A DNA stretch of 29,205 nucleotides from a virus: positions 1 through 29,205 of the IMG/VR virus record IMGVR_UViG_3300033997_000177; one strand, 5' to 3'. Positions within the stretch are counted from its first letter, which is position 1, and every line of letters starts with the position of its first letter. A program made the position numbers and the translations under genes. Below are positions 1-29,205 of this stretch, piece after piece. The notes under the pieces were generated by a model, which had not been told where the DNA came from, searched no databases, and was given only the letters and a program-made list of their open reading frames with translations.

Positions 1-2
1 GC

Positions 3-260
3 AGCCAGCCCACCGAGGAAGCCGCCATCCAGACCGCCACGGCCATGTGCCAACGCAAGGGCGGCAAGAGTTGCCGCGTCGACATCACCTATTCCAATCA
101 ATGCGGCGCTCTCGCCTGGGGCAGCAACCATGCCGTCTCGGCCCGCGGGCGGACGCTGGAAATCGCATCTAAGTACGCCATTGACTCGTGCGAGAAAACG
201 ACTGGCAAGAAGTGCGAGGTCTTCTTCTCCGATTGCAGCTTGCCGGTGCGAGTCCAATAG
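3..260 (+). CDS. DUF4189-type secreted protein, C-terminal part (5' end outside window)
   Basis: The frame is open from base 3 to the TAG at 258-260 and gives about 85 residues. Regularly spaced cysteines, a CGALAWG segment, an alternating AIDSCEKTTGKKCEVFF segment and a final DC near the C terminus match what I know of DUF4189 proteins, which are small secreted domains with paired cysteines and no settled function. The N terminus and any signal peptide lie off the window. It lies outside the prophage boundary at 440-486 and is therefore host chromosome. An ATG at 45 is inside the domain and is not the true start. Confidence 0.75.
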   Translation, partial: SQPTEEAAIQTATAMCQRKGGKSCRVDITYSNQCGALAWGSNHAVSARGRTLEIASKYAIDSCEKTTGKKCEVFFSDCSLPVRVQ

Positions 261-380
261 TCAGGTCGGGCCGCGCGTCAATCATGGCGCGATAGTTTGT
301 TCACGCTTCTTGCCGCAGCCCTGAAGCCTCATGGGTGCCCCAGAAACGGGAGGGGACACACTCCGGACACAACAAAGGCT

Positions 381-412
381 AAAAAACAAACAGCCGCCAT
401 CGCTGGCGGCTG
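381..412 (-). terminator. Intrinsic terminator downstream of the tRNA remnant
   Basis: CAGCCGCC (391-398), a 6-base loop and GGCGGCTG (405-412) form a perfect 8-bp stem. On the minus strand the stem is followed by a T-rich run (complement of 381-390). It is oriented to end transcription of the tRNA gene. In the lysogen it could also stop minus-strand phage late transcription leaving the prophage. Confidence 0.8.
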
Positions 413-439
413 TAGGTACCTGATAAATCAGGATTTTCT

Positions 440-486
440 TGGTAGGCCCCCCGAGAGTCGAACTCGGCACCAACGGATTATGAGTC
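440..486 (-). tRNA. 3' half of a tRNA gene with CAU anticodon (tRNA-Ile2 or Met), attachment-site remnant
   Basis: Read on the minus strand, the segment runs CTCATAA anticodon loop, TCCGT stem side, a T-arm CCGAG-TTCGACT-CTCGG, acceptor GGGGCCT, A, CCA. The CAT anticodon is at 480-482. The 5' side of the anticodon stem should be ACGGA, but the window has ATTGA, and no D-arm or 5' acceptor (AGGCCCC) follows. The gene is therefore cut inside the anticodon arm. This is the usual product of tyrosine-integrase insertion into a tRNA gene, where the phage copy rebuilds the full tRNA at the other end. I cannot tell Ile2 (lysidine) from elongator Met with half a tRNA. Confidence 0.85.
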
Positions 487-487
487 A
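440..487. other. Prophage attachment site (attL/attR) core
   Basis: The shared core is inferred to be the tRNA 3' half from about GACTCATAATCC through CCA. The change from tRNA-like to unrelated sequence at about 486-490 marks the prophage edge. Host-type sequence (DUF4189 gene and tRNA terminator) lies on the low-coordinate side and phage lysis genes on the other. The exact core ends need the partner site, which is not in this window. Confidence 0.75.
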
Positions 488-616
488 ATTACCACAACCA
501 ATGCGCATGGAGAGCACGTTGATTTGAAAGGAATTTTTCTTTGCGCTGAGCGCGGAGGATGCCTTGTTTCGCGGGCGGTGTGCCAACAAATCCCCCACAA
601 ACCTACGCCCTCAGTG
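488..616. other. Phage end sequence without a recognised gene
   Basis: Between the attachment core and the LexA box I see no coding sequence that I trust. An open frame from 524 runs into the downstream gene in the same frame, but the better start of that gene is at 635. Confidence 0.5.
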
Positions 617-632
617 CTGTATATTCATACAG
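617..632 (+). promoter_or_regulatory. LexA box (SOS operator) overlapping a -10-like element
   Basis: CTGTATATTCATACAG fits the gammaproteobacterial-type LexA core CTGT-N8-ACAG with an AT-rich centre. TATATT at 620-625 can serve as a -10, which would put the transcript start at or within a few bases of the ATG at 635. No convincing -35 is visible. LexA binding here would block the promoter until DNA damage. Confidence 0.75.
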
Positions 633-634
633 CC

Positions 635-880
635 ATGCCCTACTTTCTGCCTGACGCTATCCGCCCGGGCGGCTGCTGGGTCTGTACGCACTTCCACGGT
701 GAAACGACCGATGAGGGCCGCAGACCATTCTGCCGCCGAGACCCAGGGCACCCGATCAGCCCATCCCATCCGGACGATGGCTGTTCTAGCTGGATGCGTG
801 AGCCAGGAGCAGATGATGAGATCAAGCTGGCAGCGGAACGCAAGGGATGCTCGACAGCTGTTTTTCCGCTACGGCGTTAG
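635..880 (+). CDS. Small Cys/His-containing protein under LexA control
   Basis: This is an 81-residue protein. The start ATG at 635 is only two bases after the LexA box, so the mRNA would be leaderless or nearly so; there is no Shine-Dalgarno. The N-terminal PGGCWVCTHFHGE segment (about residues 11-23) holds a CxxC followed by two histidines, and further cysteines follow in RPFCRRD and DGCSSW, which suggests metal binding. I recognise no family with a known function. It is the outermost phage gene on this side, opposite in strand to the lysis operon, and its stop overlaps the stop of the Rz1 gene by four bases. An upstream in-frame ATG at 524 would add 37 unlikely residues across the LexA box. 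A role in SOS-dependent prophage induction or in host response is inference. Confidence 0.7.
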   Translation: MPYFLPDAIRPGGCWVCTHFHGETTDEGRRPFCRRDPGHPISPSHPDDGCSSWMREPGADDEIKLAAERKGCSTAVFPLRR

Positions 881-1101
881 TCGTCAGCCCCAGGCCAGTC
901 GCACAACCTCACCCCAAGCTCATTGTGGGCCAAGATTCGCTGCGCCGTCCGATCCGTCAGAACGTCGGCTTGCTCAATGAAGATCGGGCCAGACACAAAG
1001 CAGAAGTCATTGCCCACCGGTTCCCGGCTTGCGCATCCACTTGCGACGAAGCTCAGCGTCAGCGCCACCAACAGGCATACGATCGATCTTGGATTGCACA
1101 T
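877..1101 (-). CDS. Rz1: o-spanin, Rz1-like outer-membrane lipoprotein
   Basis: This is a 74-residue lipoprotein in the last step of lysis, linking the outer membrane to the inner-membrane spanin so the membranes can fuse. A hydrophobic signal (about residues 7-20) ends in the lipobox FVASGC with the acylated Cys at 23. The mature part is about 52 residues, with an ADVLTD...ILAHNE segment that I have seen in phage Rz1-type proteins. The ATG at 1101 has a strong AAGGAGG seven bases upstream; an ATG at 1122 in the same frame lies before that site and is less likely. The gene starts inside the Rz gene in another frame, the classic overlapping spanin arrangement. Confidence 0.8.
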   Translation of the reverse strand: MCNPRSIVCLLVALTLSFVASGCASREPVGNDFCFVSGPIFIEQADVLTDRTAQRILAHNELGVRLCDWPGADD

Positions 1102-1273
1102 CACGGGCCTCCTTGGCGGCATCTACCGCTTGCTTGTTGATCTGGGCCTGCACTTCCTGGCGGCCGTCGGACTTGCCTTTAAGGCGCACGCCAAAGTAGG
1201 CCAGGGCGATAGCAACGCCGCCGGCCAGATAGGGCCAGTATTGGGCAAGTAACGCAGATAGGATGGCGTTCAT
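1007..1273 (-). CDS. Rz: i-spanin, Rz-like inner-membrane protein
   Basis: This is an 88-residue protein with an N-terminal transmembrane segment (about residues 4-22, AILSALLAQYWPYLAGGVAIA) followed by a charged, helical periplasmic part (EVQAQINKQAVDAAKEARDVQSKIDRM), as expected for an i-spanin. The start at 1273 overlaps the endolysin stop as ATGA and has GAGGCGG upstream. The same frame is open to 1411, but that extension lies inside the endolysin gene. Shorter than lambda Rz (153 aa) but within the range of spanins. Confidence 0.75.
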   Translation of the reverse strand: MNAILSALLAQYWPYLAGGVAIALAYFGVRLKGKSDGRQEVQAQINKQAVDAAKEARDVQSKIDRMPVGGADAELRRKWMRKPGTGGQ

Positions 1274-1767
1274 CGCACCGCCTCTAAAGCTCGGTTGTAC
1301 AAGGCGTCCCAGGTCTGCCGATGGGGCTTCCCAGGGCGCCAGGTCCTGGTGTATAGACCCCAGGCTTGATCTGTCTCGCCCAACGCCGGCAGAGGCTTGG
1401 GATCCGTCCACAGCAGCAGACGGGCAAAGGCGGCCGCCAGCACGTCATCCTGGTCTAGCGCGGCGTAGGCCGCATCCGTCGTAGCCGGGATGCCACGGGC
1501 CTTGCAAACAGCCTTGGCAGCTTCTCGGGTGGTGTCGTGCATGATCACCCCCCTTACCCCACCGCCCTTCTCAAACTGCCAGAATCCCCGTGCTGGGCCG
1601 CCAATCTGCTGGCGGTGCTGGAACCGGCTTTCCTGCAAGCCGATCGCCAGCATCATGCACCGGGCTTCCTTCGTATCCATCCTGGCCGGCAGGAGCGCAA
1701 AGGCTGGAACCATGGCCTTGGATGCGATCTCATCAAGAGTCGGATCCGGAACTTTGTTGGGCTGCAT
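1270..1767 (-). CDS. Endolysin, lysozyme/transglycosylase-like
   Basis: Cytoplasmic peptidoglycan-cleaving enzyme released by the holin. The segment MMLAIGLQESRFQHRQQ with a following PARGFWQFE is the typical active-site region of this endolysin group; the Glu of LQES is the likely catalytic acid. The frame is open upstream to 1914, but the upstream part is Ser-rich low complexity read from the holin transmembrane codons in another frame, so an internal start is needed. I chose the ATG at 1767 (MQPNKVPDPTLDE..., 165 aa), which leaves about 18 residues before the conserved ALLPARMDT; an ATG at 1797 is also possible. The 5' end overlaps the holin gene by about 35 bases. No signal or SAR anchor is visible. 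Confidence 0.8.
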   Translation of the reverse strand: MQPNKVPDPTLDEIASKAMVPAFALLPARMDTKEARCMMLAIGLQESRFQHRQQIGGPARGFWQFEKGGGVRGVIMHDTTREAAKAVCKARGIPATTDAAYAALDQDDVLAAAFARLLLWTDPKPLPALGETDQAWGLYTRTWRPGKPHRQTWDALYNRALEAVR

Positions 1768-2014
1768 TACGGGCGTCTGTGAGCCGTTGCTGGACATAGA
1801 ACTTGCTGAGGATTCCTCCGAGGATGAGGAAGATGCCGAAACCGTAGACGACCCAAGGCGGGAAAACAGCTCGTATATCGTCCGGAACGTTGCGCCAAAC
1901 TTCGATAGCCACATCAGTCATGCTCCCAAGGGCAATAAAAAAGGCTGCCGCAGCAGCCTGAAATCGAACGGAATGGGAGCGCCACCAGGAGCGCCATTCA
2001 GGCACTAGCCTCAT
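1733..2014 (-). CDS. Holin, two transmembrane segments
   Basis: This 93-residue protein has a short basic N terminus, a first membrane segment (about 19-40, QAAAAAFFIALGSMTDVAIE), a linker, a second one (about 52-71, PPWVVYGFGIFLILGGILSK) and a polar tail rich in Q and S. This layout and its place directly before the endolysin fit a class II-type holin. A run of G bases upstream of the ATG can act as ribosome binding site. The codons for QAAAAFF form an intrinsic terminator on the coding strand (1936-1959), described separately. Confidence 0.75.
   Translation of the reverse strand: MRLVPEWRSWWRSHSVRFQAAAAAFFIALGSMTDVAIEVWRNVPDDIRAVFPPWVVYGFGIFLILGGILSKFYVQQRLTDARNAAQQSSGSDS
1936..1959 (-). 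terminator. Terminator-like hairpin inside the holin gene
   Basis: On the minus strand AGGCTGC, loop TGCG, GCAGCCT and then TTTTTTATT form a 7-bp perfect stem with a 4-base loop and a U-run. It lies inside the coding sequence for the first holin membrane segment. It has all features of an intrinsic terminator for the late transcript. Confidence 0.6.
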
Positions 2015-2023
2015 AACCCCCCC

Positions 2024-2332
2024 CTACTCGTCATTGAGATTTTTTGATACATCGGGGATCCCCCCTTTTTTCACGATCTGTGTTATGAGCCGCCACTCAC
2101 GATCCTTGCGTTCTGCATCTTTCTTGATCATCAAAACATCCGTCTGTACGGAGTTGACAGAACCGATAACTTGGTCGAGCTGGTTCACACTTCGATTGCC
2201 AAACCAGATCTAGCCGCCGCTCAATAATGATCCAGTAAAGAACGCAGCAGCACCCCAAGCGTATAGACGGTCTACTCGCCTTTCCAATACCGATACCCGG
2301 CTAACCAGATCGCCATAGTAGGGATCTTCCAT
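2024..2332 (-). pseudogene. Small coiled-coil membrane protein gene interrupted by an in-frame amber codon
   Basis: ATG at 2332 opens a frame of 102 codons ending in TAG at 2024-2026, with one in-frame TAG at 2210-2212 (codon 41). Part one reads MEDPYYGDLVSRVSVLERR... with heptad-like leucines and valines, then AWGAAAFFTGSLLSGG. After the stop the same frame continues as IWFGNRSVNQLDQVIGSV... and a charged helical C terminus. The membrane segment thus spans the stop, so the two halves belong to one protein. It sits between the fibre chaperone gene and the holin, 9 bases from each neighbour, in the lysis cassette, so an accessory holin or antiholin-like role is possible. It may be a single-base mutation, a sequencing error, or a suppressible/readthrough stop. 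No homologue is recognised. Confidence 0.65.
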
Positions 2333-2341
2333 TGATTCTCT

Positions 2342-2731
2342 CTAGAGTTTTATGGCATCTGCGGCAATAAACAGCTGATCGAGCAGTGCGCCCTCCCATC
2401 GCAATACAGCCGCACCAGCTAGGACCGCCGGGCTATCTCTCCTAAATGTGGCGCCTTTTTGAAATGCAATACGATGTAGGTACGACGTGTTAGGATCATT
2501 TGCCCACGCCTCTACCTCCTCGTAAAGGCCGGCTGCCATAAGAGCCACATAGGCCTGAGCAGCGGAAACTTCTTGTGGCACATAGACTGGAGCGGGATCT
2601 GCTTCTAAAAGCTCACCACCGCATTTTTCCCATTCTAAAAAGCATTGAAAGTCTGCATTAGCTTCATCACAGGGAATATAAACACCATCAGCCAAACGCT
2701 GAATCGTCTCTTTATTGATTGACTTGTACAT
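2342..2731 (-). CDS. Tail fibre assembly chaperone-like protein
   Basis: This is a 129-residue protein encoded directly after the tail fibre gene. The N terminus has the form YKSI...IQRLADGVYIPCDEANADFQCFLEWEKCGG, which is close to the common motif of small phage proteins after fibre genes (DGaxIPxdxaNxDyqxyLxW). The C-terminal half is helical. I chose the ATG at 2731; a TTG two codons earlier overlaps the fibre stop. Such proteins assist folding or attachment of fibres; that role is from family knowledge, not shown here. Confidence 0.65.
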   Translation of the reverse strand: MYKSINKETIQRLADGVYIPCDEANADFQCFLEWEKCGGELLEADPAPVYVPQEVSAAQAYVALMAAGLYEEVEAWANDPNTSYLHRIAFQKGATFRRDSPAVLAGAAVLRWEGALLDQLFIAADAIKL

Positions 2732-2733
2732 GA

Positions 2734-3936
2734 TCAAAGCTCCGCATTAGCACTCCATGACCATTGGTTTTCTTGCTGAGTTGCGCCGCCGAACGAAAAA
2801 TACGCAAATACTGCATTACCATTAGAGAAGGCGACTGACCCAAAGCCGACTATCACAGAGACAGTGGGAGATGCCCGCTTACTGACCCGATACATCACAG
2901 GCAGCCGCTGGGGGATGGCACCAGAGTTTCCTGGCTGAGTGAACGACATATTTCCTTGAGACGCTTCGTAATACCGTAGGCACCGAATTTCATTAATCTC
3001 CACGGGAAGATACTCGAATGGAGTAACCCATCCGCGTTCAAGCTGTGGCATCCTCACGCTACCATTGATAAATCTAACAGTGGCGTTTGCTCCTGCCGTT
3101 AGCGCAATCATCCCTCCATTGGCAACTGCGGCACCATTAACTGTTGCTGTTGCTGTGCCAAGCCAAGATAAGGAATACACTCCACCTTCAATGAAGGAGC
3201 CTTCTATGACTTGTTCTAGGCCGCCGACTGGAGCGGTCATTGTGACAGCAATACCTGAACTGGAGAATGTTAGATTTTGCCCACTTGCGACTACGCGCCA
3301 ACGATCAAGCGTGTATTGATTTGTGCCGACCGTTGCAGTGCCCGATGCGTAGCCACGCTGATTCAATATACCTTGTGCATTGATTAGCTTGTTTCGGAAC
3401 GTTCCTAGCGCCAGTGTTCTATTTGGGTATGCTACACATATCCAAACACCGGGTGCATCGTTCAAAAACACCAGAATGTCACCCGCCATCGTTGTATAGT
3501 CCGACAAATTCGGCAGAACCAAGGCAGTTGAGTTCGTGAGGCTCAGGACGCTCATGAACTTCAGATACACCAGGCGTCCAGGATAGACATCGGAAATCGA
3601 TGTGATAGTGGCGACCCCTGTGACATTGAAATAAGACCCTTCAACCGGAATGGATAGAGCCGCCGCAGAGCTGATATCCGCACCTTTAACCAATTGCTCC
3701 CATCGTAGGGACTGGCCGCTTCCGGAAGGAGCGCCAAGACCTGTTAGAGAGAAGCCGCCCATTTTCAGACTACCTGTCATGGGTGTTTGACCATCACTCG
3801 AAACAGATTGCTGGATAGCTCCCCCAACGTCATTGATCAAGTTCTGCCAATCCGCTGCTGTAGCAGCCACCCCGTTGACAGCTGGATTCCACGAATTGCT
3901 AGGCAGACTGTATCCGCCGGTTCCGTTGCGCGGCAT
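2734..3936 (-). CDS. Tail fibre / receptor-binding protein
   Basis: This is a 400-residue protein. The N-terminal part (MPRNGTGGYSLP... with SDGQTPMTGSLKMGG) is a common virion-attachment module of podophage fibres. The middle is rich in beta-strand-forming and small residues, and the C-terminal part (YYEASQGNMSF..., ending near SFGGATQQENQWSWSANAEL) is a fibre tip type domain. The ATG at 3936 has GAGGTG upstream. A terminator lies just before it, so its transcript depends on readthrough from upstream late genes. There is no reverse transcriptase or template repeat in the window, so no sign of diversity generation. Confidence 0.8.
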   Translation of the reverse strand: MPRNGTGGYSLPSNSWNPAVNGVAATAADWQNLINDVGGAIQQSVSSDGQTPMTGSLKMGGFSLTGLGAPSGSGQSLRWEQLVKGADISSAAALSIPVEGSYFNVTGVATITSISDVYPGRLVYLKFMSVLSLTNSTALVLPNLSDYTTMAGDILVFLNDAPGVWICVAYPNRTLALGTFRNKLINAQGILNQRGYASGTATVGTNQYTLDRWRVVASGQNLTFSSSGIAVTMTAPVGGLEQVIEGSFIEGGVYSLSWLGTATATVNGAAVANGGMIALTAGANATVRFINGSVRMPQLERGWVTPFEYLPVEINEIRCLRYYEASQGNMSFTQPGNSGAIPQRLPVMYRVSKRASPTVSVIVGFGSVAFSNGNAVFAYFSFGGATQQENQWSWSANAEL

Positions 3937-3950
3937 TCACACACCTCGAA

Positions 3951-3979
3951 ATAAAAAAGCCACCCTTATACGGGTGGCT
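3951..3979 (-). terminator. Intrinsic terminator before the tail fibre gene
   Basis: On the minus strand AGCCACCC, a 6-base loop, GGGTGGCT and then TTTTTTAT form an 8-bp stem with U-run. It separates the ejection-protein genes from the fibre and lysis genes. Confidence 0.75.
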
Positions 3980-3992
3980 ATAATGGATCTCT

Positions 3993-4085
3993 ATGGACTA
4001 TCTTGAATTCAAACTCTGGAAGCTCGTCGTGTTCCTCGTGATCATCGCGATCTACGGGTTCTGGAAGGGCTTCACTGGGCGCTGA
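3993..4085 (+). CDS. 30-residue single-span membrane protein
   Basis: ATG at 3993 to TGA at 4083-4085 encodes MDYLEFKLWK, then a membrane segment LVVFLVIIAIYGFW, then KGFTGR. Nearly all codons end in G or C (GTC GTG TTC CTC GTG ATC ATC GCG ATC), as in real genes of this genome, although the ORF is tiny. It lies on the opposite strand to its neighbours and its last 14 bases overlap the 3' end of the transglycosylase gene. TATAAT at 3979-3984 could be a -10, without a clear -35; the ribosome site is weak (GGA). The product would be an inner-membrane peptide; function unknown. Confidence 0.55.
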   Translation: MDYLEFKLWKLVVFLVIIAIYGFWKGFTGR

Positions 4086-6339
4086 GTACTGGCACTGACT
4101 TCGCTGCTGTGACGGGGAGAACCTGGCGCAGCGCGTTGGCCAGCGCCGTGTTCGATTGTTGGCCCAACATTACATTGCGCGCGGCGGTGCTGTTTAGCAA
4201 GCTATTAGCTAGCCGGCCAATCCCGACAGACGCCGCCGCAGCGGGAATGCCAGCCCCATACCCCATCAAAGCCCCTGCCATGATCCGTTGCGCAGCCCCA
4301 TGCTGCCCTTCCCGAGGCCGCAAGAACTGCGCAGAAATATCAGCCAGCTCCTGAAGCTCTGGGTTTCTGATGTTCCGCATGTTGGCCAGACGCGCTATCG
4401 AGATGTCCCCCTCAACGCCGTTCTTTGCCAAGTTCTCCAGCGACAGCATGTTGCCGTATTGCTGGCGGGTCCGCGCGAACGCCGCGGCGTCTTCCGGGGC
4501 CAGCGAGCGATTCAAAGCCCCCATCAGATCCTTCTTTAACTCGTTGGCGTAATAGGCTTCCGGGGTAGTTCTGCCACCGATTCGATCCAAGGTGCGTTTG
4601 AAGTTGTAGGCAAGCTGGCCATCGAGTTGGCCGCCGCCCTTTGACGCCTGCGTGATGATCTCATCAATCTGATTGTTGATGACCCGAGCTTGAGCTTCGG
4701 GCAGTTCCTGAACAGCCTGTTGCGCCCGCTCTGCCAAGCTACTGAGGAACGTCTCATCAACCTTGACGACATTGTTTTTCAATACGTCATCAAACTTCGA
4801 ACCCAAATCGCCGGCAGCATTGCGAAGTGCCTGAGTCACATTCGTTGAGTCCTGTCCGAATGTGCGGGACAACGCTCGGTTGAGCTGCGATTGCATGGCA
4901 TCTTCAACAGCAGCCCGGCCGCTAAACGGAACATAGTTCAGGCTGGCAGCAAGGGCGTTCATCGGGCGGCTATTCGCGATTCGGTCAGCGGGTACAGAAA
5001 TGCCTAAGGACGCGGCTTTTTCAGCTAAATCTCGTACCGGCTGCGATACTTCACCGCCTCTCAGGGCGCGCCCCAGCATCTCGCTGCCTTTGCCAAGCGC
5101 CATACCCGCCACAGGGAAAGCCGCCCCGATAGCAGCACCCATGCCCACATCATTAGGGTTCACCAGGCCGGCCGATATGCCCCCTGTCGCCGCCCCTGCA
5201 CCGCCACGCAACAGCAAATCTCCCATCTTGCCGGCAGTCGTCGTAGCAGGCGCACCGCCAAGCCGCATTCCGCTTGATTGCAGTGCTTGTGCCAATTTCG
5301 ATGTCCCTGCCGCGCCAAGTCCAAGACCTGGGGCGACTGCCTGAGCGCCCTTAGCAAGGATGCCGCCGACAGGCAAAGTGGCTGCGATGTTGCCGCCGAT
5401 TTCCCCCGCACCGGTAGCAATGGGGCTTGCTTCACGATAGGGCGCGACTTCTCCCTCTAACTTTTTCAAGCCCTGTTCTGCATCCTGGACAAGCCAATTC
5501 CCGACAGAATTACCGCCCTGCGGCTGCTGCCCCGTGATCAGTGACGATAGGTTGCGCTCCGGCGGCGAGAATACGTCACTTACCGCATTGAGGCCTTTAC
5601 CGAGATAACGCTGAGCATTCAGGGCGACCGTTCCAACACCCTTCCCGAGGCCCGCACCGAGGCCCACAAGCGCGCTATCGGAAACTTCTGATTTTGCTGT
5701 TTGCGCGGCGGCGCTAGGCGCGGACAGACCCAAGTGCTGAAAAATCTCAGCATCCGAATAGCCAGCATCCTTGGCTTGACGCATCTGATCTGCAAAGCCC
5801 TGGCTTGCCCCAAGGTGTTGCATGATCTCTGCATCGCTATAGCCTGCCCCTCGTGCGGCCTGGATCTTGCTTGATATCCCTTGCGCAGGCGTAGCGGCTT
5901 GAGCAGAAGGCAGTACGGCCGCAGCTGCGCGGTCAAGCATGTTCGGCTGTTGCGTCAGGCCACCTACGATCTTGTTCACATATGGCACAGTCTCGGCAGG
6001 CTTGGGGAGATACGACATCCAGTCATCGCCACCCCGCGAGATCGCACGATCCACACTTCCAGGGCCAGCGTTGTACGCGGCCAGAGCCTTTCGCACATCA
6101 CCGCCGTAGTTCGTCAACATCGCTCGAAGATAGTCCTGTCCGACGCGGGCGCGTTCGTCAAGGCTATTGTCTGCCGCAGGCCGCACGCCATAGCCTGGGT
6201 CTCGGTTCGTTGTGTCCATGACTTGCATGGAACCCTTCGCGCCAGCCGGAGACGTGAGCACATTCCCCGCAGCGTCGAATTCGCGACCGCCACTTTCCGC
6301 CTGGCGAACGAGCTTCAGAAGGTCATCGAAATTAGCCAT
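4072..6339 (-). CDS. Internal virion (ejection) protein with N-terminal lytic transglycosylase domain
   Basis: This 755-residue protein starts with an SLT-type domain: catalytic Glu15 in RQAESGG, GSMQVM at about 36-41 and AYNAGPG at 88-94. Two copies of an AGYSDAEI(M/F)QHLG motif follow at about 165-205. The long remainder is rich in Ala, Gly and helical segments, with glycine-rich hydrophobic stretches that could contact membranes. Podophages such as T7 and P22 inject similar proteins to open the cell wall and guide DNA across the envelope. Its place after two other internal-protein candidates fits that role. Start ATG at 6339; the ribosome site is weak. Confidence 0.8.
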   Translation of the reverse strand: MANFDDLLKLVRQAESGGREFDAAGNVLTSPAGAKGSMQVMDTTNRDPGYGVRPAADNSLDERARVGQDYLRAMLTNYGGDVRKALAAYNAGPGSVDRAISRGGDDWMSYLPKPAETVPYVNKIVGGLTQQPNMLDRAAAAVLPSAQAATPAQGISSKIQAARGAGYSDAEIMQHLGASQGFADQMRQAKDAGYSDAEIFQHLGLSAPSAAAQTAKSEVSDSALVGLGAGLGKGVGTVALNAQRYLGKGLNAVSDVFSPPERNLSSLITGQQPQGGNSVGNWLVQDAEQGLKKLEGEVAPYREASPIATGAGEIGGNIAATLPVGGILAKGAQAVAPGLGLGAAGTSKLAQALQSSGMRLGGAPATTTAGKMGDLLLRGGAGAATGGISAGLVNPNDVGMGAAIGAAFPVAGMALGKGSEMLGRALRGGEVSQPVRDLAEKAASLGISVPADRIANSRPMNALAASLNYVPFSGRAAVEDAMQSQLNRALSRTFGQDSTNVTQALRNAAGDLGSKFDDVLKNNVVKVDETFLSSLAERAQQAVQELPEAQARVINNQIDEIITQASKGGGQLDGQLAYNFKRTLDRIGGRTTPEAYYANELKKDLMGALNRSLAPEDAAAFARTRQQYGNMLSLENLAKNGVEGDISIARLANMRNIRNPELQELADISAQFLRPREGQHGAAQRIMAGALMGYGAGIPAAAASVGIGRLANSLLNSTAARNVMLGQQSNTALANALRQVLPVTAAKSVPVLSAQ

Positions 6340-6340
6340 T

Positions 6341-7660
6341 TCAATTCCCGAAGATATCGGTCAATGACGGTCGGCCACCAGCCGCAGCGCCAGGCGCGGG
6401 GCCATTGCCGTAGGCCTTCGATTGCGCCCGCTGGAGACCATCGCGGGTGATCTTCTCAATGATATCCAATTGATCGCGCGCCATCTTTGGGCTAATCCTG
6501 GGGTCGTTCAGCGCCGACCATGCTTGTTCAGCCTTCTTGCTTTCGTAGTCAGTAATCGCCCCGGTTCCCCGAAGCTTGTCGCGCATTTGGAGCCACCCCT
6601 GGCTCATGAGCTGATCCGCCAGTGCTTTTGCATCAGCGGAAGGGCCGCCTGGCCGGTTGTAGATCAAACCAGAAAGGCCGTAATTGCCCTCAAAGCCCTT
6701 ATGCTGCCGCAATGCCTGAATGCCAGACAGCATCTGGTTTGCAGACGCACGGACATCCCCAAATTGTTCTTGAGCAGCCCGTTGTTCAGGGCTGATAGTG
6801 GTTCCCAATGTACCGCCCGCTGGGCTAGGCGCTCCAACTTGACCCATCTGATTAGATCCAGGAGTGCCAACAGGCATCGCCTGAGGCCCGGCCCCCAGAG
6901 CTTGCACGGCTTGCGAGCGCGGCATTTGGATCTTGCCGCCCCGGCCATCCGGCACATCAACAAGATCGAACTGCGACTTTGCGCCCTCGACTGCGCCGGC
7001 TTCCAGACCCTGAATAGCTGCGTTTGCAGCGCCATAGCCAGGCACCGCCGCAGCTTGAGGACCATTCGGCCCGTACATGGTCTGGATGCCATTCTTGGCG
7101 GCAGAGAACTGTGGTTGACGCGACATCGGGTCGTAGACCGTACCTCCCTCGCTGACAACCATGGGCTTCTGAAAGCCCTGCTCCCCAACCATCTTGAAAT
7201 ACGCCTCCGGCCCGACGCCCATGTAAACAGCCATGGATTCCTGAGGCGAACGCCCGGGAAGTAGCGGCATTTGTGATTGAGAGGGCGGCTGCGGAGGGGG
7301 CTGCATCGGCTGGCCGCTTTGACCGACCGGATACGCCTGCGCCACGCCACCACCTCCGGCGCCAGGCTGTCCGATACCAAATCGTTGCTCTGTGTCGCTT
7401 CGCAAAGCGCGGGCTAGTTCCTGTTGCTGCTTGGGAATTTCCTCCATGGCTTTGAAGCCCATGTAGGTCTTTAGCGCGCCTGCCAATCCTTCAAATGGGG
7501 ACGAAGGAACATAGTGACCCGAGATCATTTGGCCCGGCGGTTTTTCTTGCCCCTGAGCTAACAGAGTCTGCGCCAACATTTGTTGACGTTGCATATCAAG
7601 CTGTCTTTGTTGAATATCAGGACCCAAAACCGCTGGCATGAATGGATTAGAGGTGGCCAT
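6341..7660 (-). CDS. Putative internal virion / structural protein
   Basis: This is a 439-residue protein rich in Gln, Gly, Pro and Ala. The N-terminal third has Q-rich helices (QQRQLDMQRQQMLAQTLLAQ), the middle is low-complexity Pro/Gly/Gln, and the C-terminal part (about 290-410) is predicted helical with FGDVRASANQMLSGI and YESKKAEQAWSALNDPRI. It is flanked by other virion genes, and AAAGGAAG precedes the ATG at 7660. Q-rich helical proteins at this map position in podophages are ejected with the DNA; that function is inferred from position and composition. Confidence 0.65.
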   Translation of the reverse strand: MATSNPFMPAVLGPDIQQRQLDMQRQQMLAQTLLAQGQEKPPGQMISGHYVPSSPFEGLAGALKTYMGFKAMEEIPKQQQELARALRSDTEQRFGIGQPGAGGGGVAQAYPVGQSGQPMQPPPQPPSQSQMPLLPGRSPQESMAVYMGVGPEAYFKMVGEQGFQKPMVVSEGGTVYDPMSRQPQFSAAKNGIQTMYGPNGPQAAAVPGYGAANAAIQGLEAGAVEGAKSQFDLVDVPDGRGGKIQMPRSQAVQALGAGPQAMPVGTPGSNQMGQVGAPSPAGGTLGTTISPEQRAAQEQFGDVRASANQMLSGIQALRQHKGFEGNYGLSGLIYNRPGGPSADAKALADQLMSQGWLQMRDKLRGTGAITDYESKKAEQAWSALNDPRISPKMARDQLDIIEKITRDGLQRAQSKAYGNGPAPGAAAGGRPSLTDIFGN

Positions 7661-7685
7661 TGATGTTCTTCCTTTGCAGAATTAT

Positions 7686-8924
7686 TTAGCCGAACAAGCC
7701 ACCAATAGCGCTTCCCAAGCCGCCGCCCAATAAGCCGCCCATGGGGCCACCAAACATGAACCCCAAGCCCCCACCGGCCAATCCGCCTAGGCCCCGGGCG
7801 TTCTGTTGTGACTGCGCGTTGCGTGCGTTCGCGGCGTCCAGCGCAGTGCTATACCCCGCCTTGGTAGCTCCCAAAATGTCTGGACCTCCAGTAGTAGCCT
7901 GCTGTGCATAGCCTGGAAACTGTGGCATCTGCACTTGCGATCCGTTTGTCAGAGCATTGAATTCAGCTAGAGGGAGATTGCGAAGATATGCTTTTTCCTG
8001 GAAGGCCGAGTTCCGCAATGCATTCGCAAGTTGCTGCTGTTGCAGCTCTTGGCTAAACGTTAGACCCTGCTGCTGCATGCCCAAACCGATGCCCGCAAGT
8101 GCAGCCTGGCTCGCGGCATCGTTCCGCTGCTGCCCAAAAGATCCCATTGCCTGATTCCAGGCTTGCGATCCTTGAGCAATCCCCTGATTCGTCAACTGAG
8201 TTCGGAGTGCCTCTTGCTGCCGGTCCAGTTCGGGGTTCATCCGCTGCATCAGCAGTTCAGTGGCGTTATTGGTCGCCCTAGTTGGGTCATATGCCTGTAA
8301 AGCAAAGGCGTCCCCACCTTGCGGGAGCCCGCTCGTATCAAAGCCAGACCCCATCATCTGATTGACTCGCCCCATTGCGGCATCTTGCGAACCGAACAGG
8401 CCGCGCTGCAACTTCATTTGCTGGTCAAACATCGCCTGCATTTCAGGCGAGAGACTGATTTTTTGCGTCCAGTTGTCGCCGCCAGAGTAAAAATCCGCAG
8501 CGTTGGGCGCGCTTATATTTGCCGATGAGCGCCCCCCCCCACCAGCTCCACCTCCATTTGAATAGACAACATTTCCATTGCTGTCCCATTGGTTCGCATA
8601 GGGCGCGTCAGACGCCCGATGGCTATTCTGCAAAGCCTGTTGATACGACTGGAGCGCGCGATTGTAGCCATCCTGATCAAATGCGCGGTCATTCGACCAT
8701 GTCAACGATCCCCACGGAGTAACCTGGTTAACGCGGTTAGCTTGTGTGGCGTACTTCGCGAGATCAAGATTCCCTTGGGAGGTAGCCTGTGCAGCAGCTA
8801 CATAGTCTGGTTGCTTAGGTGTACTGCCCCCCTTCCCGCCTCCTTGCGGACGGATGTTGCGCCCGGCCCGGACAAAGGCGCGCTCAGGGAGATCAGGAAT
8901 TCCGAGCAAGAGCATATCTTTCAT
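7686..8924 (-). CDS. Putative internal virion / structural protein
   Basis: This is a 412-residue protein. A basic Gly-rich N terminus (PQGGGKGGSTPKQPDYVAAAQAT) is followed by NRVNQVTPWGSLTW, a motif I know from podophage structural proteins, long Q-rich helices (about 170-330) and a Gly/Phe-rich hydrophobic C-terminal tail (GLGGLAGGGLGFMFGGPMGG...). The tail could insert into a membrane. Its 5' end overlaps the GNAT gene by 32 bases. No Shine-Dalgarno is clear; an ATG three codons downstream is an alternative start. Confidence 0.7.
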   Translation of the reverse strand: MKDMLLLGIPDLPERAFVRAGRNIRPQGGGKGGSTPKQPDYVAAAQATSQGNLDLAKYATQANRVNQVTPWGSLTWSNDRAFDQDGYNRALQSYQQALQNSHRASDAPYANQWDSNGNVVYSNGGGAGGGGRSSANISAPNAADFYSGGDNWTQKISLSPEMQAMFDQQMKLQRGLFGSQDAAMGRVNQMMGSGFDTSGLPQGGDAFALQAYDPTRATNNATELLMQRMNPELDRQQEALRTQLTNQGIAQGSQAWNQAMGSFGQQRNDAASQAALAGIGLGMQQQGLTFSQELQQQQLANALRNSAFQEKAYLRNLPLAEFNALTNGSQVQMPQFPGYAQQATTGGPDILGATKAGYSTALDAANARNAQSQQNARGLGGLAGGGLGFMFGGPMGGLLGGGLGSAIGGLFG

Positions 8925-9336
8925 AAGGCAAATCCTTGAGCCAGCGGCATTGATCCGCAGTCATCTTGTAGATATAGAGATCGCCCTTGGGGTGCGCGTC
9001 ATGAAGGATTGCTTCAAGCTCAAATCCAAGGTGTTCGTCTAACTTTCGAGCAGCTGCATTGCTCGCCTCAACTACCCCGCTAATTCGCTTGACTCCAAGT
9101 TGGCGAAATGGGTAGTCAAAAATGATCGAAAGGAATTGCCGGTTCATCCAGCCGCTTCCTTCCCCCGCGATGTGACAAAACACATTTGCTCCGTTGCAGT
9201 CTTCATAGAGGACCCCGGCCACCAACTTGCCGTCCTTCAGACGCCCAATCGCGGTGAACGAATCCAATGACCATTTCTGTATGCCTACGCGCTCACACAC
9301 CCACGGCACAATCAGAGAAGTGTCAAAAACGATCAC
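8893..9336 (-). CDS. GNAT-family N-acetyltransferase in the virion gene cluster
   Basis: The protein is about 148 residues long. The core of a GNAT fold is visible: FTAIGRLKDGKLVAGVLYED (beta strands around the cofactor site), then RISGVVEASNAAARKLDEHLGFELEAILHDA, whose N-AARKL-LGFE pattern is the typical end of the acetyl-CoA fold. The open frame reaches 9378, but the GTG at 9334-9336 makes a GTGA overlap with the preceding stop and gives a usual GNAT N terminus (VIVFDTSLIVPW). The substrate is unknown. Acetyltransferases of this type occur among structural genes of related podophages; virion or host modification is a guess. Confidence 0.8.
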   Translation of the reverse strand: MIVFDTSLIVPWVCERVGIQKWSLDSFTAIGRLKDGKLVAGVLYEDCNGANVFCHIAGEGSGWMNRQFLSIIFDYPFRQLGVKRISGVVEASNAAARKLDEHLGFELEAILHDAHPKGDLYIYKMTADQCRWLKDLPYERYALARNS

Positions 9337-10892
9337 AGCGGCCCACCACGCTGGTATACGTAGCTGGTCGATGCCCACTCAACCGTAGAGGCATTACTCT
9401 GCGCCTTGAGGCGCAACCCAGCCGAGCGATAAACCCCTCCGACAGTGTTCCAATTCGAGTTCTGGACGAACTGTCCGCCCCAAATCATCGAACCCCAAAT
9501 CATCGAACCCCAAATCATCCCACCGGGCGCAACGAAATTTATTGTTCCTGTAGGCTCGGTTGGCAGATAGTCGCCATTGATCGAATAGAGGATCGAAGGA
9601 TTGCCATTGGTCTGCACATACGGGCGGGCCATCGTGAAGTACTTGTTTTGAGCGGATGCGCCAAAATCTTGAAACGACGAAAGCCCATCAGCGACAATCA
9701 TGGTGGTGCCATCAGCGTTCCCCACCCATGCGCGCCGTACTGACGTGCTAGCGCCGTAGAAAAGACCCTGCGACGTATTCTTGAAAGTCTGCGCGTCCCA
9801 ACCTGTGAATTTCGTCCATGCGCCAGTCAGCGTGTTCTGCGCAAATTGGTAGTTCTGGCCCATGCCGGCGGGGATGTTTACCACCAGCGCATTCTGTTCA
9901 GGGAACAGGCACAGTTCCCAGCCGAAATTGCCTCTGTAGCTGGAAATAGCGGCATTAATGCTGTTTTGGATCTTGTCAGATACAGCTGCGCGCCTATCAA
10001 TCGAACTAGTGAGCAACGCTTTGCTCATCGGCATCACGCCTGTCTCGCAAAGAACGAGTAGATCCCCGCCGAACTTGATGGCGCAGCGGCGGCCAACTGG
10101 TTTCCCCAGATAGAACAGGCCGACCAAATTCCAGTTCGCGGCAGATGAGGGATCGGTACCCGAATAGACGGCCACCTCACCGTTGCTTGAGATAAACGCT
10201 AGGTGATCATCCGCGCCATCACCCGCATCGATGGTCCATGAAAAAATGCCGACGAGCCAACCCCCACGCTGGAAGATTGCGCCTAAATCAAGATTGTTTG
10301 CCACCCCTCCAACGGCATTGACCCCGAGATACCAAGCACGCATCGAATCACGCTCGACCATGAACAGGCGATTCTTGAATACGCAGCCTTGTACCAAAAG
10401 CGTGGTGGTCACGCCGGTTATGGCAATAGGCGAACTTCCGCCATCAATTGATGCCCAGGTCGTTCCGTTGTATAGCAGCGGACGATCAACCCCGTTTAAC
10501 AGATATAGGAAGTTCCCGCCAGGCGTTGTGATCTGCACATCCTGCCAGCGGTTATTGGTTTGCCCCGTAACCACTGGCGCGCCAAGTGCGCCAGGACTCG
10601 TAACGTCGTAAATGTTGCCACCAGAGGCGGCGAAAAGACGGTTCAAGCCATTCGGCGGCGAGTACTCGCTAAGCGTCTCAACTGCGGTCGAGAATCCGGT
10701 AACCCAGTCGGTGTAGCCCCGACGCACCTGAAGACGACCCGGCAATGGCCACCAATTCTCTAGAATCACCGCATCTAAAACCGGCATGGCCGCCAAGGGG
10801 TCCCGGTCGTTCAACCCTCCGATAGGTGCCGGAATACTCGCCGATTCGCTAATTGTTGACCGCACTGTCCGCGCGGCAGCGCGCCGCATCAT
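9333..10892 (-). CDS. Large phage structural protein (tail-tube/needle region)
   Basis: This is a 519-residue, beta-rich protein. Typical features are an N-terminal PIGGLNDRDPLAAMPVLDAVILENWWPLPGRLQVRRGY segment (a motif at the start of many podophage structural proteins), many short strands with W and G, and a C-terminal tandem MIWGS repeat at about residues 460-475. It directly follows the connector gene with an ATGA overlap and precedes the GNAT gene. By position it could form part of the tail tube or a stabilising ring; I cannot assign it more exactly. Confidence 0.7.
   Translation of the reverse strand: MMRRAAARTVRSTISESASIPAPIGGLNDRDPLAAMPVLDAVILENWWPLPGRLQVRRGYTDWVTGFSTAVETLSEYSPPNGLNRLFAASGGNIYDVTSPGALGAPVVTGQTNNRWQDVQITTPGGNFLYLLNGVDRPLLYNGTTWASIDGGSSPIAITGVTTTLLVQGCVFKNRLFMVERDSMRAWYLGVNAVGGVANNLDLGAIFQRGGWLVGIFSWTIDAGDGADDHLAFISSNGEVAVYSGTDPSSAANWNLVGLFYLGKPVGRRCAIKFGGDLLVLCETGVMPMSKALLTSSIDRRAAVSDKIQNSINAAISSYRGNFGWELCLFPEQNALVVNIPAGMGQNYQFAQNTLTGAWTKFTGWDAQTFKNTSQGLFYGASTSVRRAWVGNADGTTMIVADGLSSFQDFGASAQNKYFTMARPYVQTNGNPSILYSINGDYLPTEPTGTINFVAPGGMIWGSMIWGSMIWGGQFVQNSNWNTVGGVYRSAGLRLKAQSNASTVEWASTSYVYQRGGPL
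9481..9520. repeat. 15-bp in-frame tandem repeat encoding MIWGS
   Basis: The unit CAAATCATCGAACCC occurs twice exactly (9481-9495, 9496-9510) and a third copy begins at 9511. In the minus-strand gene it encodes MIWGSMIWGSMIWGG. Confidence 0.85.
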
Positions 10893-11593
10893 CCCCAGCT
10901 CCCAGCAGGAACAAGAATGCCGGGATAAATATCGTAGCGAACGTCTCCCATATTGATAACGTCCTTGGATCCATCCCTAGCCTTGGTGACTTGGAAAGCC
11001 ACTTCGTAATCAGCGAAGTCCTGTGCATAGTCCAGGCCTTTTGCCTTCTTCCAGCGCCACTCCATGCCCAACTTGAATGTTTGCTCATCAAGTAACAGCA
11101 CATCATCGTCAGCTAGAAACCGACTTTGCGGAGTGCCAGCTGCGGATTCGCACCAGTTGATTGACTTGTATTGAAACCAGACGCTCTGGCCTGGCGCAGG
11201 GTCGGGGATGAATCGAATCGCATTGCCCCGAATCTGGAATTGATTCCACGGCCCCTGCATGACCATGGCTTTCAACTGCTCCCAGCGCTGCGCAGTCATA
11301 GGCCCGAAAACAGGCCGCCGAAGATCGCGGTTCCACATGACGTCATTGAGGATTGCCTTCATCCCCGGAAACGTGGTGCGAATATCCGCAACCTGGACTT
11401 CCGCCGCGACAGTCGTAAACGACCCTTCCAGAAGACAGACCTGAGGATCAAACTCCGACAGTTGCCACTCGGCCTCTTTAAGGGCAAGTTGCACCATCTG
11501 CTGAACCTGGGGGTCAGCAGACCCCACGGCAACAGATGGGTTCCCCAGAGCAAGCCGTTGGAATACGTCTTGGATGATCGTCAGGCAGGTCAT
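10889..11593 (-). CDS. Head-tail connector / adaptor protein
   Basis: This 234-residue protein has an all-helical N-terminal half (CLTIIQDVFQRLALGNPSVAVGSADPQVQQMVQLALKEAEWQL) followed by a beta-containing middle (FPGMKAILNDVMWNRDLRRPVFGPMTAQRW) and a C-terminal helix pair. This pattern, the size and the map position after head genes fit podophage adaptor proteins that sit under the portal (P22 gp4-like or tail-tubular A-like). The identification is by pattern and order. Confidence 0.65.
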   Translation of the reverse strand: MTCLTIIQDVFQRLALGNPSVAVGSADPQVQQMVQLALKEAEWQLSEFDPQVCLLEGSFTTVAAEVQVADIRTTFPGMKAILNDVMWNRDLRRPVFGPMTAQRWEQLKAMVMQGPWNQFQIRGNAIRFIPDPAPGQSVWFQYKSINWCESAAGTPQSRFLADDDVLLLDEQTFKLGMEWRWKKAKGLDYAQDFADYEVAFQVTKARDGSKDVINMGDVRYDIYPGILVPAGSWG

Positions 11594-12223
11594 TTACGCT
11601 GCTTCCTGTTGCTTGGGAGGGCGGCCGCGGCGCGGCGCGTCCATCGCCTGCTGCTCGCGCAACTCCATAACAATGCTTGTCAGGTCTTCAACCTTCTGCT
11701 TCAAGGCGGCGTTTTCCACCTCCAACGCCTCGACACGCATCGCACCACCCTTCCCCTCGCCGATATTCACAGATTCCTGGGCGCGGGTTTTCAACGCCCT
11801 AGCCCCCATGCCGATACGGCCCATCCCTTCCTCGTTAACCGAGGCAAGCTGTTCCAACGTGCGGATATTCGCATTCAGACAGTTCTGGATTTCAGCTGGC
11901 GAAAAGATAGTGGTGCACATCTTCAAGGGTGTGCCGTCTTCCGGCATCTCCTGGCCGTCCTTCCACATCGCATACATCTTCTCGAAAGTGGATACCCACT
12001 CGGGGTCATACTGGCCAACCTGAGCGCGGTCCCGGATATTCGTAAGCCACTGCTCGGCGTGGTTCTCTACTACGTCCTTCCCACCAGGCGGCGTGATGAT
12101 GACCCAATCACGGTCCCGATAGACCTTCTTTCCTTGCTCGACAGATGCCGCTCGATCTTCTTCGGCGCGCTTCTCGAAGCGCACATGTGGCCTTCCGGCC
12201 TTTTGCAACGAAATCTCAAACAT
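11594..12223 (-). CDS. Phage protein with C-terminal coiled coil and basic RGRPPK tail
   Basis: This is a 209-residue protein. An N-terminal part (to about 90) with EQWLTNIRDRAQVGQYDPEWV is followed by a helix-rich middle and a coiled coil (about 165-195, VEALEVENAALKQKVEDLTSIVMEL). The end PRRGRPPKQ resembles an AT-hook and could touch DNA. An AAGGAG site precedes the ATG. It lies after the capsid-cement genes and a terminator, before the connector. Function not recognised. Confidence 0.6.
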   Translation of the reverse strand: MFEISLQKAGRPHVRFEKRAEEDRAASVEQGKKVYRDRDWVIITPPGGKDVVENHAEQWLTNIRDRAQVGQYDPEWVSTFEKMYAMWKDGQEMPEDGTPLKMCTTIFSPAEIQNCLNANIRTLEQLASVNEEGMGRIGMGARALKTRAQESVNIGEGKGGAMRVEALEVENAALKQKVEDLTSIVMELREQQAMDAPRRGRPPKQQEAA

Positions 12224-12262
12224 CGAACTCTCCTTGGGTCATTTTCTTGTTGCTCCCGGGTC

Positions 12263-12298
12263 CAAAAAGAGCGGCGCGAACCCGAAGGAACGCGCCGC
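12263..12298 (-). terminator. Intrinsic terminator after the capsid-cement genes
   Basis: On the minus strand GCGGCGCG, a 12-base loop and CGCGCCGC form an 8-bp GC-only stem followed by TCTTTTT. It would lower expression of downstream genes relative to the capsid genes. Confidence 0.7.
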
Positions 12299-12324
12299 GA
12301 AAGGACCCCAAGGAGCGGGGAAGA

Positions 12325-13047
12325 TTAGGTAATAGCGCCCTGGGCAAACGGACGATCAACGGTCACCACGTTGTAGTAAATGGTGCCGTCGTTGTACGTT
12401 CCAGTCACGGTTACGGAGCCCGTAGCCGTAGCGTTCGCGCTCATGGTCACGGTGTTGTCCGGGCCGATAGCGGAAACCGTCGTGGAAGCCGGAACACCGG
12501 TGCCAGACAACGCCATGCCGACAAACCAGCCGTCCGTATTGGACGGGCGGATAATCGGCGAACCGTTGATGGTCTGGGTATTGGCCTTCGCAACGGTCGT
12601 CGTTGCAGGAGCATTCACGCGGGCATTCAGGATCTGCTTTCCGGCCGAGTTCGCACCCAGACGGCCCGCAGCAGTAATGCCGATCGGCGATGCCGCCGCA
12701 ACCGACGCACCAGACGCCGCAAGCGTCTTGCCTTCGATCACGAACCAGCTGTATTGCACGCTGGTGGAGGTCGGCACCGAATTCAGCGAGAGCGCGACGG
12801 GCATGCCTAGGTTGGCCGTATTAGGCACCACAACGATGCTGTTGTTGACATCCCAAACAACGGGAGTGCCGACAACCAACGGCGTCGAGGCAGGGACAGC
12901 CAGGTAAACCAGCTCCTGGCCGCCCCAGTACGGGTCGTTGGCGCCCAGCACCGTACCCAGCACATGGCGCTGGATGTTATCGGGCTGGAAGAAATTGCCC
13001 ACAGGCTGAGAACCAATCAGCGGGTAGGCGGAAGCTGCCGTAGTCAT
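12325..13047 (-). CDS. Capsid cement/decoration-like protein with an inserted beta module
   Basis: This is a 240-residue protein encoded directly after the major capsid gene, with AAGGAG before the ATG. The N-terminal part (MTTAASAYPLIG..., VPASTPLVVGTPVVWDV) and the C-terminal end (YNDGTIYYNVVTVDRPFAQGAIT) look like a small beta-sandwich head protein. Between them, about residues 150-215, is a Thr/Ser/Val-rich stretch (VGMALSGTGVPASTTVSAI...NTVTMSANATATGSVTVTG) of a kind found in adhesin-like and phage surface proteins. BPP-1 has a cement protein next to its capsid protein, so the same role is likely here; the extra module is my inference. Confidence 0.65.
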   Translation of the reverse strand: MTTAASAYPLIGSQPVGNFFQPDNIQRHVLGTVLGANDPYWGGQELVYLAVPASTPLVVGTPVVWDVNNSIVVVPNTANLGMPVALSLNSVPTSTSVQYSWFVIEGKTLAASGASVAAASPIGITAAGRLGANSAGKQILNARVNAPATTTVAKANTQTINGSPIIRPSNTDGWFVGMALSGTGVPASTTVSAIGPDNTVTMSANATATGSVTVTGTYNDGTIYYNVVTVDRPFAQGAIT

Positions 13048-13057
13048 CTCGGGCTCC

Positions 13058-14044
13058 TTACGCTTTCATCACGCCCTGCAAGAAACGCGCAGAGCAGACG
13101 AGGTTGCCTTGGAACAGGATGGGAATCACCACCGCGTCTTGGTTGACGCTGCGCAGCTCGTCCATCATGGTCATATTCGCATCGCGGTGAACCACCAATT
13201 CCAAGTAATCGGTGTTCAGGAAATACGCGTGCTGCGACGGGATACCACCCGACGAATCAAAGAACACGTCGGCCGTCTTGTACTTCATCGACACCATGCC
13301 GCCCTGGCCATTGTCTTCCGGCGCATACCGCTTCAGGCTCGTCTGCGATTGCTCGTAGAACGTGAAGTAGTCGTCCGACATGACGATCATGTCCGGCATA
13401 TCCGTGCCGCGAGTCAGCTTGATCCACGTCGGCAGCATGAGCGACTCGATGGTCGTCGCGCTGGGCGTGATCGCGCCGCCGCCCTGGATGGGCGCAGCAG
13501 CCGATTGCACGAAGTTTTGCCAGAAAGCCCAGGTGCCGGCGTTGATGCCGCCGACAGTACCCTGGCCAGAGTCGGCCACGATGGCTTGTAGGCCGTTGAT
13601 CTGGTTCGCAGCGGTGCCGTCCGAATAGATATCGACCGACATGCCGTTAGCCATCGAGCGCTGAGCGTTCTTGATCTTGGCCTTGGTGAAGTTGATGATG
13701 CGCTGCGCGCCCGAGTTGGTGCGCAGTTCCAGACCAGACGCAGCAACGTTCACGGCGATCTGGCGCCACGGGTATTCCGCGGCAGTTAGCACATCCACGG
13801 CATTGATGTTCAGCACATCGTAGCCAGAATAGCGCTGGTAGGTGGAGTTAGCTTGATAGTCAAGCGGGGTGACGATAGACAGACCGCCGTCCTCAACACG
13901 AATACGGCCCTTGCTCGTCAGGCGACGATAAAGGGCATTGTGCTTCGAAACGTTGTCCGCAACGTCACTGCGGTGATTACGATAAGTAGTCGATACCAGT
14001 TCGGTGAAAGCGTTGAACAGGCTCGACTGACCGGGAGATGCCAT
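13058..14044 (-). CDS. Major capsid protein
   Basis: The 328-residue protein forms the icosahedral head. It lies between the scaffold and the cement-like gene, with AGGAG before the ATG. Typical features are the helical N terminus (FNAFTELVSTTYRNHRSDVADNVSKHNALYRRL), KGRIRVEDGG, an EYPWRQIAVNV strand, a long helix with RIINFTKAKIKNAQRSMANG, and late segments MPDMIVMSDDYFTFYEQSQ and DELRSVNQDAVV. The size and order agree with BPP-1-type heads, whose capsid protein is an HK97-fold variant; I infer the fold from that relation only. Confidence 0.85.
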   Translation of the reverse strand: MASPGQSSLFNAFTELVSTTYRNHRSDVADNVSKHNALYRRLTSKGRIRVEDGGLSIVTPLDYQANSTYQRYSGYDVLNINAVDVLTAAEYPWRQIAVNVAASGLELRTNSGAQRIINFTKAKIKNAQRSMANGMSVDIYSDGTAANQINGLQAIVADSGQGTVGGINAGTWAFWQNFVQSAAAPIQGGGAITPSATTIESLMLPTWIKLTRGTDMPDMIVMSDDYFTFYEQSQTSLKRYAPEDNGQGGMVSMKYKTADVFFDSSGGIPSQHAYFLNTDYLELVVHRDANMTMMDELRSVNQDAVVIPILFQGNLVCSARFLQGVMKA

Positions 14045-14058
14045 GGTCGGCTCCTATA

Positions 14059-15099
14059 TCAGTTGAGGAGGCCAAGTTCTCGTGCTTTGGCCTCAATGTC
14101 CTCTTCCATGGTCCTGGCCGCAGGAGCAGATGGAACACTGGCGCGCCCGTTGGGGCGAACATTGTTCGCTGCTGCTTTCTTGGCCTTCTGGACCTGCGCT
14201 TTCCGCTCGTCGTCCCACTTCTGTTGCTGTTGAGCCAACCAAATCTGGTACGTCTGCGGGTGCTGCCGCAAAGCCATCTCGTAAGCATCGTCCATATTCT
14301 TTGCGTGTCCGTTTCCGATGAGTTGCCCCATCAACGGCATAAGAATCTGGAAATGCTCGTGATCCGGATCTGCGGCGAATTCAGCAATAGCGGCTTCTAT
14401 CGCGGAGTTCTCCTGACTCTGCACGCTTTGCTTTTCTTGCTGCCTTTCTTGCTTTAACTGTGCCAATTCCTGTTCAAGTCTTCGAACATGAGGATCGGCG
14501 GGATTTTGTTGCTCCCACACTTTCTCACCGGCAATCTGCTGGATGCCCTGAGCTAGCGTCGGGAGGTCCAAGCCATAATCGTTCAGAATCTTCAGCCCCA
14601 ACTGCAACTTCTGCTGCATAGGGCTATAGCGAAGCAAATGATCTGCTTGAAACAACTGAGCTGCGGCCTGTATCGGTGACGCGCCCAGCGTCTGGATGGT
14701 CGCCAAATAGGGGGAAATCGTGCGCTCCCACTCCTTGGCTGTCGCAGCATCCTGTTTGTACTGCTCGATTCCCTTGTGGAAATCGTTCTCTCTGCGCTCG
14801 ATCTCCTTGCGCGCCAGGTCGGGCAACTTTTCCCACTCAGCCAAAGCCGCCTTTTTCCATGGCGGCTTGAATGCGGGCGCCTGCTCCGGCTCAGCGGGGG
14901 CTTCCGGCTGCTCCGTCGCCCCAGGGGTTACTTCGGGCTCCGTCGCCTCAGACTGCTCGGCTTCCGGCACCTCCAGTTCGCTCGGTTCGGGCTCTGCCGC
15001 CGCCGACTGGCCCTCCGGAGGCGAAAAATCAGGCTCAAACGAGCCGCGCAGATTCTCGTATGTCGCCGCCAAAGTGGCGTCTATCGTTTGGCCTTCCAT
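14059..15099 (-). CDS. Scaffolding protein
   Basis: The 346-residue protein lies just upstream of the capsid gene. An acidic Pro/Glu-rich N terminus (about 25-75) is followed by long charged helices including RRLEQELAQLKQERQQEKQSVQSQ (about 205-230), a typical scaffold coiled coil, and a basic C-terminal end (KAQVQKAKKAAANNVRP...) that could bind the capsid protein. An AAGGAG site precedes the ATG. Scaffolds guide head assembly and leave before or during packaging. Confidence 0.8.
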   Translation of the reverse strand: MEGQTIDATLAATYENLRGSFEPDFSPPEGQSAAAEPEPSELEVPEAEQSEATEPEVTPGATEQPEAPAEPEQAPAFKPPWKKAALAEWEKLPDLARKEIERRENDFHKGIEQYKQDAATAKEWERTISPYLATIQTLGASPIQAAAQLFQADHLLRYSPMQQKLQLGLKILNDYGLDLPTLAQGIQQIAGEKVWEQQNPADPHVRRLEQELAQLKQERQQEKQSVQSQENSAIEAAIAEFAADPDHEHFQILMPLMGQLIGNGHAKNMDDAYEMALRQHPQTYQIWLAQQQQKWDDERKAQVQKAKKAAANNVRPNGRASVPSAPAARTMEEDIEAKARELGLLN

Positions 15100-15118
15100 T
15101 TCTGCTCCTTGCAGGCAA

Positions 15119-15144
15119 TAAAAAAGCCCGCTCTATGGCGGACT
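15119..15144 (-). terminator. Intrinsic terminator between the FmdB-like gene and the scaffold gene
   Basis: On the minus strand AGTCCGC, a 6-base loop and GCGGGCT (one G-T pair) form a 7-bp stem followed by TTTTTTATT. Confidence 0.65.
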
Positions 15145-15162
15145 GCAATAGATCGTTGAGAT

Positions 15163-15543
15163 TTAGATCGCGCTTTCCAGAATCTGGCGCTTTTCCACGC
15201 CCATGTGATTCAGCGTTTCGTGCAAGCCCTTCTCCAGCACCGCATCGAGCTTCTTATCAGCCTCGTCAGCGCGCTTGATGGCTTCCCTGCGCTCATTTGC
15301 CATACCCTCCCAGGGTCTGCATCCGTTGCGCTTAAGGTCTTCCATACGCTGCTTACGGCCGTCGATCCAGCGCCCATCAATTGGCGACTGGTATGAGGGA
15401 ATGTCGGGCTGAACAGCCGGCGCCTCGACGATGCGAGCCATCAAGCCATGACACTCTGGCGCGTCATTGCGCTCGGCGATCTTACGGAATGCCGTTTCCA
15501 ACGATCCGCAAGCCGCGCATTTGTATGTATAGAGCGGCATCAA
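15163..15543 (-). CDS. FmdB-like zinc-ribbon phage protein
   Basis: This is a 126-residue protein. The N terminus MPLYTYKCAACGS is the first knuckle of an FmdB-type zinc ribbon (CxxC at about 9-12), followed by ETAFRKIAERNDAPECHG. The usual second CxxC is reduced to one Cys next to a His (CH), so the site is altered or uses His. The rest is a charged helix. The gene overlaps the portal stop as ATGA. Proteins of this type occur next to portal genes in related phages; function unknown. Confidence 0.7.
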   Translation of the reverse strand: MMPLYTYKCAACGSLETAFRKIAERNDAPECHGLMARIVEAPAVQPDIPSYQSPIDGRWIDGRKQRMEDLKRNGCRPWEGMANERREAIKRADEADKKLDAVLEKGLHETLNHMGVEKRQILESAI

Positions 15544-17792
15544 CTGGCCTCCGCAGTAGCCGCTTTCGCGGCATTCATCTGGGCTGCATCTAACGTGGTC
15601 TGAGCGCCGATTTCCGCCACTTCGATAGCCGTCTGACTCTTCATCGCCTGCAAGATCACCTGCATTTGACTGCTCATCTCGGCCTTCATCTGCTCCAGGA
15701 ACTTCTGGTTCTCCTGCTTCATGCTCTCAAGAGCCAGATTCTGCTGGGATTCCAGACGTTTGCGCTCGGCCTCAAGGGCATTTTCCTGCTCTGCCTGAAC
15801 AGCCTGCGCGTGCTGCTTGGCATACTCGGTGCGTGCGTCGATCTGGGCTTCTTCCCGCCGCGCCTGAAGGTTGGCCGCAATTTCAGCTTGCTTGCCTTGC
15901 TGGCGAAGCTGCTCCACCTGTAACGGGATGGTATCTTGCTGATCCTGCTTCGGAGGCGGAGGCGGCTCCATCGCGTCGATAGCGTCCTCGACTTGCGACC
16001 CCATCCGGAATTTGCGCGCCGTCATCAGCATCAGCTGCTTCATCGCCTCAAACGGAAGGATACCCATCTGCACCATGGGCCCGACCTCTTTTACCAATTG
16101 GACCAGAGCGCCCATTACAGCCGCCAAGTCCTGGGCATCCTCTTGTTGCGAAGCCGCAATCGTCGAATCCGTCTCAATGTCCACGCGGAATGTGCGCTGA
16201 GCGTCATCAGCCATCATGCGCTTCACGTCTTCCCAGGTCGTGGGCTTCGGCGGTAGCGGCGGCACATCCTGGCCGGCCTGCTTTGCCATGATCGCTTGTT
16301 GCATTGCGGCGCATTGTTGCAGCATAACCTGGGCGTCGGTCGGCAACCCAAGTTGCGTCATCTGCTCTATGGTCTGGGTAGAAAATTTCTCGCAGATGAT
16401 CTCTGCTTGAAGCGCCATCAAGTCGCGGATGTAGCGCTGCACAGCACGCTGCATTCTGGATAGGCGCGTCATTCCAAACGCCACCTTCAAGTCCTGGGCA
16501 CCCTTAGTTTCCTGGGCGTCCGTAGACCCGCGCATAATATCTGCGATGCCAGTCAGCTCATAGATGACCTGTTTGCACTGCTCACGCTGGTTGTACAGGG
16601 ACTGCACAACGGCGATGATCCGCTCAATGGGAGCAAACCAGATAGCCCCGCCAATGCCGCCATTCTCGTACAGCTGTTTGATATTGGTGCTGGCCGGAAT
16701 CAGATCGTTGTCGTTCCCTCGGAACAGCTCTGCCACAACATCACCCAGGGACGGGTCGTAGATTGCACGTGCCTTCAAGGCATCAATGAGCTTATTGATC
16801 CGCGTCGAAATACGGTCAAGTTCTTCCGCCTGCTCTTTGTACTGATCGTACAACGGCACCGGCTCGAAGGTATCTGAGTCCTCAATCGCCCTGAGCGGGT
16901 CAACAACCGGGAAAAAGTTCTGCAACGACAGCGGGTCCGGCTCAACCTTCAGAACTCCCTTGGTATAGCCATCGCTCACCCAGATGACCGTGCGGGTGTC
17001 CTTATCCCAAATTTCGTAGACCTTAGCAGTCTTGAACAAGGCCGCCGTTTCATCGTCGCTGATCCGCCGCGCCTCCGGATCGTCGGGGCCTGCATTAAGC
17101 TCAACTGCATTTCCTATCTGCTCGCCGAAGCGGTCAACAAGCTCGTCTCGCGTCAGGTCATGCTCGAATGCCCACCAAGGGATTTCCTTGAACGTGCGCC
17201 CAGGCCCACATAGATATCGGTCCCACTTCACATGCTCGATGGGCGCCGTCTCCCAGGCCAACTCCTCGTTCTGCGTTCCCTCTTGAGCTTCATGCTCCAG
17301 ATTCGTCTCGTTATCCTCAATGCCAGTCTGGGCTATGTCGCCCACCTGCACCAGGTCAGGGATATACCGGACACGCGAAATACCACGTCCGATGATGAGC
17401 ATGTCCAGCACGTCCATGCGAATCTCGGTGTCAAAGCCCGTCGTTTCAGCATTAAAAGTGAGGGAACGGTTTATCGCTTCCGATACAGACTTCCCGATCG
17501 GGTCATCTTCGCCAAAGCGCCTACGTACATCCGGCGTCGGCATCGTGTTGTATACGCTGGGCGCTAGGATTTCGGTGTTTGCATAGAGCGCGTTATAGCT
17601 GTTCTTCTTCCGGCTTACGGATGTGCCGTGGTATAGGTCCCAGTACTTCTTGCACTTCTCACGCCAGTCCTTCATGCGCTTCTTGGCAAGAGATAGCTCG
17701 ACCATCCAACGGCGATACGATGCGCCCCGGCCAGTGCCGAAGTCCTGCGTACTGTCTACGCTCGTAATGGCGGTCGAATCAATGTCAGCCAT
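15540..17792 (-). CDS. Portal protein
   Basis: The 750-residue protein forms the dodecameric channel at the head vertex used for DNA packaging and release. Features typical of large podophage portals are YRRWMVELSLAKKRMKDWREKCKKYWDLYHG near the N terminus, ILAPSVYNTMPTPDVRRRF, AWETAPIEHVKWDRYLCGPG and a central LYNQREQCKQVIYELTGIADIMRG. The C-terminal quarter is a long Gln/Glu-rich coiled coil (about 640-745), which could form a barrel inside the capsid. The gene abuts the preceding stop (TAA ATG). Confidence 0.85.
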   Translation of the reverse strand: MADIDSTAITSVDSTQDFGTGRGASYRRWMVELSLAKKRMKDWREKCKKYWDLYHGTSVSRKKNSYNALYANTEILAPSVYNTMPTPDVRRRFGEDDPIGKSVSEAINRSLTFNAETTGFDTEIRMDVLDMLIIGRGISRVRYIPDLVQVGDIAQTGIEDNETNLEHEAQEGTQNEELAWETAPIEHVKWDRYLCGPGRTFKEIPWWAFEHDLTRDELVDRFGEQIGNAVELNAGPDDPEARRISDDETAALFKTAKVYEIWDKDTRTVIWVSDGYTKGVLKVEPDPLSLQNFFPVVDPLRAIEDSDTFEPVPLYDQYKEQAEELDRISTRINKLIDALKARAIYDPSLGDVVAELFRGNDNDLIPASTNIKQLYENGGIGGAIWFAPIERIIAVVQSLYNQREQCKQVIYELTGIADIMRGSTDAQETKGAQDLKVAFGMTRLSRMQRAVQRYIRDLMALQAEIICEKFSTQTIEQMTQLGLPTDAQVMLQQCAAMQQAIMAKQAGQDVPPLPPKPTTWEDVKRMMADDAQRTFRVDIETDSTIAASQQEDAQDLAAVMGALVQLVKEVGPMVQMGILPFEAMKQLMLMTARKFRMGSQVEDAIDAMEPPPPPKQDQQDTIPLQVEQLRQQGKQAEIAANLQARREEAQIDARTEYAKQHAQAVQAEQENALEAERKRLESQQNLALESMKQENQKFLEQMKAEMSSQMQVILQAMKSQTAIEVAEIGAQTTLDAAQMNAAKAATAEAS

Positions 17793-18026
17793 TTAGGCCA
17801 GCCCCACCAAGAGCGTGGCGGTCGTATTTGTCGCCAACACCTGCTTAACCTCGACAGGCAGAACCGTGCCAACAAGAGGCGCGGTAAACGTTACCGTATT
17901 GCCGCCGGCAGTCACCACAGTCACATTGCCAACGCCACCAACATAGATAGCCCGATACGACTGGGCAACAGTATCGCTAGGCGTGATGGCCACTGCGGTC
18001 TGGTAAGTCGCAAAGGTAAGTTGCAT
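17793..18026 (-). CDS. Small beta-rich virion protein, spike-base-like
   Basis: This is a 77-residue protein. The pattern AVAITPSDT...YRAIYVGGVGNVTVVTAGGNTVTF and VLPVEVKQVLATNTTATLLVGL is that of small proteins annotated as spike base protein of the RCAP_Rcc01079 family, by recognition. The start overlaps the terminase stop as TAATG, so translation is coupled. It sits between terminase and portal. Confidence 0.65.
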   Translation of the reverse strand: MQLTFATYQTAVAITPSDTVAQSYRAIYVGGVGNVTVVTAGGNTVTFTAPLVGTVLPVEVKQVLATNTTATLLVGLA

Positions 18027-19471
18027 TACGCTTCCTCGGCCAGGCGCTTATTGCGCTGCCTGGCAATCAGTTGATCGATGGTCATTTCTAGTGGGTACTT
18101 TGGCGCCGGCGGGGCGGGCTTTGTCACCTTTTCAGTCTGATAGGCAACGGCCAGCATCCGAAACGCGTCGGCGGGGTTCGAGCACCAGTTATGCAATGGC
18201 TTGTCCCGGTACACCATATGCCCAGGACGGCTATTCTTTTCGTCCAGCTCACGCTGATATTGGGACAGGGCATCAATCCCACCCTCATCCTCGCAAGACT
18301 TGTCAAACCAGCACCTGGGCAGAATGCGCCGTACAGCCTGGATACCGTCCTGCACTCCTATGTCTGGGACAATATCCACATGATCCCAGCCGATCCCCGG
18401 CACCTTCCTGCCCTCTCGGTCCTCAGTGCCTTCTACGATTTGCTCCTGCACACTACGGCCACCACTGGCGAGCGTCTTGGCCTTTGCGTCATGTGGGAGA
18501 TACCACATTCCCATCTTTGGGTTCCCGTGGGCCTGTAGCCACTTCCTCACCCAGTCCAAGTAGAACGCCACATCCTGACCATTGCTGGTATGGAATCCAC
18601 AGACGTGGATCGCCTGCCATGGCACCTGGAACGCCCAGATACTGGTGTCGTCCGTGCGGCCCAGGTCAAAGGCAAAATGCACTGGTAACGTGGGATCTAC
18701 ATTGACCTGCGTTATCCGATTCTCACCTTTGACCTTCACCATCCAGGCTGTGTAGTAGGCCCCCAGGATTGCTGCATCGAATGAGCAGTGGTACTCCTGG
18801 TTGAAGATCGACTCGCCGTAGTCATCCCCATATTCATCTATCAGCGCCTGCCGCTCCTGGGCCAACGCCTGGGGGGTGAATATACCGGTGTCCACCACAC
18901 TCGAAACGTCGGCAAAGGCGCCCTCCATCTTCTGGGCTGCCTTAAGCATACGCTCTGCGTGGTTATGTCCTCGGGGCGTCGTAATGAAAGCTGCCCAGCC
19001 GCCGTTTTCCAGCATGATCGGACGCACATATGCCCATGCTGCCGGGTTCGCAAGCGCCCATTCGGAGAACACCACACCAGCTGGCGATGAGCCGACCAGC
19101 GAGTTATATCGGTCGGAGCCGCCCACCTGCCAGGTCGAACCGTTCACGAACTCGATGAACATCTCCTGCTCTCGCGTAGTCTTGCGTAGAGCCATCGGGA
19201 ATGCCTCATCGATCCGCCGCATCCCTGTGTGAGGGTTGATCGCAGACCAGATCGCCTTGCGAGCATGCACCGCTTCTGGAAGCAGGTGCCAGTAGCTACC
19301 AACACGCTGGAATGCCGCTACGCTCGTCCACCTGAGCGCTATGTCATCCTTGCCCCAACGTCGATGGGCAATCTGGTAGGCGTATCGCCCACCATTCTCT
19401 AGGTATGACCAAATCTTGCGCTGGTGTGGCCTAGGCTTCCATTCATGCGCGGGAAGAACAACCTCAGGCAT
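18026..19471 (-). CDS. terL: Terminase large subunit
   Basis: The 481-residue motor and nuclease packages phage DNA. The ATPase part has an adenine-motif-like RPHQRKIW at about 14-21, a Walker A-type HRRWGKDD at 36-43, a Walker B-like GVVFSEWA at about 132-139 (Glu after Ser as catalytic acid) and a coupling motif FITTPRGHNH. The nuclease part begins with FAFDLGRTDDTS (Asp269 as a metal ligand) and a later Asp-rich segment near the C terminus (NPADAFRM). I chose the ATG at 19471, which overlaps the small-subunit stop; the frame is open five codons further. Confidence 0.9.
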   Translation of the reverse strand: MPEVVLPAHEWKPRPHQRKIWSYLENGGRYAYQIAHRRWGKDDIALRWTSVAAFQRVGSYWHLLPEAVHARKAIWSAINPHTGMRRIDEAFPMALRKTTREQEMFIEFVNGSTWQVGGSDRYNSLVGSSPAGVVFSEWALANPAAWAYVRPIMLENGGWAAFITTPRGHNHAERMLKAAQKMEGAFADVSSVVDTGIFTPQALAQERQALIDEYGDDYGESIFNQEYHCSFDAAILGAYYTAWMVKVKGENRITQVNVDPTLPVHFAFDLGRTDDTSIWAFQVPWQAIHVCGFHTSNGQDVAFYLDWVRKWLQAHGNPKMGMWYLPHDAKAKTLASGGRSVQEQIVEGTEDREGRKVPGIGWDHVDIVPDIGVQDGIQAVRRILPRCWFDKSCEDEGGIDALSQYQRELDEKNSRPGHMVYRDKPLHNWCSNPADAFRMLAVAYQTEKVTKPAPPAPKYPLEMTIDQLIARQRNKRLAEEA

Positions 19472-19724
19472 CGCCCAGACGAACAATCTTCACGGTAAGG
19501 CCAACTTCCCCTTCATGTTCGGCCTTAATTTCTTTGGGCAGGATACGAGGGTAGATAGTCGACCAGAAGATCCGCTCATTAGCAGGGTCAGATTGCGCCC
19601 ATGCAAGCATCCCACCAGCACCGCCCAAGCCGGCGGCCACTTGCTCAATTGCCTGCTTAGCGTCCTGCGTCGTCTTGTTTGGGGTGCCCTTCTGGCGCCC
19701 TCCGGTCTTCTTCCCGTTTGCCAT
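19464..19724 (-). CDS. terS: Putative terminase small subunit, very short
   Basis: This 86-residue protein lies immediately before terL and overlaps it by 8 bases. The N terminus GRQKGTPNKTTQDAKQAIEQVA is the usual start of small terminases with a DNA-binding helix, here in shortened form. Full-length small subunits are usually 130-200 residues. No Shine-Dalgarno precedes the ATG; a 20-bp inverted repeat lies 22 bases upstream. Confidence 0.65.
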   Translation of the reverse strand: MANGKKTGGRQKGTPNKTTQDAKQAIEQVAAGLGGAGGMLAWAQSDPANERIFWSTIYPRILPKEIKAEHEGEVGLTVKIVRLGDA

Positions 19725-19745
19725 GTCTATTTGTATCTACTTTAG

Positions 19746-19839
19746 ACACTCATAAGGCTGCCGCCTGCAAGGGTAAGCGCCTTGGGACAGGGAGGGGCTG
19801 GAGCATGACGCATTCCCGAGGCGGCAGGCTTATGAGTGT
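19746..19839. repeat. 20-bp inverted repeat with 54-base loop next to terS
   Basis: The left arm 19746-19765 (ACACTCATAAGGCTGCCGCC) and right arm 19820-19839 are complementary with a single mismatch (arm position 12). The loop is 54 bases. The plus strand continues with GTTTTTGG. It fills most of the gap between the 76-aa gene and terS. It may be a packaging (pac/cos) element, a leader structure, or a weak plus-strand terminator. Confidence 0.8.
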
Positions 19840-19847
19840 GTTTTTGG

Positions 19848-20078
19848 TTAGGGGCTAGGCATGGGACCGGGGCATTCAGTGATGTACTTGGCCCCCACTT
19901 CTCGCTCAACCAGAGCTTGAGCGATCAATTCAGCTCGTACTTGGTTATCGAATTCACCAAGCGTCTCCACACCGCCACTCGAATCACCCGTAGGCGTCGT
20001 CTCGTGGTGGTAACGCGTGATGATGTAGCGAGTCACCGGGCGAACCCGGTATTCGATGGTCTTGTTCGGCTCAAACAT
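19848..20078 (-). CDS. Small phage protein, first gene of the late transcript
   Basis: This is a 76-residue protein with a segment RPVTRYIITRYHHE...VETLGEFDNQVRAELIAQAL that I recognise from small proteins of related phages, without known function. GGAGACAAGC precedes the ATG. It lies just after the putative late terminator and so should be expressed only with antitermination. Confidence 0.7.
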   Translation of the reverse strand: MFEPNKTIEYRVRPVTRYIITRYHHETTPTGDSSGGVETLGEFDNQVRAELIAQALVEREVGAKYITECPGPMPSP

Positions 20079-20111
20079 GCTTGTCTCCGGCCTCCGCAGA
20101 GGCTAAGAATA

Positions 20112-20143
20112 GAAAAAGCCCCGGGCGATTTCTCACTCGGGGC
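20112..20143 (-). terminator. Putative tR' terminator ahead of the late genes
   Basis: On the minus strand AGCCCCG, a 14-base loop and CGGGGCT are followed by TTTTTC. It lies between the Q-like gene and the first late gene, where lambdoid phages place the Q-dependent terminator. Confidence 0.75.
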
Positions 20144-20307
20144 TTGGGTGTGGTCGCCTGTGCTGATCTCAGGCTTGATGGCCTCATACGCGAGTACGTG
20201 ACCGCCATCTGACTTCAAGGGCTTTACCCCTTCTCCATGCGCATCAGCCTGCGCAAGACCACGTTGAGACTGAGCAAGTGACACTTACACAGCCTGCACT
20301 TATTACT
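20144..20307 (-). promoter_or_regulatory. Presumed late promoter and leader region
   Basis: The roughly 165-base interval between the Q-like gene and the terminator has no convincing gene. AT-rich TATTTAGAGTAATAAG (minus strand, about 20296-20311) is the best -10 area. An open frame from a GTG at 20284 runs through the terminator and into the next gene, so I do not call it. Confidence 0.4.
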
Positions 20308-20718
20308 CTAAATACATCCGGACAGTTCCGCTAGGTGTCCGGACAATTTAGTCTCGTACCCTGTTGCGTATGTGCCTCCCATCGAGTGCGATAGCTGTTT
20401 GTGGGCATACTCCAGCGTCTCGTAGTACGCCGTGCGCGCCATCTTGAGCAAGTCTGCCTTACGCTTGACCGGCCCAGCCCAGACATAGTGCGCAGTGATG
20501 ACGACCCGCATGTCTGGATGCAGATGATTGATAGCGTCATCAATACGCAGCATGTCACCGTCAGCGGCACAGACTTCCGGGCCACTGTATCCCCATCCGT
20601 CATGATCTACGCGCTCTTTGCTGAATGCAGCAGCGGTGGGATAGCCGAGGGCTTTGTCTCGGCGGATATCCTGTGCGCGGCCCCATTCACTGAGCAATAT
20701 TTCCAAATTAGTCCGCAT
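20308..20718 (-). CDS. Q-like late-gene antiterminator / regulator
   Basis: The 136-residue protein is the last gene of the early operon, directly before the late promoter region and terminator, the position of Q in lambdoid phages. It starts LEILLSEWGRAQDIRRDKALGYP and has a helical C-terminal half with DAINHLHPDMRVVITAHYVWAGPVKRKADLL and an ARTAYYETLEYAHKQL helix, similar to antitermination proteins and sigma-like regulators by my recognition. The start ATG overlaps the previous stop as TAATG. The frame is open far upstream, but that part is read through the 52-aa gene in another frame. The C terminus repeats LSGH...LSGC. Confidence 0.65.
   Translation of the reverse strand: MRTNLEILLSEWGRAQDIRRDKALGYPTAAAFSKERVDHDGWGYSGPEVCAADGDMLRIDDAINHLHPDMRVVITAHYVWAGPVKRKADLLKMARTAYYETLEYAHKQLSHSMGGTYATGYETKLSGHLAELSGCI
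20317..20345. repeat. Direct repeat TCCGGACA near the late promoter
   Basis: TCCGGACA occurs at 20317-20324 and 20338-20345, 21 bases apart (two helix turns), inside the 3' end of the Q-like gene and just upstream of the presumed late promoter. A Q-binding element is possible. Confidence 0.5.
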
Positions 20719-20876
20719 TACTCCCCCAGTGGCCGATAGTTGTTCACCCGACTTGTCATGGCGATCTGCCGGGGCTGGTACTGCGCCCGCTCTGCTACCT
20801 GGCGCATCAGCATGGATGGGGTGTATGCGCGAGCTTCGATGGGCTTGATCGTGCCGGGCTTCGTTGCTTGTTTCAT
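20718..20876 (-). CDS. 52-residue early protein
   Basis: ATG at 20876 to TAA at 20718-20720 encodes MKQATKPGTIKPIEARAYTP...RQVAERAQYQPRQIAM... and ends RPLGE. GGAGGAATTCTG upstream is a strong ribosome site seven bases from the ATG. The stop overlaps the Q-like start (TAATG) and the start overlaps the HNH stop. It is in frame with the operon logic and fills the gap between two genes, so I consider it real. No domain recognised; basic, probably helical. Confidence 0.7.
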   Translation of the reverse strand: MKQATKPGTIKPIEARAYTPSMLMRQVAERAQYQPRQIAMTSRVNNYRPLGE

Positions 20877-21382
20877 CAGAATTCCTCCACTTGCCAGCCG
20901 CCGCCATCCTTCTTGGCTCGGGCCTTGATTTCTTTATGGATTTGCCAAACACGCTCCGGCGTGATCGAGAACCTGTCCGCCAGCTCCTTCCTGGAATAGA
21001 CGGTTGTAGTTGTTAGCAGAGCCTCTAGCTGCTGCCGCTGTGCGGGAGATAGCTTGGATTTCGGGTTCCTTTGGCCGTTCCAATCCCCCACCCTTACGGT
21101 CCTTCCCTTCGCTGCGGCATCGCGCATGTTTTCGGTCGCCGTGCCGAGTGACAGATGTGCAGGATTTACGCAGGCCGGGTTGTCACATGAATGCATTGCA
21201 TGTTTCGAAGTGCTCAGGTCTTCACACCTGTAGAGATGTAGGGCAACACGATGCGCCCCATGCAATCTGCCGTTGAAATAGAAGACGCCGTAACCTCCCC
21301 CTTTCTTTCCGGCTGTCCATATCCAGCAACCCGAATCATCGACGCGGAACTTTTCGTTGAACCTTTCCATGGTCGTTTTCAT
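20876..21382 (-). CDS. HNH endonuclease with C-terminal HTH
   Basis: This is a 168-residue protein. The HNH core is clear: GCWIWTAG at about 18-25, GAHRVALHLY (His44) and HSCDNPACVNPAHLSLGT at 64-81 with Cys66, Cys71, Asn73, His76 as metal or catalytic residues. A linker is followed by a helix-turn-helix (about 129-150, SRKELADRFSITPERVWQI), probably for target recognition. This is the usual build of phage homing endonucleases. The ATG at 21382 overlaps the previous stop (ATGA) and follows GGAGGTGGG. The C-terminal KKDGGGW tail matches that of the upstream gene. Confidence 0.85.
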   Translation of the reverse strand: MKTTMERFNEKFRVDDSGCWIWTAGKKGGGYGVFYFNGRLHGAHRVALHLYRCEDLSTSKHAMHSCDNPACVNPAHLSLGTATENMRDAAAKGRTVRVGDWNGQRNPKSKLSPAQRQQLEALLTTTTVYSRKELADRFSITPERVWQIHKEIKARAKKDGGGWQVEEF

Positions 21383-21726
21383 CTTCCCACCTCCGTCTCT
21401 ATCCAACCCCCACCATCCTTCTTCGGTTTCGCACGCACGATGAAGAAGCGAAAGGGATACTGTTCGGCAGCAACTTTGATCTTCACGTTGGCGTCTTCCA
21501 TCATGAAACCCTTGACCTCTTTGATGTGGATCTGCCCGTCGGGCATCATCACCGCGAAGTCAGGACTAAAAAACGTGTTGTCAGCCAGGCGAAACTTCAT
21601 CCCCTCGAACTTGTGCCAAAGGATGCCGCCGACAGCCTGGAGCTGGGCCAGGTAGTCGGCGTAAGCTTGTTCGGACTTGTTCATCTGGCCAGTTTTGAGA
21701 CGGCCGGCGGCGAATGATCGGTTCAT
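21379..21726 (-). CDS. DUF1064-like PD-(D/E)xK nuclease-type protein
   Basis: This is a 115-residue protein. SEQAYADYLAQLQAVGGI, FFSPDFAVMMPDGQIHIKEVKGF (Pro-Asp at 55-56, Glu70-x-Lys72) and a final beta/helix unit make a compact PD-(D/E)xK nuclease-like fold, as in DUF1064 phage proteins. The end KPKKDGGGWIETEVGR is typical for them. The ATG at 21726 makes an ATGA overlap with the previous stop; an ATG 14 codons later (MNKSEQ) is possible. The role in phage DNA processing is inferred. Confidence 0.7.
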   Translation of the reverse strand: MNRSFAAGRLKTGQMNKSEQAYADYLAQLQAVGGILWHKFEGMKFRLADNTFFSPDFAVMMPDGQIHIKEVKGFMMEDANVKIKVAAEQYPFRFFIVRAKPKKDGGGWIETEVGR

Positions 21727-22073
21727 GCAACCACCTGCGCCATCAATACGCGAAACGGCCCGGCATCCAGGCACTGCTCACGCAGCCGCGCGATAGTCCG
21801 GTATGACTCGCTCTCAGCCATTACCAGCGGCTCCGCCTCCCTCTTGCGGGCCGGCCTGGGCGCATCCTCGCCGTAGCCCCATACCCAAATCGCGTAGGGA
21901 CAGCCGAAATTGCTATTGCGCTCCCACGATTTGATGTGGATGTAGAGCTGAGCATGCAGCTCATGGATTGCTGTGCGCGCCGTTGCTTCTCCGCATCCGA
22001 CTTCTGCCGCGACCTGCGGCGTTGACATCGGAACACCGCGTTTCAGTGCCTCTACTACCCTGTCCTTGACCAT
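21723..22073 (-). CDS. HTH DNA-binding protein in the replication module
   Basis: This is a 116-residue protein. The N-terminal half has a winged-helix look (VVEALKRGVPMSTPQVAAEVGCGEATARTAIHELHAQ...YIHIKSWERN), with the recognition helix near 28-40. The C-terminal half is charged. The frame runs upstream to 22193, but the ATG at 22073 lies right after the helicase stop. It could load the helicase or bind the origin; not shown. Confidence 0.65.
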   Translation of the reverse strand: MVKDRVVEALKRGVPMSTPQVAAEVGCGEATARTAIHELHAQLYIHIKSWERNSNFGCPYAIWVWGYGEDAPRPARKREAEPLVMAESESYRTIARLREQCLDAGPFRVLMAQVVA

Positions 22074-22075
22074 GA

Positions 22076-23023
22076 TTAAGCCCCCAAGAAATTGATCGGG
22101 CGGCCGGTACTGTCGCCCAGGTACTGCAACGAGCCAGCGTGGTACCAAAGCGCCACACTCCCTTCCCATTCGCCATGCCTGTTCTTGTCGCAAATCAGCA
22201 TCGCATCCGGGCCTCCCGTGTCCTTCAAGTTCGGCTCGATGTTCTGACGCCGCGCAGCTTCTACCGCCTTTTCCTTCTTCTTGTTTCGCCAGACTGTCAG
22301 CACCTGATCAACCTGATCAGTTATCGAGCCAGACCCCTTGGCATCAAACTTGCCCGGCGGCTTTTCCTCGTTTTCCCCCTTGCGAACGTGATGGACGATA
22401 TGGACATGCACTCTCTCATCCCGTGCTAGGCCCGTAATCGTGTCTACGAAGTCCTTTTGCCCGTTGTAGTCATCTTCACCACGCACGCACTTCATGAGGC
22501 TGTCCACCACGATGTGCTTGATACCCAGCTCGCGGGCGCAGTACTTGATTAGCCCGTAGATCATTTCCGGCTTGACGGTTCCCTGCTGGTCGTACAGCCA
22601 TAGCTTCCCTTCGCACCAGTCAACAAATCTGATCGCCATGTCCTCGCCCGGGCGATCGTTCATGGCCACTTGCCGCAGCATCCGGCGCAGCGTCGACACA
22701 GGTTTCATCTCGAACGACGCGATGCAAGCGCCTTCACCGGCTCGCATGAACCACAAGATCGCCATGCCCGTAAGCTGGCTTTTGCCGTGCCCGTTGATGC
22801 CCTGCCACAACGTCACCTCGCCTGCGCGGAAACGCAGATGGTCATGTGTCTTGGCCCAAGGCAACCTTGCTCCAACGACTTGAACCCCGTCTCGGATCGA
22901 TGCGACCAGCTCGTCCTTCCACGTTTCTGCGCCTTGCACTTTGACCTTTGCGTCCGTCTCTTCGGCGTACTTGCGCCAGTCAAAAGTGTCCGGTGTGATC
23001 AGCCTCAAAACTGTCGAATTCAT
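22076..23023 (-). CDS. Replicative helicase, DnaB/RecA-fold ATPase
   Basis: The protein has 315 residues. Walker A GINGHGKS is at 75-82, Walker B IVVDSL at about 171-176, a sensor-type HIVHHVRK at about 208-215 and a GSGSITDQVDQVLTV segment after it, all typical of hexameric RecA-like helicases such as the T7 gp4 C-terminal part or DnaB. There is no primase domain. The ATG at 23023 overlaps the previous stop (ATGA). It works in phage DNA replication, moving on single strands by ATP hydrolysis. Confidence 0.85.
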   Translation of the reverse strand: MNSTVLRLITPDTFDWRKYAEETDAKVKVQGAETWKDELVASIRDGVQVVGARLPWAKTHDHLRFRAGEVTLWQGINGHGKSQLTGMAILWFMRAGEGACIASFEMKPVSTLRRMLRQVAMNDRPGEDMAIRFVDWCEGKLWLYDQQGTVKPEMIYGLIKYCARELGIKHIVVDSLMKCVRGEDDYNGQKDFVDTITGLARDERVHVHIVHHVRKGENEEKPPGKFDAKGSGSITDQVDQVLTVWRNKKKEKAVEAARRQNIEPNLKDTGGPDAMLICDKNRHGEWEGSVALWYHAGSLQYLGDSTGRPINFLGA

Positions 23024-23379
23024 ACCCCTCCCTCCAGCCGGCATTCCTCGCCGTTTGCAAATCTCAAAATCGTGTTGGCATCCGCCGCGGCTGCTGTGAT
23101 CGAGTGCGGCCGGAACTGCTTCACGCGGTCATACAGGGCCTTCACTGCCTTTTCCTGCTCACCCCCGATATGCACGTCAAGCCCCGCAATGCAGCGCAGA
23201 TCCAGGGTTCTTGGGTCTTCATCGGGGTACACATCAATCTCCGGCAGGCCACCATGCGCCATCACCATGTCCGGGTGCGAAAACACGGAGTAGCGAACAC
23301 GCGGCACGATCATCAAGAACACAGCACCAGGGCGGTATCCAGCATCGCGCAGGCGCGTTAGCGACTCCTGGCCGTTCAT
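23020..23379 (-). CDS. Unknown early protein in the replication module
   Basis: This is a 119-residue protein. It contains YRPGAVFLMIVPRVRYSVFSHPDMVMAHGGLPEIDVYPDEDP and a C-terminal helix. It is coupled on both sides by ATGA overlaps to the DUF1376 gene and the helicase gene. I do not recognise the family; it may assist helicase loading or replication. Confidence 0.6.
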   Translation of the reverse strand: MNGQESLTRLRDAGYRPGAVFLMIVPRVRYSVFSHPDMVMAHGGLPEIDVYPDEDPRTLDLRCIAGLDVHIGGEQEKAVKALYDRVKQFRPHSITAAAADANTILRFANGEECRLEGGV

Positions 23380-24074
23380 ATCGCGTTCTCCCAGGGAACG
23401 GCACCTCCTGGCCCCTGGTCGGCGTGTACGCCGTCTTCCCAGCGGCGCTGGTTCAGGTACGTCAGGGGGGCAGGCTCAAATCCGTCTTGCCACTGCTTGG
23501 TCTGCCGCATGGCGGCCACGTGGCCCAGGATTTGTTCTGCAACGGCATCCAGTCGGCGAGCCTTCCATCTTTTCTGGCATTCAGCCTTCGCAACCTTCCT
23601 CGTTGAGGTTGGCCAGGATTCCCAGAACTCCTGGAATCGGGTCGGCAAGTCGGCATCAGCCGACGTATGTTTTTTATTCTGGTGTCTGGTGTCTGGTATT
23701 GGTTCACCATCCATATCACGACTTGAGCACGAATCGTGCTCGGTTCGTGCCACGCGTCGTTTCTCTTCTCGCTCAAGAGCGATACGACGATTCGTGTCTG
23801 CTCGCTTGCCTGCCTTTTCAAGCTCAGCTTCAATCCTGGAATGCATCAAACCGCTTTCCACTTCGACAAAGAAGCGCATGACAGCCTTTACGGCATCTTG
23901 CTCAGCCTTGGTGAAGGCTCCCGCGATACGACATAGCGCAGCGTGCCCCTTGGGCAAGGGAAGCTCAGTAGCATAGTAGTGGTGCATCAACGCCAAATAC
24001 GCGCCGCGCTCTGTCAGCGACAAATGCCCGGTATCGCGCTGGAAATCGCCGATGTAGTGTTTGTAGAAGTTCAT
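23376..24074 (-). CDS. DUF1376 (YdaU-type) replication initiation protein
   Basis: This is a 232-residue protein. MNFYKHYIGDFQRDTGHLSLTERGAYLALMHHYY is the DUF1376 start, a winged-helix domain (to about 90). A charged linker follows, then a C-terminal domain with FWESWP...KAECQKRW and APLTYLNQRRWED, as in phage replication proteins of the DnaT/O type. It starts with an ATGA-type overlap after the Ref-like gene. It likely binds the phage origin; the origin is not visible to me. Confidence 0.8.
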   Translation of the reverse strand: MNFYKHYIGDFQRDTGHLSLTERGAYLALMHHYYATELPLPKGHAALCRIAGAFTKAEQDAVKAVMRFFVEVESGLMHSRIEAELEKAGKRADTNRRIALEREEKRRVARTEHDSCSSRDMDGEPIPDTRHQNKKHTSADADLPTRFQEFWESWPTSTRKVAKAECQKRWKARRLDAVAEQILGHVAAMRQTKQWQDGFEPAPLTYLNQRRWEDGVHADQGPGGAVPWENAI

Positions 24075-24421
24075 GCGTGCTCCAGCATCCCAGCAGCCCG
24101 GAGCGCGCCCTCAGGCACTTCCAGGCCCTGCAATTGCAGTTGTTCTATGCACCACACCAGAAGGTCCTCCTGGCGGCCATATAGGCGCTCAAAGCGGGCT
24201 TTGTACGGATGGACGGCGACCGCCGTCCCGTTGTCCTGGTGGTGCCCAGCGCAAAGCGGCAAGACGAGCCAATGCGCGCCCGGCTTCGTGCGCCCATCGA
24301 TGTGGTGGACCGACACGTAGTCGTTGAAATTGCCTTCCATCTGGCACACCACGCAGCCGATGCGCCGGCATAGCACGTCATGGAATCGCTTTTGCTCGGC
24401 GGTAGGGTTGCGGCCTTTCAT
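24071..24421 (-). CDS. Ref-like RecA-dependent nuclease
   Basis: This is a 116-residue protein. CRRIGCVVC (Cys23, Cys26), VHHIDGRTKPGAHWLVLPLCAGHHQD (His39-His40, Cys57, His60-His61) are the metal-binding and active-site parts of the Ref/DUF968-type nucleases, in which the P1 Ref cuts DNA at RecA-made displacement loops. The ATG at 24421 overlaps the NinB stop (ATGA). It acts in phage recombination together with NinB. Confidence 0.8.
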   Translation of the reverse strand: MKGRNPTAEQKRFHDVLCRRIGCVVCQMEGNFNDYVSVHHIDGRTKPGAHWLVLPLCAGHHQDNGTAVAVHPYKARFERLYGRQEDLLVWCIEQLQLQGLEVPEGALRAAGMLEHA

Positions 24422-24834
24422 GACTGCACCCAGCCCGGTATGTGCGGCTCGTCGGACCACTGAACGCTGTTCATCGCGCCAAACGCCTGGATGCTCTCGA
24501 TCAGCTCGGCCATTTCCTTGACGCCCAGGGTTCGGGTCTGCTGGCCCAGGGCAACAACGCCCTTGCCGTCCAGCGACGGCACTAGGTGCATGCGGTTCGT
24601 CTCACGCATCCACGAATCCACCAGCAACCGCTTCCAGTCCTCTACGCCCAACTGCCGATCCATCCAGCGCATCTGAGCGGCGATATCGCTGCACAGCGCG
24701 TGTAGCTTCGCGTTCTGGTTCAGTGTGCGTGTGGGTTCCTGGATAGCCACGAAATGACCATCCGGGGCAGTCAGCATCGCTTGCACAAGCATCTGACGGG
24801 TAGCGGGTGTGACGCGGATGCGGCGCTTTTCCAT
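24418..24834 (-). CDS. ninB: NinB-like recombination mediator
   Basis: This is a 138-residue protein. RTLNQNAKLHALCSDIAAQMRWMDRQLGVEDWKRLLVDSWMRET and the C-terminal region (QQTRTLGVKEMAELIESIQAFG) are the NinB (lambda Orf) pattern. Lambda Orf supports strand exchange by acting on single-strand DNA with SSB. It is placed between the CII-like gene and Ref-like gene. Confidence 0.85.
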   Translation of the reverse strand: MEKRRIRVTPATRQMLVQAMLTAPDGHFVAIQEPTRTLNQNAKLHALCSDIAAQMRWMDRQLGVEDWKRLLVDSWMRETNRMHLVPSLDGKGVVALGQQTRTLGVKEMAELIESIQAFGAMNSVQWSDEPHIPGWVQS

Positions 24835-24835
24835 T

Positions 24836-25150
24836 TCACAGACCCCGGCTGTGGTTCTCGACTTCGGCCTGCAAATACTTGGCCAGCATCGTTTTCATGG
24901 CGAACAGCTCATGGCGGCTGATCACCATTGCGTTCGAAGGAGCCAGTTGAAAGCCCAGTGCGGCCAGCAGCTGGCACAGCTGATCAAGACCGTCCTTGGA
25001 ACGGCTAAGAGTGCTGGCATCCACGCCCATGCAAGCTGCTGCACGCGTCTGCGTGAACTCGGCAAGACGCCGCAATACTTCGCCCTGAATTCTTGCGCCG
25101 GTCTTGCGGGTGCTTTCCACCTGATCGGCAGATACTGGCTGTGTGCTCAT
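24836..25150 (-). CDS. CII-like transcription activator
   Basis: This is a 104-residue protein. RIQGEVLRRLAEFTQTRAAACMGVDASTLSRSKDG (HTH about 33-50) and LDQLCQLLAALGFQLAPS fit the phage CII family (lambda CII, 97 aa), which activates lysogeny promoters. It sits in the CII position of the early operon. A possible but imperfect CII-type site (TTGC-N7-TTGC, 25095-25109; lambda has N6) lies in its own 5' end on the plus strand. Confidence 0.8.
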   Translation of the reverse strand: MSTQPVSADQVESTRKTGARIQGEVLRRLAEFTQTRAAACMGVDASTLSRSKDGLDQLCQLLAALGFQLAPSNAMVISRHELFAMKTMLAKYLQAEVENHSRGL

Positions 25151-25176
25151 TTCGATACATCCATGAGGCTAGGAAA

Positions 25177-25341
25177 ATGACTGAAACCGAAAACCTGCTG
25201 TCCCGCGCTCAAGACATCGCCCTGCGTGCGTTCGACGAACCGAGTGAAAGCGCTGTGATGGATATCTTTCGGCGCCTGTGCTGCGAGCTGGACGAAGCGC
25301 GAATGACGCAGGGAACGCAAGAACATGGTGTTCTGCATTGA
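25177..25341 (+). CDS. Small plus-strand protein between cII and cro
   Basis: This is a 54-residue protein. It starts MTETENLLSRAQDIALRAFDEPSESAVMDIFRRLCCELDEAR, all helical and acidic. ATG at 25177 follows AGGAAA. It is antisense to the early transcript. A frame extension upstream to 25093 has no support. Function unknown. In this place it could be read from a CII-activated promoter leading towards the repressor. Confidence 0.6.
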   Translation: MTETENLLSRAQDIALRAFDEPSESAVMDIFRRLCCELDEARMTQGTQEHGVLH

Positions 25342-25409
25342 TGGGGGCGGCCAGTTCCTCCCGCTTACACTGTCGGCTCTCACACTCAACAGATGGAAAG
25401 GAACTGACC

Positions 25410-25724
25410 ATGAAGAAGTTCTTTGTGGCGTTGCGATATGACGTATCCATTGCGGCGCTCTTCGTACCTGGTGGAATCAGCTATCAAATGGAAACTGTTC
25501 GGCAGCCGGATAGCTCACAGGCCGAGATCCCACTGCTATGCCTGCTATGCCAGTCGGTGACGGCCACGGATCTTGGGCTAGTGCGTCTCGAACTACTTCC
25601 ACAAGCGGGCGACCAATCGCTACCGTTCGATAGCCTGTCGGTGCCCCCCAACCTGCTGGCATGGGTGGTGCAATCGCCAGAAGGGAAGCCGTTTCCTGTA
25701 GGTTTTTTGCGTCAGCAGCCTTGA
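25410..25724 (+). CDS. Unknown plus-strand protein, overlaps a minus-strand ORF
   Basis: This is a 104-residue protein. ATG at 25410 follows GGAAAGGAA. The sequence MKKFFVALRYDVSIAALFVPGG...IPLLCLLCQSVTATDLGLVRLELLP is globular and mixed. It overlaps the 3' part of the minus-strand gene at 25477-25830 by 248 bases; both reading frames are plausible. It may be expressed during the switch to lysogeny. Confidence 0.5.
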   Translation: MKKFFVALRYDVSIAALFVPGGISYQMETVRQPDSSQAEIPLLCLLCQSVTATDLGLVRLELLPQAGDQSLPFDSLSVPPNLLAWVVQSPEGKPFPVGFLRQQP

Positions 25725-25830
25725 GGGCAGCTCGCCTCGCGCGCTCTCCAGCAAGCTCTCGCTCAAGCCGGTCTAGCAGCTCGTCGGGGTACTGGGGAAG
25801 CGCGCGGATTACGCGGCGGATGCTAGACAT
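25477..25830 (-). CDS. Unknown early protein after cro
   Basis: This is a 117-residue protein. The N-terminal 50 residues (IRRVIRALPQYPDELLDRLERELAGERARRAALKAADAKNLQETA) are strongly helical with good coding codons. ATG at 25830 overlaps the Cro-like stop by 8 bases. The C-terminal half lies opposite to the plus-strand 104-aa ORF and looks less convincing. Function not recognised. Confidence 0.5.
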   Translation of the reverse strand: MSSIRRVIRALPQYPDELLDRLERELAGERARRAALKAADAKNLQETASLLAIAPPMPAGWGAPTGYRTVAIGRPLVEVVRDALAQDPWPSPTGIAGIAVGSRPVSYPAAEQFPFDS

Positions 25831-26071
25831 TCGCTGTCTCCTTAGACTCGGACTCGCCAAGCATTGCGGGAGGCAGGATCTTGCGTGAAGGCCGAGGAGA
25901 AATTGCCGGGCGGGGGATCTGCTTCGGCTTCATTCTGTGAAACGCCAACAGCCATGAGCGCGGGATGTGGTCTTCCTTTGCCCATTGAGAGATGCGGCCT
26001 TTCGTGAGACCCGTCAGTCGCATGACCGCGGCCCGGCCGCCCATGGCTTCGATGATTTGGATAGCGTTCAT
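25823..26071 (-). CDS. cro: Cro-like / YdaS-type repressor
   Basis: This is an 82-residue protein. The HTH (about 4-35, IQIIEAMGGRAAVMRLTGLTKGRISQWAKED) is typical for YdaS/Cro proteins, and it is the first gene of the early operon, opposite to the CI-like gene. A promoter (TAGACA-N17-TATACT) ends directly before the ATG, so the mRNA would be leaderless. It should bind the operators GTATAGA-N4-TCTATAC. Confidence 0.75.
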   Translation of the reverse strand: MNAIQIIEAMGGRAAVMRLTGLTKGRISQWAKEDHIPRSWLLAFHRMKPKQIPRPAISPRPSRKILPPAMLGESESKETANV

Positions 26072-26078
26072 GACTCAA

Positions 26079-26141
26079 GTATAGAAATATCTATACCTTA
26101 TGTCTAGAACTTTCTAACCCAATGTTTAGATTTCTTCTGCT
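26079..26141. promoter_or_regulatory. OR-like operator cluster with PR and PRM
   Basis: Three sites are 22-23 bases apart: 26079-26096 GTATAGAAATATCTATAC (perfect palindrome), 26102-26119 GTCTAGAACTTTCTAACC, and a degenerate site from 26124 (GTTTAGATTT...). On the minus strand PR has -35 TAGACA (26106-26101), 17-base spacer and -10 TATACT (26083-26078), covered by the first two sites. On the plus strand the -10 of PRM is TCTAAT (26141-26146), with no good -35, which fits repressor-activated transcription. Confidence 0.7.
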
Positions 26142-26152
26142 CTAATCACTCG

Positions 26153-26530
26153 ATGGACAAGTATGAAAACCGCCGGCGACGGCTCCTGCGCCTTGTGCTG
26201 GAGCGTGCTGAAGGCAACGCTGCGTCTTTTGGGCGTATGTATGGATACGAACGCGCTCAGATCTCCCAGTTCCTGTCAGCCAAATACAACGGTGGCCGCA
26301 GTATCGGAGAGAACGCAGCGGCAGAGTTAGAACGCAAGGTCGGCGTACCGCAAGGATGGCTAGACCAGGTTGAGCACGCCATTGAAGACGCTTGGCCGTT
26401 CTCGATCCCTTTTGAGCGCTATCTGAGCTTAGATGATGAGAAGAAGAAGAGACTTGACGAACGTGTTGTCGAGTTCATAGAAGGCGCGACTCCCGTCAAA
26501 AGCTCAACCCCCACCAAGAACGCAGCTTAG
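26153..26530 (+). CDS. Short CI-like prophage repressor without peptidase domain
   Basis: This is a 125-residue protein. The HTH region (about 15-70: RAEGNAASFGRMYGYERAQISQFLSAKYNGGRSIGENAAAELERKVGVPQGWLDQ) is typical for phage CI proteins. After it there is only a short charged helix and a Lys/Thr-rich tail; the Ser-Lys peptidase domain (LexA-type, about 100 residues) of cleavable CI proteins is missing. The gene is complete, so this is not a truncation by the window. The ATG at 26153 lies 7 bases after the PRM -10, so the transcript is likely leaderless. Confidence 0.75.
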   Translation: MDKYENRRRRLLRLVLERAEGNAASFGRMYGYERAQISQFLSAKYNGGRSIGENAAAELERKVGVPQGWLDQVEHAIEDAWPFSIPFERYLSLDDEKKKRLDERVVEFIEGATPVKSSTPTKNAA

Positions 26531-26570
26531 GCCGCAAATCTATCTTGTTTGGTCCCGGGAGTAACAAACC

Positions 26571-27257
26571 ATGTATGGCATTGCAAGAATTGGCGGGTAT
26601 GTGCTTTTTGCTGTCACGATGGCAGGTTGCGCGCAATATCAGGCACAACAAGCCAGCAGGGCACGCGCCAATGAAATTTTTGCAGCACGTCAGCAGCTTG
26701 ATGCAGTGTGCAACGCCACCTATGAGAACGATTCAGTTCGCATTCTGCACAGTAAAATCCCTGTCACCGCAGACAAGGCCAGCCTAAGCCAACTCTCGGA
26801 TCAGACAAAGGCTTCTCCCCAAGAAAAGATCGCCATCGCGGCTTACGAGCAGCTGTCTGCGCCCTGCGTTGCCGCCGCTGAGTCCTATGCGTCCAACTAT
26901 GGCGGCCCGGAAGTGGTTAGTTTGTATAGAGACTACCTTAACGTTTTCAAAATCTTGCGCGCACAGTTGTGGAATGGTTCACTAACGTTTGGACAGTTCA
27001 ATACCCAACGAGCAGCCCTAGACACAGAGTTTCAGCGAAAAGTAGCAGCTATTGAGCAAGCACATGCCGCTGCCGTCGCCCGGCAACAAGCCGCGAGTGA
27101 TGCAGCCGCCGCCGCCATGTTCTTCCAACAAACACAGATGATGCAATTGCAACAGCAGCAGATGTATCAGAACCAGATGCAAATGCAGAATCAGAACCGC
27201 CCGGTTCAAACCAACTGTCAGAGCTATCTCAACACAGTGAACTGCACAACCCAATAG
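26571..27257 (+). CDS. Lipoprotein in the rex position, probable lysogenic-conversion gene
   Basis: This 228-residue protein has an N-terminal signal with lipobox VTMAGC (Cys about 20). The mature part has long helices (QYQAQQASRARANEIFAARQQ and others), two Cys pairs near the ends, and a Gln/Met/Asn-rich C-terminal low-complexity part (QMMQLQQQQMYQNQMQMQNQN). GGGAG precedes the ATG. It follows the repressor by 40 bases and is closed by a terminator, so both are probably read in the lysogen. Function unknown; membrane surface change or superinfection exclusion are possible. Confidence 0.75.
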   Translation: MYGIARIGGYVLFAVTMAGCAQYQAQQASRARANEIFAARQQLDAVCNATYENDSVRILHSKIPVTADKASLSQLSDQTKASPQEKIAIAAYEQLSAPCVAAAESYASNYGGPEVVSLYRDYLNVFKILRAQLWNGSLTFGQFNTQRAALDTEFQRKVAAIEQAHAAAVARQQAASDAAAAAMFFQQTQMMQLQQQQMYQNQMQMQNQNRPVQTNCQSYLNTVNCTTQ

Positions 27258-27280
27258 CATCTCCCATGCGAAAGGAAGCC

Positions 27281-27305
27281 AGGCCGCATCAAGCGGCCTT
27301 TTTTT
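27281..27305 (+). terminator. Intrinsic terminator after the lipoprotein gene
   Basis: AGGCCGC (27281-27287), loop ATCAA, GCGGCCT (27293-27299) then TTTTTT. A perfect 7-bp stem with U-run closes the repressor-lipoprotein transcript before PL. Confidence 0.9.
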
Positions 27306-27314
27306 GCGCCTGAC

Positions 27315-27357
27315 GTATAGATTTTTCTTGACATCAAAGTATAGATTTTTCTATACT
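27315..27357 (+). promoter_or_regulatory. OL-like operators and PL promoter
   Basis: GTATAGATTTTTCTTGAC (27315-27332) and GTATAGATTTTTCTATAC (27339-27356, perfect palindrome) carry the same half-sites as the operators at 26079-26119, 24 bases apart. TTGACA (27328-27333), an 18-base spacer and TATACT (27352-27357) form a strong plus-strand promoter covered by both sites. Confidence 0.8.
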
Positions 27358-27675
27358 TCTCTCAACCACTCGCAGAACAGCTTTGCTCAAGGGCAGCTTA
27401 GTAGAGGGTGGGATCAGGAAGTACAGCCGCACCGCGAGCTGCGAAGTACCCAGGCCTGGCCCAACCAGGTGAGCACGTCGTTGGCGAGGACGCTAAATCG
27501 CAATGCAGCCACCCGGGCTGGATACGAATTGCGGGGAGCCGTGGAGGCCCGGAAACGGACAAGACGGGGCAGCGAATGAAAGCTCGCTGCGATGAAGGGT
27601 GGTAGCCCCACCCTTCCAGATTCATCTGAATGCCAGCCCATCCGGGTTCGCATTTTCATGAACCTGGAGGCCAGC
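27358..27675 (+). other. PL leader without a clear gene
   Basis: About 318 bases between the PL promoter and the first gene. Short open frames on both strands do not look like proteins. A perfect 8-bp stem AAGGGTGG / CCACCCTT with a 5-base loop lies at about 27595-27615. The leader may carry an antitermination RNA element (nut- or put-like), which I cannot prove. Confidence 0.45.
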
Positions 27676-27912
27676 ATGGCAAAAGTGACCGTCGAGGTTG
27701 AGCTTGACCTCACAGAGCTTGAAGACGACACGATTATTGATGAGCTTGAATCGCGTGGATACGAAGTGTCTAGCGATTTCGAAGCGGACTATCCGCTCAT
27801 TCACATGGACCTGATGAGGCAACTCCATGAGCTGATCCGCAACGGGAAAGACGCCGAAGCAGTCCAGCTCATGGGCTCCCATCTGCGAGACATTCTCGGG
27901 AAGGCGCTATGA
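27676..27912 (+). CDS. Small acidic protein, first gene after PL
   Basis: This is a 78-residue protein. AKVTVEVELDLTELEDDTIIDELESRGYEV followed by a helical C-terminal part (DLMRQLHELIRNGKDAEAVQLMG) resembles small acidic phage proteins with a DLxELxDDxIxxELExRGY pattern, function unknown. ATG at 27676 follows GGAGG. Frame extension to 27592 has no ribosome site. Confidence 0.75.
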   Translation: MAKVTVEVELDLTELEDDTIIDELESRGYEVSSDFEADYPLIHMDLMRQLHELIRNGKDAEAVQLMGSHLRDILGKAL

Positions 27913-28175
27913 CCTACTACGCCTTTGTCCATTCCCGAAGCGGCCTCACGCGCCCCGTTCTCGCCGGCGAATTCAAGGCCAGAGATCAGAGCGACGCGTA
28001 CAACAAGGCCGTCGCAAGCCCGGCGGTGAAGAAGATCGTCGGACATCAGCAAACCAAGGACTTATACGTCCTGATCCACGAAGCGAAGACCTATCAGCAG
28101 GCGTCTGAAATGGCGCTGTCTGTGCATACGCCGTGGATCAAACCGCCAGCGCAGGATAGTCAGCCCGTTCTATGA
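27909..28175 (+). CDS. Unknown accessory protein
   Basis: This is an 88-residue protein. It overlaps the previous stop by ATGA. TYYAFVHSRSGLTRPVLAGEFKARDQSDAYNKAVASPAV and DLYVLIHEAKTYQQASEMAL give an alternating beta-alpha pattern. No family recognised; expressed from PL. Confidence 0.65.
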   Translation: MTYYAFVHSRSGLTRPVLAGEFKARDQSDAYNKAVASPAVKKIVGHQQTKDLYVLIHEAKTYQQASEMALSVHTPWIKPPAQDSQPVL

Positions 28176-28184
28176 GCGAGCTGA

Positions 28185-28200
28185 CAAATGAACAAGGAGA
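28185..28200 (+). repeat. Duplicated translation-start cassette, copy 1
   Basis: CAAATGAACAAGGAGA is identical to bases 28662-28677 and carries the AAGGAG ribosome site of the following gene in both places. Confidence 0.8.
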
Positions 28201-28205
28201 ACAGC

Positions 28206-28547
28206 ATGCACGATCTTCGGCACATGATCATCCACGGCGGGGATTTGACGACTCCGATGCCGTCTCATGATGCACTAAAAAAGTTCCTCATCGAGTACTA
28301 CCTACACAGCAGATTCGAAGGCCGAGATGGTGCCGTTTGGGGGAATGACTACTCGGACGTTGTGACTCGCAGCACGCTTGAATCTCTGGAAAACCAAGGC
28401 CTTTCATGCGTGAGCATGTACGACTGCAACCGAGGCCGCGCAGTCTGGTTTGATCGGTCGTTGACCGTACTAAACCCAGATGAATCTCCCGCTCAGATTG
28501 AGCGTAAGCCGGGGAACTTGACTCATATCTACGGGCAGTCGATGTAA
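28206..28547 (+). CDS. Unknown accessory protein
   Basis: This 113-residue protein starts MHDLRHMIIHGG; AAGGAG lies 6 bases before the ATG at 28206. An ATG at 28188 in the same frame would place the ribosome site inside the gene. It contains DALKKFLIEYYLHSRFEGRDGAVWGND and NRGRAVWFDRSLTVLNP. Function not recognised. A 16-base leader identical to that of the next gene precedes it. Confidence 0.65.
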   Translation: MHDLRHMIIHGGDLTTPMPSHDALKKFLIEYYLHSRFEGRDGAVWGNDYSDVVTRSTLESLENQGLSCVSMYDCNRGRAVWFDRSLTVLNPDESPAQIERKPGNLTHIYGQSM

Positions 28548-28661
28548 CAGTAAAGCGCCGCGAAACGCTGTCTAAAAACGACTGCGGCTAACTCCGGGGT
28601 AAGGCCCGGCGCTGCGGCCCGCAGATGTCAAGGTGCGCTGACCTACCAGCGAGGGCACAGC
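28548..28661 (+). other. Intergenic spacer without a gene
   Basis: GC-rich spacer of about 110 bases with several short self-complementary stretches. I see no coding frame or terminator that I trust. Confidence 0.4.
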
Positions 28662-28677
28662 CAAATGAACAAGGAGA
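28662..28677 (+). repeat. Duplicated translation-start cassette, copy 2
   Basis: Second copy of CAAATGAACAAGGAGA, upstream of the 54-aa membrane protein gene at 28682. Confidence 0.8.
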
Positions 28678-28681
28678 CCTC

Positions 28682-28846
28682 ATGAATGAGATTGGAAACA
28701 TGCTCTTGATGTTCGTGCTTGGCCTTGCAATCGGTGCCCTCTATGGGCGCATGAAAGGACAACAAGTAGAGGACGAATTGCTCATCCATATTGCCGACCT
28801 CACGCAACACGTGCGGATCCTCAAGAAGCGCCTGGATTCTAAATGA
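28682..28846 (+). CDS. Small single-span membrane protein
   Basis: This is a 54-residue protein. The membrane segment NMLLMFVLGLAIGALYG is followed by a charged helix with heptads (VEDELLIHIADLTQHVRILKKRL), a likely coiled coil. AAGGAG precedes the ATG at 28682. Function unknown; the next gene overlaps or follows closely. Confidence 0.7.
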   Translation: MNEIGNMLLMFVLGLAIGALYGRMKGQQVEDELLIHIADLTQHVRILKKRLDSK

Positions 28847-28884
28847 ACATACCTCACCACCCGGTGAGCAACAGGGAGAAGACC

Positions 28885-29205
28885 TTGAAACACGAGATCA
28901 AGAACCGCTGGACCGGCGCCGTGCTCTTCACGGCTGATGTGCCCGAGGGCACCGAGAGCGGGCTGATTGCTCGTGTCGCGGTGGAGCAGGCCGTGGCCGC
29001 CCGCGCGTACCTGGCCGGCGCGTACCTGGCCGGCGCGTACCTGGCCGGCGCGGACCTGGCCGGCGCGTACCTGGCCGACGCGGACCTGGCCGGCGCGGAC
29101 CTGGCCGGCGCGTACCTGGCCGGCGCGTACCTGGCCGACGCGTACCTGGCCGGCGCGGACCTGGCCGGCGCGTCCCTGGCCGGCGCGTACCTGGCCGTCG
29201 CGGAC
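28885..29205 (+). CDS. Pentapeptide-repeat protein, 3' end outside window
   Basis: At least 107 residues. An N-terminal part (KHEIKNRWTGAVLFTADVPEGTESGLIARVAVEQAV) leads into 13 full A(Y/D/S)LA(G/D/V) repeats and continues off the window. TTG at 28885 has AGGGAG 6 bases upstream; an in-frame ATG at 28843 overlaps the previous stop (ATGA) and would add 14 residues. Pentapeptide repeats form a right-handed square helix; some such proteins bind DNA gyrase, but no such role can be claimed here. Confidence 0.8.
   Translation, partial: MKHEIKNRWTGAVLFTADVPEGTESGLIARVAVEQAVAARAYLAGAYLAGAYLAGADLAGAYLADADLAGADLAGAYLAGAYLADAYLAGADLAGASLAGAYLAVAD
29005..29205 (+). repeat. 15-bp tandem repeat GCG-NNC-CTG-GCC-GNC
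   Basis: Thirteen full units plus a partial one. In every unit the Ala codons are GCG then GCC and the Leu codon is CTG. The only changes are TAC/GAC/TCC in codon 2 and GGC/GAC/GTC in codon 5. Confidence 0.9.

What the first reader, a model, noticed from the sequence alone, without database searches (positions are those of the whole stretch)
617..880. LexA-controlled gene at the prophage edge plus a peptidase-less CI: possible Tum-like induction switch
The window shows a perfect-core LexA box (CTGT-N8-ACAG) two bases before the ATG of an 81-aa Cys/His protein. The only CI-like repressor (26153-26530) lacks the Ser-Lys peptidase domain and so should not self-cleave with RecA. Phage 186 solves the same problem with a LexA-controlled antirepressor, Tum, that is separate from its non-cleavable CI. 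That this unknown protein is the antirepressor is inference; it could also be an SOS-timed host-takeover or stress gene.
Basis: partly seen in the sequence, partly recalled or inferred. Interest (0 to 1): 0.7.

Follow-up and report, generated by a model that had tools for sequence, protein, structure and literature searches.

The report
DNA-damage-controlled gene at prophage edge

Summary
A perfect-core LexA box (617-632) ends 2 nt before the ATG of an 81-aa Cys/His protein (635-880), about 150 bp inside a prophage whose edge lies at 486/487 in a tRNA gene. Alone the box could be chance (28 of 100 shuffles). Conservation makes it real: 29 of 42 non-identical relatives carry CTG-N10-CAG within 20 nt of the start, against 0 of 41 control windows; upstream of the box nothing is conserved. 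The CI does lack a peptidase domain. The Tum-like reading is not supported: relatives 70-75% identical sit in phages whose CI carries the S24 peptidase domain (13 prophages or records), and a distant one lies in a P2-like phage. The gene belongs to a LexA-controlled slot near attP. In related prophages the slot holds SRAP (an SOS/abasic-site protein) and/or one of several unrelated small proteins (A here; B, B', C), mostly with their own LexA box (C 65/65, B' 13/13, B 14/14). Best reading: an SOS-timed accessory gene tied to DNA damage and expressed independently of CI. Its biochemical function is unknown; a role with SRAP on damaged DNA is inferred. Pfam, PHROGs, NCBIfam and PADLOC give no significant match.

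The parts
435..486 (-). 3' part of a tRNA gene with CAT anticodon, left behind at the attachment site; host DNA to its left
   Evidence: Identity to many genomes of the Bordetella trematum family ends at 486; ARAGORN finds no complete tRNA here
617..632 (+). LexA box CTGTATATTCATACAG
620..625 (+). possible -10 hexamer TATATT inside the box; the mRNA would then be leaderless or nearly so (inferred; no conserved -35, no promoter found by the consensus scan)
635..880 (+). family A gene: 81-aa Cys/His protein; C14, C17, C33, C50, W53 and an REPGADDE-type stretch conserved
   Evidence: no significant match in Pfam (DUF7140 at E 0.011, below its cut-off), PHROGs, NCBIfam or PADLOC
877..2014 (-). convergent lysis cassette (Rz1/Rz-like, endolysin, holin-like); context only; functional names are my reading of the translations
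   Evidence: relatives of these genes lie convergent and downstream of family A genes in several other phages
26153..26530 (+). CI-like repressor without S24 peptidase domain; N-terminal relative of the S24-bearing repressors of G001 and G004
25823..26071 (-). Cro/YdaS-like regulator; context
24836..25150 (-). CII-like regulator; context

Best explanation
The gene is an SOS-timed accessory ('moron') gene. Its own promoter overlaps a LexA box, so in the lysogen it is held off by host LexA and comes on directly when RecA-driven LexA cleavage starts, whatever the phage repressor is doing. It occupies a recurrent slot near attP (integrase, attP, slot, convergent lysis genes; after integration the slot ends up at the opposite end from the integrase). 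In related prophages the slot holds SRAP and/or one of several interchangeable LexA-boxed small proteins. The most likely job lies in the damaged-DNA phase of induction: a small zinc-binding protein acting with DNA or DNA-repair proteins (an SRAP-type partner), helping phage or host through SOS. Shown here: the box, its conservation, the location, the slot, the SRAP neighbourhood, and occurrence with different repressor types. Inferred: LexA binding, zinc binding, leaderless mRNA, and the DNA-damage role.
For: Box conserved at the start codon in 29/42 relatives, 0/41 control, also in the isolated phages AP3 (CTGTATAAATATACAG) and IPK (CTGTACATCCATACAG). Same box form at a host lexA gene. Gene at one end of 37-48 kb prophages with the integrase at the other. 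SRAP (PF02586) directly upstream in L006, L050, L055, divergent in AP3, adjacent in distant chromosomal members L145, L148, L151. The slot after SRAP also takes families B' and C, each with a LexA box: C 65/65 loci and 11/11 clusters, B' 13/13 and 4/4 clusters, control windows 0/64 and 0/11. Separate family B: 14/14. L056/L066/L061 look like a type A Cys domain fused to a helical part like B (hhalign E 5e-8 and 8e-8). PMC3765255 links SRAP neighbourhoods to SOS polymerases and, in some, to uncharacterised Zn-chelating domains, and notes SRAP in prophages.
Against: The window itself has no SRAP. 13 of 42 relatives lack a canonical box and have other upstream elements. No structure: two AlphaFold runs gave mean pLDDT 54 and 49, so no fold search was made. 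Distant chromosomal relatives mostly lack the box. Neighbourhood is not function. An S24 domain does not prove that a repressor is cleaved.
Confidence: 0.62

Rival explanations
1. Tum/GfoA-like antirepressor: LexA derepression makes the protein, which binds the peptidase-less CI and induces the prophage.
For: LexA-controlled, small, outside the immunity region, as for Gifsy antirepressors, Tum and AntC (PMC3121763); the window's CI lacks the peptidase domain. Antirepressors can act on non-cognate repressors (PMC3121763).
Against: Relatives 70-75% identical occur with S24 repressors that are only 25-35% like the window's CI in the N-terminal part; a distant member is in a P2-like phage; no DinI/Tum match; the same slot is filled by unrelated families.
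Confidence: 0.12
2. SOS modulator: binds RecA, LexA or the replication machinery (as DinI or phage GIL01 gp7 do) to tune the host SOS response.
For: Direct LexA control and early timing; a phage protein that binds LexA is known (GIL01 gp7, PMC4551915, abstract only).
Against: No sequence similarity to known modulators in Pfam or PHROGs; no structure.
Confidence: 0.14
3. SOS-timed growth-arrest or host-takeover protein that halts the cell before lysis.
For: LexA control, accessory slot beside the lysis genes, interchangeable unrelated small proteins as expected for an effector slot.
Against: No toxin family match; the frequent SRAP neighbour points to DNA damage instead.
Confidence: 0.1
4. Excision factor (RDF) needed when SOS triggers excision.
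For: Lies beside attP and integrase in the circular phage map; in L092 it follows the integrase stop codon directly.
Against: In 8 of 14 prophages looked at, a DUF4224 (5) or HTH_17 (3) gene, the usual kind of candidate, lies right beside the integrase; the protein is not basic (pI 6.4); AP3 carries the gene next to the portal and terminase genes, not the integrase.
Confidence: 0.04
5. The box is a chance match and the ORF is not a gene.
For: 28 of 100 shuffles contain a perfect core.
Against: Box and protein are conserved over many unrelated flanks.
Confidence: 0.02

Closest known systems
LexA-controlled antirepressors: Tum (phage 186), AntC (N15), GfoA/GftA (Gifsy) (PMC3121763)
   Same: Small protein, direct LexA control, gene outside the immunity region, prophage
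   Different: Here the gene also occurs with S24-domain repressors and in unrelated phage types, shows no DinI/Tum match, and shares its slot with unrelated families and SRAP
SRAP/YedK (PF02586) SOS loci (PMC3765255)
   Same: SOS-linked neighbourhoods, Zn-chelating partners and prophage copies were reported there
   Different: The passages read do not describe this slot, the LexA-boxed families A/B/B'/C, or their position next to attP and lysis genes
Bordetella phage vB_BbrS_PHB09 and Stutzerimonas phage vB_PstS-pAN
   Same: An SRAP gene followed by a family C(-like) gene; in PHB09 near the record end, in pAN between integrase and lysis genes
   Different: Family C instead of A; PHB09 has the box (CTGTGTTTTTATACAG), pAN has none there
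Burkholderia phage AP3 gene 0003 (hypothetical protein)
   Same: Distant family A member with a LexA box at its start
   Different: P2-like phage; SRAP gene divergent; followed by a toxin-antitoxin-like pair

Membership tests
LexA-controlled antirepressor (Tum-like) | Direct LexA control | tested here: met
   Conserved box at the start codon; binding itself not tested
LexA-controlled antirepressor (Tum-like) | Cognate repressor not cleavable | tested here: not met
   Window CI lacks S24, but relatives in 13 prophages or records coexist with S24 repressors
LexA-controlled antirepressor (Tum-like) | Sequence relation to a known antirepressor or DinI | tested here: not met
   No Pfam or PHROG match
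LexA-controlled antirepressor (Tum-like) | Binds and inactivates the repressor | not testable with these tools
   Needs pull-down or reporter assay
SOS regulon gene | LexA box at the promoter, conserved, same form as host boxes | tested here: met
SOS regulon gene | Induced by DNA damage through LexA | not testable with these tools
   No expression data
Prophage accessory (moron) gene | Own promoter, prophage location, not in a core operon, shared by unrelated phages | tested here: met
   the promoter itself is inferred from the box
Recombination directionality factor | Sole small candidate next to integrase | tested here: not met
   DUF4224/HTH_17 candidates beside the integrase in 8 of 14 prophages looked at
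Zinc-binding protein | Conserved Cys/His ligands | tested here: met
   C14, C17, C33, C50 invariant or nearly so; metal binding itself not tested

The most novel reading that the evidence does not exclude
Many Burkholderiales prophages carry a dedicated LexA-controlled cassette slot near attP, in which SRAP and a set of interchangeable small proteins (A, B, B', C) form a phage-owned DNA-damage module, expressed before and independently of CI inactivation, that acts on damaged phage or host DNA during induction.
Probability: 0.35. Interest if true: 0.75.

Novelty: new variant of a known kind. Interest (0 to 1): 0.55.

Why it matters
If true, a LexA box in a prophage need not mean a LexA-driven induction switch: here it marks an accessory slot in phages whose repressor can have its own S24 peptidase domain. 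That matters for tools that call prophages SOS-dependent from LexA sites in prophage promoter regions (PSOSP, PMC12527982). It also gives several uncharacterised, strongly conserved small protein families a shared regulation and a shared neighbour (SRAP), which makes their function directly testable.

Tried and rejected
AlphaFold2 with 14 and 26 sequences gave mean pLDDT 54 and 49, so no fold search was run. A PDB sequence search gave only chance-level hits. The phage and plasmid collections had no match to the window protein itself; the more divergent member L051 found AP3 and IPK. DUF7140 (E 0.011) is below the Pfam cut-off and was not used. The excision-factor idea was tested through integrase-adjacent genes and put low. 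Hits L009-L011 from the genome scan look like chance partial matches. An order-level search found distant chromosomal relatives mostly without a box. An idea that phage SRAP counters base-removing defences was looked up (PMC11078745): the paper tests host YedK for Brig1 immunity and finds it not required, and gives no support either way. No paper describing this slot was found in seven searches of an open-access subset.

Full report
Observation. The box CTGTATATTCATACAG is at 617-632 on the + strand and the ATG of an 81-aa ORF is at 635. In this window alone a perfect CTGT-N8-ACAG is not rare enough to mean anything: 28 of 100 shuffles have one. The prophage edge is real. Bases 1-271 match a chromosome at 93% (two genomes have such a match), bases 435-486 match a tRNA in many genomes, and identity stops at 486 in most of them. 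The CI-like protein at 26153-26530 has no S24 peptidase domain, and none was found elsewhere in the window. The window ends before the integrase.

Conservation of the box. Relatives were collected from viral contigs, from 268 genomes of the family of Bordetella trematum and from a wider order-level sample. The window, L002, L003, L004 and L032 carry the identical 16-mer at the identical distance, although the DNA upstream differs. Over 42 non-identical loci, 29 have CTG-N10-CAG ending 0-15 nt before the start, while 0 of 41 have one in a control window of the same size. In the 14 members with a 2-nt gap the conserved block runs from -19 into the start codon, and columns upstream of -20 are near random. 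The background frequency of the motif predicts about 0.9% per locus. The loci are related, so this is not 42 independent events, but the unrelated flanks show that the box is kept. The same form of box stands before lexA itself and before an imuA-like gene in B. trematum (the imuA name is my reading). LexA binding is therefore well supported but not shown.

Promoter. In the 2-nt class the hexamer TATATT or a close variant lies inside the box in 13 of 14 members; no -35 is conserved and the consensus scan finds no promoter. A leaderless or nearly leaderless mRNA would follow if that hexamer is the -10. This is inference.

The antirepressor test. If the protein were the inducer for a non-cleavable CI, it should travel with such repressors. 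G001, G002 and G004, whose proteins are 70-75% identical to the window's, encode S24-domain repressors, with the catalytic Ser and Lys contexts visible in the translations (my reading). Ten further prophages have an S24 hit 28-36 kb from the gene, on the integrase side. Some of these carry unboxed or truncated family A genes (L048, L053, L062, L063); about eight records with S24, counting G001, G002 and that of L032, carry a boxed, apparently full-length one. Six records with enough sequence have no S24 hit: the window, G005, one copy in G011, G109, G086 and G080. The window's CI shares 34-35% identity in its N-terminal part with G001 and G004 and 25% with G002. An S24 domain is not proof of cleavage, and antirepressors can cross-react (PMC3121763), so this lowers the idea rather than excludes it.

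The slot. In circular phage maps the order is integrase, attP, box, gene, then convergent lysis genes. In prophages the gene lies at one end and the integrase 37-48 kb away at the other. SRAP (PF02586) was found immediately upstream of box and gene in L006, L050 and L055, divergent in phage AP3, and beside distant chromosomal members L145, L148 and L151. In L062, L063, L096, L097, L098 and L106 only the first 20-30 codons of the family A gene remain, followed by other sequence and SRAP; in several of these SRAP is followed by a different small gene with its own box: B' in L096 and L098, C in L097 and L106. Family C has the box in 65 of 65 loci (11 of 11 clusters at 85% identity), control 0 of 64, SRAP directly upstream in 42 of 64. 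B' has it in 13 of 13 (4 of 4 clusters), control 0 of 11, SRAP upstream in 8 of 11. A further family B, first met at an exact CTGTATATTCATACAG in B. trematum, has the box in 14 of 14 loci with upstream DNA. L056, L066 and L061 combine a type A Cys domain with a helical part resembling B. The isolated Bordetella phage PHB09 shows SRAP, box, C; Stutzerimonas phage pAN shows integrase, SRAP, C-like gene, lysis protein, without a box.

Other carriers. The P2-like Burkholderia phage AP3 and Paraburkholderia phage IPK carry distant members with boxes CTGTATAAATATACAG and CTGTACATCCATACAG at the start. Distant chromosomal relatives elsewhere in the order mostly lack the box.

The excision-factor rival. 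In 8 of 14 prophages looked at, the gene beside the integrase belongs to DUF4224 or HTH_17, the usual kind of candidate, so the edge protein is not needed for that role.

Function. Cys14, Cys17, Cys33, Cys50, Trp53 and the REPGADDE-type stretch are the conserved features; zinc binding is likely but untested. No family library gave a significant hit and structure prediction failed. PMC3765255 reports SRAP in SOS neighbourhoods, in some with uncharacterised Zn-chelating domains, and in prophages, and proposed a damage-sensor role in the lysis pathway. On that basis I favour an SOS-timed accessory role on damaged DNA, with 0.62 for the overall reading (LexA-controlled accessory gene, not a CI antirepressor) and much less for any specific biochemistry.

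Verdict. The wider finding, a LexA-controlled slot with interchangeable small proteins and SRAP, was not described in the papers I could search (a subset of the literature).

Noticed in passing
L108-L125; B. trematum G007:C14:4632: Family B, a 95-aa 'AWEIWRLQR' protein found in many prophages, has a perfect or near-perfect LexA box 32-34 nt before its start in 14 of 14 loci with upstream DNA; no Pfam, PHROG or NCBIfam match.
   Followed up: partly
L152-L224: Family C, about 100 aa, has a LexA box before its start in 65 of 65 loci and SRAP directly upstream in 42 of 64; weak match to phrog_5560.
   Followed up: partly
L037, L048, L059, L088, L090, L097: Family A members without a LexA box start right after an element of roughly 65 nt bounded by an inverted repeat (GTTAGAAC...GTTCTAAC or GTCTAATA...TATTAGAC), somewhat like a recombination site.
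   Followed up: no
L041, L052, L053: Three family A members share TACTGGATAAACCACTGTATA where the LexA box should be: two half-sites in direct rather than inverted order.
   Followed up: no
L062, L063, L096, L097, L098, L106: Family A is cut after about 20-30 codons and other genes including SRAP follow, suggesting exchange of cassettes within the gene.
   Followed up: partly
window 28960-29205: The right end of the window is a long run of GCGTACCTGGCCGGC-type repeats, probably a pentapeptide-repeat protein, cut by the contig end.
   Followed up: no
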